The position numbers and the translations under genes were made by a program. From contig NZ_JAIGNU010000001.1 of the NCBI RefSeq assembly GCF_019711655.1, positions 1,025,501 to 1,089,500 on the forward strand: DNA of 64,000 nucleotides. Direction: 5' to 3'. This DNA is from Qipengyuania mesophila. GTDB taxonomy: Bacteria > Pseudomonadota > Alphaproteobacteria > Sphingomonadales > Sphingomonadaceae. A model generated the notes under the pieces. The model searched no databases. It saw only the letters and a list, made by a program, of their open reading frames with translations, and was not told the origin of the DNA. This document shows positions 1 to 64,000 of the stretch, piece by piece; within the stretch, counting starts at the first letter, position 1; each line of letters starts with the position of its first letter.

Positions 1-1137
1 TGGGCCTGGCGGCAGGTCATGTACCGCTTCCTCGACGTGCTCACCCCCGAGCATATCGAGGCGATCGCCGCGCTGGTGCAGCTCGAAATGGCCGAGGCCG
101 GATACAGCGCCTCGGCCGAGTTCCACTATCTCCATCATCGCGTCGGCGGCGGGCATTTCGACGACATGGCCGAAACCTCGCGCGCGATCTTCGCCGCGAG
201 CGAGGCGAGCGGCATCGGACTCACCCACCTCCCCGTGCTCTACAGCCATGGCGGGCTCGACGGGCGCGAACTGAAGGGCGGGCAATTGCGCTTCGGCTGT
301 ACCGTGGGCGAATTCGAGACGCTCTATACGCGCATCGCCGAAGCCGCGCGCGGACTGCCCGCTGACTTCCGCCTCGGGATCGCCCCGCACTCGCTGCGCG
401 CGGTCGACCGCGCCGGGCTCGACGCCTGCCTCGCACTTTGTCCCTCCGGCCCGACCCACATCCACGCCGCCGAGCAGGTCAAGGAAGTCGAGGAGGTCGA
501 GGCACATCTCGGCGCGCGCCCCGTGCGCTGGCTGCTCGACAATCTGACCATCGACGAACGCTGGTGCCTGATCCATGCGACGCATTGCGACGCGGGCGAG
601 GTCGCCGGCCTCGCGGCTTCCGGGGCGGTCGCCGGCCTGTGCCCGACCACCGAAGCCAATCTCGGCGACGGCATCTTTCCCGCGCGCGACTATCTCGCGG
701 CGGGCGGGCGCTTCGGGGTGGGATCGGATTCGAACATCCGCATCGCGGTGGCCGAGGAACTGCGCATGCTCGAGGTCTCGCAGCGGCTGGCGCACCGTCA
801 GCGTGCGGTGCTGAGCGACGATGCCACGCGCTCGACCGGACGCTATCTCTACGAACGCGCCGCGCGCGGCGGCGCGCAGGCGATCGGGCGCAATGCCGGG
901 GCGATCGAGGCCGGTAGGCTGGCAGACGTTGTTGCATTGCGCGACGATCTGCCCTTCCTCGACTGGCCGCAGCCCGACCAGCGGCTCGATGCTTGGATCT
1001 TCGGCGTCGAGGGCCGCGCGGTCAGCGACGTCTGGTCCGCCGGGCGCCACATCGTGCGCGGCGGGGAGCATGTCCGTGCGGACGAAATTCGAACGCGCTT
1101 CGCACGCGTAATCCGCGAGCTGGGCGCGGCGCTGTGA
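1..1137 (+). CDS. hutF: Formimidoylglutamate deiminase, 5' end outside window
   Basis: Hydrolyses N-formimino-L-glutamate to N-formylglutamate and ammonia in the five-step histidine degradation route. The frame is open to the left edge, so the N-terminus is missing (about 378 residues seen; the family is about 450). An internal ATG at 19 is unlikely to be the start because the upstream codons continue in frame. Amidohydrolase-superfamily features are visible: an EFHYLHH segment early, a HAAEQ stretch, HATH around base 580, then NLGDGIFP and GVGSDSNIR with the likely metal-binding Asp. It overlaps hutC by 4 nt, so the two are translationally coupled. Confident on family; start not visible. Confidence 0.9.
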   Translation, partial: WAWRQVMYRFLDVLTPEHIEAIAALVQLEMAEAGYSASAEFHYLHHRVGGGHFDDMAETSRAIFAASEASGIGLTHLPVLYSHGGLDGRELKGGQLRFGCTVGEFETLYTRIAEAARGLPADFRLGIAPHSLRAVDRAGLDACLALCPSGPTHIHAAEQVKEVEEVEAHLGARPVRWLLDNLTIDERWCLIHATHCDAGEVAGLAASGAVAGLCPTTEANLGDGIFPARDYLAAGGRFGVGSDSNIRIAVAEELRMLEVSQRLAHRQRAVLSDDATRSTGRYLYERAARGGAQAIGRNAGAIEAGRLADVVALRDDLPFLDWPQPDQRLDAWIFGVEGRAVSDVWSAGRHIVRGGEHVRADEIRTRFARVIRELGAAL

Positions 1138-1823
1138 ACGCCCGGACGCATCGCGGCATCCGCGAGGCGATCCGCGCGCGCATCGTCGCGGGCGAATGGC
1201 AATTGGGCGAGCTGATCCCCGGCGAGGTCGAATTCGCCGAGGAATACGCCTGCTCGCGAACCACGGTGAACCGCGCGCTGCAGGCGCTCGCCGAAGAAGG
1301 CATGGTCGAGCGCAAGCGCAAGGGCGGTACGCGCGTGCGCCCGCTGCCCCTGCCGCAGGCGCAGCTCCGCATTCCCTTGCTGCGCGAGCAGGTCGAGGAC
1401 GCCGGTGGGGCCTATCGCTGCGAGGTCGTCGACCGCCGGATCGCGCGCGCGCCGGATGCAATCGCCGAACGGCTCGACACGGGAGAGGCCAAGGCGGCCT
1501 ATCTCGAGACGCTCCACCTCGCCGACGAGCGCCCCTTCGCTTTCGAGACGCGGTGGATCAACCTCGCCGCCGTGCCACAATTCGCCGAGGCCGATCTCGG
1601 CGAGTTGAGCGCCAACGAATGGCTGGTGCGCACGGTCCCCTTCACCCGCGGTGAGGTCGCGCTTTCGGCGGCGACCGCCGAGGGGCGGATCGCCGACCTG
1701 CTGGGGACCGAGGAAGGGGCAGCGCTGTTCACCATGGATCGCACAACCTGGCTCGACGACCATCCGGTCACCACCATGCGGCTGCATTACCCGCCGGGCT
1801 ACAGGCTCGAATTCGCGATCTAG
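1134..1823 (+). CDS. hutC: Histidine utilisation repressor, GntR/HutC family
   Basis: Predicted urocanate-responsive repressor of the hut operon. The 229-residue product has an N-terminal winged helix (residues about 1-70, with EYACSRTTVNRALQALAEEG as recognition helix region) and a C-terminal UTRA effector domain (about 85-229) ending in MRLHYPPGYRLEF, which is typical of HutC. GTG at 1134 is chosen as start because it overlaps the hutF stop as GTGA and begins exactly before the DNA-binding domain; the frame is open further upstream only inside hutF. Its place directly after hutF supports the specific HutC call over a general GntR regulator. Confidence 0.88.
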   Translation: MNARTHRGIREAIRARIVAGEWQLGELIPGEVEFAEEYACSRTTVNRALQALAEEGMVERKRKGGTRVRPLPLPQAQLRIPLLREQVEDAGGAYRCEVVDRRIARAPDAIAERLDTGEAKAAYLETLHLADERPFAFETRWINLAAVPQFAEADLGELSANEWLVRTVPFTRGEVALSAATAEGRIADLLGTEEGAALFTMDRTTWLDDHPVTTMRLHYPPGYRLEFAI

Positions 1824-1833
1824 TCCAGCGGGC

Positions 1834-2103
1834 TCAAGCCTCGTCGTCCTCGGCTGCCCCCGCCAGCAAATCGCCGAAATTGCGCGCGGCCTCGCGTTCC
1901 GCCTCGGTCTTGAAAGCGACATCGAGGTCGGGTGCCGCGTCGAAGAGGTGCAGCAGCGCCCATAGGGCAAAGCGCTTGCCCGGATCCTTCTCGAGCCCGA
2001 GGTCGACGCGGCAGTGCTCGATCCCGGCGGCAAGCGCGTCGGGCGAGATGGCAGTGAGGTCGTCCGAAGCGAAGTAGCGGCGCAGGAGATCGTCGAGATG
2101 CAT
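1834..2103 (-). CDS. Small conserved-looking protein of unknown function
   Basis: An 89-residue acidic, mostly helical soluble protein beginning MHLDDLLRRYF and ending in an Asp/Glu-rich tail. There is no signal peptide, membrane segment or cysteine motif, and no family is recognised. The ATG at 2103 is chosen over in-frame upstream codons because the upstream translation is proline/arginine-rich, as expected of non-coding high-GC frames. It converges on hutC with an 11-nt gap and lies downstream of the MpaB-like gene on the same strand, so it may be read through from that promoter. Probably a real gene; function not inferred. Confidence 0.6.
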   Translation of the reverse strand: MHLDDLLRRYFASDDLTAISPDALAAGIEHCRVDLGLEKDPGKRFALWALLHLFDAAPDLDVAFKTEAEREAARNFGDLLAGAAEDDEA

Positions 2104-2177
2104 GGCGCGCAAGATAGGCGGTCGCGCGGGCGCGGCAAGGCGCCGATCGTGCTTTCCCGGCGAAGTTTGCGGCTGCG

Positions 2178-3068
2178 CTACCGCCAGGCAGTGTTGCCGG
2201 GCAGGCGGAGGCGGAGCGCCGCGCGATAGGCGGGGGAGGCGGGGTCGACCTTCCGATCGGCCATCTTGCCGAACAGCTTCACCAGCAGGCGCTCGCGCAG
2301 CGAGAGGTCCCACTCGCGGCCCAGTTCGAGCTTGCGGCGGACGATCGGCGGCAGGATGTCGACCGCGGCGCGCGCCAGCGCACGGTGGATGAAGCGCGGG
2401 ATTTCTGGGCGCGCCCTGCCCGAGGCGATGATCTCAAGGAATTCGAGATTGATCGGATGCGGCTCGAAGCGCGGCAGCAGCCGCTCCATCATGGCGAAGA
2501 ACTCGGCTTCCGAATGGGGGATCTCGGTGACGCCATACAGGCGCGGGATCTCGTCCCCACCATTCCAGTAGGCGTGTTTCTCCGCCTCGGAGAGGCGGTG
2601 GACGAAACGGTCGTAGGCGGTCAGGAAGCCATATTGCGCGGTCGCCGAAACCCAGTCGAGCAGTTCGGGATCCTGCGCCGAATAGGCCTCTCCCCTGGGC
2701 GTCACGCCCGCGACCTTTGCATGCATCCGGTTGACCCCGCCGATGACCCGACGCGCTACGCTTTTCGGCCCGTAGACGCCGACCATGGCGGCCATGCCGG
2801 TGCGCTGCGAACGCCCGATCGGGTCGACCGGATAGACCGAATGATCCCACACGCCCGAGCGGATGCGCGCATCGGCGAATTCGAGCAGGACCGCGGCCAC
2901 CCCGCCGACCGCCAGCGCGATCTCGTTCTTGAAGATGCGCCAATGCATCGAGTCGGGCGCGTAATAGGCCTCCTCACCCGCCGGCCTGGTGAAGTCGATT
3001 TCGGTCGGCGTCGGGCTCTGCCGGGGTGCCTCACCCCCGGCGGCGCTCAGAGTTGCGTGCTCGTTCAT
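2178..3068 (-). CDS. MpaB-like oxygenase family (DUF2236) protein
   Basis: A 296-residue protein of the oxygenase MpaB/DUF2236 family. Members are helical haem proteins, including latex-clearing protein-like and MpaB enzymes that cleave isoprenoid chains; the actual reaction here is unknown. The family pattern is visible: GGVAAVLLEFADARI early, then GSVWDHS-like and TGMAAMVGVYG segments, an HAKVAG His and a WVSATAQYGFL helix. ATG at 3068 has a G-rich Shine-Dalgarno about 6 nt upstream; ATG 3071 and GTG 3080 are alternatives. It is divergent from an acyl-CoA dehydrogenase across a perfect 16-bp palindrome at 3111-3126, the likely TetR operator, which suggests a shared catabolic function for a lipid or isoprenoid. 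Confidence 0.75.
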   Translation of the reverse strand: MNEHATLSAAGGEAPRQSPTPTEIDFTRPAGEEAYYAPDSMHWRIFKNEIALAVGGVAAVLLEFADARIRSGVWDHSVYPVDPIGRSQRTGMAAMVGVYGPKSVARRVIGGVNRMHAKVAGVTPRGEAYSAQDPELLDWVSATAQYGFLTAYDRFVHRLSEAEKHAYWNGGDEIPRLYGVTEIPHSEAEFFAMMERLLPRFEPHPINLEFLEIIASGRARPEIPRFIHRALARAAVDILPPIVRRKLELGREWDLSLRERLLVKLFGKMADRKVDPASPAYRAALRLRLPGNTAWR

Positions 3069-3110
3069 CATCTTCCCCACCCTGAAACATTGACGGCCAA
3101 GGCCGAGCTG

Positions 3111-3126
3111 TTATCAGGCCTGATAA
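3111..3126. promoter_or_regulatory. Palindromic operator TTATCAGGCCTGATAA, probably for the TetR regulator
   Basis: A perfect 16-bp palindrome in the divergent gap between the MpaB-like gene and the acyl-CoA dehydrogenase at 3148. The same TTATCA-N4-TGATAA arms recur at 5505-5520 in front of the partner dehydrogenase. Two copies in the only two promoter-sized gaps of this cluster, beside a TetR gene, make it the best operator candidate. Binding by that TetR is inference. Confidence 0.7.
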
Positions 3127-3147
3127 TCATCGGCAAATGGATAGGGC

Positions 3148-4377
3148 ATGAATCTCGACTGGTCTCCCCAAGAGAAGGCTTTCGCGGCCGAGATCGCGGA
3201 TTTCTGCGCTCGCGAACTGACCGACGACATCCGCGACGCGGGACGCCATACAACCAGCGTCTATCCCGATCACGAAGCCTCGATGGCGTGGCAGGCGAAG
3301 CTCCACGCCGCCGGGCTGGCGGCACCGCACTGGCCGGAAGAGCATGGCGGACGCGACTGGTCGGTGGCGCAGCATTATCTCTTCGCCAATGCCATGGCCC
3401 AAGCGCGCGCGCCGTCGCTCTCGCCGATGGGCATCCACATGGTCGCGCATGTCATCGCCGCCTTCGGCACGCCGGAGCAGCGCGCATATTTCCTCCCGCG
3501 CATCCTTACCGGCGAGATATTCTTCTGCCAGGGCTATTCCGAACCCAATGCCGGATCGGACCTCGCCGCATTGCGGATGAGCGCAGTCCCCGATGGCGGT
3601 GATTTCATCCTCGACGGATCGAAGATCTGGACCACGCATGCGCAAGAGGCGAACTGGATGTTCTGCCTCGTGCGCACCAGCAACGACGGCCGCAAGCAGG
3701 AGGGCATCACCTTCCTCCTCGTGCCGATGGACCAGGACGGGGTGACCGTGCGTCCGCTGACGATGCTGTCGGGCGAGACGGTGCAGAACCAGGTCTTCTT
3801 CGATGATGTCCGGGTGGCGCAGGCAAACGTCATCGGCGAGGTCGATCGCGGCTGGCAGGTCGCCAAATATCTGCTCGAATTCGAACGCGGGGGCGGCGCC
3901 TATTCGGCTGGGCTCAAGATCAGGGCGCAGGCCATCGCCGACAATACGCGCGCGCAGGAGGTGGGCGGCCATTCGCTGCTCGACCATGGCGATTTCGGCC
4001 AGCGATTGGCGCGCGCCATGATCCGCATCGACGTGCTCGAAGTGCTCGAACTGAAGCTGCTGTCCTCTGCGGGGCGGGGCGAGAGCGTCGGCCCGATGGC
4101 CTCGCTGATGAAGATCATGGGCACCGAGCTGGCGCAGCACCTGACAGAACTCGCACTCGAGGCGGCGGGACCGAGCGGTACCGTCTTCCAGCCGCATCCG
4201 ACACGACCCGGGGCGGAGATTCCCGGCTACGAGCCGCCAGAGGACGGTTACGTCTCGGGCGAGCCGTGGCAGGCGATCGCGCCGCTGCGCTATCTCAACG
4301 AGCGCGCCGCTTCGATCTATGCCGGGTCGAACGAAATCCAGCGCAACATCCTTGCACGGCACGTCCTCGGGCTTTAA
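3148..4377 (+). CDS. Acyl-CoA dehydrogenase, long (alpha-type) subunit
   Basis: FAD-dependent alpha,beta-dehydrogenation of an acyl-CoA; 409 residues, full length. The N-terminal helical domain (about 1-120) is followed by the flavin-contact signature QGYSEPNAGSDLAAL and the beta-domain KIWTTHAQEANWMFCLVRT, then a C-terminal helical domain closing with YAGSNEIQRNILARHVLGL, the usual FAD/active-site tail. The ATG at 3148 starts the protein MNLDWSPQEKAFAAEI, standard for the family. A second, shorter dehydrogenase converges on it 5 nt away (4383-5477), as in heteromeric alpha2beta2 acyl-CoA dehydrogenases of steroid and isoprenoid catabolism. Transcription probably starts at the operator at 3111-3126. 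Confidence 0.85.
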   Translation: MNLDWSPQEKAFAAEIADFCARELTDDIRDAGRHTTSVYPDHEASMAWQAKLHAAGLAAPHWPEEHGGRDWSVAQHYLFANAMAQARAPSLSPMGIHMVAHVIAAFGTPEQRAYFLPRILTGEIFFCQGYSEPNAGSDLAALRMSAVPDGGDFILDGSKIWTTHAQEANWMFCLVRTSNDGRKQEGITFLLVPMDQDGVTVRPLTMLSGETVQNQVFFDDVRVAQANVIGEVDRGWQVAKYLLEFERGGGAYSAGLKIRAQAIADNTRAQEVGGHSLLDHGDFGQRLARAMIRIDVLEVLELKLLSSAGRGESVGPMASLMKIMGTELAQHLTELALEAAGPSGTVFQPHPTRPGAEIPGYEPPEDGYVSGEPWQAIAPLRYLNERAASIYAGSNEIQRNILARHVLGL

Positions 4378-4382
4378 CGCCC

Positions 4383-5477
4383 TCAGGCCGAAAGCCGCCG
4401 CTCGCGATAGCGCTCGACGTGGGCCGCCGCGCTGCCGAGCCGGTGCTCGATCACCGTGGCGCGTTTGAAATAATGGCCGACGCGCAGCTCCTCGGTCAGC
4501 CCCATCGCGCCATGCAGTTGCAATGCCTCCTGCCCGATCTTGCGCAGGCCGTCCGATACGGTTGCCATCGCGGCCGAAACCGCGTCGGGTTGGTCGGGCT
4601 TGAGCGTCGCCAGCAGCGCTGCCGCCTCGATCTCCTGCGACTTGGCCCACATGTCGACCATGCGGTGCTGCAGCGCCTGGAAAGAGGCTATGGCGACGCC
4701 GAATTGTTCGCGCTCCTTGGCGTAGGCGACGGTATCGGCGACCATCACCGCGGCGATCCCGGCAGCCTCGGCACAGGTCGCGGCGCGCGCACGGTCGACG
4801 GCGGCGGATAACGCGGCGAGCACGCCCTCCCCCTGTGCGATGCAGCGATCGTCTTCGAGTTCGAGCCCGTCGAGCAGCAGGTCGGCCGAGGGCGTGTCGT
4901 CGATCAGTGCAAAGGGCTTCAGGCCATCGCGGAAACGCGCGGGCTCGACGGTGAAGAGCGCCAGCCCCTCCCCATCGATCAGGGCGGGAACGAGGACGAT
5001 ATCCGCCTGCGCTGCGAAGTCGACCACTAGCTTCGTGCCCGACAACCGCCAACCGCCCTCTATGCGATCGGCCTGCGCGGCGACGCGCGCGACCTCGCCC
5101 CGCGTCTGCGGTTCCTCGATTGCGGTGACGACCAGCATGTCCCCGGTTGCGATCCGGCGCACGAGATCGTCGCAGCCCAGGTTCGCGAGCAATGCGGCAG
5201 AGAGGACGTGGCAGGGCACATAGGGCGTCACCGCAAGCGCGCGGCCGAGCGCACCGGCAACGATCATCTCGCTTTCGGGGCCTCCACCGAACCCGCCGAG
5301 ATCTTCGGCCAGGCCCGCCACGCCCACGCCGAGTTCGTCGTCCAGACCCTCCCAGAAATCGAGGAAGGCCTCGCCCTCGCATTGCGTGCGGCGTGCCTCG
5401 AAAGTCAGGTGCTTCGCGAGGTAGCGGTCGAGCGACTGGCGCAGCAATTCCTGCTGCTGGTCGAGTTGGAGATCCAT
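4383..5477 (-). CDS. Acyl-CoA dehydrogenase, short (beta-type) subunit
   Basis: A 364-residue acyl-CoA dehydrogenase paralogue. It has the N-terminal helical domain (MDLQLDQQQELLRQSLDRYL) and a C-terminal domain with FGVAIASFQALQHRMVDMWA and LQLHGAMGLTEELRVGHYFKRA, but lacks the QGYSEPxAGSD signature and the EIQRNI tail of the long form. Such shorter proteins are usually the partner subunit of a heterotetramer, here probably with the product of 3148-4377. It lies just downstream of tetR on the same strand; a copy of the TTATCA-N4-TGATAA operator occupies the 43-nt gap, so it probably has its own TetR-controlled promoter. Confidence 0.82.
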   Translation of the reverse strand: MDLQLDQQQELLRQSLDRYLAKHLTFEARRTQCEGEAFLDFWEGLDDELGVGVAGLAEDLGGFGGGPESEMIVAGALGRALAVTPYVPCHVLSAALLANLGCDDLVRRIATGDMLVVTAIEEPQTRGEVARVAAQADRIEGGWRLSGTKLVVDFAAQADIVLVPALIDGEGLALFTVEPARFRDGLKPFALIDDTPSADLLLDGLELEDDRCIAQGEGVLAALSAAVDRARAATCAEAAGIAAVMVADTVAYAKEREQFGVAIASFQALQHRMVDMWAKSQEIEAAALLATLKPDQPDAVSAAMATVSDGLRKIGQEALQLHGAMGLTEELRVGHYFKRATVIEHRLGSAAAHVERYRERRLSA

Positions 5478-5504
5478 GCCGCGACTATGCCTCGCGGCGA
5501 GTAA

Positions 5505-5520
5505 TTATCAAGGCTGATAA
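5505..5520. promoter_or_regulatory. Second TetR-type operator, TTATCAAGGCTGATAA
   Basis: Arms TTATCA and TGATAA around a 4-nt centre, directly between the tetR stop codon and the acyl-CoA dehydrogenase start at 5477. It shares both 6-bp arms and the spacing with the palindrome at 3111-3126. The position suits repression of the dehydrogenase; binding is inferred. Confidence 0.65.
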
Positions 5521-6162
5521 TCAGGCAAGCAGGCCCGCCATCAGCGTTTCGACCGTGTGTGCCTTGTAGCGTTCATGGAGCGCATCGTCGGCACCCGGGA
5601 TTCCGCCGAACACCGCCGAAAGGGTGAAACGGTTGGAATAGAGCCCGTCGGCCGAGCCGATGGTGTTGAAATAGAACAGCTTGGGATCGACCTTGCGGAA
5701 CTCGCCCGCCGCGATGCCCTCCTGGATGATCGAGTGCTGCGCCTGGGCGATCGGCTTGAGAAGCTCTTCGGCGATGTGGTGGACGCGCTCGGGCGAGGCA
5801 TCGCGGACCATCGCCTGAATCAGACGGTTGAGATAGGGAATCCGGTAGTAGGTCTCGAGGATGCCTTCGAGATGGATGCGCATCTTCTCGGTCGGCGTGG
5901 CGTCCATCCGCAGGAGCGCGCCGAGCTGGCGGATGCGCACGCCCACATCGCGGTCGAGCAGCGCGAGAAGCATGCCTTCCTTGCTGCCGAAATAGTAGCG
6001 GATCATCCCATGATTGACCTCCGCGCGCGCGGCGATGTCGAGGATGCCGACTTCGATCGTGTCGAGTTCGCGCATCAGCGAGCTGGCGGCCTCGAGCAGC
6101 GTGTCGCGGATCGTGCCCTTGGCAGGCTGCTTTTCGGCCATGTGGGATCGTCCGCGCTTCAT
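5521..6162 (-). CDS. TetR-family transcriptional regulator
   Basis: A 213-residue regulator with an N-terminal TetR helix-turn-helix (about residues 20-65: GTIRDTLLEAASSLM, then DIAARAEVNHGMIRYYFGSKEGML) and a C-terminal ligand domain of unknown ligand. ATG 6162 is preferred because GGAG lies 6 nt upstream; ATGs at 6174 and 6141 are possible. Its likely targets are the flanking oxygenase and acyl-CoA dehydrogenase genes through the TTATCA-N4-TGATAA sites at 3111 and 5505. The ligand is plausibly an acyl-CoA or the pathway substrate, by analogy with TetR regulators beside fad-type genes. No operator copy was found before tetR itself, so autoregulation is not evident. Confidence 0.85.
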   Translation of the reverse strand: MKRGRSHMAEKQPAKGTIRDTLLEAASSLMRELDTIEVGILDIAARAEVNHGMIRYYFGSKEGMLLALLDRDVGVRIRQLGALLRMDATPTEKMRIHLEGILETYYRIPYLNRLIQAMVRDASPERVHHIAEELLKPIAQAQHSIIQEGIAAGEFRKVDPKLFYFNTIGSADGLYSNRFTLSAVFGGIPGADDALHERYKAHTVETLMAGLLA

Positions 6163-6326
6163 GCCCGACTCCATGGGCATTTCGCCCGGTCAAAGCAATC
6201 TCCGGGCGGCAGTTACCAGACGTGACGAAGCCTGTCGCGCTGACGCGCCAGCGGCCTGCCAACGACAAGAGCGGCCGGGCCGCGCTGACCCGACCGCCCT
6301 ATCCTGCCGCGTCGCGGCGCTCGGCG

Positions 6327-7175
6327 TTACTCGGCGGTATCGTCGGCTGGCTTCGACGCCGCGCCCGAAGCAGAGCCTTCGCCCATCACCAGCGCGTTGC
6401 CGCTGACTGCGAGATCGGCTGCAGGAACCGCGAATTTGCGTCCCTTGGCTTCGACCACGACCTGCTCGACGCGGCCGCGCGAGTCGCTGACGAGCTGGCG
6501 TACCTTGCCCACCGGCGCGCCCTGCGGCGAAAGCACCGGCATGTCCGGGCTCACGGCGAAGGCGCCATCACCCGCGGCTGCCCCGCTGCCCGCGGCGGCA
6601 AGCATGCCGTTGCCGAGACCGGTCGAGCCATTGCCCGAGGCCGCGCCACTGCCCGATCCCATGGCCGAGAGATTTCCGGCCTGCGACGTCAGGTTCCCGG
6701 CGCGATCGCGCGCCGCACCGACTGCGGGCGTCGCCAGATTGCGGGCGGTCGAGACGCCGTCACGCGCCCGGCCCACGCCCCGACCCGCGAGGTCACGCAC
6801 CGCATCGGTGCCGACGAGCTGCGCATCGGCGCTGCCCGAACCCGAGGCCTGGCCGCTGCCCGAGGCGGACCCCGAAGCCGAACCCAGCGGAGAACCGATA
6901 ACCTGGTCGGTCGTCGCGGCCGCCCCGGTGTCGAGCGAGCGGTCGAGCGATACTTCGCCCGAACGGCGATCGACATTCTGACTACCGCTCGTGCGGGCAT
7001 TGCCGCGCAGCGTACCGCGCGTCGCCGAACGCAGCGTGCCGGTCGTGCTCTGGGTGATCGGACCGACGCGGCCGGTCACCTGGCCGAGACCCGAGCCCGA
7101 GAGGAGCTGGGCATGCGCCTGCGGCGCCGCGGCGAGTGCGGTCATGGTCGCTGCTGCGAGGAAGAGCTTTTTCAT
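6327..7175 (-). CDS. Exported low-complexity protein with PRC-barrel-like C-terminus
   Basis: 282 residues. A Sec signal peptide (MKKLFLAAATMTALAAAPQAHA) is followed by about 170 residues rich in Gly, Ser and Ala with GSGS/ASGSAS runs, then a C-terminal stretch (about 205-260) that reads like a PRC-barrel: VLSPQGAPVGKVRQLVSDSRG, then VVVEAKGRKFAVPAADL. PRC-barrels are small beta-barrel binding domains, often in stress or surface proteins. Upstream at 7229-7257 is a promoter-like element identical in design to those in front of the neighbouring sigma-factor-linked genes, so it is a likely ECF regulon member. Envelope function is inference; no enzyme motif is seen. Confidence 0.7.
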   Translation of the reverse strand: MKKLFLAAATMTALAAAPQAHAQLLSGSGLGQVTGRVGPITQSTTGTLRSATRGTLRGNARTSGSQNVDRRSGEVSLDRSLDTGAAATTDQVIGSPLGSASGSASGSGQASGSGSADAQLVGTDAVRDLAGRGVGRARDGVSTARNLATPAVGAARDRAGNLTSQAGNLSAMGSGSGAASGNGSTGLGNGMLAAAGSGAAAGDGAFAVSPDMPVLSPQGAPVGKVRQLVSDSRGRVEQVVVEAKGRKFAVPAADLAVSGNALVMGEGSASGAASKPADDTAE

Positions 7176-7228
7176 GATGAGGTCCTTTCTGCCGCAGGGC
7201 GCCGGGAGGGGGGCGCCTGCTTCGGAAA

Positions 7229-7257
7229 GGAAACGAACCGGCTCGGCGGCTTAATCC
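7229..7257 (-). promoter_or_regulatory. ECF-type promoter GGATTAA-N15-CGTTTC before the PRC-like gene
   Basis: On the minus strand GGATTAAGCC (7257-7248) is followed, 15 nt after GGATTAA, by CGTTTCC (7235-7229); the ATG is 54 nt downstream. The same two blocks with identical spacing occur at 10259-10287 and 8536-8563. The -35 GGA.. and -10 CGTT pattern is that of ECF sigma promoters. Assignment to the neighbouring sigma factor is inference. Confidence 0.65.
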
Positions 7258-7275
7258 GCGCCTATGCAAATTTTT

Positions 7276-8496
7276 TCAGCGCCCCCTGCAATCCCCGCAC
7301 AGCAGGCCACGCCCGTAGACCGGGTCGACGCCCTTCTTGCCGAGGTCCTCGGCTTCGCCGTCGAGCGCGCTGCGCCAGTCGCGGCCGCGGTCGAGCGCCC
7401 GGGCGAGCCGCGCGGCGACCAGCGGGGTCGCGAAAGAGGTGCCGCGCAGGCCGATGCGCTTGCCCTTCGCGTTGATCCCGCGAATGTCCGCACCGGGTGC
7501 GGCATAGTCCAGATGCAGCGCATGACCCGCCTCGATCAGCGCGCGGCGCTTGCCGTCGACGGCGGTGACCGCGATCACGCCGTCATAGCTCGCGGGATAG
7601 GCGGGCGGCGCGGCCGGCCCGTCATTGCCGACTGCTGCGACGACCACAACGCCGCGCTTGCGGGCGCCCGCGATGGCGCGTTCGAGCACCGCGTTCCGCG
7701 GACCGACGAGACTGATGGTCACGACCTTGCTGCCCTGCCCCACCAGCCAGCCGAGCCCGCGGGCGATGGCGAGCGCATTGCCGCCCGCGCTGTCGGTGCC
7801 ATAGACATCGGCGACACGGATCGGCCCCGGATGCTCCGAAGCGAGCAGCGAGGCCACCGCGCTGCCGTGATTGCTCGGATAGGGCGCACCCTCGGCGAAA
7901 CCGCGCGTGGCGACAACGGGCACGGATTTGCCCGGCGCACCGTCGATCATGCCCACCGGCGTGCTGCCCGCACCGCTCCCCGCCGCGGCGAGAGCGAGCG
8001 GAACCGGGCCCGCGCTTCCCGACTGGAAATGGAGATTGTCGGGCGCGATTGTGACCGAGGGGAGGATCCGCTCGAGCGCGTGTTCGGCCTCGCCAAGCTC
8101 CAGCCCCGCGGGCACGCGCAGACGGCTGACGCGCATCCCGAGGTCCGCCAGGTCGACCGTCTCGAGCAGGACGAAACCCTCTGCCCCCGCCTTGGCGAGC
8201 GCGTCCGCGCTTGCGTCGAGCAGCAGCACTTCGCCGCGCCGCGCGGGCTCGCCACGTGAGTCGAGTGCGATCGTGTCGCCATTGCGGCGCACCAGCCGGT
8301 CGATCGTGCGCAGCCGGTCGCGAGCAAGGTCGCGCGCGGTCCGGCTGGTACTCTCGAGCGTATTGTCGGCCAGATCGCCGACCTGCTCGAGCACGCCCCC
8401 CACACGCGGCAGTTGGACGCCCGACAGGCCGACCTGGGCGGCGAGCGGTGTCGCGAGCGCCGCCAGAACGAGGGAAATCGGGGAAATTCGGGGCAT
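7276..8496 (-). CDS. Secreted subtilisin-like (S8) serine protease
   Basis: A 406-residue S8 family peptidase. An N-terminal signal peptide (MPRISPISLVLAALATPLAAQ) and a roughly 150-residue N-terminal region, probably a propeptide, precede a compact catalytic domain. The triad can be placed: Asp185 in GMIDGAPG, His210 in SNHGSAVAS, Ser354 in GTSFATPLVAA, with oxyanion Asn291 in VGNDGPA. The C-terminus holds a Cys pair (LLCGDCRGR). ATG 8496 is chosen because it starts the signal peptide; a TTG at 8517 is the alternative. Divergent from the ECF sigma gene, with an ECF-type promoter at 8536-8563. It acts in the periplasm or outside; a link to envelope stress is inferred. Confidence 0.85.
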   Translation of the reverse strand: MPRISPISLVLAALATPLAAQVGLSGVQLPRVGGVLEQVGDLADNTLESTSRTARDLARDRLRTIDRLVRRNGDTIALDSRGEPARRGEVLLLDASADALAKAGAEGFVLLETVDLADLGMRVSRLRVPAGLELGEAEHALERILPSVTIAPDNLHFQSGSAGPVPLALAAAGSGAGSTPVGMIDGAPGKSVPVVATRGFAEGAPYPSNHGSAVASLLASEHPGPIRVADVYGTDSAGGNALAIARGLGWLVGQGSKVVTISLVGPRNAVLERAIAGARKRGVVVVAAVGNDGPAAPPAYPASYDGVIAVTAVDGKRRALIEAGHALHLDYAAPGADIRGINAKGKRIGLRGTSFATPLVAARLARALDRGRDWRSALDGEAEDLGKKGVDPVYGRGLLCGDCRGR

Positions 8497-8529
8497 CGGT
8501 TGCGTTCTTTGGTCCAATTCGCATTAAGC

Positions 8530-9069
8530 ATGGATGAAACGGGTGGGGTCATCCGTTTAATCCACGGAAGGCAGAAACCTCTGAACCCATCGTTCGAGCA
8601 GGACTTGCTGGCAATGCTGCCCCGGCTGCGTCGTTTCGCTGCCGGCCTTTGCGGCAATCCGGCCGACGGTGACGACCTCTGCCAGATGAGCATCGAGCGC
8701 GCGCTCGCCAATCGCGACAAGTGGCAGGACGGCACGCGGCTCGACAGTTGGATGTATCGGATCATGCGCAATCTCTGGATCGACGAAGGCCGGGCAAGTT
8801 CCCGCCGCCGCGAAACTTTCGTCGCGGAGGAAGCAGGCCTGTCGGTCGGCGGCGATGGCGCGCAGGAATCGGCGGTCGAGCTGTCGATGGTCGATCGTGC
8901 CATGCAGCAATTGCCCGAGGAACAGCGCGAGGCGGTGTTGCTGGTGATGGTGGAAGGCTATGCCTACAAGGAGGCCGCGGCAATCGTCGGCTGCCCCGTG
9001 GGCACGCTCAATTCGCGGCTCGTGCGCGGGCGCGACGCGCTTCTCGAAATCCTGGGAGAAAAGGCATGA
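8530..9069 (+). CDS. ECF-family RNA polymerase sigma factor
   Basis: Sigma-70 family, ECF group: region 2 (FEQDLLAMLPRLRRFAAGLC to RLDSWMYRIMRNLWIDEGR) and region 4 (MQQLPEEQREAVLLVMVEGY, then EAAAIVGCPVGTLNSRLVRGR) are both intact in about 179 residues. ATG 8530 is given, but overlapping promoter elements at 8531-8564 suggest a later start; in-frame options are CTG 8581 (GGAAGG 9 nt upstream), TTG 8605 and ATG 8614. The stop overlaps the anti-sigma start as ATGA. The sigma factor probably drives its own operon and the divergent protease, plus the genes at 6327 and 9868, which share the promoter type. Confidence 0.9.
   Translation: MDETGGVIRLIHGRQKPLNPSFEQDLLAMLPRLRRFAAGLCGNPADGDDLCQMSIERALANRDKWQDGTRLDSWMYRIMRNLWIDEGRASSRRRETFVAEEAGLSVGGDGAQESAVELSMVDRAMQQLPEEQREAVLLVMVEGYAYKEAAAIVGCPVGTLNSRLVRGRDALLEILGEKA
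8531..8564. promoter_or_regulatory. Face-to-face overlapping ECF-type promoters (divergent)
   Basis: An imperfect inverted repeat: arms TGGATGAAACG (8531-8541) and CGTTTAATCCA (8554-8564), 10 of 11 pairs matching. Read on the minus strand it gives GGATTAA-N15-CGTTTC (8563-8536), 40 nt before the protease ATG. Read on the plus strand it gives GGATGAA-N15-CGTTTA (8532-8559), directing transcription into the sigma gene. Each -35 block overlaps the other promoter's -10. If the plus-strand promoter is real, the sigma start codon must lie downstream of about 8566. Confidence 0.6.
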
Positions 9070-9758
9070 CCATCGCGCGCGAGGACATTGCCGCCTTTGC
9101 CGACGGCCAGCTGACGGGGGAACGCGAAGCCGAAGTGGCCGCAGCGATCGCCGCCGATCCGGACCTGCAGCGCGAGGTCGAGGCGCATCGCGCGCTCAGG
9201 GCCCGGCTCGCGGGACACTTCGCGCCGATCGCGGAAGAACCGGCGCCCGACGCGCTGGCCGCCATGCTCGCACCCAGGCCCGCCGAGGTGGTCGATCTGG
9301 CCGCCGCCCGCGAACAGCGCGAGATGAAGCGCAGCCTGCCGCGCTGGAGCTGGGTCGCCGGGCCGGCAATCGCCGCCGCGCTGGCGCTGGCACTGTTCCT
9401 TCCGCGCGGCGGCGCGCCCGAGGGCTATGCCGACACCCAGCTCGCCGCCGTGCTCGACAGCCAGCTGGTTGCCGAGCAGGCCGCGGATTCCGACACGCGC
9501 GTTCTCCTCAGTTTTCGCGATCGCGACGGCGACTTCTGCCGCGCCTTCAGCCGCGATGCGGGGAGCGGGATTGCCTGCCGCGATGCGCATGGATGGAAAC
9601 TCGAAGCACGCGGCGACGGCGCGCGGCAGGCGGACACCGACTACCGCATGGCGAGCGCCAGCAATGCCGAGATCCTCGCCCGCGCGCAGGCGATGGCCGA
9701 CGGCCCTGCTCTCGACGCCGAGGCCGAAGCCCGCGCCCGCGCCGACGGCTGGCGCTGA
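9066..9758 (+). CDS. Membrane-anchored anti-sigma factor
   Basis: 230 residues, coupled to the sigma gene by a 4-nt overlap. The cytoplasmic N-terminus (DIAAFADGQLTGEREAEVAAAIAADPDL) is the usual anti-sigma opening. One transmembrane helix lies near residues 97-115 (WVAGPAIAAALALALFL), followed by a periplasmic domain of about 115 residues containing two Cys (DFCRAF and GIACRD) that could form a disulphide. No HxxxCxxC zinc motif is seen, so it is not a ZAS-type protein. It is predicted to hold the ECF sigma factor at the membrane until a periplasmic signal; the signal is unknown. A stem-loop follows at 9781-9807. Confidence 0.82.
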   Translation: MTIAREDIAAFADGQLTGEREAEVAAAIAADPDLQREVEAHRALRARLAGHFAPIAEEPAPDALAAMLAPRPAEVVDLAAAREQREMKRSLPRWSWVAGPAIAAALALALFLPRGGAPEGYADTQLAAVLDSQLVAEQAADSDTRVLLSFRDRDGDFCRAFSRDAGSGIACRDAHGWKLEARGDGARQADTDYRMASASNAEILARAQAMADGPALDAEAEARARADGWR

Positions 9759-9780
9759 CTTTCCGACAGCGCGCGCAAAA

Positions 9781-9807
9781 GAAGGACCGGCACTGGGCCG
9801 GTCCTTC
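9781..9807 (-). terminator. Intrinsic terminator of the exported-protein gene, possibly bidirectional
   Basis: A perfect 11-bp stem, GAAGGACCGGC and GCCGGTCCTTC, with a 5-nt ACTGG loop. Read on the minus strand the stem is followed by a T-rich run (TTTT), about 60 nt past the stop of the gene at 9868. It may also stop the sigma/anti-sigma transcript from the other side, although no T-run follows in that direction. Confidence 0.7.
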
Positions 9808-9867
9808 GGGGATCGGCGATCGCCCGGGGGGTAGGGACGGAAGCGATCGCCAGGGAGATGCGGGCGG

Positions 9868-10212
9868 TCAGTCGAGGAGATGGACCGTGCCCTGGCGATA
9901 GCCGCGCTTCGCCATGTCGTGGACGTAGTCCTCGCGTTCGTGCTTGAGTTCGTGGGCATATTCCTCCCACGCGTCGCGCCGGTCCTCGAGATCGCTCGCC
10001 CGGCGCAGGTCGCTCGACAGCTCCTTCTGCGTCTCGGCGACATCGATCCGGTAGTCGAACCACAGACTGTTCTCGATTCCCGCGATCGGGTGGGTGAGGA
10101 TCAAGCGCTCCTCGGCACGCGCAAGCTTCTCTTCGTGCAGCATGGGCACGGCAGCGCTCGCCGCGCCGGCCAGACCCAGGGCGATCAGCGAAAGCATGGC
10201 GTTGGTTCTCAT
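9868..10212 (-). CDS. Small exported protein of unknown function
   Basis: 114 residues. The signal peptide MRTNAMLSLIALGLAGAASA precedes a mature part of about 94 residues that is strongly charged and helical (EEKLARAEERL, LRRASDLEDRRDAWEEYAHELKHE), which could form a coiled coil. No known family is recognised. ATG 10212 is chosen because it starts the signal peptide and has an AGGAGAA Shine-Dalgarno just upstream. A GGATTAA-N15-CGTTTC element lies 47 nt before the ATG (10259-10287) and a strong terminator lies downstream, so it is a single-gene unit and a likely ECF regulon member. A periplasmic stress role is inference. Confidence 0.65.
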   Translation of the reverse strand: MRTNAMLSLIALGLAGAASAAVPMLHEEKLARAEERLILTHPIAGIENSLWFDYRIDVAETQKELSSDLRRASDLEDRRDAWEEYAHELKHEREDYVHDMAKRGYRQGTVHLLD

Positions 10213-10689
10213 GTCGGTTCTCCTTCGTGGTGCAGGCGGTGCGAGGCCTGCTCGAAGGGGAAACGGCCCAGCTGCCGGGCTTAATCCATCGATGGAGAAT
10301 TCTTGTGCTGGAGAAGCGGCAGACGGGCTGCGTTCGCGCACCGACCACGGTCGCGAGACGTCGGAATCCGGCTGTTCTCAGCAAAGATCGAGAGATGGTG
10401 CGGAAGAGGCACCGCATCCAGCGGCCTAAAGAACTGAATTTACTGTGATTATCGGGTCTGCAGTCTCGCAAGGCCGCAATTGAGCCCGCATTAAGCGGTA
10501 ACACTTTGATTTACTTTTGTTTTTGGTAGATTCTGGCAAGGGGCCATCGTGTGCAGATCGCAAACTTATGGCCGCTTCGCGCCCGCTCTGCGACCGGAGA
10601 ATACAGGATGCGCCACCTCAAAAAGTTCATGCGAAGATGCGCCGAGACGTGTGGATGCTGGACTAAAGTTGGTGCATTGTCGTCTAACA
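10213..10689. other. Intergenic region, no gene recognised
   Basis: 477 bp between the exported-protein gene (minus strand) and mobA (plus strand). It holds the ECF-type promoter at 10259-10287 and an AT-richer stretch around 10430-10545 (for example TTTGATTTACTTTTG) that probably contains the mobA promoter, although no exact -35/-10 pair could be fixed. No RNA gene was recognised. Confidence 0.5.
10259..10287 (-). promoter_or_regulatory. ECF-type promoter GGATTAA-N15-CGTTTC before the small exported protein
   Basis: Minus strand: GGATTAAGCC from 10287, then CGTTTCC ending at 10259, with exactly 15 nt between GGATTAA and CGTTTC; the ATG is 47 nt downstream. It matches the element at 7229-7257 at all ten bases of the first block and all seven of the second, while the bases between differ. 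Confidence 0.65.
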
Positions 10690-11304
10690 GTGAATCACAC
10701 GCCGCCTTCGTTCAAATACTCAAGCCACTGCATCGTCATCGCATGCGGGGGACAAGGCACTCGCATGGGCGGCGACAAGCCGTGGCGCGCACTGGGGGGA
10801 AAAGCGCTGGTAGAACGGGTGGCCGACTGGGCTTTGGCGCAAAGCGATTGCGTGGCGCTCGCCCTGCGCGATAGACACCAGGCTCCGGCGCTCGAGCTGC
10901 CAGTCGTGCTCGACAGACATAGCGGAATCGGGCCCATCACCGCATTGGCAAGCGCTTTCGATTTTGCTGAAACCAAAGCTTGCGATTACGTCCTAATGGT
11001 CGGTTGCGACCAACCCTTCCTGCCAACGGATCTTCTATCTCATCTCGGGTCGGAGATCGGTAATGCGGCCGCGGCCGTCCCGGTGAGCAATGGGCGGGAA
11101 CAACCAATGGCCACGCTCTGGCGAACGGATTCAGAATCGCTCGCGAAGTACATCGACGACGGCGGCCAGTCTCTCCGTCGCTTCGCCAAAGATGTCGGTG
11201 CCAAATTCGTCGATTGGGACGCGGATGAGGACCCGTTCTTCAATGCCAATGATCAGCATGCGTTGGCTTTGGCCGAGCGTCGGCTCAAAAGCGCAGTGCG
11301 GTAA
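10690..11304 (+). CDS. mobA: Molybdenum cofactor guanylyltransferase
   Basis: Attaches GMP to molybdopterin to make MGD, the cofactor NarG needs. The nucleotide-binding signature CGGQGTRMGGDKPWRALGGK is at about residues 16-35, with later VGCDQPFLP and PVSNGREQPMATLW motifs of the MobA fold. GTG at 10690 gives 204 residues, the normal family length. The frame is open up to a GTG at 10549, but the added residues do not look like MobA and no good ribosome site precedes 10690, so the start is uncertain. It converges on moeA; the two coding regions overlap by 20 nt at their 3' ends. Confidence 0.85.
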   Translation: MNHTPPSFKYSSHCIVIACGGQGTRMGGDKPWRALGGKALVERVADWALAQSDCVALALRDRHQAPALELPVVLDRHSGIGPITALASAFDFAETKACDYVLMVGCDQPFLPTDLLSHLGSEIGNAAAAVPVSNGREQPMATLWRTDSESLAKYIDDGGQSLRRFAKDVGAKFVDWDADEDPFFNANDQHALALAERRLKSAVR

Positions 11305-12463
11305 CCATGGCACCGGGCGCGAGCGCGGCCTGATCAGGCGGGCAGCGGATCAACCAGTCAGCCTGAAGCAGCGCCGCCTGCGCCCCGCTGTCCTGATTGT
11401 CGAGCGGGATCAGTCCGTCTTCGTCCCACCGCGCGCGGGTGAAGGTTTCGCGCGTGCCGGTGGCTTTCAGGCCAGCTGCGAGGGGCAGGCAGCGCCAGGG
11501 ATGCGCCTTCGCCTCGCCCAGCAGCCGCGCCAGGATCGGGCGCAGGAACAGTGCGCCAGTGACCATGGCCGAGGTCGGGTTGCCGGGCAGGCCGAGCACG
11601 ACTGTGCCCCTTGCCTGACCCAGCCACACCGGCTTGCCCGGTTTCATTGCGACCTTGTCGAACCACAGGTCGAGGCCGTGCGGGGCAAACATCGGTTTGG
11701 CGAAGTCGCGGTCGCCGACCGAGGCGCCGCCGGTGACGATGACCAGGTCTGCTTCATCCAGCGCGGCGTCTGCAGCTGCGATCAGCGCGTCCAGTTCGTC
11801 CGCTCCCGTGCGACGCGAGACGACCGTGCCGCCCTCCTGCGCGACCATGGCGGCGACACCGAAGCTGACGCTTTCGGGGATCGCATCGGGCCGAAGATGC
11901 GCGAAGCCGGGCGGTGCGAGTTCATCACCGGTGGCGAAGGTCGCCACGCGGGGGCGCCGAGCAACGCAGACCTCGGAAACGTCTGCCGCCGCCGCCGCGA
12001 CCATGGCCCGCGCACCAAGCCGCGTACCGGCGGGGACCAGTTCCGCTCCCTTTGCAAAATCGCTGGCCACCGCGCGGACATGCGGTGCAGGGCCATAGCC
12101 TTCGGTGAAAGTCACATGATCCCCGTCGCGCGAGGCATATTCCTGCATGACGACGTAATCCGCGCCGTCCGGCAGGCGCGCGCCGGTGAATATCCGCACG
12201 GCCTGGCCCGGTTGGACGGTTCCTGCGAAGCCTCGTCCGGCGCGCGATTCTCCGATGAGCTCGAGCCGTTTGCCGGCTGCGGTCGTCCGTTCGAGGACGG
12301 CGTAGCCGTCCATCGCCGAAAGCGGCTGGCGCGGGGCATCGCAGCGCGCGATCAGCGGCTCGGCCAGAGTGCGCCCCGCGGCATCGGCCAGCGCTATCGT
12401 CTCACTTCCCAACGGGCCGACCTTTGCGGCGATCAATGACAGCGCTTCATCGACGGTTATCAT
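11285..12463 (-). CDS. moeA: Molybdopterin molybdenumtransferase
   Basis: Inserts molybdate into adenylylated molybdopterin. It is 392 residues with all MoeA landmarks: [10 protein letters not shown] and [18 protein letters not shown] early, FATGDEL, then [20 protein letters not shown] and [14 protein letters not shown] 12463 overlaps the moaC stop as ATGA, preferred over the GTG at 12475. It is the last gene of the nar-moa operon and ends inside the 3' end of the convergent mobA gene. Co-transcription with narGHJI would tie cofactor supply to nitrate reductase production. Confidence 0.92.
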
Positions 12464-12936
12464 TCGCTGCTCCACGAGCCGGATTGCCCGCCTTCCTTGG
12501 CGGTCACGCGGATCGCGCCGATCGCCATGCCCTTATCGACCGCCTTGAGCATGTCGAACAAGGTCAGGCAGGCAACGGACACCGCGGTCAGCGCCTCCAT
12601 CTCCACCCCGGTGCGCCCCTCGGACCTCACCGTCGCGCGCACTGCAAAGCCCGGCAGTGCTTCGTCCATGGCGATCTCCACTGCTACTTTCGACAGTGCC
12701 AGAGTGTGGCACAAGGGGATGAGGTCCGCAGTGCGCTTGGCCGCCATCACTCCGGCAAGTTCGGCCGTGGCCAACACGCTGCCCTTCGGGGTCTTGCCCG
12801 TCCTGACCAGTTCCAGCGTCGCGGGGGCGCACACCAGCTCTCCTCTTGCTTCTGCGCGCCGCGACGTCACCGCCTTGTCGCCGACGTCGACCATCCGTGC
12901 GCGCCCGTCCGCATCGAGATGGGTTAGCTTGCTCAC
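12460..12936 (-). CDS. moaC: Cyclic pyranopterin monophosphate synthase
   Basis: Second step of molybdopterin synthesis (conversion of the MoaA product to cPMP). 158 residues, a typical length; the diagnostic stretches [13 protein letters not shown] and [19 protein letters not shown], then KAVDKGMAI are present. GTG 12936 overlaps the moaB stop as GTGA and gives the usual [17 protein letters not shown] beginning. It sits in a run of overlapping mo genes downstream of narI, so it probably shares the nar promoter at 25.5 kb. Confidence 0.93.
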
Positions 12937-13469
12937 GCGCAAACCTCGCGCAGGCGCGGCAATTGCCCGGCAATCGAACAGGGGCGATACCGGCTGTCGC
13001 ATTCGTATTGCAGCACCAGATCCCAGGCGTCGCGGCACGCCCCGGTGGACCCGGGCACGCAGAAGATAAAACTGTCGCCCGCCTGCCCCGCAAAGGCGCG
13101 CGATTGCAGGGTTGAGACGCCAATGGTGCCCATGCTGATCTGATGGAACACCACGCTGAACCCGTCCATCACGCGGCGCAGCAGCGGCATGACCGCTTCG
13201 GGCGTAACATCGCGCGGGGTGAAGCCGGTGCCGCCAGTGGTGAGGACGATCTCGACCTCGGGATCGTCGACCCACGCCTGCACCTGCGTGCGGATGGCCT
13301 CGACATCGTCCTTGACGATGGCGCGCGCGGCGAGGTCATGCCCCGCCTCCTGCAGGCGGGAGGCAAGCAGTTCTCCCGAGGTGTCGGTTTCCATCGTGCG
13401 CGTGTCCGAGATCGTCAGAACCGCGATCTTCAGAGGGTGAAAGGGTAAATTCTCGTTTATTCCGGGCAT
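12933..13469 (-). CDS. moaB: MoaB/MogA-family molybdopterin protein
   Basis: 178 residues of the MoCF-binding fold: [14 protein letters not shown] near the N-terminus, [17 protein letters not shown] in the centre and [15 protein letters not shown] towards the end. Family members adenylylate molybdopterin (MogA) or have an unclear auxiliary role (MoaB); this length and sequence look MoaB-like. It lies between moaE (12-nt gap) and moaC (4-nt overlap) in the cofactor operon. Which of the two activities it has cannot be decided from sequence by eye. Confidence 0.88.
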
Positions 13470-13481
13470 TGTCCGTCCTGT

Positions 13482-13943
13482 TCACTCCTGCCAACGCTGG
13501 GCATCGGCATGGTCGCCGCTGGTGGGTTCGATCCAGCGTTTGCGATCGGGGCTTTCCTCGCGCTTCCAGAATACCGCCTCGGTCTTGAGCCGGTCCATGA
13601 TGAAATCGGCTGCCTCAAAGGCTGCGCGGCGATGGGCCGATGCGGTGGCGACGAAGACGATGGCTTCGCCGGGCGCGATGCGGCCCGTGCGGTGCACCAC
13701 GCGGCAACGCGATATGTCGAAGCGCGCCATGGCATCGGCGGCGATGGCCTTCATCGAGGCGAGCGTTACGCCGCGATAGCTTTCGAGCACCAAAGCCTCG
13801 ATTGCCGCGCCATCCTTCGCCGCGCCGCGCGCATGGCCGGTGAAGCTGACCACCGCCCCCTCCCCACCCAACCCGTGGGTAAAGGCGCCGAGTAGTTCGG
13901 CCGGGTCGAACTCCTTCGTCGCAAGAGTGACCTCTGCGCTCAT
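13482..13943 (-). CDS. moaE: Molybdopterin synthase catalytic subunit
   Basis: Large subunit of molybdopterin synthase, transferring sulphur from MoaD thiocarboxylate to cPMP. 153 residues with the expected SFTGHARG and ALVLESYRGV motifs, RCRVVHRTGRIAPGEAIVFV, a RRAAFEAADFIMD helix and the catalytic-lysine region KTEAVFWKREESPDRKRWIEP. ATG 13943 overlaps the moaD stop as ATGA; upstream in-frame codons give arginine/glycine-rich sequence unlike the family. Confidence 0.93.
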   Translation of the reverse strand: MSAEVTLATKEFDPAELLGAFTHGLGGEGAVVSFTGHARGAAKDGAAIEALVLESYRGVTLASMKAIAADAMARFDISRCRVVHRTGRIAPGEAIVFVATASAHRRAAFEAADFIMDRLKTEAVFWKREESPDRKRWIEPTSGDHADAQRWQE

Positions 13944-14188
13944 CCGCCCGAAACCGGCGGGAACAGCGCCACCTCGTCTCCCGCCATTACCCGTGCATCG
14001 GGCGTCACGATCGTCTCGTTCACGCACGCCCTAACCCGGCCACTGACGAGCGGATGGGCGAGCGCCGGATGCTGCTGCGCGATCAGCCCGAACAGCTCGG
14101 CAACGCTGCAGCCATTCTCGGGGATGGCGATTTGCGCCAAGGCCCCGCCGACATCGGCGAGCCTCCCGCACAACTCGATTTCGAGCAT
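13940..14188 (-). CDS. moaD: Molybdopterin synthase sulphur-carrier subunit
   Basis: Ubiquitin-fold sulphur carrier of 82 residues ending in VALFPPVSGG; the C-terminal GlyGly is the thiocarboxylation site. ATG 14188 is preferred over GTG 14215 because a strong GGAGGA lies about 10 nt upstream and the protein then opens MLEIELCGRLADV as expected. It overlaps moaE by 4 nt, matching the need for equal amounts of the two subunits. Confidence 0.92.
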   Translation of the reverse strand: MLEIELCGRLADVGGALAQIAIPENGCSVAELFGLIAQQHPALAHPLVSGRVRACVNETIVTPDARVMAGDEVALFPPVSGG

Positions 14189-14216
14189 GACCCGTGTTTC
14201 CTCCAACGTTGTCACC

Positions 14217-15248
14217 TCACCCCCCTATCGATGCGAGATGCGGCGTCGCCCCGCTGTCGCCGTCGTGCAGCCGATGCGCCGGGGCTTTGGTCCTGGTCAG
14301 CGCGACGATCCGCGCGACCAGCTCGTCATGCTGATCGTCGTGCTGGAGGAGGGGTCGCAGATCGAACCCGCCATCGCCGAACAGGCACAGATGGAATTTG
14401 CCGTCCGAGCCGAGCCGCAGGCGGTTGCAGCTGGCGCAGAAATCCTTCGCATAAGGGGCGATGATGCCGATCCGACCACGAGCCTTGGCATGGCCGAATT
14501 CCACTGCAGGCCCCGCGCCCGCCTCACGCGCGAGACGCTGCCAGCCGGCGGCTTCGAGCCGTCGTGCGACGCTTTCGCCCGAGACGTGCCGCGCGGCGAA
14601 GAACTCCGCATTATCATTCGTGCGCATGACCTCGATGAAACGCAGCGACAGGTCGCGCGTTGCGACAAAACGGGTCATCGCCTCCAACTCATCGTCGTTT
14701 ACCCCGCGCATCAGTACGGCGTTGAGCTTGATGCTTGAAAACCCGGCCTCGCGCGCGGCGTCGATCCCGGCGAGAACTTCGGCCAGCCGGTCGTGGCCGG
14801 TGATCGCCGCGAACCGCGCCGGATCGAGCGAATCGACACTGATATTGAGCGCATCGACACCGGCATCGCGCCAGCTTTGCGCCCGTTCGGCCAAGCGATA
14901 GCCATTAGTGGTCATCGCCACCCGGCGAATACCGGGCACTGTGGACACCGCGCGCGCCACATCTTCAAAATCGTGCCGGATGGTCGGCTCGCCGCCGGTC
15001 AGGCGCACCTTCCACAGACCCAGGGCGGCGAAGGCCCGCACCGCCCGCTCGATCTCTGTGAGGGACAATACGGAGGGCTGACCGCAGCGTTTGCGATAGC
15101 CATCGGGCAGGCAGTAGGTGCAGCGAAAGTTGCACACTTCGGTGAGCGACAGGCGCAGATATTCGAACCGGCGTCCCAGGCCATCGCGCAAGCGTGGACC
15201 AAGGGGCCCGGAAACAGGCAGGTAATCAACTAGGCGATCGACGATCAT
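14217..15248 (-). CDS. moaA: GTP 3',8-cyclase, radical SAM
   Basis: First step of molybdopterin synthesis from GTP. 343 residues: the radical-SAM cluster motif CNFRCTYC gives Cys39, Cys43 and Cys46, followed by RLTGGEPTIR; a second 4Fe-4S cluster is indicated by CASCNRLRLG with a further Cys in FHLCLF. The protein ends in GlyGly, the conserved MoaA tail. ATG 15248 overlaps the stop of the PpiC gene as ATGA; the frame runs open upstream only inside that gene. It sits directly behind narGHJI-ppiC, the same order as in Pseudomonas aeruginosa. Confidence 0.94.
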   Translation of the reverse strand: MIVDRLVDYLPVSGPLGPRLRDGLGRRFEYLRLSLTEVCNFRCTYCLPDGYRKRCGQPSVLSLTEIERAVRAFAALGLWKVRLTGGEPTIRHDFEDVARAVSTVPGIRRVAMTTNGYRLAERAQSWRDAGVDALNISVDSLDPARFAAITGHDRLAEVLAGIDAAREAGFSSIKLNAVLMRGVNDDELEAMTRFVATRDLSLRFIEVMRTNDNAEFFAARHVSGESVARRLEAAGWQRLAREAGAGPAVEFGHAKARGRIGIIAPYAKDFCASCNRLRLGSDGKFHLCLFGDGGFDLRPLLQHDDQHDELVARIVALTRTKAPAHRLHDGDSGATPHLASIGG

Positions 15249-16057
15249 TGCACGAGCGGCCCTTCGCTTGCAGGAAGCATGATCCCCTCTACCTCTACCC
15301 TGGATGCAAGGATCGCAAGATATTGCGCAGTGGCACGACGAAGCGAGGCTTCTTCCAGATAGGCGCGGATCGAGGCATCGACCGCCTCGAAGGGAAGCTG
15401 GCGTGCCTCCACCTTGCGACCGGCGCGCACCACATGGACGCCGTAGTGCGTGCGGACAGGTTCGGCGCACAGCTCGCCCGCGCCAAGCGCGAATAGCGCC
15501 TGTTCGAATTCGGGCACGGTCTGGCCGGGGCCGATCTGGCCCAGATTGCCGCCTTGCTCGCGCGAGGGGCATGCGGAATGGCTGCGAGCCAGTTCCGCGA
15601 AGCTGGCGGGCGTGGCGCGTATCTGACGGATCAGGCCGCGCGCATCGCTCAACGCCATGTTCCAGGCGATGGTATCCTCGGGTGAGGCAGACAGAAGGAT
15701 ATGCTCCGCCTCGACGAGCGGTTCGCTGGTGAAACGATCGGGGTGCGTATCGTAGAACCGGCGGGCTTCCGCTTCGGTCGCGACCGGCACGGTGACCTCG
15801 CGCTCCATAAGCACTTCGATCAAGGCATCTTCCTCGGTCAGCTTGCGGCCCAGATCGTCCCTCGTATCGTTCGGCGCGATCCCTAGCCGCCGCGCTTCGC
15901 CGAGCAGCAGTTCACGCACCACCAGCGCGCGTGCCGCCGCTTCCCATGCCTCGTCTGCGTCCCTGGCCGGGTGATTCTGCATCTCCGCGGCGATTCGCTC
16001 CTCGCCGATCTCGACCGCGCCCACGCGGACCTTTTCGCGCTCCATCAGCTCAGCCAT
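15245..16057 (-). CDS. PpiC-type peptidyl-prolyl isomerase of the nar operon
   Basis: A 270-residue protein with an N-terminal helical chaperone-like part (about 1-110) and a parvulin domain (about 115-220: VEAEHILLSASPED, FAELARSHSACPS, GGNLGQIGPGQTVPEFEQAL, THYGVHVV). No signal peptide is seen, so it is probably cytoplasmic. A PpiC/NifM-like gene in this position between narI and moaA is known from Pseudomonas nar operons, and a folding or maturation role for nitrate reductase is the usual guess. It overlaps narI by 8 nt and moaA by 4 nt. Confidence 0.82.
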   Translation of the reverse strand: MAELMEREKVRVGAVEIGEERIAAEMQNHPARDADEAWEAAARALVVRELLLGEARRLGIAPNDTRDDLGRKLTEEDALIEVLMEREVTVPVATEAEARRFYDTHPDRFTSEPLVEAEHILLSASPEDTIAWNMALSDARGLIRQIRATPASFAELARSHSACPSREQGGNLGQIGPGQTVPEFEQALFALGAGELCAEPVRTHYGVHVVRAGRKVEARQLPFEAVDASIRAYLEEASLRRATAQYLAILASRVEVEGIMLPASEGPLVQ

Positions 16058-16751
16058 TGATCAGGCTCCGCCGGGTGCGCACGATCTGGTATCCGCCGCG
16101 CCAGATATACCGCACCGGGACCGACAGCATGTGCGGCAGGCGGGTGAAGGGGAACAGCAGGAAGATCGTCAGCCCCAGGAAGATGTGAACCCGGAAGATC
16201 CAGTGCGAACCGTCGAGCCAGAGCGAGGCGGTGGGGTTGAAGGTGAAGATGCCGTTGGCCCAGGCCATGAACTTCACCATCTGCTCGCCATTCATATGGC
16301 TGAGCGAGATCGGCACGGTGGCAAGGCCGAGTGCGAGCTGTGCCCACAGAAGCAGCAATATGCCGGTGTCCGCAAACGCCGAATTCGCGCGGATCCGGGG
16401 ATCGAAAAGGCGGCGATGCAGCAGCATGGTCGCGCCGATGAAGGAGACCATCCCGGCAAAACCGCCGCCGAACACCGCCAGCGCCTGCTTCCATTCATGC
16501 TTCACGGCAAGCGAATCGAAGACCCAGATCGGCACCAGCAGGCCGACGATATGGCCGAACAGCACGAACAACACGCCAAGATGAAACAGGATCGAGCCCC
16601 AGACGAGCTGTTTACACCGGAGCAACTGGCTCGACCCGGCGCGCCAGGAATAAGGCTCGCGCTCGAAGCGGATGATGGTGCCGACCACCAGCGTGGCGAG
16701 CGCGATATAGGGATAGATGCCGAACAGCAGATGGTTGAGATAGGTGTTCAT
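16050..16751 (-). CDS. narI: Respiratory nitrate reductase gamma subunit (cytochrome b)
   Basis: Membrane subunit that oxidises quinol and passes electrons through two b haems to NarH. 233 residues with five transmembrane helices, starting near LFGIYPYIALATLVVGTIIRF. Histidines suited to haem ligation lie in LFHLGVLFVLFGH and in the later SHWIFRVHIFLGL segment. ATG 16751 follows the narJ stop by 3 nt; it is the standard member of the G-H-J-I order. Confidence 0.93.
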   Translation of the reverse strand: MNTYLNHLLFGIYPYIALATLVVGTIIRFEREPYSWRAGSSQLLRCKQLVWGSILFHLGVLFVLFGHIVGLLVPIWVFDSLAVKHEWKQALAVFGGGFAGMVSFIGATMLLHRRLFDPRIRANSAFADTGILLLLWAQLALGLATVPISLSHMNGEQMVKFMAWANGIFTFNPTASLWLDGSHWIFRVHIFLGLTIFLLFPFTRLPHMLSVPVRYIWRGGYQIVRTRRSLING

Positions 16752-16754
16752 CGC

Positions 16755-17456
16755 TCAGTTCCTTTCGCTTCCGGCAGGAATGTGATCCTCGATCATGCGG
16801 CGCAGCATGGCGCTCGCCTGCGGGCAGGCCGCGCCCGGATCGGGCAGCTCGCTGGTGAAGCGGATTTCCTCTTCCTCCCATTCGGCATCCAGCTCTGCGA
16901 GCGTTTCCGGATCCTCGGGCGGAGGCAGCGAATTGGCCGCTTCCTCGTCCATTTCGACCCCGGCGATATCGCACAGCAGCGCGAGCACGGGGGCATAGTC
17001 GGAGCCGCGATCCGCCAGGCGCGAGGCCAGCGCGACGAGGACCAGCCCCGGCTCCGCCAGCATGGCACGCGCCGCCGCCTCCGGCAGGGTCGAGCAATAG
17101 TCGAGGAACAGCGGAAGGTAATCCGGCAGTTCGTTCGCCACCGAGTCGAGCCCCGCCGCCACGTAGCGTTCGCGCAGGTCGACCATAGCCTGCCCGCGGT
17201 CTCGGCTTTCGCCGTGGACGTGCTCGAACAGGTGCAGGCTGAGCGCCCGGCCACGATCGAACAATTCGACATAGGTCTCCTGCGCCGCGTAGATATCCTG
17301 CGCGGACAGCCGGTCGATCAGCGGAGCAAGCCGCTCCGCCGTGTCGGCTGGCAGCGTTTTGTCGGCCGCCAGCCGGTCGCGCAATTCGCCGAGCGCACCG
17401 GCCAGTTCGAGCGTGGGATATTGCAGCAGCAGCGAAAGCAGATGCAGGCTGTCCAT
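16755..17456 (-). CDS. narJ: Nitrate reductase assembly chaperone
   Basis: Cytoplasmic chaperone needed for cofactor insertion and membrane attachment of NarGH. 233 residues, all helical; the typical NarJ pieces LLSLLLQYPTLEL, ETYVELFDRGRALSLHLFEHVHG and DYLPLFLDYCSTLP are visible, with an acidic C-terminus. The start overlaps the narH stop by one base (TGATG), giving tight coupling. Confidence 0.92.
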   Translation of the reverse strand: MDSLHLLSLLLQYPTLELAGALGELRDRLAADKTLPADTAERLAPLIDRLSAQDIYAAQETYVELFDRGRALSLHLFEHVHGESRDRGQAMVDLRERYVAAGLDSVANELPDYLPLFLDYCSTLPEAAARAMLAEPGLVLVALASRLADRGSDYAPVLALLCDIAGVEMDEEAANSLPPPEDPETLAELDAEWEEEEIRFTSELPDPGAACPQASAMLRRMIEDHIPAGSERN

Positions 17457-18982
17457 CAGAACACCTCCGTCGGTGTCTGGAGTTTCTTGCGCGGATTGGT
17501 ACCGAACAGGTTGGCCGGCGTGCTGCCGCCCGAACAGCCGTTGCCGAAGGAGAAGCCGCAGGCGCCACGCTCGTCGTACATATCCTCGGCGTCCTCGCGG
17601 TGGCCCGTGGGGATGACGAAACGGTCCTCGTAGTCCGCCAGCGCCATTACCTTGTACATCTCCTCGATCTGCACGCCGGTGAGCCCCACCTTCGCCGCGA
17701 TCGCTTCTTCGGTGACGCCCTCGATCGTCTTCGCCCGCATGTAGGCGCGCATGGCGAGCATGCGCTCGAGGCAGTCGGCGACGGGCTCCTCGTCGCCGGC
17801 TGTCAGCAGGTTGGCGAGATATTTGAGCGGGATGCGCAGCGAGCGGATGTCGGGCATGCCATTATTGGTGGCGATATCCCCTGCTTCGGCGGCCGCGCTG
17901 ATGGGCGAGAGCGGCGGCACGTACCAGACCATCGGCAGGGTGCGGTATTCAGGGTGGAGCGGGAAGGCGACCTTCCATTCCATCGCCATCTTCCAGATCG
18001 GCGAATGGCGCGCCGCCTCCAGCCAGTTTTCCGGCACGCCATCCTTGCGGGCCTGTTCGATCACCGCAGGATCGTTAGGGTCGAGGAAGATGTCGAGCTG
18101 GGCCTGATAGAGGTCTTCGACATTCTCCGCGCTCGCCGCTTCCTCGATACGGTCGGCATCATAGAGCATCACGCCAAGATAGCGGATGCGCCCGACGCAG
18201 GTTTCGCTGCACACGGTCGGCTGACCCGCCTCGATGCGCGGATAGCAGAAGATGCACTTCTCGCTCTTGCCGGTTTTCCAGTTGTAATAGATCTTCTTAT
18301 ACGGACAGCCCGACACGCACATGCGCCAGCCACGGCAGGATTCCTGATCGATCAGGACGATGCCGTCTTCCTCGCGCTTGTAGATCGCACCCGAGGGGCA
18401 GGCCGCAACGCAGGTCGGGTTGAGGCAGTGCTCGCACAAACGCGGCAGATACATCATGAAGGTGTTTTCGAACTGGCCGTAAATCTCCTTCTGGACGCCT
18501 TCGAAGTTGTAGTCCCTCGACCGCTTGGAGAACTCACCCCCCAGGATTTCCTCCCAGTTCGGCCCCCATTCGATCTTTTCCATCCGCTCTCCCGAAATCA
18601 GGCTGCGCGGGCGCGCGGTGGGGAATGCCTTGCTCTCGCCCCCTTTTTGGAGATGGGCGTAATCGTAAGTGAAGGGTTCGTAATAATCGTCGATCTCGGG
18701 CAGGTCGGGATTGGCGAAAATATTCGCCAGCACCCGCCACTTGCCGCCCATTTTGGGGCGGATCGAGCCGGAGGGGGTGCGGACCCAGCCGCCGTTCCAG
18801 CGGTCCTGGTTCTCCCAATCCTTGGGATATCCAATTCCCGGCTTCGTCTCGACATTGTTGAACCAGGCGTATTCCATCCCTTCGCGGCTGGTCCACACGT
18901 TCTTGCACGTTACCGAGCAGGTATGGCAGCCGATGCATTTGTCGAGGTTCAGAACCTTGCCGATCTGTGCGCGGATCTTCAT
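17456..18982 (-). CDS. narH: Respiratory nitrate reductase beta subunit (Fe-S protein)
   Basis: Electron-transfer subunit carrying four Fe-S clusters between NarI and NarG. 508 residues; cysteine groups are clear: CIGCHTCSVTCK near residue 16, CEHCLNPTCVAACPSGAIYK, CRGWRMCVSGCPYKK and KCIFCYPRIEAGQPTVCSETC. The Trp in the CRGWRMC group is the usual replacement giving a 3Fe-4S cluster. ATG 18982 overlaps the narG stop as ATGA and gives the standard MKIRAQIGKVLNLDKCIGC opening. Confidence 0.95.
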   Translation of the reverse strand: MKIRAQIGKVLNLDKCIGCHTCSVTCKNVWTSREGMEYAWFNNVETKPGIGYPKDWENQDRWNGGWVRTPSGSIRPKMGGKWRVLANIFANPDLPEIDDYYEPFTYDYAHLQKGGESKAFPTARPRSLISGERMEKIEWGPNWEEILGGEFSKRSRDYNFEGVQKEIYGQFENTFMMYLPRLCEHCLNPTCVAACPSGAIYKREEDGIVLIDQESCRGWRMCVSGCPYKKIYYNWKTGKSEKCIFCYPRIEAGQPTVCSETCVGRIRYLGVMLYDADRIEEAASAENVEDLYQAQLDIFLDPNDPAVIEQARKDGVPENWLEAARHSPIWKMAMEWKVAFPLHPEYRTLPMVWYVPPLSPISAAAEAGDIATNNGMPDIRSLRIPLKYLANLLTAGDEEPVADCLERMLAMRAYMRAKTIEGVTEEAIAAKVGLTGVQIEEMYKVMALADYEDRFVIPTGHREDAEDMYDERGACGFSFGNGCSGGSTPANLFGTNPRKKLQTPTEVF

Positions 18983-21900
18983 GCTGCATTCTCCCCTTCG
19001 GGAAGGGCCTCTTCGAGCCAGTCGACCTTCGATAGCTTGCGGACGATGACATATTCGTCGCGGTTCGAACCGACCGTGCCGTAGTAGTTGAAGCCGTAGG
19101 CGAGCTGGACGTAGCCGCCGATCATGTGGGTGGGTTTGAGGATCGCGCGGGTCACACTGTTGTGAATGCCCCCGCGCTGCCCGGTGAGCGGCGAGCCCGG
19201 GACGTTCACAATCTTCTCCTGCGCATGATACATGAACAGCGTCCCCTCCTTCATGCGCTGCGAGACGACCGTGCGCGCGACCAGCGCACCGTTGGAGTTG
19301 AAGACCTCGACCCAGTCGTTGTCGACCAGCCCTGCCTTCCCGGCATCGACTTCGGAAATCCACACGATCGGCCCGCCGCGCGACAGCGTGAGCATCAGCA
19401 GATTCTCGGTATAGGTCGAGTGAATGCCCCATTTCTGGTGCGGCGTGATGAAGTTCAGCACCACGTGCTTCTCATCCTTCGCCGCGTCGATCATCGGGTT
19501 GACCGCCCGCGTGTCGATCGGCGGGCGATAGACGCACAGACCTTCGCCGAACGCGCGCATCCACAGATGGTCCTGATAGAGCTGCTGGCGCCCGGTCAGC
19601 GTGCGCCAGGGGATCAGTTCATGGACGTTGGTGTAGCCGGCGTTGTAGCAGACATGCTCGCTTTCCAGCCCCGACCAAGTCGGCGAGGAAATGATCTTGC
19701 GCGGTTGGGCGACCACGTCGCGGAAGCGGATCTTCTCCTCTTCCTTGGGTAATGCCAGATGGCGATGGTCGCGCCCGGTGTTCTGCGACAGCGCCTCCCA
19801 CGCCTTGACCGCGACTTCACCATTGGTTTCGGGCGCCAGGCTCAGGATCACCTCGCAGGCATCGATCGCGCTGTCGATCCGGGCGAGGCCCTTGGTCGGG
19901 CCCTCCTCGATCACCGTACCGTTGAGTCTGCGCAGCAGCTCGACTTCGTGATCGGTATTCCAGCCGATCCCCTTGCCGCCATTGCCGAGCTTTTCCATCA
20001 GCGGGCCGAGCGAGGAGAAGCGCTTGTAGAGATTGGGATAGTCCCGTTCCACCACCGCGACATTGGCCATAGTTATGCCAGGGACAGGCTCAGCCTGCCC
20101 CTGGCCCCAGTCTGCAACCCCGAAGGGCTGGGCAATTTCATTGGGGCTGTCGTGCTGGATCGGGACGAGGACGATGTCTTCCTCCACGCCGAGCACTTCG
20201 GGCGCGACCTCGGAAAACTTCCTCGCGAGGCCCTTGTAGATGTCCCAGTCGCTGCGCGATTCCCACACCGGATCCACCGCCGCCGTCAGCGGGTGGATGA
20301 AGGGATGCATGTCGGAGGTGTTGAGGTCGTCCTTCTCGTACCAGCTCGCGGTGGGCAGGACGATGTCCGAATAGACACAGGTGGTCGACATGCGGAAGTC
20401 GAGCGTGACCAGCAGGTCGAGCTTCCCCTGCGGCGCCTCGTCGTGCCAACGCACTTCCTTGGGCTTGCTGCGGCCTGTCTCGCCCAGATCCTTGCCCTGT
20501 ACGCCATGCGCGGTGCCGAGCAGGTGCTTGAGGAAATATTCGTGACCCTTGCCCGACGAACCAAGCAAGTTCGAACGCCAGACGAACATGTTGCGCGGCC
20601 AGTTGGCCGGATCGTCAGGATCGAAGCAGGACATCTCGAGATCGCCCGATTTCAGCTTTGCCGCGACATAATCCTTCGGCTCCATCCCCGCCGCGCGCGC
20701 GGCCTTGGCCACTTCCAGCGGGTTGGTCTTGAGCTGCGGCGCGGATGGTAACCAGCCCATGCGTTCGGCGCGGGCATTGTAGTCGATCAGGCTCGCATCC
20801 CACTCACCCTCGGGTGCGGTGGGCGAGAGGATGTCCTCGACATCCAGCGTCTCGTACCGCCACTGGTCGGTATGGGCGTAGAAGAAGCTGGTCGAGTTCA
20901 TCTGGCGCGGCGGACGGCTCCAGTCGAGCCCGAAGGCGAGCGGCAGCCAGCCGGTCTGCGGGCGCAGCTTTTCCTGCCCGACATAATGCGACCAACCCCC
21001 ACCCGACTGGCCGACACAGCCGCACATCACCAACAGGTTGATGATGCCGCGATAGTTCATGTCCATGTGGTACCAGTGGTTGAGACCGGCCCCCAGGATC
21101 ACCATCGACTTGCCGTTGGTCTTCTCTGCGTTAGACGCGAACTCGCGTGCGACGGTGATGATTTGCTCGGCAGGAACACTGGTGATCTTCTCTGCCCAGG
21201 CTGGGGTGTAAGGCACGTTATCGACGTAATCCCGCGCCACATGTTCACCACCCAGCCCGCGATCGAGACCGTAATTGGCGCAGAACAGGTCGAACACCGA
21301 AGCAACCAGGGCCTTGCCGTCGGCCAGCTCTATCTCACGCACGGGCACATTGCGTGACAGTACGCTTGGATGGTCGGTGCCTTCAAAATGGTCGTGTTCG
21401 CGATTACCGAAATAGGGAAAGTCGACCGGAACCACCCGGTCATGGTGATCATCCATAATCGCGGTCAGCCGCAGCTGGACTTGCTTGCCCGCGCCGGTCT
21501 TCTCCTCGAGGTTCCACTTGCCCTTCTCACCCCAGCGGAACCCAGCCGAGCCGAGTGGGACGACAGGTTCGCCGGTCACATCGTCGATCGCGACGGTCTT
21601 CCATTCGGGATTATTTTCCTCGCCCAGCGATCCGGCGATATCGCTCGCGCGGAGCAGGCGTTCGGGCACATAGCCATCACCCTGCGGCACCAGCCGCACC
21701 AGCATCGGCATGTCCGAATATTTGCGGCAGTAATCCTCGAAATAGCTTGCCTGCCGGTCGAGGTGGAATTCGCGCAGGATGACATGGCCCATTGCCAATG
21801 CCAGCGCCGCATCGGTGCCCTGCTTGGGATTGAGCCAGATATCGCCGAACTTGGTTGCCTCGGCATAGTCGGGGCTGACCACAGCGACCTTGGTCCCGCG

Positions 21901-22716
21901 ATAGCGCGCCTCGGTCATGAAATGCGCGTCCGGCGTGCGCGTCTGCGGCACGTTCGAACCCCACATCATCAGAAAGCCCGCATTGTACCAGTCGGCGCTT
22001 TCGGGAACATCGGTCTGCTCACCCCATGTTTGCGGGCTGGAGGGCGGCAGGTCGCAATACCAGTCATAGAACGACATGCAGGTGCCGCCGAGCAGCGAGA
22101 GATAGCGCGAACCCGCCGCATAGCTGACCATCGACATCGCCGGGATCGGGCTGAAGCCAATCACCCGGTCGGGGCCATAGGTCTTGGCGGTATAGGCATT
22201 GGCCGAAGCGATAATCTCGTTCACCTCGTCCCAGGTCGAACGGACGAAACCGCCGTGGCCACGGATTGCGGTATAGCTCTTGCGCTTGGCGGAATCTTCC
22301 ACAATCGAGGCCCAGGCAGCAACCGGCGTCCGCACTGCCCTCGCCTCGCGCCAAAGCTTCAGCAGGCGGGAGCGGACCATCGGGTACTTCAGTCGCTGCG
22401 CCGAATAGAGATACCAGCTGTAGCTCGCTCCGCGCGGGCAGCCGCGTGGTTCGTGATTGGGCAAGCCGGGCCGGGTGCGCGGATAGTCGGTCTGCTGGGT
22501 TTCCCAGGTGATGATCCCGTTCTTAACGTAGATCTTCCAGCTGCACGATCCGGTGCAGTTCACCCCGTGGGTGGAGCGGACGACCTTGTCGTGCTGCCAC
22601 CGCTTGCGATAGCCATCTTCCCACGCGCGCGATTGCTCGGTGGTGACGCCATGGCCACCGGAAAAATCCTGCTTGGCCTGGCGGAAGAAGGTCAGGCGGT
22701 CGAGAATGTAGCTCAT
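18979..22716 (-). CDS. narG: Respiratory nitrate reductase alpha subunit (Mo-bisMGD)
   Basis: Catalytic subunit reducing nitrate to nitrite on the cytoplasmic face. 1245 residues, the usual length. The FS0 cluster region HGVNCTGSCSWKIY with the later RGCPRGASYSWYLY supplies the His and Cys ligands. The Mo ligand Asp lies in SFYDWYCDLPPSSPQTWGEQ. The long C-terminal MGD-binding domain is complete (NMFVWRSNLLGSSGKGHEYF, then HSTYTENLLMLTLSRGGPIVW). No Tat signal is seen, as for other NarG. It lies 1 nt behind narK and overlaps narH. All parts needed for function appear intact. Confidence 0.96.
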   Translation of the reverse strand: MSYILDRLTFFRQAKQDFSGGHGVTTEQSRAWEDGYRKRWQHDKVVRSTHGVNCTGSCSWKIYVKNGIITWETQQTDYPRTRPGLPNHEPRGCPRGASYSWYLYSAQRLKYPMVRSRLLKLWREARAVRTPVAAWASIVEDSAKRKSYTAIRGHGGFVRSTWDEVNEIIASANAYTAKTYGPDRVIGFSPIPAMSMVSYAAGSRYLSLLGGTCMSFYDWYCDLPPSSPQTWGEQTDVPESADWYNAGFLMMWGSNVPQTRTPDAHFMTEARYRGTKVAVVSPDYAEATKFGDIWLNPKQGTDAALALAMGHVILREFHLDRQASYFEDYCRKYSDMPMLVRLVPQGDGYVPERLLRASDIAGSLGEENNPEWKTVAIDDVTGEPVVPLGSAGFRWGEKGKWNLEEKTGAGKQVQLRLTAIMDDHHDRVVPVDFPYFGNREHDHFEGTDHPSVLSRNVPVREIELADGKALVASVFDLFCANYGLDRGLGGEHVARDYVDNVPYTPAWAEKITSVPAEQIITVAREFASNAEKTNGKSMVILGAGLNHWYHMDMNYRGIINLLVMCGCVGQSGGGWSHYVGQEKLRPQTGWLPLAFGLDWSRPPRQMNSTSFFYAHTDQWRYETLDVEDILSPTAPEGEWDASLIDYNARAERMGWLPSAPQLKTNPLEVAKAARAAGMEPKDYVAAKLKSGDLEMSCFDPDDPANWPRNMFVWRSNLLGSSGKGHEYFLKHLLGTAHGVQGKDLGETGRSKPKEVRWHDEAPQGKLDLLVTLDFRMSTTCVYSDIVLPTASWYEKDDLNTSDMHPFIHPLTAAVDPVWESRSDWDIYKGLARKFSEVAPEVLGVEEDIVLVPIQHDSPNEIAQPFGVADWGQGQAEPVPGITMANVAVVERDYPNLYKRFSSLGPLMEKLGNGGKGIGWNTDHEVELLRRLNGTVIEEGPTKGLARIDSAIDACEVILSLAPETNGEVAVKAWEALSQNTGRDHRHLALPKEEEKIRFRDVVAQPRKIISSPTWSGLESEHVCYNAGYTNVHELIPWRTLTGRQQLYQDHLWMRAFGEGLCVYRPPIDTRAVNPMIDAAKDEKHVVLNFITPHQKWGIHSTYTENLLMLTLSRGGPIVWISEVDAGKAGLVDNDWVEVFNSNGALVARTVVSQRMKEGTLFMYHAQEKIVNVPGSPLTGQRGGIHNSVTRAILKPTHMIGGYVQLAYGFNYYGTVGSNRDEYVIVRKLSKVDWLEEALPEGENAA

Positions 22717-22717
22717 C

Positions 22718-25468
22718 TCAGGCCTCTTTCAGAACATGGGGAATGGATGCGGGGGCGGGGGCCTGACCGCGCTCGATGGCGTGGAGCAGGCCGCCCCGGC
22801 GGGTGTAGGCCCACCAGGTCAGCGCCGCGCAGCTGGCGTAGAAGATGAAGAAGCCCCACAGCGCCATCAGCGGCGATCCGGTTGCCTCGATCGAACTGCC
22901 GAAGCTCTTGGGGATGAAGAAGGCGCCATAGGCCGCGACTGCCGAGGTGAAGCCGACGATCGCCGCCGATTCCTTTTCCGCCTGCCGCGTCAATTCGGCG
23001 CCCTGCAGTTCGGGCATCAGCCGGGGCACTTGCTGACGCATGATGATCGGGATCATCTGGAAGGTGGATGCATTTCCCACGCCGGTCAGGAAAAACATCG
23101 CGATGAACATGCCGAGGAAGCCCCACCAGCTGCCCGCTTCGAGAAAATAGACCACCCCGACCACGGCCAGCATCATCCCCACGAACACCCAGAAAGTGAC
23201 GCGCCCACCGCCCCAGCGGTCCGAAATCCACCCCGTGGCGGCACGGCTCAATGCGCCAACCAGCGGGCCGAGGAAGACGTATTTGAGCACGTCGACATCG
23301 GGAAACTGATGCTTGGCCAGCAGCGGCAACCCGGCAGAAAAGCCGATGAAGCTGCCGAACGTGCCGGTGTAGAGCCAGCTCATCAGCCAGTTGTGCTTGC
23401 GCTGGAAGATCACCGCCTGTTCGGCGAAGCTGGCCTTGGCGTCGGCGATGTCATTCATGCCGAACCACGCGAGGAGCGTGGAAGCGATGATGAAGGGCAC
23501 CCAGATGAAGCCAGCATTCTGCAACCACAGCTGGCCGCCCTCAGCGGTCTGCTGCGGCATCCCGCCCAGCGTACCAAACACGCCTGCCGCGATCACCAGC
23601 GGGACGGAGAACTGCATCACCGACACGCCGAGATTGCCGAGCCCCGCATTGAGCGCCAGCGCATTGCCCTTCTGCGCCTTGGGGAAGAAGAAGCTGATAT
23701 TCGCCATCGACGAGGCGAAATTGCCCCCGCCGAAGCCGCACAGCAGCGCAAGCACCAGGAAGATCAGATAGGGCGTATCCGGGTTCTGGACCGCATAGCC
23801 GATGCCGAAGGCCGGGATCAGCAGCGATGCGGTGCTTAGCGTGGTCCACAGCCGCCCACCGAAGATCGGCACCATGAAGCTGTAGAATATCCGCAGCGTC
23901 GCGCCCGACAGGCCCGGCAACGCCGCCAGCCAGAACAGCTGGTTGGTGCTGTAATCGAAGCCGATGGAGGGCAGCTTGGCCACGACGACCGACCACACCA
24001 TCCACACGCAAAAGGCGAGCAGCAATGCGGGGATCGAGATATAGAGGTTGCGTCGGGCAATGCGTTCACCGGTGCTGTCCCAGAATGCGGCATCCTCAGG
24101 CCGCCAGTCGTTAAGCACATTTCCGTCTGCCGCATGGGCATGGGGGAGGTGTTTCGCGTCCTGATGCAGATCCGCCATCTCGGGGAACTCGGGCAGCGTG
24201 CGCCCCGTTTTCCCGGCAGCCTTCTGCTCCATCTGGCGCACCGCGATATGCATCCATACCATTGCCGCTGCGACCAGCGCGAACAGGACCATGAAACAGC
24301 TGGTCCAGATGCCCGTCAGGTCGCTCACCGCGCCGAAAACAATCGGCAGGATGAAGCCTCCCAGCCCGCCGACCAAGCCGACCATCCCGCCAACAGAGCC
24401 GACATGGTCGGGATAATAGACTGGGATATGCTTGTAGACCGCCGCCTTGCCCAGCGACATAAAGAATCCCAGCACGAAGGTGGTGATTACGAAGGGCACT
24501 AGCCCCATCTCGGTCGAGAAGGCGATATCCCCCTTCGCGCCGTGAATGATGTAATCGGTCGAAGGATAGGACAGCATGAACAGGCAGATGAGCGAAACGC
24601 CGAAAGTGGCGTACATCACCTTACGCGCGCCGTAGCGGTCCGACAGGATGCCGCCATAGGCGCGGAACACGCTGGCCGAGAGCGAGAAGACCGCTGCAAG
24701 CGTTCCCGCCAGCTTTACGTCGACGCCATAAACGCCGATCAAATATTTCGGCAGCCACAGCGCCAGCGCCACGAAGGCGCCGAAGACGAAGAAGTAGTAG
24801 AGCGAGAAGCGCCAGACCTGCTCCTTGCGCAGCGGCTCGAGCTGTTCGCGCAACGTCCTGGGCCGGGCACCGCTGGCCTTGCGCGCGGCGAGTTCGGGGT
24901 CATCCTTGGCGAAGAGGAAGAAGATCACAGCCATCACCGCCGCGACAGTCGCCCAGATCTGCGCCACCGCCTGCCAGCCGAGCGCCACCATGACCCAGGG
25001 CGCGGCGAATTTGGTCACTGCCGCGCCGACATTACCCATGCCGAAAAAGCCGAGCGCGGAACCCTGCTTCTCCGCCGGATACCATTTCGACACATAAGCT
25101 ACGCCGACGGCGAAGGTGCCGCCCGCCACGCCCAGCCCGAGCGCCGCCAGCAGCGTCAGCGTGTAACTATCCGCGAAGGAGAGGAGATAGGTGGCGATAG
25201 CCGAGGCGATCATCGTCAACGGAAAGACGATCCGTCCGCCATACTGGTCGGTCCACACGCCCAAGAACAGGCGGGTCAGCGACCCGGTCAGGATCGGCGT
25301 GCCCACCAGCAGGCCGAACTGCGTGTCGCTCAGCTCCAGTTCGCCTTTGATCTCGATTCCGATGATTGCGAAGATCGTCCAGACCGCGAAACAGATGGTG
25401 AAGGCGACTGTGCTGAGTCCGAGTGCACGGTTCTGTTCGCCTTCACTCGCTGTAGAGCGCAACTGCAT
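22718..25468 (-). CDS. narK: Fused NarK1-NarK2 nitrate/nitrite transporter
   Basis: 916 residues, twice the length of a single NarK: two major-facilitator domains joined by a hydrophilic linker. Domain 1 is about residues 1-425, starting ALGLSTVAFTICFAVWTIFAIIG with GLLVGTPILTGSLTRL; domain 2 is about 475-900 with LLAFCVWMVWSVVVAKLPSIG. In Paracoccus-type fusions the first half is a nitrate/proton importer and the second a nitrate/nitrite exchanger. ATG 25468 has GAGGAGG about 7 nt upstream. It is the first gene of the nar-mo operon; a perfect FNR box is centred 66 nt before the start codon. Confidence 0.92.
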   Translation of the reverse strand: MQLRSTASEGEQNRALGLSTVAFTICFAVWTIFAIIGIEIKGELELSDTQFGLLVGTPILTGSLTRLFLGVWTDQYGGRIVFPLTMIASAIATYLLSFADSYTLTLLAALGLGVAGGTFAVGVAYVSKWYPAEKQGSALGFFGMGNVGAAVTKFAAPWVMVALGWQAVAQIWATVAAVMAVIFFLFAKDDPELAARKASGARPRTLREQLEPLRKEQVWRFSLYYFFVFGAFVALALWLPKYLIGVYGVDVKLAGTLAAVFSLSASVFRAYGGILSDRYGARKVMYATFGVSLICLFMLSYPSTDYIIHGAKGDIAFSTEMGLVPFVITTFVLGFFMSLGKAAVYKHIPVYYPDHVGSVGGMVGLVGGLGGFILPIVFGAVSDLTGIWTSCFMVLFALVAAAMVWMHIAVRQMEQKAAGKTGRTLPEFPEMADLHQDAKHLPHAHAADGNVLNDWRPEDAAFWDSTGERIARRNLYISIPALLLAFCVWMVWSVVVAKLPSIGFDYSTNQLFWLAALPGLSGATLRIFYSFMVPIFGGRLWTTLSTASLLIPAFGIGYAVQNPDTPYLIFLVLALLCGFGGGNFASSMANISFFFPKAQKGNALALNAGLGNLGVSVMQFSVPLVIAAGVFGTLGGMPQQTAEGGQLWLQNAGFIWVPFIIASTLLAWFGMNDIADAKASFAEQAVIFQRKHNWLMSWLYTGTFGSFIGFSAGLPLLAKHQFPDVDVLKYVFLGPLVGALSRAATGWISDRWGGGRVTFWVFVGMMLAVVGVVYFLEAGSWWGFLGMFIAMFFLTGVGNASTFQMIPIIMRQQVPRLMPELQGAELTRQAEKESAAIVGFTSAVAAYGAFFIPKSFGSSIEATGSPLMALWGFFIFYASCAALTWWAYTRRGGLLHAIERGQAPAPASIPHVLKEA

Positions 25469-25527
25469 TCCAGCCTCCTCTGGCTAAGGTCCATGCCTCG
25501 TCAGAAAGGAGCACGTCCGAAGTTCCT

Positions 25528-25541
25528 TTGATCGAAATCAA
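25528..25541. promoter_or_regulatory. FNR/Dnr box TTGATCGAAATCAA before narK
   Basis: A perfect match to TTGAT-N4-ATCAA in the divergent narK/regulator gap. Its centre is 66.5 nt upstream of the narK ATG, which fits an activator site at about -41.5 of a transcript with a 25-nt leader. It is the only evident promoter control for the roughly 14-kb nar-mo operon. Confidence 0.8.
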
Positions 25542-25620
25542 GAACCGCGGATGCCTTTTGAAAACCTGTGGCCAGCCTGATCTTTGTCGTTTACTGAAAT
25601 GTCTCAGGTCAAATCATGAC

Positions 25621-25634
25621 TTGATATTCAGCAA
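25621..25634. promoter_or_regulatory. Second FNR-like box TTGATATTCAGCAA
   Basis: Matches TTGAT-N4-ATCAA at 9 of 10 half-site positions (AGCAA in the right half). It lies at the beginning of the Crp/Fnr gene and overlaps a possible TTG start; if the real start is further downstream it could serve for autoregulation. Confidence 0.4.
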
Positions 25635-26346
25635 TTCCAATGACTACAGGAGCCAGAACCTGCGCCCCGCCGAAAAGCCCGAAATTGCTAAGCTGCCCCT
25701 ATTCCGCGAAATGCGCGAGGATGAGCGGGAACGGATTTTCTCGGGGTCTTTCCTTCAGGTCTTCCCGCCCCAACTGGTGCTCTTCGAAGTCGGCCAGCAC
25801 GCCGATTTCCTGCATATCCTGGTCGATGGCCTGGCCGAACTCTATACCTCGGTCGGGGATCGCGACACGACCATGCGGATCGTCCAGCCGGTCCGCAGCT
25901 TCATCCTGGCAGCCGTGGTCACGGATCTGCCTTATCTGATGTCGGCGCGCACGCTCGAATCCTCGCGCGTCATGCTGGTGCCCGCCGCGCTGATGCGCGA
26001 GGTCGTGCGCAAGGACACGGCGCTGATGGAAGCGACCATGCGCGAACTCGCCTTTGGCTATCGGGATCTGGTTCTGGCGTTGGCCGACATGAAGCTGCGC
26101 CAGTCCGCCGAACGGCTGGCGCATTTCATCCTGCAGCAGCACGACGAGCAAGAGTGGTCGGGGCAGACCCAGCTTCCGGCTGAGAAGCGCGTGCTTGCAT
26201 CGCTGCTTGGCATGACGCCGGAGAACCTCTCACGTGCCTTCGGCCTGCTCCGTAAGCACGGGGTCAGCATCAAGGGAAGCACGGTAAATGTGTCGGATCG
26301 CGCGATGCTGGAAGTCTTCGCACGACCCGACAGGGTTCCTCGCTAG
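25621..26346 (+). CDS. Crp/Fnr-family regulator of the nar cluster (Dnr/NarR type)
   Basis: An N-terminal cyclic-nucleotide-type sensor barrel (about 20-130), a dimer helix and a C-terminal winged helix with LLGMTPENLSRAFGLLRKHG. The sensor part lacks the Fe-S cysteine set of FNR, so it more likely senses NO or nitrate/nitrite as Dnr/NarR proteins do. The start is unclear: TTG 25621 (used here, 241 residues) coincides with an FNR-like box, TTG 25528 lies inside the perfect FNR box, ATG 25711 would cut into the domain, and CTG 25660 has AGGAG at ideal spacing. It is divergent from narK and the probable regulator of the FNR boxes in this region. Confidence 0.82.
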   Translation: MIFSNSNDYRSQNLRPAEKPEIAKLPLFREMREDERERIFSGSFLQVFPPQLVLFEVGQHADFLHILVDGLAELYTSVGDRDTTMRIVQPVRSFILAAVVTDLPYLMSARTLESSRVMLVPAALMREVVRKDTALMEATMRELAFGYRDLVLALADMKLRQSAERLAHFILQQHDEQEWSGQTQLPAEKRVLASLLGMTPENLSRAFGLLRKHGVSIKGSTVNVSDRAMLEVFARPDRVPR

Positions 26347-26370
26347 CCCGGAAGAGAGTGGCTGCAGGGT

Positions 26371-27582
26371 TCAGAACTTCGCTTCGAGTGTGAACCAAGC
26401 CTTGGTCCGATCGGTCGCGAAGCCATCCGAATTGTAATGGGCGAGCTTCGCCGAAATGCCGATCTGTCTGGTCAGCGGGTAGGCGATGAGTGCGTCGAAC
26501 TCCTGCCCATAATCGAGATCGCCTACGGTCGAATCGAAGTCGTGATAGGCGACGCGCAGCAGCAGGCCCTTCGCCGGGCCGTCGGCGAATTTGTAGGCCG
26601 CATCCGCATAGAGGTCGCGCAACCCACTGGCCGGTGTGGTCAAGAAAACGTCCGCCCAGCCATTGAAGGCGTGCAGCGTCGCGAGCGGGGTTTGCAGCGC
26701 GACCGCGCCATTGCCCTCCAGCTGTTCGTAACCGGCCTTCAGAGTCAGTCCCTTGAAGGCAACGCCCGGCTCGAGCGCGAGATAATCGAGGCCGAAATTC
26801 GCGGAATTGGGCGAGAAATCACTCTGGTGGGCATATTCGGCGGCGTAAAGCAGCTTGACCCCCTCTGCCACCGGGTGCTGCCCGGCCAGCCGCGCGCCCA
26901 AGGTGCGCGAACTCGCCGCCGGTGCCTGGGGAATACCGAGCCAATAGCCATAACCGGTCAGCGTCCCCGCCTCGCCTAGCTTGTAGCTGATATTGACCGC
27001 ATTGATCGCGGAGTCGCGCCAGACGCCCTGCGGAGAATCAGGGCCAAAGATGCGGTTGACGCGCCAGCTATGGATATATTGCGCGGTCAGCCCGTCGACC
27101 GGCGTGACACTGACCCGGCCCGCATCGAAGGTCTGGTCGTTCTGGCGCCAGCCGACCGATCCGATCCAGCGTTGATTGTCGAGATTGATGACCTGACGCC
27201 CAGCGACCGCGTCCACCGTCTTGCCGGGATTGAAGCGCACATAGAATTGGTTGAGCAGCACGTCGGTCGGATCGGCGACCACTGGATAGCGGGTCAGACC
27301 GTTGGTGGTGTCGTTATAGTGCCGGGGGCCGACGCGCATGATCGCCTCGCCTTCGACCAGCGCGCTCAAGCCGTGCCATGATCCTGTCTTTACACCCGCT
27401 TTTACTCGCAGCGTCGATGCCGTGGCGTCTTCAGCCACACCGTCCTGATCCACAAGCTCGAGCCGGTAGCGGATGTCGGCAAAGGGGGTGACGACAGGAT
27501 CTTCAGCCGCTTGCGCATGAAGAACCGCGGGCGAGAGCGACACCGCGAGAAGCGGTGCAGCGAGGAGTGTGGCTTGCTTCAT
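26371..27582 (-). CDS. Outer-membrane porin, alginate-export-like
   Basis: 403 residues. A signal peptide (MKQATLLAAPLLAVSLSPAVLHAQA) is followed by a beta-barrel with many alternating strands (TPFADIRYRLELVDQDG, GRQVINLDNQRWIGSVGWRQ) and a C-terminal Phe, the usual outer-membrane assembly signal. The RYRLE and GRQ-type pieces recall the alginate_exp porin family. The FNR-type box at 27616-27629 is centred 40 nt before the start codon. Its place between the nar regulator and NnrS suggests uptake of nitrate or another anion under anaerobic conditions; substrate is unproven. Shine-Dalgarno is weak. Confidence 0.75.
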   Translation of the reverse strand: MKQATLLAAPLLAVSLSPAVLHAQAAEDPVVTPFADIRYRLELVDQDGVAEDATASTLRVKAGVKTGSWHGLSALVEGEAIMRVGPRHYNDTTNGLTRYPVVADPTDVLLNQFYVRFNPGKTVDAVAGRQVINLDNQRWIGSVGWRQNDQTFDAGRVSVTPVDGLTAQYIHSWRVNRIFGPDSPQGVWRDSAINAVNISYKLGEAGTLTGYGYWLGIPQAPAASSRTLGARLAGQHPVAEGVKLLYAAEYAHQSDFSPNSANFGLDYLALEPGVAFKGLTLKAGYEQLEGNGAVALQTPLATLHAFNGWADVFLTTPASGLRDLYADAAYKFADGPAKGLLLRVAYHDFDSTVGDLDYGQEFDALIAYPLTRQIGISAKLAHYNSDGFATDRTKAWFTLEAKF

Positions 27583-27615
27583 ATCGCCGAGGTACGCGCT
27601 TAATCGCCAGTGTAA

Positions 27616-27629
27616 TTGATATTAGTCAA
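27616..27629. promoter_or_regulatory. FNR-type box TTGATATTAGTCAA between porin and carbonic anhydrase
   Basis: TTGAT-N4-ATCAA with one mismatch (GTCAA). It is centred 40.5 nt from the porin start and 20.5 nt from the carbonic anhydrase ATG at 27643, or 41.5 nt from the next in-frame ATG at 27664. It could serve either direction; the spacing would imply very short leaders. Confidence 0.6.
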
Positions 27630-27642
27630 AGAAAGCGGGCAA

Positions 27643-28287
27643 ATGATACGCGAGATAGTGGACATGCCTGACGATACCCTCCCGCAGCTTTCCCCCGATG
27701 AGGCGCTGGCCCTCCTGAAAGACGGCAACCGGCGCTTTCTCGACGATGCGACGTATCAGCCTCCGATGGACCGGGTGCGCAGGCTGCATCTCGCCGTGGC
27801 GCAGCGGCCCTTCGCCGCCTATCTGTCCTGTTCGGATTCGCGGGTGCCGCCAGAACTGCTGTTCGAACGGGGGCTGGGCGAGCTGTTCATCGTCCGCAAT
27901 GCCGGCAACACGCTGTGCGCCAGCGCGCTCGGCAGCCTGGAATTCGCGGTGACGCAGCTCGGCGTTCCGCTAGTCGTGGTCATGGGCCACGAGGCTTGCG
28001 GAGCCCTGCGCGCGGCGGTCGCGGTGACGCGCGAGCAACGCCAGTTTTCAGGCAATGTCAGCAAGGTGCTTCAATCGCTGCTTCCCGCCGTGCTGGAGGC
28101 CAACCCTTGGGCCGAGAATCTCATCGACGCGGCGGCGCTGTGCAATGTGCGCAAGGTGGTGCGCGAATTGCAGCAGGAGGCTTCGCCCGCCCTGCTCGAA
28201 CCGCAGCGTAGCGGGGCTTTGCGCGTGGTCGGAGCCTATTACCACCTCGATACCGGTCGGGTCGATTTTCTGGACGGGGAGCGATGA
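27643..28287 (+). CDS. Beta-class carbonic anhydrase
   Basis: Zinc enzyme interconverting CO2 and bicarbonate. 214 residues with the catalytic set in place: Cys63-Ser-Asp65-Ser-Arg67 in LSCSDSRVPPE, and His116 with Cys119 in GHEACGA. ATG 27643 is used; ATG 27664 (MPDDTLPQ) is possible. It overlaps nnrS by 4 nt, so both are one operon, apparently under the FNR-type box at 27616-27629. A carbonic anhydrase coupled to NnrS is an unusual partner; a role in pH or bicarbonate supply during nitrate respiration is only a guess. Confidence 0.9.
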   Translation: MIREIVDMPDDTLPQLSPDEALALLKDGNRRFLDDATYQPPMDRVRRLHLAVAQRPFAAYLSCSDSRVPPELLFERGLGELFIVRNAGNTLCASALGSLEFAVTQLGVPLVVVMGHEACGALRAAVAVTREQRQFSGNVSKVLQSLLPAVLEANPWAENLIDAAALCNVRKVVRELQQEASPALLEPQRSGALRVVGAYYHLDTGRVDFLDGER

Positions 28288-29498
28288 TGGGCGGAACGCT
28301 CGACAATCGCGACCGGCTCGAATTGCGCCGCCGCCGGATGGAACAGGCCCCGCCGGTGCTACGCGGCGGATTTCGGCCGTTCTTTCTGGGTGCGGGCATT
28401 TGGGCCGCCATCGCCATCGCGATCTGGCTGTGGGCCTTTACTGTCGGCGTGCAGCAACTGGGCGCGCTCGATCCGCTGGCCTGGCATCGCCACGAAATGC
28501 TGTTCGGCTTTGTCGGGGCAGCCATAGCGGGTTTCGCACTGACCGCGGTTCCCAACTGGACCGGCCGCCTGCCGATTGCGGGCGCGCCGCTGGCCGCGCT
28601 GGCGCTGTGGTGGGTCGCCGCCCGCATCCTGCCCTTCGTCGCTCCCGAGCTGCCGCTGGCGCTGCTGGCGCTGATCGATGGCGGGTTCTACCTCGCCCTT
28701 GCAGCGCTCATTCTGCGCGAGATCGTGCTGGCGAAGAACCGCAACCTGCCCGTAGCGCTGGCGATCGCACTGTTCGGTATTGCCGATCTGCTGGACTTTG
28801 CCGGATCGGCGGGCCTGATCGGAAATGATATCGGCCACCGCGCAGGCATCGCGCTGGCCGTGACGCTGGTTTCGCTGATCGGCGGCCGGATCGTCCCCTC
28901 CTTCACCCGCAACTGGATGCAGCGTGAAGGGCTGATTGGCGGCCTGCCCTCGCAACCGACCCGGTTCGATATCGCAGTGGTGCTGGCGACCGTCATCGCA
29001 CTGGCTGCGTGGATGGTAGCCGGTGCGGTCCCCCCGGTCGGTGTGGCGCTGGTGTTTGCGGGAAGCATCCAGTTGGTCCGCCTCGTGCGGTGGCGGGGAT
29101 GGCGCACGCTTGCCTCGCCGATCGTGCTGGTGCTCCATCTCGGCTATGTCTGGATACCCCTCGGACTGCTGTTGCTTGGCGCGACCGGGCTTGGCGCACC
29201 CATCCCGTCAAGCGCGGGGGTCCACGCGCTGACCGTGGGTGCGCTGGCAGGCATGATCCTGGCGGTGATGACCCGCGCCACACTGGGTCACACGGGCCGC
29301 GCGCTCCATGCAGGGCCGGCGACACGGGCGAGTTATGTGGCGCTCCATCTCGCCGTTCTGGTGCGTGTAGCAGCCTCGCTCGTCCCGGAGCATTACCAGT
29401 CACTGCTGCATCTTGCCGGAGGGCTGTGGATCGCCGCCTTCGCGCTGTTCGTGCTCGCCTATGCCCCCGTGATGCTGCGCCCCCGCCCGAGCGAATGA
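28284..29498 (+). CDS. nnrS: NnrS family membrane protein
   Basis: 404 residues with about 12 transmembrane helices. Diagnostic NnrS pieces: GGFRPFFLGAGIWAA near the N-terminus, WHRHEMLFGFVGAAIAGFALTAVPNWTGR, GGRIVPSFTRNWM and MTRATLGHTGRAL. NnrS proteins are haem/copper membrane proteins tied to nitric oxide metabolism and protection in denitrifiers; the exact activity is not settled. It is translationally coupled to the carbonic anhydrase gene. No nitrite or NO reductase gene is in the window, so its NO may come from side reactions or from genes elsewhere. Confidence 0.9.
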   Translation: MMGGTLDNRDRLELRRRRMEQAPPVLRGGFRPFFLGAGIWAAIAIAIWLWAFTVGVQQLGALDPLAWHRHEMLFGFVGAAIAGFALTAVPNWTGRLPIAGAPLAALALWWVAARILPFVAPELPLALLALIDGGFYLALAALILREIVLAKNRNLPVALAIALFGIADLLDFAGSAGLIGNDIGHRAGIALAVTLVSLIGGRIVPSFTRNWMQREGLIGGLPSQPTRFDIAVVLATVIALAAWMVAGAVPPVGVALVFAGSIQLVRLVRWRGWRTLASPIVLVLHLGYVWIPLGLLLLGATGLGAPIPSSAGVHALTVGALAGMILAVMTRATLGHTGRALHAGPATRASYVALHLAVLVRVAASLVPEHYQSLLHLAGGLWIAAFALFVLAYAPVMLRPRPSE

Positions 29499-29591
29499 TT
29501 GCGGCGGGCGGAGTTATTTGCCCCAGGTCAAAGCGGATTCGGCTTCAGTCCCTACGGTCGATGGCAAACAGCGGAATCGCAGGAGAACAGG

Positions 29592-30860
29592 ATGGATTTC
29601 ACACTCTCACCCGGGCAGATCGCATGGCGCGACCGTGTGCGCGCCTTCATGCGGGACCATGTCTATCGTGCAGAGGATGCCTATCACGCCCACGCCCGGC
29701 AGGAAGGCGCAGCACGGTGGCAGATCCCTCCGGTGATCGAGGAACTGAAGGCACGCGCCTATCAGGAAGGGCTGTGGAACCTGTTCCTGCCCCCATCCGA
29801 ACAGGATACCGAAGACTTTCGCGGCGCAGGGCTGAGCAATCTCGAATATGCGCTGTGCGCCGAGGAAATGGGGCGCGTCAGCTTCGCGTCCGAGGCGTTC
29901 AACTGTTCGGCTCCCGATACCGGCAACATGGAGGTCCTGCACCGCTATGGCACGCCCGACCAGAGGGCGCGCTGGCTCAGGCCGTTGATGGATGGCGCGA
30001 TCCGCTCGGCATTCCTGATGACCGAACCCGACGTCGCTTCCTCCGATGCGACGAATATCCAGACCTCGATCCGGCGCGAGGGTGACGAATATGTCATCAA
30101 CGGGCGCAAATGGTGGTCTTCGGGCGTTGGCGACCCTCGCTGCGCGCTGGCGATCGTCATGGGCAAGACCGATCCCGAGGCCGAGCGGCACCGGCAGCAA
30201 TCGCAGGTGCTGGTCCCGCTCGACACGCCCGGGGTGGAGATCGTGCGGTTGCTTCCGGTCCTCGGCTTCGATGGCGCCCCTCACGGCCATGGCGAAGTGG
30301 TGCTGCGCAATGTTCGGGTGCCGGTGGACAATATGATCCTGGGCGAAGGGCGCGGATTCGAGATCGCGCAGGGCCGGTTGGGTCCAGGGCGCATCCACCA
30401 TTGCATGCGAGCCATCGGCGCGGCGGAACGGGCAATCGACAAGATGTCCGAACGGCTGCAGGCGCGTATCGCCTTCGGCAAGCGCCTGTCGGACCGGTCG
30501 GTCTGGGAGCAGCGCTTGGGCGAAGCCCGGCTTGACATCGAAATGACGCGCCTTTTGTGCCTCAAGGCTGCCGACATGATGGACAGGACCGACAACAAGG
30601 CCGCGCGCTTGGAAATCGCCATGATCAAGGTCGCCGCGCCGCGGACCGCGCTGCGGGTGGTCGATCACGCGATCCAGGCGCATGGCGCGGGCGGTCTGTC
30701 GGACGATTTCGGGCTCGCTGAAGTCTATGCCGGTATGCGCGCCCTTCGGATCGCGGACGGTCCCGACGAGGTTCACCTGCGCTCCATCGCGCGCATGGAG
30801 CTGGGCCGGGCGAAGGATCGGCTCGCAGACTGGCGCCACACGGGAAGCCGATCGCTTTGA
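29592..30860 (+). CDS. Acyl-CoA dehydrogenase (ACAD10/11-like)
   Basis: 422 residues, FAD-dependent acyl-CoA dehydrogenation. The first domain starts [20 protein letters not shown]; the flavin region reads [19 protein letters not shown] followed by [14 protein letters not shown], a variant typical of the ACAD10/11-like branch rather than of the cluster pairs elsewhere in this window. The C-terminus [18 protein letters not shown] is full length. ATG 29592 has AGGAG about 8 nt upstream. It stands between nnrS and pdxH on the same strand; its link to nitrate respiration is unclear. Only a poor FNR-like sequence precedes it. Confidence 0.85.
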
Positions 30861-30862
30861 GG

Positions 30863-31456
30863 ATGACGAAGGACGCTGCCGATCCCTTCGCCACCTTCGC
30901 CGTCTGGTATCGCGAAGCGCAGGATCAGGCCGATATTGCCGATGCCTCCGCCGTCAATCTGGCCACTGCGTCACCCAGCGGCGCGCCCTCCAACAGAATG
31001 GTCCTCATCAAGGAATTCGGCCCGGCGGGGTTCGTGTTCTATACAAATCTGTCCAGCCGCAAGGCGGGGGAACTGAAGGCCAATCCCCTGGCCTCGCTGT
31101 GCTTCTATTGGGCTCCGCTCGGCCGGCAGGTGCGGATCGAGGGGGCGGTAACGCAGGTCGGGGACAGCGCGGCGGACAGCTATTTCGCCACGCGCCCGAT
31201 CGAGAGCAGGATCGGGGCCTGGGCCTCGCGCCAGTCGGAAGAGCTCGCAAGCCGCACCGAACTGGCGGGCCGGATAGCGCGAACGGCAGCCCGCTTTGCC
31301 GCGGGAGAGGTCCACCGCCCGCCCTTCTGGTCTGGTTTCCGGCTGGAGCCCACGCGGATGGAATTCTGGACCAACAAGTCGGGCCGCCTCCACGACCGTA
31401 TCGGGTTCGAAAGGATCGATGCGGATCGCTGGCGGCGATTCCTGATCTACCCTTGA
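30863..31456 (+). CDS. pdxH: Pyridoxamine/pyridoxine 5'-phosphate oxidase
   Basis: FMN enzyme of the vitamin B6 pathway, oxidising PNP/PMP to pyridoxal phosphate with O2. 197 residues; PSNRMVLIKEFGPAGFVFYTN and SSRKAGELKANPLASLCFYW are the FMN-binding motifs, SRIGAWASRQSE follows, and the end MEFWTNKSGRLHDRIGF, then WRRFLIYP is diagnostic. ATG 30863 lies 2 nt after the upstream stop codon, so the two genes are probably co-transcribed. It may be a second copy in the genome; that cannot be told from here. Confidence 0.9.
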   Translation: MTKDAADPFATFAVWYREAQDQADIADASAVNLATASPSGAPSNRMVLIKEFGPAGFVFYTNLSSRKAGELKANPLASLCFYWAPLGRQVRIEGAVTQVGDSAADSYFATRPIESRIGAWASRQSEELASRTELAGRIARTAARFAAGEVHRPPFWSGFRLEPTRMEFWTNKSGRLHDRIGFERIDADRWRRFLIYP

Positions 31457-31481
31457 TCCTGGCCCTGACCCTGACGCGCCG

Positions 31482-33197
31482 CTACTCGTCCTTCAGCACC
31501 GATAGCTGGCGCATTGCCGCGGAATAGCGGCACAGCGAGCGCGAGGTTTTTCCACGTGGAAGCATGACCTCGATCAGCTGGAAGCTGCGACCATCCCTGT
31601 ACGCGGCTGCCAGCGCATCCTTCAACTGCGCCCGCGTTTCGACCCGCACGCCTTCGCCGCCCAGCGGCACAGCCATTTGCGCGAAATGCCAGTCGTCGAG
31701 ATCATGATAGGGCTGGTCCGGCTGGAAGCAGCGTAGCATCTCCCAGCTGCGATTGTTGAGGACGAGCACGATCGGCGCCCAGCCGTATCTGCGGCAATTG
31801 CCCAGTTCCCAGCCAGTCATCTGAAACGCGCCATCGCCCACCAGAACCACCGGGCGGCGCCCGGTGGCGGTGCAGATCGCCAGTCCGGCGGGTACGCCCA
31901 TGCCCATCGAGGCGTAATAGCCCGGCGCGACCAGATCGGTTTCGCACACCTCCAACCCGACGAACAGACTGTCACCGACATCGGCGGCTATCGGCATAAC
32001 CCCGGAAGTGGCGAACAGATCGTTCAGCGCGGTCGCCACATCGGATGGCTCGAGGGGCGTGTCATCGTAAACCAAACCGGTGGTGTAGCGTGGCGAAGGT
32101 GCAGCAGCAGCACTTCCAATCGGCTCGGCAATTTCCGCCAGCGCATCGACCAGCGCTTCCAGGAGGATACCGGGGTAATTGTGGTGCGAGAACGCCACCG
32201 CGCCATCGAAGGCCCGGATCGATGCACGCAGGTCGATATTGCGATAGGACACGCCGAAATTGGTATCGCTCAGGATGACGCCCAGCATCAGCAGGCAATC
32301 GGCCCCCTCGACCGCTTCCGCAACGTCCGGCTCGCCCGCCGACCCGAGATAGGTACCGAGCAATGGCAGGATCTCGCCCGCAAACAGGCCGCGCCCCATG
32401 AAGGTGGTCGCCACTGGCACGCCCAGCGCCCGGCACAGTGCTGCGAGCTTGCCTTCCAGACCATAGCGGCGCGCCTCCACCCCGATCAGGATCGCCGGGC
32501 GCTCTGCGGCGCGCAGCCGATCGAGAATTTCGCGGGCACAGGCGCGGGCTGCCGTCGCATCGGCCTGTGGCAGCGCAAGGCGCGGCACGCGCGGACACGG
32601 CCGGTCGACCAGATCGCGCGGTATTTCGAGATAGACAGGGCGCGACATGCTGAGCGCGGTGTCTAGCACTCTGGCAATCTCAAACGGCGCGGTGTCGGGA
32701 TCATTCAGGATTGCCTGCGCGCAGGTCACCTCGCGGAAAATCTCGAACTGCGAATTTAGCGATTTGACCTGGTGGTGCAGCCCCAGCCCCATCCGCGCTT
32801 CTTCCGCCCCCGGACCGCCCGAAATGACGACCACGGGCGATTTCTCGGCATAGGCCTGGGCTACCGCGTTGACCATGTTGAGCGCACCCGCACCATAGGT
32901 GACGACCGCCACGCCCAGCGTGCTGCCCAGCCGCGCCGCGGCATCGGCGGCATAGCCCACCGATGGTTCGTGGCTGAGAGTGTAGAGCGGCAGGATCGCG
33001 CTTTCCTGCACCGCCCGGAAGAATGGCAGGACGAAATCGCCCGGCAGGCCGAAGACCTGCCGCGCGCCGCGATCCTTCAGCGCGTCGAGCAGGGCGGTCG
33101 CCAGCGTCCTGCCATTCGTCCGGCGACTTTCCACGGCCGCGCCCGGTGCAAAATCCTGCAATGCTCTGTCTCCATCCGCCGGAATGACGATGCTCAC
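31482..33197 (-). CDS. ThDP-dependent 2-keto acid decarboxylase (phenylpyruvate/indolepyruvate type)
   Basis: 571 residues, three-domain ThDP fold. Catalytic Glu77 lies in LSHEPSVGYAADAAARL; the cofactor motif runs from GDG (454-456) to NN (481-482). The opening VFGLPGDFVLPFFRAVQE and the TYGAGALNMVNAVAQAYAEKSPVV stretch closely recall Azospirillum phenylpyruvate/indolepyruvate decarboxylase. It would turn an aromatic or branched 2-keto acid into an aldehyde and CO2, as in indole-acetate or fusel-alcohol routes. GTG 33197 is the apparent start, giving an about 25-residue extension. A perfect FNR box lies 78 nt upstream, so anaerobic expression is likely. Confidence 0.82.
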   Translation of the reverse strand: MSIVIPADGDRALQDFAPGAAVESRRTNGRTLATALLDALKDRGARQVFGLPGDFVLPFFRAVQESAILPLYTLSHEPSVGYAADAAARLGSTLGVAVVTYGAGALNMVNAVAQAYAEKSPVVVISGGPGAEEARMGLGLHHQVKSLNSQFEIFREVTCAQAILNDPDTAPFEIARVLDTALSMSRPVYLEIPRDLVDRPCPRVPRLALPQADATAARACAREILDRLRAAERPAILIGVEARRYGLEGKLAALCRALGVPVATTFMGRGLFAGEILPLLGTYLGSAGEPDVAEAVEGADCLLMLGVILSDTNFGVSYRNIDLRASIRAFDGAVAFSHHNYPGILLEALVDALAEIAEPIGSAAAAPSPRYTTGLVYDDTPLEPSDVATALNDLFATSGVMPIAADVGDSLFVGLEVCETDLVAPGYYASMGMGVPAGLAICTATGRRPVVLVGDGAFQMTGWELGNCRRYGWAPIVLVLNNRSWEMLRCFQPDQPYHDLDDWHFAQMAVPLGGEGVRVETRAQLKDALAAAYRDGRSFQLIEVMLPRGKTSRSLCRYSAAMRQLSVLKDE

Positions 33198-33268
33198 CCG
33201 TCCAACTCGATGGCATCGGCGGACAGGAGAGCACGCGATGGCACCTAATCGAAAAAGAATTGCTGTCC

Positions 33269-33282
33269 TTGATATTTATCAA
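33269..33282. promoter_or_regulatory. FNR/Dnr box TTGATATTTATCAA between decarboxylase and nrdD
   Basis: A perfect TTGAT-N4-ATCAA in the 185-bp divergent gap. Its centre is 78.5 nt from the decarboxylase GTG and 107.5 nt from the nrdD ATG, both compatible with an activator site with a 5' leader. It is the third FNR box of the block. Confidence 0.78.
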
Positions 33283-33382
33283 ATCCGTGACACCAGATGA
33301 GGTATATACGCAGATTCATCATACCATATGTTGAGTTCGCTCCGGTCCGATCGACGGCAACTCACAATCACGGGAGTTCGCC

Positions 33383-35404
33383 ATGACCATGACCGCCAAG
33401 CAGTTTCCGATGGACCACGCCGCTCCGGGGGCCGCGTCGGTCCCGGCTTCTGGCCTTCCTCTCGACACGCCATTTTCCGGACGGTCGATCGACTGTTCGC
33501 AAACGGTCGGCGAGTATATTTCCGGCGCCGACTGGCGCATCAAAGCCAACGCCAATGTCGGCTATTCGCATGCGGGCCTGGTCAGCAATGTCGCGGGCAA
33601 GGTGATCGCCAATTTCTGGCTCGACGAGATCTATTCGCGCGCAGAGGGCAATGCCCACCGCCAGGCCGACATCCACATCCACGATCTCGATTGCCTGACC
33701 GGTTATTGCGCGGGCTGGTCACTGCGCGCGCTGCTGAACGATGGCTTCAACGGCGTTCCGGGCCGCGTATCCTCGCGCCCGCCACGCCATTTTCGCGAGG
33801 CGTTGGGCCAGATGAGCAATTTCCTCGGCATCCTGCAATCGGAATGGGCCGGCGCACAGGCCTTCTCCAGCTTCGACACCTATCTCGCGCCCTATGTCTT
33901 CAATGACGGACTGAACTTCGCCGAGGTCAAGAAGGCGATCCGCCAGTTCGTTTACAATCTAAACGTGCCCGCGCGCTGGGGGCAGTCGCCCTTCACCAAC
34001 ATCACGCTCGACATCGTCGTGCCCGAAGACCTGCGCAACCTCTATCCCACCTATCGTGACCGGCATCTGTTCGACGGCGTCGAAGACGATGCCCTGCTCG
34101 CCCGTGCGCAGGCCCGCGACCTGGGTGTCCGTACGCTCGACGATCTGCGCTTTTCCCATTTCGCACCCGAGATGGAGATGATCAACATCGCCTATTACGA
34201 AGTGATGACCGAGGGTGATGCCCGGGGCCAGCCCTTCACCTTCCCCATTCCCACGGTCAATATCACCGAGGATTTCGACTGGGACAGCAAGGTCGCCACC
34301 GCTATCTTCGACAATGCGGCCAAGGTCGGCTCGTCCTATTTCCAGAACTTCATCGGCAGCCAGTTCATCGTCGATCCCGAAACGGGCGATCGGAGGCGCA
34401 ACCCGGAAGCCTATGCCCCCGGCGCAGTCCGGTCGATGTGTTGCCGTTTGCAGCTCGATCTGCGCGAACTGCTCAAGCGCGGCAACGGCCTGTTCGGCTC
34501 GGCGGAAATGACGGGATCGCTTGGCGTGGTGACGATCAACATGGCCGCGCTCGGATACCGCTTCAAAGGCGATCTGCCCGGCCTGATGGACGAGCTCGAC
34601 CGGCTGATGGATCTCGCCAGTTCGACGCTGGAGAAGAAGCGCGCCTTCGTGCAGCAGATGTACGATCGAGGGCTATACCCCTACTCCGCGCGCTACCTCC
34701 CGTTCCTGCGCAACCATTTCTCGACCATCGGGGTCAACGGGATGAACGAGATGGTGCGCAATTTCACGGATGATGCGTCCGACCTCGCAGATGAACGCGG
34801 CATCGCCTTGGCGCTCGACCTGCTGGAGCATATGCGCCAGCGCCTGGTCGGCTATCAGGAGCGTACCGGCAATCTCTACAACCTCGAAGCCACGCCCGCC
34901 GAAGGCACGACCTATCGTTTTGCCAAAGAGGATGTGAAGCGCTTCCCCGACATCCTCCAGGCGGGCAGTGGCGACAATATCTACTACACCAATTCCTCGC
35001 AGATCCCGGTCGATCTGACCGACGATCCGTTCGAGGCGCTGGACCTGCAGAACGACCTGCAATGCAAATATACCGGCGGCACGGTGCTGCACCTCTATAT
35101 GAGCGAAAAGCTGTCGAGCGCGGATGCGGCGCGGTCTTTTCTCAGGAAGGTGCTGACCAATTATCGCCTGCCCTATGTCACGCTGACCCCTGTGTTCTCG
35201 GTCTGCGACACGCATGGCTATCTCGATGGCGAGCAGCCCGAATGCCCCACCTGCCGAGAGCGCACCAAGGTCTGGACCCGGGTGATGGGCTATTTCCGCC
35301 CGGTCGACAGCTTCAACAAGGGCAAGCAGGGCGAACATCGCGCGCGTCGCCACTTCACCGAGGATGCGGCCACTGTCGGCGACCTCTTCGCCGGGATAGG
35401 GTGA
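33383..35404 (+). CDS. nrdD: Anaerobic (class III) ribonucleoside-triphosphate reductase
   Basis: Glycyl-radical enzyme making deoxynucleotides without oxygen. 673 residues. Active-site cysteines Cys353/Cys354 sit in RSMCCRLQLD; the C-terminal zinc site has SVCDTHGYLDGEQPECPTC; the radical Gly636 is in WTRVMGYFRPVDSFNKGK. The N-terminus has no recognisable ATP-cone, so dATP feedback through that domain is probably missing. ATG 33383 has GGGAG about 6 nt upstream. nrdG follows after 7 nt. With the FNR box upstream, this permits growth, not just survival, during nitrate respiration. Confidence 0.94.
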   Translation: MTMTAKQFPMDHAAPGAASVPASGLPLDTPFSGRSIDCSQTVGEYISGADWRIKANANVGYSHAGLVSNVAGKVIANFWLDEIYSRAEGNAHRQADIHIHDLDCLTGYCAGWSLRALLNDGFNGVPGRVSSRPPRHFREALGQMSNFLGILQSEWAGAQAFSSFDTYLAPYVFNDGLNFAEVKKAIRQFVYNLNVPARWGQSPFTNITLDIVVPEDLRNLYPTYRDRHLFDGVEDDALLARAQARDLGVRTLDDLRFSHFAPEMEMINIAYYEVMTEGDARGQPFTFPIPTVNITEDFDWDSKVATAIFDNAAKVGSSYFQNFIGSQFIVDPETGDRRRNPEAYAPGAVRSMCCRLQLDLRELLKRGNGLFGSAEMTGSLGVVTINMAALGYRFKGDLPGLMDELDRLMDLASSTLEKKRAFVQQMYDRGLYPYSARYLPFLRNHFSTIGVNGMNEMVRNFTDDASDLADERGIALALDLLEHMRQRLVGYQERTGNLYNLEATPAEGTTYRFAKEDVKRFPDILQAGSGDNIYYTNSSQIPVDLTDDPFEALDLQNDLQCKYTGGTVLHLYMSEKLSSADAARSFLRKVLTNYRLPYVTLTPVFSVCDTHGYLDGEQPECPTCRERTKVWTRVMGYFRPVDSFNKGKQGEHRARRHFTEDAATVGDLFAGIG

Positions 35405-35411
35405 GACGACG

Positions 35412-36146
35412 ATGGCGCGTTGTGCCACGGCGCAGGACGAAAGAGCGGGCGCGGGACGAGCCACGCCCCCCTTCCACGCGATCACGCCTTTCACCATGCT
35501 CGACTATCCGGGCCGCATCGCCTGCATATTGTGGGTCGCCGGGTGCAATATGCGCTGCCTCTATTGCCACAATCCGCAGATCGTCGCCGGCAAGGGCGCA
35601 ATCGGCGAGGAGCAGGCGCTGGCATTCCTGCGCAAGCGTAAGGGCCTGCTCGAAGGCGTGGTCTTTTCGGGCGGGGAGGCCACCACCTGGCCTGGCCTCG
35701 CAGCATTCATGGCCAGGGTTAAGGCGCTGGGTTACGCGATCAAGCTCGACACCAATGGCCTGAGGCCGGACGTCATCGCGCGCCTGCTCGAGGGGGACCT
35801 GCTCGACCGTGTGGCGCTCGACTACAAGGCTCCCTTGCATAAATTCCGCACGGTCACCGGGACGAGCGTCTTTGCCCGCTTCGCCCGCTCGCTCGACCTG
35901 CTGTGCTGGCAGCACCGGATTTCGGTCGAAGTGCGCAGCACGATCCATGCCGATCTGCTGGGCGAAGAAGATATCCTCGAGATGGCCCACGACCTTTCCC
36001 GGCGCGGATATCGCGGAACCTATGCCCTGCAACGGGCGGTGGCCGGGCCGGACCGGCCTACACTGGGCGACCTGCCCGCCGATACCCGCCCTTTCGACGC
36101 CGTACGCTTGGCCCGGCTCAGCCCGCTTGAGCTCGCCGTGCGCTAA
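35412..36146 (+). CDS. nrdG: Anaerobic ribonucleotide reductase activase, radical SAM
   Basis: Generates the glycyl radical on NrdD using S-adenosylmethionine. 244 residues; the cluster motif CNMRCLYC gives Cys45, Cys49 and Cys52, followed by FSGGEATTWPG and LDTNGLRPDVI. The FTMLDYPGRIACILWVAGC opening is typical of NrdG/PflA-like proteins of this type. It lies 7 nt after nrdD in the same operon. The first 25 residues are less conserved. Confidence 0.92.
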   Translation: MARCATAQDERAGAGRATPPFHAITPFTMLDYPGRIACILWVAGCNMRCLYCHNPQIVAGKGAIGEEQALAFLRKRKGLLEGVVFSGGEATTWPGLAAFMARVKALGYAIKLDTNGLRPDVIARLLEGDLLDRVALDYKAPLHKFRTVTGTSVFARFARSLDLLCWQHRISVEVRSTIHADLLGEEDILEMAHDLSRRGYRGTYALQRAVAGPDRPTLGDLPADTRPFDAVRLARLSPLELAVR

Positions 36147-36174
36147 ACTCGATTCAAGACAAGGATATGCACCC

Positions 36175-37344
36175 ATGACCCAATCCGTGCTGATCGTCGG
36201 CGCAGGTCCGGCAGGACTTGCTCTCGCCATCGGGCTCGCCAAGGCGGGGATCGCCGTGACCCTGGTGGAACGACAGGCGGAAGACGAGCTTGCCGAACCC
36301 GCCTTCGACGGGCGCGAGATTGCCCTGACACATGCCTCGATTTCGGCGCTGAAACGGCTCGGCGCGTGGGACCGGATTGGCGCGGACGCGATCCACCCGC
36401 TGGCCGAAGCCCGGGTGTTCAACGGCGCATCGCCGCTCGCCCTGTCCTTCGCTCCAGGCAGATCGGGCATGCTGCAGCTCGGCTCGCTGGTGTCCAATTG
36501 CGACATCCGCCGCGCCCTGTTCGCGGCGGCGCGCGAGTACCCCTGCATCGAGCTGGTCAGTGGAACCGGCGTCAAGCGGGTCGCCACCTGCGAGAACGAG
36601 GCGCGCATATGGCTGGACGATGGCAGCGACCGGGCCGCCTCGCTTCTCGTTGCTGCGGATTCGCGCTTTTCGGCCATTCGCGGGCAGCTCGGCATTTCGG
36701 CACGTATGAACCGGCTGGGCAAGTCCATGCTGGTCGGGCGCTTGGCGATCGAGCGCGATCACGGGCACGTCGCCACCGAATGGTTCGACCACGGGCAGAC
36801 GCTGGCCTTGCTGCCCCTGGGTGAGGGACAGGCGTCGGCGGTGGTCACTCTCGCGGACGGGCAGGCACAGCGGCTTGCCGGACTGGATGAGGATGCGATG
36901 GGCGCGGAGCTGACCCGCCGCTTCGCAAGGCGCTTTGGCGAGATGCGGATGCTGGCGCCGCCGCATCTCTATCCGCTCACCACGACCTACGCCCACCGCT
37001 TCGTCACCCAGCGCGCCGCGCTGATAGGCGATGCGGCGGTTGGCATGCACCCCGTTACTGCGCATGGCTTCAATCTCGGCCTGGCGGGAACCGAGCGGCT
37101 TGCCCTCCTCGCCGCGTCGGCCTGGGAGAGAGGAATGGACCTTGGCAGCCCGCACCTCCTGCGCCGCTACCAGGCCGGACACCGCACCGCGACCTGGCCG
37201 CTTTACGCCGCCACGAATGCCATCGTCGGCCTCTACACCGATGAGCGGCGCCCCGGACGTCTGGCCCGCCGGATTGGCCTTCGGGCTGCTCGCCTTGTGC
37301 CGGTACGCCACAAGGTGACGAAAATGCTGATGCAGGGGGCATAG
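36175..37344 (+). CDS. ubiM: UbiH/UbiF-family FAD hydroxylase, probably UbiM
   Basis: 389 residues of the ubiquinone-hydroxylase family. The FAD-binding GAGPAG lies near residue 10; EPAFDGREIALTHASI and LNG-like VFNGASPL pieces, and the late GDAAVGMHPVTAHGFNLGLAG motif, point to the UbiM branch (5-demethoxyubiquinol hydroxylase) of alphaproteobacteria. ATG 36175 starts exactly before the Rossmann motif; the longer frame upstream lies inside nrdG. It follows nrdG by 28 nt and may be co-transcribed, which is odd for an O2-using enzyme. Substrate assignment is from memory of the family. Confidence 0.68.
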   Translation: MTQSVLIVGAGPAGLALAIGLAKAGIAVTLVERQAEDELAEPAFDGREIALTHASISALKRLGAWDRIGADAIHPLAEARVFNGASPLALSFAPGRSGMLQLGSLVSNCDIRRALFAAAREYPCIELVSGTGVKRVATCENEARIWLDDGSDRAASLLVAADSRFSAIRGQLGISARMNRLGKSMLVGRLAIERDHGHVATEWFDHGQTLALLPLGEGQASAVVTLADGQAQRLAGLDEDAMGAELTRRFARRFGEMRMLAPPHLYPLTTTYAHRFVTQRAALIGDAAVGMHPVTAHGFNLGLAGTERLALLAASAWERGMDLGSPHLLRRYQAGHRTATWPLYAATNAIVGLYTDERRPGRLARRIGLRAARLVPVRHKVTKMLMQGA

Positions 37345-37954
37345 ATCGCCCGCCGTCTCCGCGAGTATCCTCTCGCCACAAGAGTCGGGACGGGCCAAGA
37401 GCAAGCACCGGCCAGGACGCAGCGCAAGGCATTCCCATGGTTCTGTGCATCGCACGGGCTTTTGAGGCGGGCAAGGAACAGCAAAGATGGGGCTGTGAGC
37501 CCTTCGACCTTCTCCGAGTGCCCGCAGGAAGGCCCACAAAAATGCGAGGCTGGGATGTTTCGAGGCGAGTCGAAACTTATCGGATCGGGTCGCGGAAGCA
37601 CAGAAAGAGAAAGGGAAAGTCGACGCGAGACGACCGTTTGAAATTCCGATGCGGATCCTCACATGATGGAATTTTATATCTATATTTCAATGTTTTAGAG
37701 AAATGGTGCCCAGAAGAGGCATCACATTCGAACTTCTTTTCCGTTTAATTTCTGATGTTTAGATATTTCGGTCAAGCTGAAAAGCCCGCAAAAGGCCCGC
37801 AAAATCCCTCTAATGTATTGGTTCGATGCCTTTTTTAGGACTCGGAATTTCAATTTCAAACTTGACCGCGGAGTAGGTCGTTATCCGCTTTGCGCTCCAA
37901 TCTCCGCTATTCTACGGGCTGCGCGCTCTGCCCGGAAGCAGTCATCCGTTCGGT
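37345..37954. other. AT-richer intergenic region, no gene recognised
   Basis: 610 bp without a convincing coding region; open frames here encode basic or low-quality sequence. Base composition changes visibly: from about 37.62 kb there are A/T-rich runs (for example ATTTTATATCTATATTTC), unlike the flanks. A short direct repeat, GCCCGCAAAAG then GCCCGCAAAAT, is at about 37785-37805. This could be the edge of the anaerobic gene block or a decayed mobile element, but no integrase, transposase or tRNA was found. Confidence 0.45.
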
Positions 37955-38905
37955 TTACTTTAAATCATCGATATTCGTTCCAGCTTCTCTTCTTTTTGGC
38001 CGATAGTCTGGGAGGGGAGGATTTGATGTAATTCCCTCAACCTGAATATCTTCGATTTTTTCACTGAGAGGAGCAAGTTCGCGACTAAGCTCGCGAAGGT
38101 CCGTTTCACCTTCAACCAAAGAATCTTCGACCGCCGGAATGCCACTCCTTATCTGGGAAAGTTTGTTTTCAGCGTTCTGCACGCCCTCCCTGAATTGGCG
38201 AAGGCGTCGTTGCGCGATAGCAGAAGCGCTCCGCCCTGAGATCCGCCGATCTGCATCTCGAAGATTATTTCCCCATCCACCAACCCTGTGCCCTAAGTCT
38301 AACAATCTTCCTTTTGTTGAGGCCAATCGTTCGTCCCAACCTTCGGCGTCCGATGCGAGTGCGGCCGTCGTGACTCGAAGCCGGACAAGATCGGAGGTGA
38401 TCACCCGTTGCTTTTCTGGCTCCAGTCCTTCGTTCAGAGCGCGAATGCTATTTGCCACGGTCTCTACAGTGGCGGTCGCATCCCTCCCCAATAGTCCGGT
38501 TTCGTCCGCGGCGGGAATGATCTTTTTTCCTGACTTGTCGGTGTAAATGCCCTGACGACCCCGTCGGCCCTCGAGCACGAGCGCAGCCTCTCCAGTTATC
38601 AGATCCGTGCTGATTGTCGCTTCAAGGCCGTGGACTTTCGCCGCAGAAGGATCGAGAGTCAGAACAACGACCACGTTTTCCGGTTCATTTTCCGCCAGAC
38701 GGACCGATGTTACCTGTCCCACAGGGACTCCCGATAGTGTTACAGTCGATCCCGACTGAAGGCCTTCCACGGAGCGATCAAACTTGATCTGATATGTTTC
38801 CTGATTTGGTCTGGGATCGATTAGCCACATCGCGAAAGCGATGGTCGTAAGCATCAGAATGCCAACGATCCACGCCACTAGGGAGAAGTTTGCGTTAGTT
38901 TCCAT
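37955..38905 (-). CDS. MlaD/MCE-family lipid-transport protein, solitary
   Basis: 316 residues. One N-terminal transmembrane helix (about 8-29, VAWIVGILMLTTIAFAMWL), then an MCE domain (about 38-115: FDRSVEGLQSGSTVTLSGVPVGQVTSVRL and LITGEAALVLEG), then long helical segments (about 160-300) with coiled-coil character. MCE proteins form periplasmic hexamers that move lipids between membranes, normally with MlaE/MlaF; no permease or ATPase gene is adjacent. Base composition is lower in GC than the neighbours, suggesting foreign origin. It lies directly downstream of the broken marR on the same strand. Confidence 0.78.
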   Translation of the reverse strand: METNANFSLVAWIVGILMLTTIAFAMWLIDPRPNQETYQIKFDRSVEGLQSGSTVTLSGVPVGQVTSVRLAENEPENVVVVLTLDPSAAKVHGLEATISTDLITGEAALVLEGRRGRQGIYTDKSGKKIIPAADETGLLGRDATATVETVANSIRALNEGLEPEKQRVITSDLVRLRVTTAALASDAEGWDERLASTKGRLLDLGHRVGGWGNNLRDADRRISGRSASAIAQRRLRQFREGVQNAENKLSQIRSGIPAVEDSLVEGETDLRELSRELAPLSEKIEDIQVEGITSNPPLPDYRPKRREAGTNIDDLK

Positions 38906-39424
38906 CTAGCACGCCGCCAGCGGTTTGTTCGTCCGGCAGAGGGCCGGTGCAATGAAAGTTCGCGTCCCGCATGCTCCATTCGGTTGTCCGCTATAGAACA
39001 TGACCGAGGTTCGTCCCCTGGCGCAATCGCCACGAGCGGGGCATCCGGGCGCGTCGAATGTGTTTTGGTTTTGAGATCGGCCTAGTCCCAACACGGGCGT
39101 GATGCCGCCCCGCCCGTGGCGACCGAATATTGCTATGACTTGCGCAAGCCGCGTCCGGTCACTCAAGCGCGAAGGCGTCATGTCTTCCAGGCCGCTGCTG
39201 GAGGATGTGATTTCAAGTCTCCTGGCGATGTCCGTCTGGTTCAGGGCAGGAGCTCTGATCAACTGCGCCAACACACGCCACTGCGTACGATTGAGGCTCA
39301 GCGGCTGTGCTCGGTCATCGAATGCCTTGCGCGCGGCGCGGCTGATCTGGTCCATCATGAAGATCGCTCGATCATCGTGGGTGATGACATTGTCGAGTGC
39401 GAGAGTGCCCTCATCTTCTGGCAT
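38906..39424 (-). pseudogene. Broken MarR-family regulator gene
   Basis: The first about 78 codons encode a MarR N-terminus: IFMMDQISRAARKAFDDR, then LSLNRTQWRVLAQLI and LNQTDIARRLEITSSS, the helix-turn-helix up to its recognition helix. After that the reading frame loses all MarR likeness: the expected wing and C-terminal helices are absent in every frame, and the remaining 94 residues look random with several Cys. It is divergent from the EmrAB-type efflux operon, which such regulators normally repress, so the loss may leave that operon unrepressed. ATG 39424 is the old start. Confidence 0.6.
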
Positions 39425-39532
39425 GAGACATTCCTATCGATCGGAGAAAAATAGTAAAGGACTTTCGCATTTTGTTTTGGCCGCTATATCGCTCGCGCAG
39501 CGGCTCAAACGATGGCGAGGAGCGAAATAATC

Positions 39533-40660
39533 ATGGCGGACGAGACAGCAGGGGCTAGCGATGAAGGCGCACGTCCGACGGGGTTGTCCAGTCTGCGGGT
39601 CCGGCTGGGTCTGCTGATCGCCGGCATTCTGGTCCTGCTCGCCGGGAGCTACTGGTATTACAATCATCAGACGTACGGCAGATTCCAGCAGTCCACCGAC
39701 AACGCTTATATTGCCGCCGACAGCGTCATCATCTCCCCCAAAATTGCGGGCTACGTCGAGCGCGTATTAGTGACGGAGAATCAAACGGTCGCGTCGGGCG
39801 ATGCGCTTGTCCAGCTGGACGTGCGAGATTATCGTGCCCAAACGAACCAGGTCGAAGCCCAGATCGCCGCGTCGCTCGCCGGAGCAGATACGGTACGCGC
39901 CCAGCAACAAGAGCAGGACGCGGCAATTGCCCAGGCCCGTGCACAGCTCGCAGCGGCATCTGCACAGGCTGGTCTCGCTGCTGAGCAGGTTGTCCGGTAC
40001 CGCCCCCTTGCCGCTTCGGGAGCGGAGCCGCGCGAGAGGCTCGATCAGCTGGAGGCCCAGGCCAGAGAAGCGCAGGCTCAAGTCGCGGCAGCGCGCGCCG
40101 CGCTCACGGCGGCACAGCGCCGACAGAACACGCTTAGCGAGCAGATAGACCAGGCCAATTCGCAAGCCAACGCCGCTCGTGCGCAACTCGAGGCCGCCCG
40201 TCTGAACCTGTCATCGACCACGCTCCAGGCCAGTATTTCCGGGCGGGTGGGTGACCTCACGGTCCGACCTGGACAATTTGTCCAGCCTGGCCAACGCCTT
40301 ATGAGCCTCGTACCGACCGACCGCCTCTACGTGACAGCAAATTTCAAGGAAACGCAGCTCGGACTTGTCCGCCCGGGGCAACCCGTCACCTTGGAAATCG
40401 ACGCGCTGCCGGACCTCGAGCTATCAGGAAGAGTGCAGAGCATCGCGCCGGGTACCGGGGCAGAATTCTCAATCCTTCCGCCACAGAACGCGACGGGTAA
40501 TTTCACCAAGATCGTTCAGCGCGTCCCGGTGCGCATATCCATTCAGGCTTCGCCCGAGATCCTGCGTCTGCTGGTGCCGGGCATGTCTGTTGTCGCGAGT
40601 GTCGATACGCGCGCCGCTAGAGACCAACTCGATTCGATCCGCAACGCGGCCGGAGACTGA
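39533..40660 (+). CDS. emrA: EmrA-type membrane fusion protein of a drug efflux pump
   Basis: Periplasmic adaptor linking the MFS pump to the outer membrane. 375 residues: one transmembrane helix (about 24-44, LGLLIAGILVLLAGSYWYY), the lipoyl-like half STDNAYIAADSVIISPKIAGYV, a long Ala/Gln-rich coiled-coil hairpin (about 95-205), then the second half ISGRVGDLTVRPGQFVQPGQ. ATG 39533 is preferred to ATG 39512 because AGGAG lies 10 nt upstream. It is the first gene of a three-gene efflux operon; emrB follows after 3 nt. Confidence 0.9.
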   Translation: MADETAGASDEGARPTGLSSLRVRLGLLIAGILVLLAGSYWYYNHQTYGRFQQSTDNAYIAADSVIISPKIAGYVERVLVTENQTVASGDALVQLDVRDYRAQTNQVEAQIAASLAGADTVRAQQQEQDAAIAQARAQLAAASAQAGLAAEQVVRYRPLAASGAEPRERLDQLEAQAREAQAQVAAARAALTAAQRRQNTLSEQIDQANSQANAARAQLEAARLNLSSTTLQASISGRVGDLTVRPGQFVQPGQRLMSLVPTDRLYVTANFKETQLGLVRPGQPVTLEIDALPDLELSGRVQSIAPGTGAEFSILPPQNATGNFTKIVQRVPVRISIQASPEILRLLVPGMSVVASVDTRAARDQLDSIRNAAGD

Positions 40661-40663
40661 CCG

Positions 40664-42217
40664 ATGGCAGGCGCCGCTGCAGCGGTTTCGCCGCCGGTCG
40701 AAAAGGCCGATGCTACGGCCTGGATCGCCGTAGCCGCCGGTGCGCTGGGGGCGATGCTGGCAACGCTTGACATCTCGATCGTCAATTCGGCGCTGCCGAC
40801 GATCCAGGGGGAAATCGGCGCGACCGGAACCGAAGGCACCTGGATCGCGACAGCCTTCCTTGTTGCCGAGATCATCATCATCCCTCTGAGCGCGTGGCTG
40901 GAAAGACTGCTCGGCCTTCGCACGCTGCTCATCGTCGCGGTTTCTGCCTTCACGGCCTTTTCGGTGTTGTGCGGCATTGCCACCGATCTGACGACGATGA
41001 TCATCGGTCGCACCGGTCAAGGGTTCATGGGCGGCGCGCTTATTCCAACCGCCATGACCATCGTCGCAAAGCGACTGCCTCCATCGCAACAGCCGATTGG
41101 CATGGCGCTCTTCGGAATGACCGTGGTTCTTGGGCCGGTAATGGGCCCGTTGGTGGGGGGCTGGCTTACCGAGAACCTGAGCTGGCACTACGCCTTCTTC
41201 GTCAACGTGCCCGTCTGCGCGTTGCTCCTTGCTTTACTATTCATCGGGCTACCCCATGAAAAGCCCGACTGGGTTTACCTGCGCGAGGCTGATTGGGCGG
41301 GAATAGCTGGTATGATCCTTGGGTTGGGTGGGCTGACCATCGTTCTGGAAGAAGGCCACCGTGAGGAGTGGTTCGATTCCACGCTGATCGTCCAGCTCAC
41401 ACTGATGACGGTCGTGGGTTTTGCACTTCTGACCTACGGACAGCTTTACGCGCGCAAACCCGTGCTCAAATTGCGCCTGATGCTCAGCAGGCAGTTTGCC
41501 AGCGTCGTGGTGATGGCACTGGCGCTTGGCATGGTCATGTATGGCTCGACCTACGTGATCCCGCAATTTCTCGCGATAATTTCCGATTATAATGCCTTGC
41601 AGACCGGACTTGTGATCTTCTGGATGGGCGTTCCGGCTTTCCTGTTGATGCCCGTTCTCCCGTTCATGATCCGCAGGATTCACATCCGCATTGCGGTCGG
41701 CGCGGGCATGTTCATCATGGCGCTAAGCTGTTTCGTCAGCATAAATCTGACAGCGGAATCGGGAGGTGGAGTGTTCACCGAAAGCCAGTTCCTGCGTGGC
41801 ATCGGCATGATCCTCACGATGATGTTCCTCAACCAGGCGACGGTAGCTTCGGTTGCCAAGGAGGATGCCGGCGATGCTTCCGGGATCTTCAACGCGGCGC
41901 GAAACCTCGGGGGCTCGTTCGCGCTCGCGGGGCTTGCCTCGTTCCAGGATCAGCGCCTGTGGCATCATAGTCGACGCATGGAAGAAACCCTCAACGCCAA
42001 CAGCCCCCGGCTACAGGAATACCTGGACGGCATGACGGCGTCGCTGGGCAGCCCACAGGCCGCGCTGGAGATGCTTTCCGGCATCATTCAGCGCGATGCG
42101 TTCGTGATGACCTACAACGATGTCTTTTTCGCCATGGGCGCGATTACCCTGGTCACGGTGCCGCTGGTACTGTTCCTCAAGCCTCTCCCGAAGAACTTAT
42201 CCCTTTCGATGCACTGA
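40664..42217 (+). CDS. emrB: EmrB-type MFS drug efflux pump (14 TM)
   Basis: Inner-membrane proton-coupled exporter of the DHA2 family. 517 residues, about 14 transmembrane helices; LATLDISIVNSALPTIQGEIG is the helix-1 motif and GRTGQGFMGGALIPTAMTIV with FGMTVVLGPVMGPLVGGWLTE the DHA2 signature region. It works with the adaptor encoded just upstream and the outer-membrane channel just downstream. Drug range cannot be read from sequence. Confidence 0.92.
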   Translation: MAGAAAAVSPPVEKADATAWIAVAAGALGAMLATLDISIVNSALPTIQGEIGATGTEGTWIATAFLVAEIIIIPLSAWLERLLGLRTLLIVAVSAFTAFSVLCGIATDLTTMIIGRTGQGFMGGALIPTAMTIVAKRLPPSQQPIGMALFGMTVVLGPVMGPLVGGWLTENLSWHYAFFVNVPVCALLLALLFIGLPHEKPDWVYLREADWAGIAGMILGLGGLTIVLEEGHREEWFDSTLIVQLTLMTVVGFALLTYGQLYARKPVLKLRLMLSRQFASVVVMALALGMVMYGSTYVIPQFLAIISDYNALQTGLVIFWMGVPAFLLMPVLPFMIRRIHIRIAVGAGMFIMALSCFVSINLTAESGGGVFTESQFLRGIGMILTMMFLNQATVASVAKEDAGDASGIFNAARNLGGSFALAGLASFQDQRLWHHSRRMEETLNANSPRLQEYLDGMTASLGSPQAALEMLSGIIQRDAFVMTYNDVFFAMGAITLVTVPLVLFLKPLPKNLSLSMH

Positions 42218-42224
42218 GAACTCT

Positions 42225-43742
42225 ATGCGCAAGACCCTAACCCTCCTCGCTCCCATGGCGCTCCTCGCGGGTTGCATGTCCGGTCCCGACTATGCCGGTC
42301 CCCCGCAACTTGCGACCGCCGCAGGCAATGCGTTCGTACGCGCCGGCCCCGAAATCGATCCGTTTGCGCCGATTGCCGGCGACTGGTGGACGCTGCTCGG
42401 CGATCCGGTTCTCAATGAACTGGAGGCGCGCGCGCTGGTCGGCAATCCGGGCGTGGCCGCGGCGCGCGCTCGCATCGAACAGGCAAGGGCTTCTCTCCGC
42501 CAGGAGCGCGCCAACCGGCTACCCGCCGTGGCTGCGCAGGCGACTGCGGTCCAGGCGAATATCCCAGGGCTAGATATCGGCAGCGGCCCGCCCCCGGGAT
42601 CGCCCGGCGCTCCTGCAGACACCGAAGAGCAGGACAGCCTCAGCGTCTACAACGTCGGGCTCAATGCAAACTGGGAGATCGATTTCGCTGGGGGGCAGGC
42701 ACGGCGTGTCGAGGCCATTAACGCTCAGGCTGCGGCCTCGGTGGCGAACGCCGAGGATGCGAAAGTCCAGCTCGCCGCCGAAATCGCGCGGGCGTATGTG
42801 AGCCTGCGAGAAGCGCAAGGGCGGCTCGAGCTTGTCCAGCGAGAGCGCGACTTGCAGCAGCAAATTCTCGAATTGACCTATCAGCGCTATACACAGGGCG
42901 CTCTCGCGCTGTTCCCGGTCGGTAACGCGAACGCCGAGCTCGAACTGCTCAAGTCGCAGATCGCGGAAGCTCAAGCGGACATCGATGTATTCAAAGACAC
43001 GCTCGCGGTGCTGACGGGCGAAGCGCCCGGCGCACTCGACGGGCTCCTGGCGGCTCAGGCCGAAATTCCGCTTCCCCCCGAACGGGTCGCGGTGGGCGAT
43101 CCCGCAGCGCTAATAGCGCGGCGGCCGGATGTTCGAGCCGCCGAACGCATGCTGGCCGCGGCGAATGCGCGCATTGGCGTGGCAGAGGCTGCTCGCTTCC
43201 CCAAGATTTCCTTCATGGGGATTCTCGGTTTGGGCGGATCGGAGCCCGACGACATCCTGGACCCGGGCAACTTATCGGCAATCGCTTTGCCGCGGCTGCA
43301 GTGGAACCTGCTTGATTCCGGCCGCACGGCAGCATCGATCGATCAGGCCGAGAGTGCGCGCGACGAGGCCGAAGCGCGCTATCTTGAAGTGGTCCTGGGC
43401 GCACTACGCGACGCCGAACAATCGCTTGCTCGGTTCGGGCAACAAAGAGCCAACGTAGCCGCGCTGGCGCAGATCAGTCGGCAGGCCGACACGGCTGCGG
43501 AGCTTAACGAGCAACGCCGCGCCGCGGGGGTAATCTCGCAAGGCGAACTCGACACTTCGATCCGCAAGCGCGAACAGGCCAGAGCAAATCTCGATCGGGC
43601 GATCGCCGCCATGACAAATGGCTGGATCGCGATCCAGAAGTCGCTTGGGTTGGGATGGGTCGAATTGTCTCGCGACAATCGCACGTCGGTTGAGCCAGCT
43701 CCGGTCGATCGAAAATCAGTTATGAAACCTGAACAGAGTTAG
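42225..43742 (+). CDS. TolC/NodT-type outer-membrane efflux lipoprotein
   Basis: 505 residues. A lipoprotein signal (MRKTLTLLAPMALLAGC, Cys17 as lipid anchor) starts a protein of the NodT-type outer-membrane factor family. Two repeated helical/beta halves are visible, with typical pieces DWWTLLGDPVLNELEARAL, NWEIDFAGGQARRVEA, RRPDVRAAERMLAAANARIGVA and WNLLDSGR. ATG 42225 is 7 nt behind emrB and starts the signal. It completes a tripartite pump. Confident on family. Confidence 0.9.
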   Translation: MRKTLTLLAPMALLAGCMSGPDYAGPPQLATAAGNAFVRAGPEIDPFAPIAGDWWTLLGDPVLNELEARALVGNPGVAAARARIEQARASLRQERANRLPAVAAQATAVQANIPGLDIGSGPPPGSPGAPADTEEQDSLSVYNVGLNANWEIDFAGGQARRVEAINAQAAASVANAEDAKVQLAAEIARAYVSLREAQGRLELVQRERDLQQQILELTYQRYTQGALALFPVGNANAELELLKSQIAEAQADIDVFKDTLAVLTGEAPGALDGLLAAQAEIPLPPERVAVGDPAALIARRPDVRAAERMLAAANARIGVAEAARFPKISFMGILGLGGSEPDDILDPGNLSAIALPRLQWNLLDSGRTAASIDQAESARDEAEARYLEVVLGALRDAEQSLARFGQQRANVAALAQISRQADTAAELNEQRRAAGVISQGELDTSIRKREQARANLDRAIAAMTNGWIAIQKSLGLGWVELSRDNRTSVEPAPVDRKSVMKPEQS

Positions 43743-44182
43743 GATAAGTTTTCTCAGAAGTCTGCCCCGCAGCCCCTTCCAACTTTTCCTAACGCGTCAG
43801 CACCTCGTGCACTGCGACCCAATCTTGGATCATAGGGGTCAGCATGTTTCCGCCTTTCGCAGAGTGCGTTTGCCAGTATCACCATCGGATATCCCGATTG
43901 CACTATTCGGTGACTCTTCATTGTCGTTTCTATGTAAGGCCTTAAGCTTTCCGCGAGCATCTCGTAGCGACATCAACGAGCGATCGTACAGGCATTTCGA
44001 GTGCAGCTCGCATTTGGCCGGTTCGATGACCGCCTCGTCGGTAGGCTTACGAGGCGGTCATCGAGCATTACGCCGCTCTGGAAAAGCTATAAAGTCATGG
44101 GTCGAAATACGAACTAGCTGGCACTGTCCTTTCGGGTCGTTGGGAGGACCACCGATCTCCCCGCCAACACGATCTGGACCTG
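43743..44182. other. Intergenic region with a large hairpin, no gene recognised
   Basis: 440 bp between the convergent efflux and TonB-receptor genes. It holds the 16-bp inverted repeat at 44023-44064. Open frames of 60-130 codons exist but show no recognisable protein features. Confidence 0.45.
44023..44064. repeat. Perfect 16-bp inverted repeat with 10-nt loop
   Basis: Left arm TCGATGACCGCCTCGT (44023-44038) and right arm ACGAGGCGGTCATCGA (44049-44064) are exact reverse complements around CGGTAGGCTT. Neither side carries a T-run, so it is not a standard intrinsic terminator. It sits between two converging genes and could block read-through, be a protein site or be the trace of a mobile element. 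Confidence 0.6.
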
Positions 44183-47119
44183 TTAGAAACTGAACCCCAA
44201 AGCAACACCATATCTACGAGGATCCAAAGTGTAGATATTGGTAAAATTCCCCGAGGATGCGTCGGTCAAGTACAATCCTGTCACCGAGCTGCTGTCGAAA
44301 ATGTTCTGAACAAATCCGCGCACGAACCAACGCTCATCCGCACTGTTCAACTGCACGATCGCGTTGGCTTGCACGAATGGCTCGATCCGGTTGACCCTGC
44401 CGTTAAAGATATTGCCGTATTGCTCACCAGTCAGCGCTACGTCCACGCGAGGAACCAGAGTCATGCCATTGTCGAAAGTGGCGGTGTACTGCACACCCAT
44501 CGAAACCTTCATTTCGGGGGCCTGCGGCAACTTGTTCCCTTTTATGTTGACCTCTACGCCAGGGCTTAATACCGCAAGGCCGCTGCCCGCCGGAACGGCT
44601 CCGGCCAAGACATCGCAAATGCTGAATGCGCCGCTTGACGCAAGATTGCCGTCATTAGGAAATTCTTCGGGACCACGAAGACCCAGAGCTGCGTTCACTC
44701 CGGCGACGAATGCGTCGGCCACGCCGGGGGCTGGCCCGGTTACGGCACAATTAGCACCGTTGCTGATATCCTTGATGATGACGGCATCAGGATCGCCGCC
44801 ACCCGGGTCGCGCGGATTGGAGAAGAACTGGTCGCCGGCAACTTCCGCGTTGAGATAACTGAACGTCAAGTTGACAAGCCAATCGGGATCGGGCCGGATA
44901 ACGGACTCTAGTTCCACACCCCAGATATCGGCATCGATAGTATCATTAACTGAGGTACGGGCGACGATGCGGCTAAGCTGCAACCCGCTATACTTATAGT
45001 AGAATGCAGTAGCGTTTAATTGCAGTGCGCCATTCGCAAAGGTATTTTTCGATCCGATTTCAAATGCGTCGATGGTTTCTGATCCGAAGCTTTCAGCCAC
45101 ATCGAAAACGGGCGAAAGGGGCGGGTTGATACCCCCGGATTTATAGCCCCTGGCATAAGATGCGTAAATCGAATTGTCAGGCGTAACTTCGTAGTCGAGC
45201 ACCGCACGCCCGGTTATTTCATCGAAACCTACTTCTCTAAATTGCGTCAGCTGCTCACCTGGCGTACCAGGATCGGCATCAAAAAGACCAGAGGGACCGG
45301 TTAAGGGAGTGATCGGGCTGTCGAACGGCTCCCCGTCATTCGCGTAAGGATTGAGGAAGCTAATCAAGGTCGTGCGCGCAGTCACGTCTTTCTTGTCGTC
45401 GTTATACCGCAAACCTCCGGTGAAGGTCAGACGCTCGGTCAGGTCGACGTAGATCTCCCCGAACACACCGAAGCTCTCAAGATTAGCCTCGAGAGAATTG
45501 TTGCGGTACATGGATGTTGCGAAGTAGGATGGCGGTGCACCGCCTGCCAAAGTACCAAACGATCCCAGAATGGCACTGGCGTAGTCAAGCGCGAATGAGT
45601 TTACATAGTAACTGTTGTCGGTAGTCTTGGACTTTGCATAGATCCCTCCGAGCAGGAAATTGAATGCTCCGTCGAAATCACTGGAAAGGAGGATTTCGCC
45701 GCTCCAGGATTCGCGTTGCTCTGAAGACCTGTCGAAGGATAGCGGCGTTTCGCCGCACAATACATTACCTTCGAACGCGCCCCTGTTCCCATCATCGTTA
45801 TCGGAGGTGCACAATAAGCCCCCTGGGCCATTGGGGATGAGAGCCTCCACAATCGGGGTAAAATACGCCGACGAACCTGGCACGAACGCCGGTGCAGGTG
45901 CGGGGAGGCCGGTAGGCAAACCGTTGGCCGCGAAGCCGGACAACACGTTCAAGGCCGTAGCAAAGCCGGTACGATCCTGAATGCCCAGAAAGTAGTCCTG
46001 CCGGGAATCGACTTCGGTGTCCTGATAAAGACCGGTTGCAGTCAGTGTCATAGCTCCGATGCGCTGCTCGAGACGGGCCTGTAGCTGCACTTCATCGGCA
46101 AAATAGAATGGAGTATACGCCGTGTTTACCGTGCGCACATCGTCGGGCTTATCGAATCCTGCAAATGCATCGGGGCCGTACAGGCTTCCCAATCCCAGTA
46201 CTGAGGGAATTCCCTGAATAGCGAAGAACTCTTGCGAACTGAGCGTTGCGCCGACTGTGGAATTGGCATTGGTGATGTCAAAGTCGCGGCGATTGTTCAG
46301 ACAACCCAGCACGCCGAGCGGGTCACGCTGGCAGGCCTGCTTTTGATTACGTAAACGGGTGTCATCTTCCCTGAAATAATATGCCATGAAGTCGAGAGTG
46401 GTATCGGCACCGGGTTCAAAACGAAGAGAACCACGAACAGCGTACATGTCTCGGTCGTCGACATCCGAATTGTCGAAAAGGTTTGTGGTGTAACCGTCGC
46501 GATTCAGAAAGAATCCGGCTACCCGAACGCCGATAGAATCGCCGATCGGGACATTGACCATCCCTTCGGCCTTGATGCTGTTGTAATTCCCATACTCGAA
46601 CTCTCCGGCCGCGCCGAAAGAACCGAGGTCAGGCTTGGCTGTCACAAGGTTGACAACACCCGAGGTAGCGTTGCGGCCGAAGAGGGTGCCCTGCGGCCCC
46701 CGTAGGACCTCAATTCGCTCAAGGTCAAAATATTCTGTTTCGAACAGCCGGGTACCAAAAAGAGGGGAACCATTGATATGGATAGCCGTCGCTGCGTCAC
46801 ACGTCACACCAACACAAAGATCGCCGATACCACGGATGGTGAAGGACGACCCGGTGAAGTTGCCCTTCGAAAATGAGACGTTCGGGAGCGTCAATTGAAG
46901 GTCAGCAGCGTTCTCGATCTGCTGGCTTTCGAGAGCCGTAGCATCGAAGGCACTGACCGCGATCGGCACCTCTTGCAGACTTTGAGATTGGCGTTGGGCC
47001 GTCACGATGATTACGGATCCTTGGGGTTCCGCCTCATCAGTTGTGGAATCCTGCGCTAAAGCCATCTGCGGCCAAGCCAAGATGGCCGAAGTGGCGAGCA
47101 CCATCGCTCTCAGTGTCAT
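44183..47119 (-). CDS. TonB-dependent outer-membrane receptor
   Basis: 978 residues. A signal peptide (MTLRAMVLATSAILAWPQMALAQ) is followed by a TonB-box-like VIIVTAQRQSQSLQEVPIAV, a plug domain with RIEVLRGPQGTLFGRNATSG, and a long beta-barrel ending in GVALGFSF with terminal Phe. Such receptors in sphingomonads import varied organic substrates as well as iron chelates. It lies downstream of the catabolic operon on the same strand but is separated by 419 bp with a terminator-like hairpin, so it probably has its own promoter. Uptake of the substrate of that operon is the natural inference. AGGGA lies about 7 nt before the ATG. Confidence 0.9.
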   Translation of the reverse strand: MTLRAMVLATSAILAWPQMALAQDSTTDEAEPQGSVIIVTAQRQSQSLQEVPIAVSAFDATALESQQIENAADLQLTLPNVSFSKGNFTGSSFTIRGIGDLCVGVTCDAATAIHINGSPLFGTRLFETEYFDLERIEVLRGPQGTLFGRNATSGVVNLVTAKPDLGSFGAAGEFEYGNYNSIKAEGMVNVPIGDSIGVRVAGFFLNRDGYTTNLFDNSDVDDRDMYAVRGSLRFEPGADTTLDFMAYYFREDDTRLRNQKQACQRDPLGVLGCLNNRRDFDITNANSTVGATLSSQEFFAIQGIPSVLGLGSLYGPDAFAGFDKPDDVRTVNTAYTPFYFADEVQLQARLEQRIGAMTLTATGLYQDTEVDSRQDYFLGIQDRTGFATALNVLSGFAANGLPTGLPAPAPAFVPGSSAYFTPIVEALIPNGPGGLLCTSDNDDGNRGAFEGNVLCGETPLSFDRSSEQRESWSGEILLSSDFDGAFNFLLGGIYAKSKTTDNSYYVNSFALDYASAILGSFGTLAGGAPPSYFATSMYRNNSLEANLESFGVFGEIYVDLTERLTFTGGLRYNDDKKDVTARTTLISFLNPYANDGEPFDSPITPLTGPSGLFDADPGTPGEQLTQFREVGFDEITGRAVLDYEVTPDNSIYASYARGYKSGGINPPLSPVFDVAESFGSETIDAFEIGSKNTFANGALQLNATAFYYKYSGLQLSRIVARTSVNDTIDADIWGVELESVIRPDPDWLVNLTFSYLNAEVAGDQFFSNPRDPGGGDPDAVIIKDISNGANCAVTGPAPGVADAFVAGVNAALGLRGPEEFPNDGNLASSGAFSICDVLAGAVPAGSGLAVLSPGVEVNIKGNKLPQAPEMKVSMGVQYTATFDNGMTLVPRVDVALTGEQYGNIFNGRVNRIEPFVQANAIVQLNSADERWFVRGFVQNIFDSSSVTGLYLTDASSGNFTNIYTLDPRRYGVALGFSF

Positions 47120-47538
47120 ATAGCATCCCTTCCCATCTCTTCAGTGCGACGATAATTGGCTCCGCCGCTTACTGCAAAATGGGGCGACCTCGAGGGTCGC
47201 CCCTTAGTCTGTGGAGAGGAGAGGGAGAGAATTAGCCCAATCCCCGTCCATGGGCATATACATCCGCGTGATATTAGTAAAGCGCCTTATCTTTTGACCC
47301 CATGGGCCACGATCCAGATCGCACGCGGAGTGAACGTTTGCTAAAGATCAGCAATGGTTGGCGTGCTAAGCGAGTTGCTCCCGATAAAGCTTTTGCCCCA
47401 GCTGGCATCGAGACCAACGAAGCGTTCGCCGTGCCGACGGCGACAATAGTTCGGATATAGTACAAGATGAATATGGACGCCCTTTGCCCCCATCTCGCTG
47501 GCCTCTGACCAGGAACCAGCCTCTTAGTATGGGGGATC
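47120..47538. other. Intergenic region, hairpin only
   Basis: 419 bp upstream of the TonB receptor. It contains the 9-bp stem at 47181-47203 and probably the receptor promoter. No protein of recognisable family is encoded; no RNA gene was recognised. Confidence 0.45.
47181..47203 (-). terminator. Hairpin, likely terminator of the catabolic operon
   Basis: Stem GGGGCGACC and GGTCGCCCC with loop TCGAG. On the minus strand the stem is followed by ATTTTG. It lies about 340 nt past the hydrolase stop and 61 nt before the TonB-receptor ATG, so it may end the operon transcript or act as an attenuator for the receptor. Confidence 0.5.
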
Positions 47539-48510
47539 TCAGAGGCTCCAAAAGGCCAGTACCGCCCGTAGCGCAGCGACGAACGCGAGCGGCTGATCCA
47601 GCATGAGATGATGGCGTGCATCGGGCACTGCAACAATTGGTATCTTTCCCCCTCCCAGTTCCCGGATATAGCGGGCGGAATCGCGATCAAAGAGCTGACT
47701 TTTCTCGCCGTACACAATCGCTTTGCGCCCGGGCGCATCGACCAGCCTCTGGCCTACTGTCAGCCATTCGTCGGGCTTGTTGCTGCGCCGGAACACTTCG
47801 GGAGAAAACTTCCATGTCCACTCCTCGCCATCGCGGCGGAGAGAGTGATAGGCCATGTAATCCATCAGGAACGGCTCACCAACTGCCTGCGGCGGCGACA
47901 GGATATACCTCTCGCGCGCCGCTTCGTAGGTGGGGTAGCGTCGCACCGGTTTGTCAGGATTACCCGACCCGGGGCTCGATCTGCCCATGGTCCAGTATTT
48001 CTCCAGCTTTTCGGGCCGCATCACCATGAGATCGCAGACAATAACGCCGGCGAAGGCATCCGGCGATTGGGAAACGGCGGTCAGCGCTGCACCCGAGCCG
48101 AAACTATGGGCGATGATCGTCGGTCTGCTTCCATCTGCAAACAAATCGAGCGCTTCGCTGATCTCGACAAATTCCTTTCCCCGCGCAGCTATATCGGCCA
48201 CGCCGCGCATCTCGCTATCGCCCATACCGGCCAGATCGAACGCCACCACGTCGTAGTCTTCGGCAAGGTACGGTGCGATGAAGGCAAAGCAGCGGGCATG
48301 GGCGAGAAAACCGTGAGTCATGAGCAATTTGGGCCGGTCACGCCTGCCCCAGCGAAGATAATGCACCCGCGCGCCACCAACCTCTACGAAGCCTTCCTCA
48401 CGGGGCACGCTCAGCGCCCAGGCGAACCATTCGGGTATATCCGCCCCGTCGCCGGCCCATACGGGATCAATATCTGTTGACCCGTCGTGGATTGGTTTCA
48501 TTTCATTCAT
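47539..48510 (-). CDS. Alpha/beta-fold hydrolase
   Basis: 323 residues. The oxyanion turn is HGF (66-68), the nucleophile Ser136 lies in AHSFGSG, and a late His in PDARHHLMLDQP completes the triad. The sequence pattern is that of esterase/epoxide-hydrolase-like enzymes. ATG 48510 overlaps the monooxygenase stop as ATGA; the longer frame upstream lies inside that gene. Directly behind a Baeyer-Villiger monooxygenase, its likely job is to hydrolyse the ester or lactone that enzyme makes. It is the last gene of the operon. Confidence 0.85.
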   Translation of the reverse strand: MNEMKPIHDGSTDIDPVWAGDGADIPEWFAWALSVPREEGFVEVGGARVHYLRWGRRDRPKLLMTHGFLAHARCFAFIAPYLAEDYDVVAFDLAGMGDSEMRGVADIAARGKEFVEISEALDLFADGSRPTIIAHSFGSGAALTAVSQSPDAFAGVIVCDLMVMRPEKLEKYWTMGRSSPGSGNPDKPVRRYPTYEAARERYILSPPQAVGEPFLMDYMAYHSLRRDGEEWTWKFSPEVFRRSNKPDEWLTVGQRLVDAPGRKAIVYGEKSQLFDRDSARYIRELGGGKIPIVAVPDARHHLMLDQPLAFVAALRAVLAFWSL

Positions 48511-50144
48511 TTCGGCGCAGTCTCCATACCGGATAGTGTATTCCTGATAAAACCACGATAATCGTGCCGTGCGACATCGTGGCATAGATCGGCGTAACCA
48601 GATACGCTGGGGAAATTGATCAGTTGTCGGGGTTTGCCGGGAATATTGGCGCCCATGTACCACGATTCAGCCTTGGGGAAGAGCGTCATCGACCCTACTT
48701 GGGCGACCATATCGGTCCAGCTTCGCTGGGCCAGCGCATCGGCTTCGAAAAGGCCGATCCTGTTATCGCGCAGCCAGATCAGGAAATCGCAGATCCAGTC
48801 ACCCTGGATTTCGGCGCTTGTCGGACCGTTGGAAAAGCCTGAAGGGCTGAGCGGTCCGTAGGCGAACAGCATGTTCGGAAATTGGGCGACAGCCATGCCC
48901 AGATAGGCTTTGATCTCACTCTTCCATGCTTCTGCCAGCGCCAGCCTTCCGCGGCCGGTGATGTTCATGTCGATGAGCCCGCCACGACCGGCATCGAAGC
49001 CGGTCGCGAAGACAATGAGATCGCACGGGATCATGCCAGTGGCTGTTTCTATCCCGGCCTCGGTGACGCGAGTGATCGCGGTGTCGTTCAGATCGACCAG
49101 CGTCACATTGTCTTGTGCGAAGATCTCGTAATAATTCTGTTCGAGCGATGGTCGCTTGGTCCCGAAGGGATGTGGCGGCTCATCGGGAGCGAGCTTCTCG
49201 GCAATGGTCGGGTCGCAGATCCGCTCGCGCACCTTGTCACGCCAGAACTCGTAGGCGTGGCGATTGGCGTCCTCGTTCGTCAGTATGTCAGCGAAATTAT
49301 GATACCAGAAGCGCAACCCTCCTCGCTGCCACAAATCCTCGAAATGCGTAGTCCGCTCTTCCTCGGTCACAGCCAGGGCCGAAATGTCCAGCGATTGGCA
49401 TTCGAAACCGCCACTTGTCGTAAGCCTTTTCTGGAAGACAGCGGGATATTCGGATTTTTCGCGAAGCTGACGATCTGCGTCCAGTTTTTCCTGCCGCATG
49501 GGAAGGGCGAGAATCGGGGTTCGCTGAAAAAGCGTCAGCTGCTCCGCGCAGCTTGCCGCCTCCTGCGCCACCTGTACGCCGCTGGCACCCGTGCCGATCA
49601 GGGCGATCCGGCGGCCGGAAAGGTCGATGCCTTCCTGCGGCCAGCGGGCGGTATGGCACCATTCGCCTTCGAAATCGCTAAGGCCCGGGATATCGGGAAT
49701 GTAGGGTTTCGAGGCGAACCCCAGGGCCGGCAAGAGGAAACGCGCGCTTACTTTTCCGCCATCGTCGAGCTTCAATCGCCAGCAGGCGGTGTCTTCATCG
49801 AACGGCGCGCTTTCGACCCGTGTTTTCATTCGCATTGCCGGCCAGAGGTCGAGCGTATCGCAGACGTGGAGGAAATAGGCGCGCAGTTCTTCCCAGCCTG
49901 GAAATCGTTCGCTCCACGTCCAGCTTTTCCATACTTCCGCAATGGAAAATTCGTAAAGTGGAACCTGGGAATCGACCCGTGCTCCCGGATAGCGGTTCCA
50001 GTACCAGATTCCGCCCGGCTGCTCCGCTGCGTCTACCAGCAGAACATCGAACCCCGCCTGACGCAGCTTGTATAGCAGGTATATTCCGCTGAACCCGGCC
50101 CCGACGATTACGACATCATAGTCAGGAAGGGGCGAATGGCTCAC
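48507..50144 (-). CDS. Baeyer-Villiger flavin monooxygenase
   Basis: Uses NADPH, FAD and O2 to insert oxygen next to a ketone. 545 residues with two Rossmann motifs (GAGFSG 15-20, GTGASG 184-189) and the type I BVMO fingerprint FEGEWCHTARW (158-168) between them; PGGIWYWNRYPGARVD is also diagnostic. GTG 50144 overlaps the ligase stop as GTGA and starts just before the first Rossmann motif. The neighbouring hydrolase and acyl-CoA genes suggest a cyclic or branched ketone intermediate. Substrate unknown. Confidence 0.92.
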   Translation of the reverse strand: MSHSPLPDYDVVIVGAGFSGIYLLYKLRQAGFDVLLVDAAEQPGGIWYWNRYPGARVDSQVPLYEFSIAEVWKSWTWSERFPGWEELRAYFLHVCDTLDLWPAMRMKTRVESAPFDEDTACWRLKLDDGGKVSARFLLPALGFASKPYIPDIPGLSDFEGEWCHTARWPQEGIDLSGRRIALIGTGASGVQVAQEAASCAEQLTLFQRTPILALPMRQEKLDADRQLREKSEYPAVFQKRLTTSGGFECQSLDISALAVTEEERTTHFEDLWQRGGLRFWYHNFADILTNEDANRHAYEFWRDKVRERICDPTIAEKLAPDEPPHPFGTKRPSLEQNYYEIFAQDNVTLVDLNDTAITRVTEAGIETATGMIPCDLIVFATGFDAGRGGLIDMNITGRGRLALAEAWKSEIKAYLGMAVAQFPNMLFAYGPLSPSGFSNGPTSAEIQGDWICDFLIWLRDNRIGLFEADALAQRSWTDMVAQVGSMTLFPKAESWYMGANIPGKPRQLINFPSVSGYADLCHDVARHDYRGFIRNTLSGMETAPK

Positions 50145-51751
50145 GAGGCCCCGGCACCCGCTTTCGCGATGTCTTTGGCCGTAGTATAATCCGCCTTGCC
50201 GTTTGACGCGCGCAAGGCGGTTTGCGTTGGGCAAATCGCCTTGGGCGTTTTGTAACCTGCCAGTTGCTGGCGCACGTGATCCTTGATCGCTTGCGCGTCG
50301 AAGTCCGCATCCTGGGTCAAATGCACCACAGCGGTCACCGCTTCGCCCCATTTTTCGTCAGGCACCCCGACGACAAGCGCGTCGGCAATGGCGGGATGGG
50401 TTTTGAGCACTTCCTCCACCTCCTCGGGGTAAACCTTTTCACCTGCGGTGTTGATGCAGACGCTGCCGCGGCCCAGCAAGGTCAGGCTTCCATCGGATTC
50501 CACCCGGCACCAGTCGCCCGGGATGGAGTAACGCACGCCATCGATCGTCCTGAAAGTCTTGGCCGACTTTTCCGGGTCCTTGTAGTATCCTGTGGGGATT
50601 GCGCCCTTGCGGGCAATAAAGCCGGGCACGCCGCTCCCCGCCTCGACCTTCCGGTCGTTCTCGTCGAATACGTCGCAAAATTCCCCGATCCCGAATTTCG
50701 CGGTGTTGGTGCCGCCCTGTGCGGTCGTCACCGACAAGCCGTAGCCCAGCCCTTCCGAAGCGCCAAAACTGTCCATGAGGATGACCTGGGGGATATGTTT
50801 GCACAGGCCCGCCTTTACCTGTTTACTCCACATGACGCCGGACGAGATGATCGAAATCAGGCTGCTCGTGTCCCAGCGCTTCGGGTGGGCGTCCAGCGCC
50901 TGCAGCATGGGTTTGGCAAAAGCGTCACCGACAATGGCGATGCTCTGCACCTTGTGCTGGTCCACTGCATCCCACAATTCTTCGGCGTCGAAGGATGGAT
51001 CGGACAGCGTGACGATGGCCCCGCCCGACATGAGCGTGCCGATAGCAGTAATGAACCCGGTTCCATGCATCAGCGGGCACGCCGGCAAAGTGATGCGCGC
51101 AAGCTCGCCCTGCTTCACCAGGGCCACCATTTCCTCCATGGTCTGGGGAACCGGACCCAGCAGCTTTTGCGCGTCGAGCTGAGCCTTGCGCATATCATCG
51201 TGTCGCCACATCACGCCCTTGGGCATGCCGGTGGTACCGCCTGTATATATGAACAGCAGGTCATCGGGGGAACGCTCGATATCGAGAGGCGCGCCGTTAC
51301 CTTCTACAAGTTTTTCGTAAGGAAGCGCGAAGGAAGCGATCTGCGAAGCATCGCCGATTTCTACAAATGTATGAACCTTGGTCAACCGTTCCTTCAGTTC
51401 AAGAATGCAGTCGCGGAACTCGGAACTGTAAACAATTACCTCGCTATCGGAATCGTCGAAGATGTAGAAAACCTCCTCGGGACGGTAACGATAATTGATG
51501 TTCACGTGCGTGAGGCGGCCCTTGAAGCACGCGGCCATCAATTCCCCGTATTCGGGACGGTTGCGCATGTAGAAGGCTATCTTCGCCCCGTCGCCTGCAC
51601 CTTGCGCGCGCAGATTGCGCGCCAAATTGTTCGAACGCTTCGACATTTCGGGCCAGCTAATGATCCGGTCGCCGTGAATCAGCGCCGGAGCATCTTCTGG
51701 GACCGCAGGCTCGATTGCATCAAGGATGTCGCCAAGGTTCCAGTCGATCAC
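50141..51751 (-). CDS. AMP-binding acyl-CoA synthetase
   Basis: Activates a carboxylic acid to its CoA thioester via an acyl-AMP. 536 residues; the P-loop YTGGTTGMPKG is at about 169-179, the A8 hinge region reads GRGSVCINTAGEKVYPEEVEEVL, and a C-terminal catalytic Lys lies in SNGKADY. It resembles the FadD17/FadD19-type ligases of steroid and terpenoid clusters more than long-chain FadD. The start at 51751 is 63 nt downstream of the dehydrogenase stop. It is expected to feed the dehydrogenases encoded just upstream. Confidence 0.88.
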   Translation of the reverse strand: MIDWNLGDILDAIEPAVPEDAPALIHGDRIISWPEMSKRSNNLARNLRAQGAGDGAKIAFYMRNRPEYGELMAACFKGRLTHVNINYRYRPEEVFYIFDDSDSEVIVYSSEFRDCILELKERLTKVHTFVEIGDASQIASFALPYEKLVEGNGAPLDIERSPDDLLFIYTGGTTGMPKGVMWRHDDMRKAQLDAQKLLGPVPQTMEEMVALVKQGELARITLPACPLMHGTGFITAIGTLMSGGAIVTLSDPSFDAEELWDAVDQHKVQSIAIVGDAFAKPMLQALDAHPKRWDTSSLISIISSGVMWSKQVKAGLCKHIPQVILMDSFGASEGLGYGLSVTTAQGGTNTAKFGIGEFCDVFDENDRKVEAGSGVPGFIARKGAIPTGYYKDPEKSAKTFRTIDGVRYSIPGDWCRVESDGSLTLLGRGSVCINTAGEKVYPEEVEEVLKTHPAIADALVVGVPDEKWGEAVTAVVHLTQDADFDAQAIKDHVRQQLAGYKTPKAICPTQTALRASNGKADYTTAKDIAKAGAGAS

Positions 51752-51814
51752 GTATTAATTCCTCTCTCCTTGGTGGCCACGATTTTGTCGGTAGCGTGCG
51801 CCTAATTCATCGTC

Positions 51815-52906
51815 TCATGCGACCTGCGTCCACCCCTGCAAGGCCGCTGCTTCGGCCCGGACCGCTTCGGGACCGCCCAGAACCTGGCGGTCGAAACCGA
51901 TTCGCTTGAACCAGAAATGCAGACCTAGGAGATCGGTAAAACCCATCCCCCCATGCACCTCGGTTGAGGTTCGGGCGACAAAACGGTGGACTTCGCCCGT
52001 ATGTGATTTGGCATGGCATGCCACCAGCGAAGCCTCGTCGGGCGTCGCATCGAACGCATGGGCGGCATACCAGACCAGCGAACGGCATGGTTCATGGCGG
52101 GCAGCCATTTCCGCGCACATATGCTTGACCGCCTGGAAGCTGCCGATCACTCGTCCGAACTGTTCGCGCTGCCCGGCATAGTCGACCGCTTTTTCGATCA
52201 TAGCCTGGCCCGCACCGAGGCTATCGGCGGCCAGGAGCACCCGGCCGGCGTCCCGCAGGCGCCTGACTGTGGCCCCACCATCGTCCGCGAGAGCCTCGCC
52301 CGCTACGCCAGAAAACCGCAGCTCCCCTACGCTCCGGGTGCGGTCGATCGTTTTGAGAGCAACCTTCTCCAGACCCGCAGCATCGCCAGCTACGGAGTGC
52401 ATACGACCGGCGGTATCGGCTACCAGAAACGCGTCGGCTTCCAGGAAGTCGAGCGCGAACAAAGCCGTTCCGTCGAGCTTTGCGCCGTCGAAGTCCACGC
52501 CTGCCCGGTCCCGGATCTCCACCGTTTCCGCGATCGCGACGGCGATTTGCGCCTCGCCCTTCGCTATCCTCGGCAGCCAGTGCGCCTTCAACTCCTCGCT
52601 ACCGCCCTGTGCCAGCGCAAGGGGTGCCAGTACATGGGCACCGATAAAAGGCACCGGCGCGACGGCATAGCCGAGCTGCTCGGCCACAACGGCGGCATCG
52701 AGCATTGTCATCCCGAGCCCGTCATGTTGCTCGGGAACCATCATTCCCCAAATGCCGATTTCGCCCAGCGCCGAACGCACGTTGTCGCTGAAGGGAACCG
52801 AGCCCTCCGCGCATTCGCGCACATGATCGAGCGGACAAGTATCAGCAAGAGTGCGGCTGATCGCGTCGCAGAGCATCTCCTGGTCTTGCGAAAGTCCGAA
52901 ATCCAT
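51815..52906 (-). CDS. Acyl-CoA dehydrogenase, short (beta-type) subunit
   Basis: 363 residues: N-terminal helical domain (MDFGLSQDQEMLCDAISRTL), middle domain without the AGSD signature, and a C-terminal domain with EQFGRVIGSFQAVKHMCAEMAAR and EVHGGMGFTDLLGLHFWFKRI. Its start shares one base with the stop of the long partner (TGATG), so equimolar production of an alpha2beta2 enzyme is likely. Part of the minus-strand catabolic operon. Confidence 0.85.
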   Translation of the reverse strand: MDFGLSQDQEMLCDAISRTLADTCPLDHVRECAEGSVPFSDNVRSALGEIGIWGMMVPEQHDGLGMTMLDAAVVAEQLGYAVAPVPFIGAHVLAPLALAQGGSEELKAHWLPRIAKGEAQIAVAIAETVEIRDRAGVDFDGAKLDGTALFALDFLEADAFLVADTAGRMHSVAGDAAGLEKVALKTIDRTRSVGELRFSGVAGEALADDGGATVRRLRDAGRVLLAADSLGAGQAMIEKAVDYAGQREQFGRVIGSFQAVKHMCAEMAARHEPCRSLVWYAAHAFDATPDEASLVACHAKSHTGEVHRFVARTSTEVHGGMGFTDLLGLHFWFKRIGFDRQVLGGPEAVRAEAAALQGWTQVA

Positions 52907-54156
52907 CAGGCGGCTCCCTTATTCTGCCCGCTTGCAACGGCCGTCGCCTGTTCGGCCGCGGGAGGCGTTGCGAACTTGGGTTCGCGCGGCATTTCCAGCC
53001 CGCGTTCGGCGATGATGTTCTTCTGGATCTGGGCGGTGCCTCCACCGATGATCAGACCAAGCTGGAACATGTAGTTCCACTGCCAGGCACCGTCTTCGCG
53101 CTCGCGCTCGCTTCCGTGATAGAGTATGCCCATCTCGCCCATTGCGTCGATCGCGAGCGCGGAAATCTGATGGGCGAGCTCACAGCTCTGCAGCTTCACG
53201 ACAAGTTTCGCCATGCCGCCGGCATCCCCCCTAAGGCTGTTCGACAGGATGCGCATGCCGTTGAATTTCATCGCCGCGACTTCGGCTTGCAATGCAACCA
53301 GCCGGTCACGCAGAACGGCGTTGTCCATTGCGCAACCCTGGCCGATGCGTTCTTTTTGCATCAGCCTGACCAGCGCCTGGAGCCGGTTTTCCAGTGCATC
53401 GGGGTCGCCCAGCATGCCACGTTCATGGCCCAGTGTGGCATTGGCCACGTACCACCCCTGCCCGCGCTGCCCGACGATCTGATCCAAGGGAACCCGCACG
53501 TCGGTAAAGAACGTTTCATTGAACTCGGCATGACCGGTCATGGTCTTGAGTGGTCGGACCTCGATCCCTGGTGTGTCCATCGAGAAGATCAAGTAGGAGA
53601 TGCTGCCGTGCTTGGGCGCGTCCGGTTCGGTCCGCACAAGGCAAAAGATCATGTCCGCCTGCTTGGCCGTGCTGGTCCAGATCTTCTGTCCGTTGATGAC
53701 AAAGTCGCCATTTTCGACGCGGGCGCTGGTCTTGAGCGCGGCGAGGTCCGATCCCGCTCCAGGTTCCGAATATCCCTGACACCAGACTATCTCGCCATTA
53801 AGGGTCGGCTCGATCCATTGCCGTTTCTGGGCTTCGGTTCCGAGTTCCAGCAGCGTGGGAACGAGCATGGAAATGCCCTGGTTCGCAAGGCCTGCGGGGA
53901 TGCCAGCGCGCGAAAATTCCTCGGCAATGATCCGCGATTTCAGGATGTCCGGCTCGGCTCCGTATCCGCCGTATTCTTTGGGAATCGTGCGCGCGGTGTA
54001 ACCATGCAGGATCAACAGCTGTTGCCATTCGACGGCTTCGGGGGAAGGGCGCGCGGCACGGCCTTGGCCATCGGGTGCGCGGTGACCGTGGGTTTGCAGG
54101 AACTGGCGCACTTCCTCGCGAAACACGTCATACTGGGGTCCGTAGTCGAGATCCAT
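52906..54156 (-). CDS. Acyl-CoA dehydrogenase, long (alpha-type) subunit
   Basis: 416 residues. The flavin signature QGYSEPGAGSDLAALKTSA and KIWTSTAKQADMIFCLVRTE are present; the C-terminus LIIGGGTAQIQKNIIAERGL matches the usual cofactor tail with Gly-Gly-Gly-Thr in place of Gly-Gly-Ser/Thr-Glu spacing. A Pro/Ala-rich tail of about 25 residues follows. It is coupled to the short subunit and lies 6 nt downstream of the DUF35 gene, in a context like steroid side-chain degradation clusters. Confidence 0.87.
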   Translation of the reverse strand: MDLDYGPQYDVFREEVRQFLQTHGHRAPDGQGRAARPSPEAVEWQQLLILHGYTARTIPKEYGGYGAEPDILKSRIIAEEFSRAGIPAGLANQGISMLVPTLLELGTEAQKRQWIEPTLNGEIVWCQGYSEPGAGSDLAALKTSARVENGDFVINGQKIWTSTAKQADMIFCLVRTEPDAPKHGSISYLIFSMDTPGIEVRPLKTMTGHAEFNETFFTDVRVPLDQIVGQRGQGWYVANATLGHERGMLGDPDALENRLQALVRLMQKERIGQGCAMDNAVLRDRLVALQAEVAAMKFNGMRILSNSLRGDAGGMAKLVVKLQSCELAHQISALAIDAMGEMGILYHGSEREREDGAWQWNYMFQLGLIIGGGTAQIQKNIIAERGLEMPREPKFATPPAAEQATAVASGQNKGAA

Positions 54157-54162
54157 CTTGGT

Positions 54163-54639
54163 CTATCCTTCTGCGCGCGCGATCGCGACGGGTCGGAATA
54201 CTGGCAGGCGAAAATCTTCGGAGATCGGCTCGAAATCCAGCGTGACCGGCAGATCGAGCTCAAGCTCGTCGAGCGCGCAATCGACCAGCCGGGTTGCCAT
54301 GCGCACTCCCTCCTCCAGTTCCACCACCGCAGCGATGAAGGGAATCTCGCCGGCGAAGGCGGGATGCAGTGCCTGATGGGTCACCGTCCAGGAAAACAGC
54401 GTGCCATTGCCGGTGCTACGCTCCCACGACCACTCAGGAGAACCGCATCGGGCGCACATATAGCGCGGCAAATGCCGAAAACTGCCGCATCCTTCGCACT
54501 GCTGGAAGTAAAGGTTGCCGTCCTGACACCGGTTCCAGAATTCCTGCTCCACCGGATCCTGCGGGCGCGGCTTTGGCTTGGCTGGTGCGGCCTGCGCCGA
54601 GGGGCGCATCTTGGGCGGCAGATCTTTCTCGTCGCTCAC
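54163..54639 (-). CDS. DUF35 OB-fold/zinc-ribbon acyl-CoA-associated protein
   Basis: 158 residues with a rubredoxin-like zinc ribbon formed by Cys48, Cys51, Cys62 and Cys65 (CEGC ... CARC), followed by an OB-fold (about 75-150: [23 protein letters not shown]). DUF35 proteins pair with thiolase-fold enzymes and help bind the CoA substrate. It overlaps the thiolase-fold gene by 4 nt, the arrangement expected for a complex. A Lys/Pro-rich N-terminus of about 30 residues is less conserved. Confidence 0.88.
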
Positions 54640-55808
54640 GCAAACCTCCTCAAAATCGCTATACTGCCGTCACCCAGATCGCCCCAGCCGGTCACCAGGC
54701 CGGTCTGGGCGCCTTCGACCTGCCGCTTCCCACAATCGTGGCGCAACTGACGCACCGCCTCGACGACATGGTTCAGTCCCCAAACATGGGCCTCGCTCAG
54801 CAGGCCGCCATGGGTGTTGACGGGATAGCGCCCGCCCAGCTCGATCTGGCCATTCGCGACGAACTCTGCCTGTCCACCTGGTTCGCAATAGCCCAGGGCC
54901 TCCAGCTGCAGGAGAACCACGTAGGTGAAGCAGTCGTAGATCTGCAGAAAATCCATGTCTTCGCGATCGACCCCCGCCATTTCGAACGCGCGCGGCGCGG
55001 CGTAGCTCAGGCCGATCTTGAAGGGGTCGGGACGCGAAGGGATATCGTCGGCGGGGTAAGGATGCCCTTCAGCCGCACCGGCGATGCTCACGGGAACATG
55101 CGGCATGTCCCTGGCGCGGTCCATTCGCGAAACCACGACTGCGCATGCCCCGTCAGTCTCCAGACAGCAATCGTAGAGGCGAAAGGGTTCGGATATCCAG
55201 CGCGCGGAATGGTAGGTTTCGGCATCCAGTTCCCGGCCATAAGTGAAGGCCTGCGGATTCATCTGCGCATGGCGACGGCACGCCAGTGCAACGGCCGCCA
55301 TCGCTTCCGGGCCGATATCGTAAATTCGGGAGTGCCGGGTGGCGAGCCAGGCATACATCTGCACCGGCAGGAACACGCCATACGGAATGTAATAGCCTTG
55401 GATCGTATTCGTCAGGGTGTTCATGTTCATCGGCCGCGTCGGCGGTGCGCCAGGCTTGGGCCGCAAGGCGGAATAACCGTTCCACCCGAGCGTCACCAGC
55501 ACATGGTCGCATAAGCCGCTGGCAATTGCCATCGCGGCGTTCTGGAGTGCCGTGGTAGGGCTCGCCCCGCCCATGTGGACCGTAGAGGCATAGCGCAGAA
55601 CTTCGATACCGAGGTTAGCCGCCATCTCTTCCGAGGTGGTGTAGATCGGCGGAGGAACCATGCCGTCGATATCCGACGGCTTCAGCCCTGCATCTGCTAT
55701 GGCTTTGCGCGATGCTTCCAGCATCATGTCGACCGCGGTTTTCTCGGTGCCTTTCACGAAAGCGGTTTCGCCCACTCCGGTGATGGCCGATTTGTCGCTT
55801 AAGCTCAT
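54636..55808 (-). CDS. Thiolase-fold lipid-transfer-type protein, probably aldolase-like
   Basis: 390 residues of the SCP-x/Ltp thiolase branch: [12 protein letters not shown] at the start, [28 protein letters not shown] in the first half, [23 protein letters not shown] and [23 protein letters not shown] in the second. Where thiolases carry the nucleophilic Cys, this reads [11 protein letters not shown], so ordinary thiolysis is unlikely. Ltp2-like proteins with this change cleave a beta-hydroxyacyl-CoA by retro-aldol reaction together with a DUF35 partner, which is encoded directly downstream. The aldolase role is therefore a reasoned inference. Confidence 0.82.
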
Positions 55809-56497
55809 GCCTGCCTGACCGCCTGGTAATCGCGTTCGAGCTGTTCGGAAAGAGCGCGCACCCTCTGATAGGTCTCCGGCGGACGCAGTCGCAACCCGCG
55901 GCGGACATCCTCCAACGGACGATCAAGATTTTCTTCCCAGTAGAAGGTGGTCAGATCGGCTGCAGCCCGGCCCCGGCGCCACGCTTCAAATGCAGCGCGC
56001 GCCACTGGCAACTGGGCAGCTTCCAGTTTCATCTTGGGAATGCCGACGCCCAAGATGAAAGCGATCCCGTGATTATAGAATTGCGCGTTTCCGAAGGACA
56101 GCACGCACAATTCGCCCAGTGCGTCCCTGCCGTATCCGGCGACGACATGAAACAGGTCATGCGAATCGCGAAGGCGCCGACGATAGAGGGAAACATCGGG
56201 GTCGCCGAGGTCCTCCAGACCTCCGGCCTCGCTGGCTTCCGCCAGACCTTCTGCTGTCAGACCCTCCCCGTAAACAAAATCGAGGTAGGCTCGGCCAAGC
56301 GTGCCAGACGCACAGGTCGCAAGGCGTTTGCGATCGCACAAGGTTTCAAGTAGGTCGGCCCGGTCGGAAGCGATACGCCGCCCATCGCTCGACTTCATGA
56401 AGCGATTGAAATTCCGATAATAGGAATTGCCCGACAATGCCTTGACGATACGGAACACCTGCGCCGTATCCTCCCTGTCGGCAATCAACTGCCTCAT
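55805..56497 (-). CDS. Coq4-family protein in a catabolic operon
   Basis: 230 residues. The Coq4 signature H-D-x-x-H-x11-E is present as His113, Asp114, His117 and Glu129 ([14 protein letters not shown]). Eukaryotic Coq4 binds zinc and polyisoprenoid-like lipid and is needed for ubiquinone assembly and ring decarboxylation. Here the gene is embedded, with 4-nt overlaps on both sides, in an acyl-CoA catabolic operon, so it may act on or bind the pathway's lipid or isoprenoid intermediates instead. ATG 56497 overlaps the stop of a 21-codon ORF. Confidence 0.82.
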
Positions 56498-56559
56498 TGC
56501 CCCAGCGCTCTGAGAGGCTCTACGGGGCGGCGCAATTCATGACCTTTGGCGTAAGCCAT
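56494..56559 (-). CDS. Mini-ORF of 21 codons coupled to the Coq4-like gene
   Basis: ATG 56559 is preceded by GGAGG at 6 nt (GGAGGCAAGAAGATG), one of the strongest ribosome sites in the window. The peptide is [21 protein letters not shown], and its TGA overlaps the Coq4-like ATG as ATGA. It fills the only untranslated gap between the nitronate-monooxygenase-type gene (stop at 56578) and coq4-like. It may be a coupling leader peptide, a real microprotein or the stump of a lost gene. Confidence 0.45.
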   Translation of the reverse strand: MAYAKGHELRRPVEPLRALGQ

Positions 56560-56577
56560 CTTCTTGCCTCCTGCGCT

Positions 56578-57720
56578 TCACTTGTAGATGCCAGCGGACG
56601 CCAACGCCTTCTCGGCTCCATCGACCAGGTCGCGCATCACTTCGGCGGCAGGCCGGATCGAATCGATCAGGCCGATGCCTTGCCCCGCGAAGCCGGGGAT
56701 GACATCCTTGCGCTCTGCCTTGATCCCGGAGGCCATGACCGGGCCGGAGATCATCGACTGATAGGGCATCGGCAGAGGCTCCTTTCCGGCCTGCACCCAG
56801 GCGTCGGCCCATTTGTTACGGATCATGCGCGCCGGTTTGCCGGTAAGCGATCGACTAACGACCGTATCGGCATCGCCGCTTTCGGTGATCGCCTCTTTCT
56901 GGAAGCGCTCGATGCCCGCTTCCTCGGTCGCGAGAAATGCCGTGCCGACCCACGCGCCCTCTGCCCCCAGCATCATCGCAGCGGCAACACCCCGGCCATC
57001 CGAGATACCGCCGGCCCCAAGGACAGGAACACGATCGCCAACGGCGTCGACCACCTGGGGAATCAAGGAAATAGTCCCGATCGGCGAGTTGTGACCTCCG
57101 CCATCGTGCCCTTGCGCGACGATCATGTCGATGCCCGACCCGACGACCTGTTCGGCGTGCTTGACCTTGCCGATCACCGCCATGACCTTGGTGCCATTGG
57201 CATGGAGCCGATCCATCCACGGTTCAGGATTGCCAAGGCCGGCAGCATAAACCGGCACCTTTTCCTCGATCACCACTTCCATCTGCGCCTCAAAGAATTC
57301 CTTCGAGAACAACTGCGGGCCGCCCTTGCCCATTTCAGGCGCGCCCGCCGCCCGCATGGCGGCGGCAGCATCGACCTCCGGAAGCTCTTCACGATCCATG
57401 AAGTCGCGCGCGAACTGCTGATATTCACCCATCAGATCCATGGGATTTTGGGGTGCAGCACCGCTTTGAGGGGCAGAGCCGCGCCTGACCGACGCGGGGA
57501 GCAGCGTATCGACACCGAAAGGTTTGTCGGTCAATTCCCGGGTCTGGCGAATCCAGTCACGCAACTGATCGGGCGAACACGCCGCGGCACCCAGGACCCC
57601 GAGCCCGCCGGCATTCGAAACCGCAGCCGCCAGCGCCGGAACGCTCGCTCCGCCCATCCCGGCAAGCAGGATCGGGTACCGGATCCCCAGCATTTCGCAT
57701 ATTCGGCTCTTCAACGCCAT
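56578..57720 (-). CDS. Nitronate monooxygenase-family FMN protein
   Basis: 380 residues, TIM-barrel flavoprotein of the NMO/2-nitropropane dioxygenase family: GIRYPILLAGMGGASVPALAAAVSNAGGLGVLGAA at the start, VAQGHDGGGHNSPIGTISLIPQVVDAV and VLGAGGISDGRGVAAAMMLGAEGAWVGTAFLAT later, the FMN phosphate-binding part. Members in acyl-CoA clusters often have unknown physiological substrates and may act as oxidases or enoyl reductases rather than on nitronates. It is the first enzyme gene of the minus-strand operon, 50 nt after the GntR gene. Confidence 0.85.
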   Translation of the reverse strand: MALKSRICEMLGIRYPILLAGMGGASVPALAAAVSNAGGLGVLGAAACSPDQLRDWIRQTRELTDKPFGVDTLLPASVRRGSAPQSGAAPQNPMDLMGEYQQFARDFMDREELPEVDAAAAMRAAGAPEMGKGGPQLFSKEFFEAQMEVVIEEKVPVYAAGLGNPEPWMDRLHANGTKVMAVIGKVKHAEQVVGSGIDMIVAQGHDGGGHNSPIGTISLIPQVVDAVGDRVPVLGAGGISDGRGVAAAMMLGAEGAWVGTAFLATEEAGIERFQKEAITESGDADTVVSRSLTGKPARMIRNKWADAWVQAGKEPLPMPYQSMISGPVMASGIKAERKDVIPGFAGQGIGLIDSIRPAAEVMRDLVDGAEKALASAGIYK

Positions 57721-57770
57721 TCTTCCTCTCCAGCCACTTGCCTAAACGCACACTCAAACTATTGAAAATT

Positions 57771-58499
57771 CTACAGCTGCCCCCACCGCACCCGCTGCGA
57801 GACCAGCTCGGGGCTGCGCTCCGAAAGATAGACGGCAGAGCCGGCCACCAACCGGCTCATTGCTTGACGGGCCGCGGCGCTGTCGCCAGTCCGCACTGCC
57901 TCGAGCACCCGCACCAGAAACTTCATCTGCACCGCCCGTTCCTGTGCCGAATATCCCAGCGAATGGGAAAACTCGCGGGTCAACAGATGCATCGCAGAGG
58001 TCAGCAAACCGAACAGCGGATTGCCGCTCGCCCAACCCAACAAGTCGTGAAATCTGCGATTAAGTTCCTCGAATTGATCAGAGGCTTCATGATGCCTCAA
58101 TTCCGCCAGACACCCTGCCAACGCGCTGAGATCAGCGGTAGTTGCACGCTGGGCTGCATACCCTGCGACATCGGGAGCAATTGCTTCGCGCAATTCAAGC
58201 AAACCACGCAAATCGGCTTCCATGAAATGCAGAATCAATGACAAACTGCTTGCAAAATCGCCGGTCTGCGGACGGGCTACGACGGGACCTCCACCACGGC
58301 CGAGCTGGAGATGGATGACCCCTTGCAATTCCAGGAACCGCAAAGCCTCCCGCAAAGTTGCGCGCGCAACCTCGTAACGCGCGAGCATTTCATCCTCGCG
58401 CGGAAGCCTGTCACCCGGGTTATGGCGACCCGCCTCGATGTCCCGCACGATGCTTTGCGCAAGAGAAAGGGCACGCTTGGCCTTCTTCACCGCTGACAT
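57771..58499 (-). CDS. GntR/FadR-type (FCD) transcriptional regulator
   Basis: 242 residues. The N-terminal winged helix (SLAQSIVRDIEAGRHNPGDRLP, then YEVARATLREALRFLELQGVI) is followed by an all-helical FCD ligand domain (about 90-230) with FHDLLGWASGNPLF and likely metal-binding His/Asp residues. ATG 58499 is used, as sequence before it does not look coded. It lies at the head of the catabolic operon and is divergent from CYP153, so it is the natural regulator of both; an inverted repeat at 58568-58585 is a possible site. The ligand is unknown. Confidence 0.85.
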   Translation of the reverse strand: MSAVKKAKRALSLAQSIVRDIEAGRHNPGDRLPREDEMLARYEVARATLREALRFLELQGVIHLQLGRGGGPVVARPQTGDFASSLSLILHFMEADLRGLLELREAIAPDVAGYAAQRATTADLSALAGCLAELRHHEASDQFEELNRRFHDLLGWASGNPLFGLLTSAMHLLTREFSHSLGYSAQERAVQMKFLVRVLEAVRTGDSAAARQAMSRLVAGSAVYLSERSPELVSQRVRWGQL

Positions 58500-58567
58500 C
58501 CGCCACTCATCAGCACACCCGCACCTCTCGAATAAAAAGTATAAGGATATTAGCAAACCTTCGTTGG

Positions 58568-58585
58568 ATCGGCACACTATCCGAT
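58568..58585. promoter_or_regulatory. Short inverted repeat ATCGG-N8-CCGAT, possible GntR site
   Basis: 5-bp arms in the 201-bp gap between the GntR gene and CYP153. It is the only symmetric element noticed there. Short arms and lack of a second copy keep confidence low. Confidence 0.25.
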
Positions 58586-58700
58586 GGGATTGGTGTCTGC
58601 AAGGGACTAAAAGAGTATACGATTTATTGACTGCACGAGATGTCTCCCTTAAGGATGACTGAAGGCCGATCAGGCCTGAGATGTAGAAGGAATAGTTCTT

Positions 58701-59963
58701 ATGGACAGCCAGATCGCCGAGCCGGATGCCGCGGCGAGGATCGCGTCAATTCCGATCGAGGAAATCGACGTGGCCCGGCCAAGCCTGTTTCAGAACGATA
58801 CCATCGGTCTATTTTTTGACAGGTTGCGCGCCGAAGAACCTGTCCACTACTGCCGCGAGAGCTATGTCGGCCCTTACTGGTCCATTACCAAGTTCGACGA
58901 CATCATGGCGGTGGACACCAATCATAAGGTCTTCTCTTCGGAAGCGAAGCTAGGCGGAATTGCAATCCAGGACATGCATTCGGTGGAAGGCGCGCTCGAA
59001 CTTGAAATGTTCATAGCGATGGACCCGCCCAAGCACGATCAGCAGCGCAAGGCGGTGACTCCGGCAGTGGCTCCGTCCAACCTGCAACTGCTCGAGCCGA
59101 TCATCCGCAAGCGCGCGGGAGAGATTCTCGATGAACTCCCGATTGGCGAAGATTTCGACTGGGTGGATAAGGTTGCGATCGAGTTGACGACGATGACGCT
59201 GGCAACCTTGTTTGATTTCCCTTGGGAGGAGCGGCGCAAGCTGACGCGCTGGTCCGATGTAGCAACTGCGGCACCTGAAACCGGGATCGTCGAATCCTAC
59301 GAGGCGCGGCGCGAAGAACTCATCGGTTGCGCGATGTATTTCAAGACTCTGTGGGACGAACGGATAAACGAGGAGCCGAAGAACGACCTCATCTCGATGA
59401 TGGCTCATTCTCCCGCCACGCGCGACATGCCGTTCCTCGAGTTTCTCGGCAATCTTATGCTGCTGATCGTCGGTGGAAACGACACAACACGCAATTCCAT
59501 CAGCGGCGGCGTGCTCGCCTTGAACCAAAGCCCGGACGAGTACGCGAAACTCGACGCGGATCCTTCGCTCATTAGCAAAATGGTTCCGGAAATCATCCGT
59601 TGGCAGACCCCCCTCACTCATATGCGCCGCACCGCGCTGGAAGATTGGGAGATCGGCGGCAAACAGATCAAGAAGGGCGACAAGGTGGTGATGTGGTACC
59701 TGTCAGGCAACCGCGACGAGAGTGCTATCGAGCGCGCGGACCAGTTCATCATCGACCGCAAAAATCCGCGCCATCACCTCTCATTCGGCTATGGCATTCA
59801 CCGCTGCATGGGAAACCGGCTCGCGGAACTGCAGCTGCGGATCATCTGGGAAGAAATTCACAAGCGCTTTTCCCGGGTCGAGGTTACGGGTGAACCAGAG
59901 CGTCTTTTTTCAAACCTCGTCCGCGGAATCACCAGGCTGCCGGTGCGGCTCCGCGCCCGCTGA
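58701..59963 (+). CDS. Cytochrome P450, CYP153 family (terminal hydroxylase)
   Basis: 420 residues. The I-helix motif GGNDTT is at 257-262, ExxR at Glu296-Arg299 and the haem-ligand Cys368 in FGYGIHRCMG. Several stretches (FIAMDPPKHDQQRKAV, FDWVDKVAIELTTMTLATLFDFPWEERRKLTRW shortened here, MVPEIIRWQTPLTHMRRTAL) are those of CYP153 enzymes, which hydroxylate the terminal carbon of alkanes, terpenes or alicyclic compounds. AAGGAA lies 9 nt before the ATG. The ferredoxin gene follows after 28 nt, but no ferredoxin reductase gene is present nearby. Family confidence is good; the substrate is not known. Confidence 0.88.
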   Translation: MDSQIAEPDAAARIASIPIEEIDVARPSLFQNDTIGLFFDRLRAEEPVHYCRESYVGPYWSITKFDDIMAVDTNHKVFSSEAKLGGIAIQDMHSVEGALELEMFIAMDPPKHDQQRKAVTPAVAPSNLQLLEPIIRKRAGEILDELPIGEDFDWVDKVAIELTTMTLATLFDFPWEERRKLTRWSDVATAAPETGIVESYEARREELIGCAMYFKTLWDERINEEPKNDLISMMAHSPATRDMPFLEFLGNLMLLIVGGNDTTRNSISGGVLALNQSPDEYAKLDADPSLISKMVPEIIRWQTPLTHMRRTALEDWEIGGKQIKKGDKVVMWYLSGNRDESAIERADQFIIDRKNPRHHLSFGYGIHRCMGNRLAELQLRIIWEEIHKRFSRVEVTGEPERLFSNLVRGITRLPVRLRAR

Positions 59964-59991
59964 CTCTCGAGATCGAAATGCGGAGTTCAAG

Positions 59992-60318
59992 ATGATCAAA
60001 ATTACGTTCGTGGCTAGCGATGGTGAGCGACGGGAGGTCGAAATAGAAGAAGGCGAGACAGCCAGGGAAGCGGCGCTATACAATGACGTGCCGGGTATCG
60101 ATGGCGATTGCGGAGGGGTATGTGCTTGCGCGACCTGTCATGTGCATGTCGATCCCGAATGGATCGACAAGGTGGGTCGGCTTATGCATGATGGAATGGA
60201 GGCCGACCTCTTGCAGTTCGCCGAAGGCACCACTGAATACAGTCGCCTTGCCTGTCAGATTCCGATGAAGCCGATGCTGGATGGATTGGTTCTTCACCTA
60301 CCCGAACAACAATACTGA
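59992..60318 (+). CDS. [2Fe-2S] ferredoxin, partner of the P450
   Basis: 108 residues, adrenodoxin/putidaredoxin type. The cluster cysteines are Cys40, Cys46, Cys49 and Cys88, with an extra Cys44 in the loop (GDCGGVCACATCHVHV); RLACQIP contains the fourth. It passes single electrons from a reductase to CYP153. ATG 59992 begins the standard MIKITFVASDG strand. It lies between the P450 gene and the first of two acyl-CoA dehydrogenases on the same strand. Confidence 0.92.
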   Translation: MIKITFVASDGERREVEIEEGETAREAALYNDVPGIDGDCGGVCACATCHVHVDPEWIDKVGRLMHDGMEADLLQFAEGTTEYSRLACQIPMKPMLDGLVLHLPEQQY

Positions 60319-60386
60319 CGGAGGGATCCTCGTCCCCGTAGCCTACATTCTTATCTGTCTTTCCTTGATTCTTCGAGAAAACACCC

Positions 60387-61598
60387 ATGGCCACACAAAT
60401 CGAGCCCGCAACCCAGACCGACGAAGACGCCTTCCGCGCGGAAGTGCAGCAGTTTCTGGCGGACAATTTTCCCGCCGAACTCAAGGGCCAGTCGAACGCG
60501 CTGGCCGGCGTGGACGGCCCCACCAATGAAACGCCGGCGCAGACCAAGTGGCGCGAAGCCGTGGGCGCGCGCGGCTGGGGCACCCCCACCTGGCCGAAGG
60601 AATACGGCGGCGGCGGCCTCACCAAGGCGCAGGCCAAGATCATCGACCAGGAATTCGCCAAGGCGGGTGCCTACAACCCGATCGGCGGCATGGGCGTCAT
60701 GATGTTCGGCCCGACGCTGCTCGAATACGGCAACGAGGCACAGAAGCAGGAGCATATTCCGCCGATCTGCCGCGGCGAAATCCGCTGGTGCCAGGGCTAT
60801 TCGGAACCCAATGCCGGCTCTGACCTCGCGAACCTCCAGACCTTTGCCGAGGACAAGGGCGACCACTACCTTGTCAACGGCCAGAAGACCTGGACCAGCG
60901 GCGGCCAATGGGCCGACAAGTGCTTTGCAATTGTACGAACCGACAAGAGCGACAAGCACAAGGGCATCAGCTTCATGCTGATCGACATGGACACGCCCGG
61001 CGTCGAAGTCCGCCCGATCACCATGATCAGCGGGACCAGCCCGTTCTGCGAAACCTTTTTCACCGACGTGAAGGTCCCGAAGGAAAACCTCGTCGGCGAG
61101 GAAGGCCAGGGCTGGACCATCGGCAAGCGCCTTCTGCAGCACGAGCGCACCAACATCTCGGGCGGCGGCAGCCTCGCCCGACTCATGGGCCAGAGCCTTG
61201 GCGATATCGCCAAGAAGTACCAGCCGACGGGCGCCGACGGCGAACTCGCCGATGCGGTGCTGCGCGACAAGATCGCTGATTTCGAAATCCGCTGGAACAG
61301 CTTCCTGCTCACCGCGCGCCGCGCGATGGAAGAGAGCAAGGCAGCTGGCGGCGTCTCCGAAATCAGCTCTGTGCTCAAGAAGCTCGGCACCAAGCTGAGC
61401 CAGGAACGCAGCGAATTGCTGATCGAAATCCGCGGGTTGCAGGGCCTCGGCTGGGAAGGCGACGGCTTTTCGGACGGCGAGCTCGGGGCCGTGCGCGCGT
61501 GGCTCTTCGGAAAGGCCACGACGATCTATGGCGGCTCGACCGAAATCCAGAACAACATCATTGCCAAGCGCGTGCTCGGCATGCTCGACCACCAGTAA
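60387..61598 (+). CDS. Acyl-CoA dehydrogenase, long (alpha-type) subunit
   Basis: 403 residues: FRAEVQQFLADNFPAELK at the N-terminus, flavin signature QGYSEPNAGSDLANLQTFA, KTWTSGGQWADKCFAIVRT, and the cofactor tail IYGGSTEIQNNIIAKRVLGM. It is complete and full length. The 18-nt gap to the next gene indicates an operon with the short subunit. Codon choice is more strongly GC3-biased and regular than in the minus-strand operon, suggesting higher expression. Confidence 0.9.
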   Translation: MATQIEPATQTDEDAFRAEVQQFLADNFPAELKGQSNALAGVDGPTNETPAQTKWREAVGARGWGTPTWPKEYGGGGLTKAQAKIIDQEFAKAGAYNPIGGMGVMMFGPTLLEYGNEAQKQEHIPPICRGEIRWCQGYSEPNAGSDLANLQTFAEDKGDHYLVNGQKTWTSGGQWADKCFAIVRTDKSDKHKGISFMLIDMDTPGVEVRPITMISGTSPFCETFFTDVKVPKENLVGEEGQGWTIGKRLLQHERTNISGGGSLARLMGQSLGDIAKKYQPTGADGELADAVLRDKIADFEIRWNSFLLTARRAMEESKAAGGVSEISSVLKKLGTKLSQERSELLIEIRGLQGLGWEGDGFSDGELGAVRAWLFGKATTIYGGSTEIQNNIIAKRVLGMLDHQ

Positions 61599-61616
61599 GA
61601 GAGGGGAGCAAGGACA

Positions 61617-62687
61617 ATGGCCGTTCTCAACGAAGAACAGGAAATGCTGCGCGACATGGCGCGCGATTGGGCCGTCAACGAAAGCCCGGTCACCGAATTC
61701 CGCAAGGTCCGCGCCAGCGGCGAGCCCGAAGCCTTCAACCGCGACGCCTATGCGACGATGGCGCAGATGGGCTGGGCCGGGGTCATCATCCCCGAAGAGC
61801 ATGGCGGGTCGGACTTCGGCTTCCTGTCCGCGGGCCTCGTCGTCGAGGAACTCGGCAAGACGCTCACCGCCAGCCCGCTGGTGATGAACACCGTCGCCGC
61901 CTCGGCGATCGTTCTTGGCGGCAGCGACGAGCAGAAGGCCAGGTGGCTGCCCAGGCTGGCGAGCGGCGAGGCCATCGCCACCCTCGCCGTCGACGAAGGG
62001 CCGAGCCACGATCCTGCGAAGATCGAGACCAGTGTGTCCGACGGCAAGCTGAGCGGCACCAAGGCCTTCGTCCATGAAGCGCATGGTGCGGACCTGTTCG
62101 TCGTCGCGGCGAAGGACGGGCTTTACCTGGTCGAGAAAGGCGACGGCGTCGCGCTCACCACCCGCAAGCTGACCGACCAGCGCAGCCATGCCGACGTCAC
62201 CTTCGACGGCGCGGCGGCGGAGAAGCTCGCCAATGGCGGCGACAGCCTGCTCGATGACGTGCTCGACCGCGCGCGCGTGCTCACCGCAGCCGAAATGCTC
62301 GGCATGGCGCAGCAAGTGTTCGACGACACGCTCGACTATCTGAAGCAGCGCGTGCAGTTCAACCAGGTGCTGGCGAGCTTCCAGGCGCTGCAACACCGCA
62401 TGGCGGACCTCTTCGCCGATCTCGCCCAGATGCGCAGCGCGGTCGAGGCGGGCCTGCAAGCCGTCGATGCCGGCTTCGGCGTGGCGCGCGCGGCGACCAT
62501 CGCCAAGACGGAAGCCAACCGCGTTATGCACACCATGGCAAACGAGGGCATCCAGCTGCACGGCGGGATCGGCATGACCGATGAGTACGACGTCGGCTTC
62601 TATCTCAAGCGCGCCCGCGTGCTGGAGCAGAGCTTCGGTTCGTCGAGCTGGTTAAAGGACCGATTTTCCAAGCTTTCTGGCTACTAG
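61617..62687 (+). CDS. Acyl-CoA dehydrogenase, short (beta-type) subunit
   Basis: 356 residues with the short-subunit pattern: MAVLNEEQEMLRDMARDWAV, GWAGVIIPEEHGGSDFGFL, then QRVQFNQVLASFQALQHRMADLFADL and GIQLHGGIGMTDEYDVGFYLKRA. It lacks the AGSD flavin signature. Third such pair in the window, after 3148/4383 and 52906/51815. AGAGGGGAG lies about 10 nt upstream of the ATG. The operon probably ends here; the following gap holds only imperfect repeats. Confidence 0.87.
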   Translation: MAVLNEEQEMLRDMARDWAVNESPVTEFRKVRASGEPEAFNRDAYATMAQMGWAGVIIPEEHGGSDFGFLSAGLVVEELGKTLTASPLVMNTVAASAIVLGGSDEQKARWLPRLASGEAIATLAVDEGPSHDPAKIETSVSDGKLSGTKAFVHEAHGADLFVVAAKDGLYLVEKGDGVALTTRKLTDQRSHADVTFDGAAAEKLANGGDSLLDDVLDRARVLTAAEMLGMAQQVFDDTLDYLKQRVQFNQVLASFQALQHRMADLFADLAQMRSAVEAGLQAVDAGFGVARAATIAKTEANRVMHTMANEGIQLHGGIGMTDEYDVGFYLKRARVLEQSFGSSSWLKDRFSKLSGY

Positions 62688-62853
62688 AAACCTGCATGTA
62701 GTGACCTGCATGGCATTTTTGCCACATGCTTGTCGACAATGTGAAATAATCCGTCAATTCATCTACCAAGTCTTGAAATGAAACGCGCTTATCGGCATCG
62801 TTTCTAACATCGACTAGTGCCTAGGATGGGGCACATTCTTAGAGGAGAGGCAC

Positions 62854-64000
62854 ATGAAAAGATTTCCATCACGCCACCATTGCGCCCTTAGTGCATTGGC
62901 AGCGGCACTTGCCTTCACACCGACAGCCGCCTTCGCCCAGGATGTTGGCGAACCCGATGCGGATCTGGTTGAAGGGGCCGATGTCGAAGACCAAAACGTA
63001 ATCATTGTTACCGCGCAAGGGCGATCGCAGGTCTTGGCGGATGTTCCAGTCGCCGTGTCAGCTGTTTCCGGAGAAACCCTCCAGAATTCGGGCGCCAGCG
63101 ACATACGTGAGCTGAACCAGGTTGCACCGTCCCTGCTGGTGTCTTCCACCGGCAACGAAGCTAACGGTTCCGCGCGTATTCGCGGTATCGGCACGGTCGG
63201 CGACAACCCTGGTCTGGAAAGTTCGGTCGCGGTTTTTGTCGATGGAGTCTATCGCTCTCGTTCGGGAAGCGCCCTGAGTGAGCTCGGCCCTATCGACAGG
63301 GTCGAAATCCTTCGCGGTCCCCAAGGTACTCTGGGCGGGCGGAACTCATCGGCAGGCCTGATCAATATCTACACCGCACCGCCCGAGTTCGATTTCAGCG
63401 CATACGGGGCCTTCACTTATGGCAACTATGATGCGATCCGCGTCGAAGGTGGCATAAACGCTCCGCTTGGCGACACCGTAGCTGCGCGTGTGGACGGCGT
63501 TTACTTTGAGCGCGACGGCTTCTACAACGATATTACCAACGGCGGGACGATCAACAATCGCGATCGTTATCTGGTCCGCGGTCAGCTCCTGTTCGAACCC
63601 AATGACGACCTGTCCATTCGCCTTGTCGGGGATTATTCCAAAAAGGACGAAGCGTGCTGTGCCGCGACGTTCGTCCAGCCCGAGTTTGCTCCGCTTGCAC
63701 GGATCAGCGCTGGATTTGATCCCTTTACGAGGCCATCGGATGGGGCCGCCCTGACGAGTACCGCAAATCCGATCGTTCCCGTGTTGCTTGCGCTTGGGCA
63801 GGATCCGCGTGCCCTCACCCAAGACACATTCAACCGCGACCTGTACCCTACGCCGGGCAGAAGCTATGAAGGCGAAACCGAAGACTACGGTATTTCCGCT
63901 GAGATCAATTGGGATTTCGGGAACGTCACGTTGACGTCTATCACGGGCTACCGTGAATATGCCAACAGCCAGGGATCTGACACCGATTACACTACTGTCG
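62854..64000 (+). CDS. TonB-dependent outer-membrane receptor, 3' end outside window
   Basis: The first about 382 residues are visible. A signal peptide (MKRFPSRHHCALSALAAALAF to AFAQ) is followed by a TonB-box-like NVIIVTAQGRSQVLADVPVAV, a plug domain with RIRGIGTVGDNPGLESSVAVF and RVEILRGPQGTLGGRNSSAG, and the first barrel strands. GGAGAGG lies about 5 nt before ATG 62854. The frame is open to the right edge. It follows the CYP153/dehydrogenase operon after 166 nt and probably imports the pathway's substrate; it is a different protein from the receptor at 44183. Confidence 0.9.
   Translation, partial: MKRFPSRHHCALSALAAALAFTPTAAFAQDVGEPDADLVEGADVEDQNVIIVTAQGRSQVLADVPVAVSAVSGETLQNSGASDIRELNQVAPSLLVSSTGNEANGSARIRGIGTVGDNPGLESSVAVFVDGVYRSRSGSALSELGPIDRVEILRGPQGTLGGRNSSAGLINIYTAPPEFDFSAYGAFTYGNYDAIRVEGGINAPLGDTVAARVDGVYFERDGFYNDITNGGTINNRDRYLVRGQLLFEPNDDLSIRLVGDYSKKDEACCAATFVQPEFAPLARISAGFDPFTRPSDGAALTSTANPIVPVLLALGQDPRALTQDTFNRDLYPTPGRSYEGETEDYGISAEINWDFGNVTLTSITGYREYANSQGSDTDYTTV

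Follow-up and report, generated by a model that had tools for sequence, protein, structure and literature searches.

A predicted bidirectional ECF promoter with interlocked elements between a sigma factor gene and a divergent S8 protease gene

The bidirectional bacterial promoters treated in the papers cited here are sigma-70 promoters of Escherichia coli and Salmonella, whose symmetry stems from the -10 element (Warman, Grainger and colleagues; PMC12825309, PMC10268837). By the published rule, transcription in their two directions starts 7-25 bp apart and the two -10 elements overlap each other (PMC10268837). In the bidirectional promoters tested in E. coli, opposing polymerases competed only when transcription rose, and this competition reduced noise from cell to cell (PMC12825309). 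ECF sigma factors offer two further points of comparison, namely the HrpL/hrpJ divergent region of Pseudomonas syringae, where hrpL is transcribed by sigma-54 and repressed (PMC5263251), and the EcfG general stress promoters, which read GGAAC-N16-CGTT (PMC7083833, PMC8103513).

Here we analyse a 64,000-nt stretch of DNA (the window) in which positions 8531-8564 probably (about 85%) form an autoregulated bidirectional promoter of the adjoining ECF sigma factor, with interlocked -35 and -10 elements. Our searches of the open-access literature brought up no apparent description of this promoter or of the sigma-protease pair.

The site and its neighbouring genes

The site is an inverted repeat, TGGATGAAACGG-N10-CCGTTTAATCCA, that reads GGATNAA-N15-CGTTT on both strands (Table 1). 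Its arms, TGGATGAAACGG at 8531-8542 and CCGTTTAATCCA at 8553-8564, are reverse complementary at 11 of 12 positions; the 10/11 given in the initial annotation was counted correctly, and one further pair belongs to the repeat. Both promoter sequences named there, GGATTAA-N15-CGTTTC on the minus strand and GGATGAA-N15-CGTTTA on the plus strand, are present as described, and so is the overlap, in which the -35 element of either promoter (GGATKAA) covers the end of the opposite -10 element (CGTTT) by 2-3 bp. The two -10 elements themselves are separate (8536-8541 vs 8554-8559). Start sites are predicted at about 8564-8567 on the plus strand and about 8528-8531 on the minus strand, roughly 35 bp apart. 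The predicted transcripts diverge, and the earlier label "face-to-face" is wrong. The idea of two overlapping ECF promoters is itself supported by the sequence comparisons below, according to which one sigma factor would read both. By eye, the hexamer TTAAGC, which in the window adjoins the repeat towards the protease gene (8523-8531), recurs in 11 of the 30 family loci, each from a close relative; its position would correspond to the start of the protease transcript.

Table 1 Features of the locus in window coordinates.
Feature	Position	Strand	Details
Interlocked bidirectional promoter (predicted)	8531..8564	.	12-bp arms, 11/12 complementary; 10-bp loop
Sigma-ward promoter (predicted)	8532..8559	+	-35 GGATGAA 8532-8538, N15, -10 CGTTTA 8554-8559
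Protease-ward promoter (predicted)	8536..8563	-	-35 GGATTAA 8563-8557, N15, -10 CGTTTC 8541-8536
Shine-Dalgarno-like GGAAGG	8566..8571	+	9 nt before CTG 8581
ECF sigma factor gene	8581..9069	+	sigma region 2 and region 4 matches; probable CTG start
Anti-sigma factor gene	9066..9758	+	overlaps sigma stop (ATGA); NF052375 antisigma, E 9.5e-9, below curated cut-off
Subtilisin-like (S8) protease gene, divergent from sigma	7276..8496	-	PF00082, E 1.9e-17
One-way promoter (predicted) before 282-aa gene	7231..7257	-	GGATTAA-N15-CGTTT; score 32.0, highest in window
282-aa protein gene, downstream of protease gene	6327..7175	-	secreted-looking (by eye)
One-way promoter (predicted), same type, before 114-aa gene	10261..10287	-	score 28.2
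114-aa protein gene, beyond anti-sigma factor gene	9868..10212	-	no Pfam or NCBIfam match at E 0.001

The sigma gene encodes regions 2 and 4 only and adjoins an anti-sigma gene, as is characteristic of an ECF sigma/anti-sigma module; at the sequence level, the sigma factor's own promoter type also stands before its own operon. The window belongs to an alphaproteobacterium; by sigma factor, the closest named relatives are Erythrobacteraceae such as Qipengyuania. The anti-sigma protein is likely to have a transmembrane segment (by eye), and a homologue occurs in 79 of 80 named loci (the best 80 of 566), the exception being L138. On the other side, the N-terminus of the S8 protease resembles a signal peptide (by eye). 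Homologues of the 282-aa protein are found in 49 and of the 114-aa protein in 14 of the named loci (best 80 of 566); neither protein has a Pfam or NCBIfam match at E 0.001. Elsewhere in the genome, C1:889130-889573 encodes a separate sigma factor, 41% identical to the present one, which we presume to be EcfG. The region from about 10549 to 15572 has the look of a molybdenum cofactor cluster (MobA-, MoeA-, MoaC-, MoaB-, MoaE-, MoaD- and MoaA-like, by eye).

The open frame of the sigma gene extends back to 8413 and includes an ATG at 8530 that overlaps the promoter. To locate the start, we compared 67 loci, comprising the window and the 66 named loci with a sigma-ward core outside the Betaproteobacteria. 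In-frame stops follow the repeat and precede the conserved domain in 8 of them, and lie within the repeat, with no NTG left inside it, in another 23; in 2 a stop in the repeat is followed by a later NTG inside the repeat, and 34 have no stop. Looser borders gave 10, 25 and 32 in place of 8, 23 and 34 for approximately the same categories. If started by NTG, the 8 and 23 loci, 31 in all, must therefore begin beyond the repeat. CTG 8581 is the only NTG between repeat and conserved domain in the window, and relatives carry ATG, GTG, TTG or CTG at or near its position; CTG is the sole NTG there in eight stop-carrying loci (L068, L070, L071, L073, L076, L080, L085 and L106). Sequences similar to GGAAGG (GAAGGC or AAAGGC) appear in the leaders of many relatives (by eye). 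CTG 8581 is thus the most likely start, in keeping with the earlier proposal of a start downstream of 8566, which the relatives' stop codons support. TTG 8605, at the edge of the domain, is a possible alternative; ATG 8530 is unlikely, given its place within the promoter and the in-frame stops of relatives. We suggest correcting the gene start, since gene finders would probably miss the CTG when the obvious ATG lies inside the promoter.

Promoter specificity, conservation and the base-5 trade-off

Palindromes as such are not rare, and 32 position-and-loop combinations in the window match this one in quality (12-bp arms, at least 11 matches, loops 0-30); we therefore dropped palindrome rarity as evidence. 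The promoter pattern is another matter. GGATNAA-N15-CGTTT was seen 4 times per 64 kb on both strands, vs 0.04 expected from 100 simulated windows. The whole 3.13-Mb genome holds the same 4 matches, all within 3.1 kb at this locus, and none to the reversed control pattern; they comprise the two overlapping sites and the one-way copies before two neighbouring genes. Among 149 family genomes, the GGATTAA form yielded 54 matches in 36 genomes and its reversed control 14, so isolated matches outside sigma loci can be due to chance. The spacing is equally specific, with 202 sites at N15 and 0-4 at any other spacer from N8 to N24.

A weight matrix built from 47 unique one-way sites of named relatives, with L102, L144 and the window excluded, ranked the four window sites first, at 32.0, 28.2, 25.2 (protease-ward) and 20.3 (sigma-ward); the next score was 8.5. 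When left out in turn, the one-way sites themselves scored 14.1-37.1 (median 30.4), with 3 of 47 below the sigma-ward and 7 of 47 below the protease-ward promoter. Both promoters may thus be weak, scoring under 44 and 40 of the 47 one-way sites, respectively. The repeat spacer, which no pattern fixes, mostly carries 0.1-0.5 bits per base. Within it, conservation is highest 4 bp ahead of the sigma-ward CGTT, at column 19 of the repeat, where 46 of 56 unique repeats have C; the equivalent base is C in 31 of 47 one-way sites and could be an extra promoter contact.

The repeat is kept in many sphingomonad bacteria. Within the genus, the sigma factor was detected in 24 of 60 genomes (E 1e-60), and the repeat is present in all 24, the window's own included; loss of the repeat in close relatives that keep the gene pair was looked for, and all 24 genus loci retain it. 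In the 30 genus genomes covered by both scans, the repeat occurs in 12 of 12 with the sigma factor and in 0 of 18 without it. At the family level, the exact 32-bp pattern is found in 27 of the 30 best-matching sigma loci, own locus included; the remaining three are L032 and L033, which have a GGAA version, and L016, whose right arm is changed. Across the order, 76 of 396 genomes contain the full repeat, with no reversed-control match in any row, and in all 30 loci retrieved from these 76 genomes it separates a sigma gene from an S8 gene.

The relaxed repeat GGANNAAACG-N12-CGTTTNNTCC is present in 60 of the named loci (best 80 of 566). A divergent S8 gene accompanies 76 of these 80, 59 with the relaxed repeat and 17 without. 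Among the 17, five are one base off, seven are betaproteobacterial with another kind of overlap, one arm is altered in L133, the protease-ward half is gone from L102, and L135, L137 and L138 show no clear pair of sites. In L128 the repeat is kept (3917-3948) and the nearest long divergent gene is NhaA-like (by eye), not S8. The genome G294 carries two copies of the sigma-repeat-S8 unit, L176 and L177, with differing spacers.

Conservation of the arm columns was not counted here, because the row-selecting pattern fixes eight of ten letters per arm and so makes them invariant by construction. We instead selected sites with the sigma-ward core GGA-N19-CGTT, no more than 150 nt from sigma, as the sole criterion; such a core is present in 75 of the named loci (best 80 of 566). 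Outside the Betaproteobacteria, 64 of 66 sites chosen in this way also have the protease-ward AACG and TCC in the required places. The two exceptions are L102, a real loss, and L123, where a second, incorrect match was taken and the repeat itself exists. The same letters accompany 2 of 73 one-way sites, both probably L123's own repeat, misfiled. In the 47 one-way GGAT sites, ACG follows the -35 element in 5 and ATCC follows the -10 element in 0.

Covariation between sites points to a single sigma factor. Before counting, we split the named loci (best 80 of 566) into 15 with a GGAA arm, 51 with GGAT arms and 14 set aside, the last being the 8 betaproteobacterial loci with a shared -35 element together with L133, L135-L138 and L146. 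One-way sites outside the repeat read GGAA in 19 of 19 cases at the GGAA loci (reversed control 1) and GGAT in 47 of 50 at the GGAT loci (control 5), the latter count including the sigma-ward site of L102. Both arms carry the A in 12 of the 15 GGAA loci; in L090 and L092 only the sigma-side arm does, and L107 combines GGAA with GGAC. The arms are unequal in L032 as well. Arms and one-way sites have thus mostly changed together, from T to A at -35 base 4, which is what a shift in the -35 specificity of the sigma factor should produce.

Base 5 of each arm serves one promoter as -35 base 5 and, through its pairing partner, the other as -10 base 6. In one-way sites, -35 base 5 is T in 32 and G in 11 cases (n = 43), and -10 base 6 is A in 2 of 43. 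The repeat arms (n = 90) have G in 69, T in 20 and C in 1, a contrast with a Fisher p of 1.4e-8 that is only nominal, since related species are not independent. Multiplying the -35 and -10 preferences of the 47 one-way sites predicts G at 0.63 (0.32-0.90) and T at 0.31; the observed frequencies in the arms are 0.77 and 0.22. A compromise between two promoters would be expected to give such a pattern, with the reservation that the species are related and the interval is wide.

In all 24 genus loci the sigma-side arm has G and the protease-side arm T (G/T). The protease promoter thereby has the preferred letter in its -35 element and an acceptable one in its -10 element, whereas in the sigma promoter both letters are the less preferred ones. 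Mean model scores in the G/T group are nearly equal (20.0 sigma-ward, 19.6 protease-ward; 8 unique sites), so the protease bias of the genus rests on the element letters and the window's own score. Elsewhere the states are T/G, G/G and T/T, and a sigma tree of 43 among the 80 named loci, in which 17 of 40 inner branches are weak, requires 9 or more changes of state. One shared base pair per arm sets a trade-off between -35 and -10 and may tune direction. We tentatively suggest, at somewhat less than even odds, that the base-5 pair acts as an evolutionary direction dial (T giving a better -35 and a worse opposing -10, G the reverse), while the lock caps sigma self-amplification and keeps the sigma-to-protease ratio steady.

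Beyond these lineages the geometry varies. In eight of nine loci taken to be betaproteobacterial (L122, L127, L134, L139, L140, L142, L143 and L144), two divergent sites overlap at a shared -35 element, GGAANAAAATCC, with CGTT at N15 on either side. In the ninth, L136, the S8 gene lies downstream of the anti-sigma gene and there is no reverse site. A phylum-wide search added 29 loci, 20 of them without the repeat; the flank contains no convincing S8 match in 14 of the 20, and the other six have an S8 match upstream (L157-L160, L162 and L164). Of the six, L162 and L164, from distant alphaproteobacteria, have separated divergent sites or parts of them (by eye). L154 and L156, two genomes of another alphaproteobacterial family, have both repeat and S8 gene. 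The overlap is thus a lineage trait, widespread and not obligatory, and promoters that are separated or differently overlapped in some distant relatives indicate that exclusion is not essential to the module.

Proposed mechanism and alternative readings

The sequences show the sites, their conservation, their common specificity and the base-5 trade-off; transcription from the site, its start sites, the competition, the output ratio and the signal are all predictions of the following model. The same holoenzyme would bind the 32-bp site in either orientation; in one, the sigma and anti-sigma genes would be transcribed (positive autoregulation), in the other the probably secreted S8 protease. Release of sigma by the anti-sigma factor would switch on both directions together with the two nearby one-way promoters. 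Since one holoenzyme would serve both ways, the outputs should rise together and compete only for occupancy. At high activity they would limit each other, because both share one polymerase-binding site, which would cap self-amplification and hold the sigma-to-protease ratio. By analogy with the E. coli promoters, the site would restrain sigma self-amplification rather than form a two-state switch.

Such a switch, with the overlap turning self-activation of sigma and expression of the protease into mutually exclusive states, was the proposal of the initial annotation, and we consider it improbable. The interlocking is visible in the sequence and predicts that one DNA molecule should not carry both polymerases, so that "one direction at a time" would hold for a single molecule at a single instant; beyond that, mutually exclusive states are not supported, as both directions should depend on the same holoenzyme and the same signal. 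In P. syringae, RNAP-HrpL at the divergent promoter does repress hrpL (PMC5263251), but hrpL uses sigma-54, and the case is therefore not parallel to the present site. Competition in E. coli requires raised activity (PMC12825309) and lowers noise, and the seemingly separated sites of L162 and L164 and the common -35 element of the Betaproteobacteria also speak against a switch. That only the protease-ward direction works, with the sigma-ward reading a by-product of symmetry, would fit the lower sigma-ward score in the window and its rank beneath most one-way sites. Against this slightly less probable account stand the T/G loci, where the sigma-ward half is the better one (6 unique; mean 22.4 vs 14.3), the loss of the protease-ward half alone in L102, the rarity of the second promoter's letters in one-way sites, and the leader and start codon that directly follow the sigma-ward -10 element.

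The near-perfect dyad symmetry, and the G at base 5 in both arms of 27 of 45 unique GGAT repeats, could also suggest an operator for a dimeric transcription factor, its promoter resemblance being secondary. It is the one-way sites that separate a promoter from a symmetric operator, as they have the same elements at the fixed N15 before neighbouring genes and are non-palindromic. Arms and one-way sites moreover shifted jointly from GGAT to GGAA, and the arms depart from symmetry at base 5 in each of the 24 genus genomes with the sigma factor, which makes an operator very unlikely. If the repeat acted in RNA, as a hairpin or attenuator within transcripts begun at a promoter further upstream, this would account for the 12-bp stem and 10-nt loop, yet 15 of the 45 unique GGAT repeats have a mismatch at base 5 (G/T 8, T/G 6, G/C 1), and the same 16 letters recur in 60 of the named loci (best 80 of 566) where a hairpin would permit compensated changes. 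Among changes of that kind only the GGAA arms are common, and fixed N15 spacing is a promoter trait; a hairpin is thus the least probable of these readings, bordering on negligible.

Comparison with known systems

A bidirectional ECF promoter at 8531-8564 would share with the sigma-70 class (PMC12825309, PMC10268837) pseudo-symmetric DNA that RNA polymerase could bind either way, predicted mutual exclusion of binding and possible competition at raised activity. The sigma-70 cases have a shared symmetric -10 element and starts most often 18 bp apart. Here, in contrast, an ECF -35 element lies over the opposite -10 element, the -10 elements are separate, the predicted distance between starts exceeds the 7-25 bp of the published rule, one of the two genes codes for the sigma factor, and conservation of the site extends over several genera. 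Given this departure from the rule, we regard the site as likely to work like the bidirectional class, as a variant rather than a member. Its relatives form a ready series (interlocked, shared -35 and apparently separated sites, with four base-5 states) in which the purpose of polymerase competition can be tested.

The HrpL/hrpJ region (PMC5263251) resembles the locus in that an ECF sigma gene is divergent from its own target and a holoenzyme in the gap, predicted in our case, affects both genes; unlike there, both promoters here appear to belong to the ECF sigma factor itself. That system demonstrates, though by a different route, that expression of an ECF sigma gene can be affected by its own holoenzyme sitting in the divergent gap. 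EcfG (PMC7083833, PMC8103513) is likewise an alphaproteobacterial ECF sigma factor with a CGTT -10 element, a self-activated operon (a prediction here) and a divergent target (nepR-ecfG and phyR). The present locus differs from this ECF15 type in having GGATKAA-N15-CGTT in place of GGAAC-N16-CGTT, an S8 protease and an anti-sigma factor in place of NepR/PhyR neighbours, and an anti-sigma factor of membrane type (by eye) that is encoded downstream. If our reading is correct, the site would add to the sigma-70 examples a conserved ECF case whose geometry is different and where a single site would both drive an output gene and provide the feedback of the sigma factor on itself.
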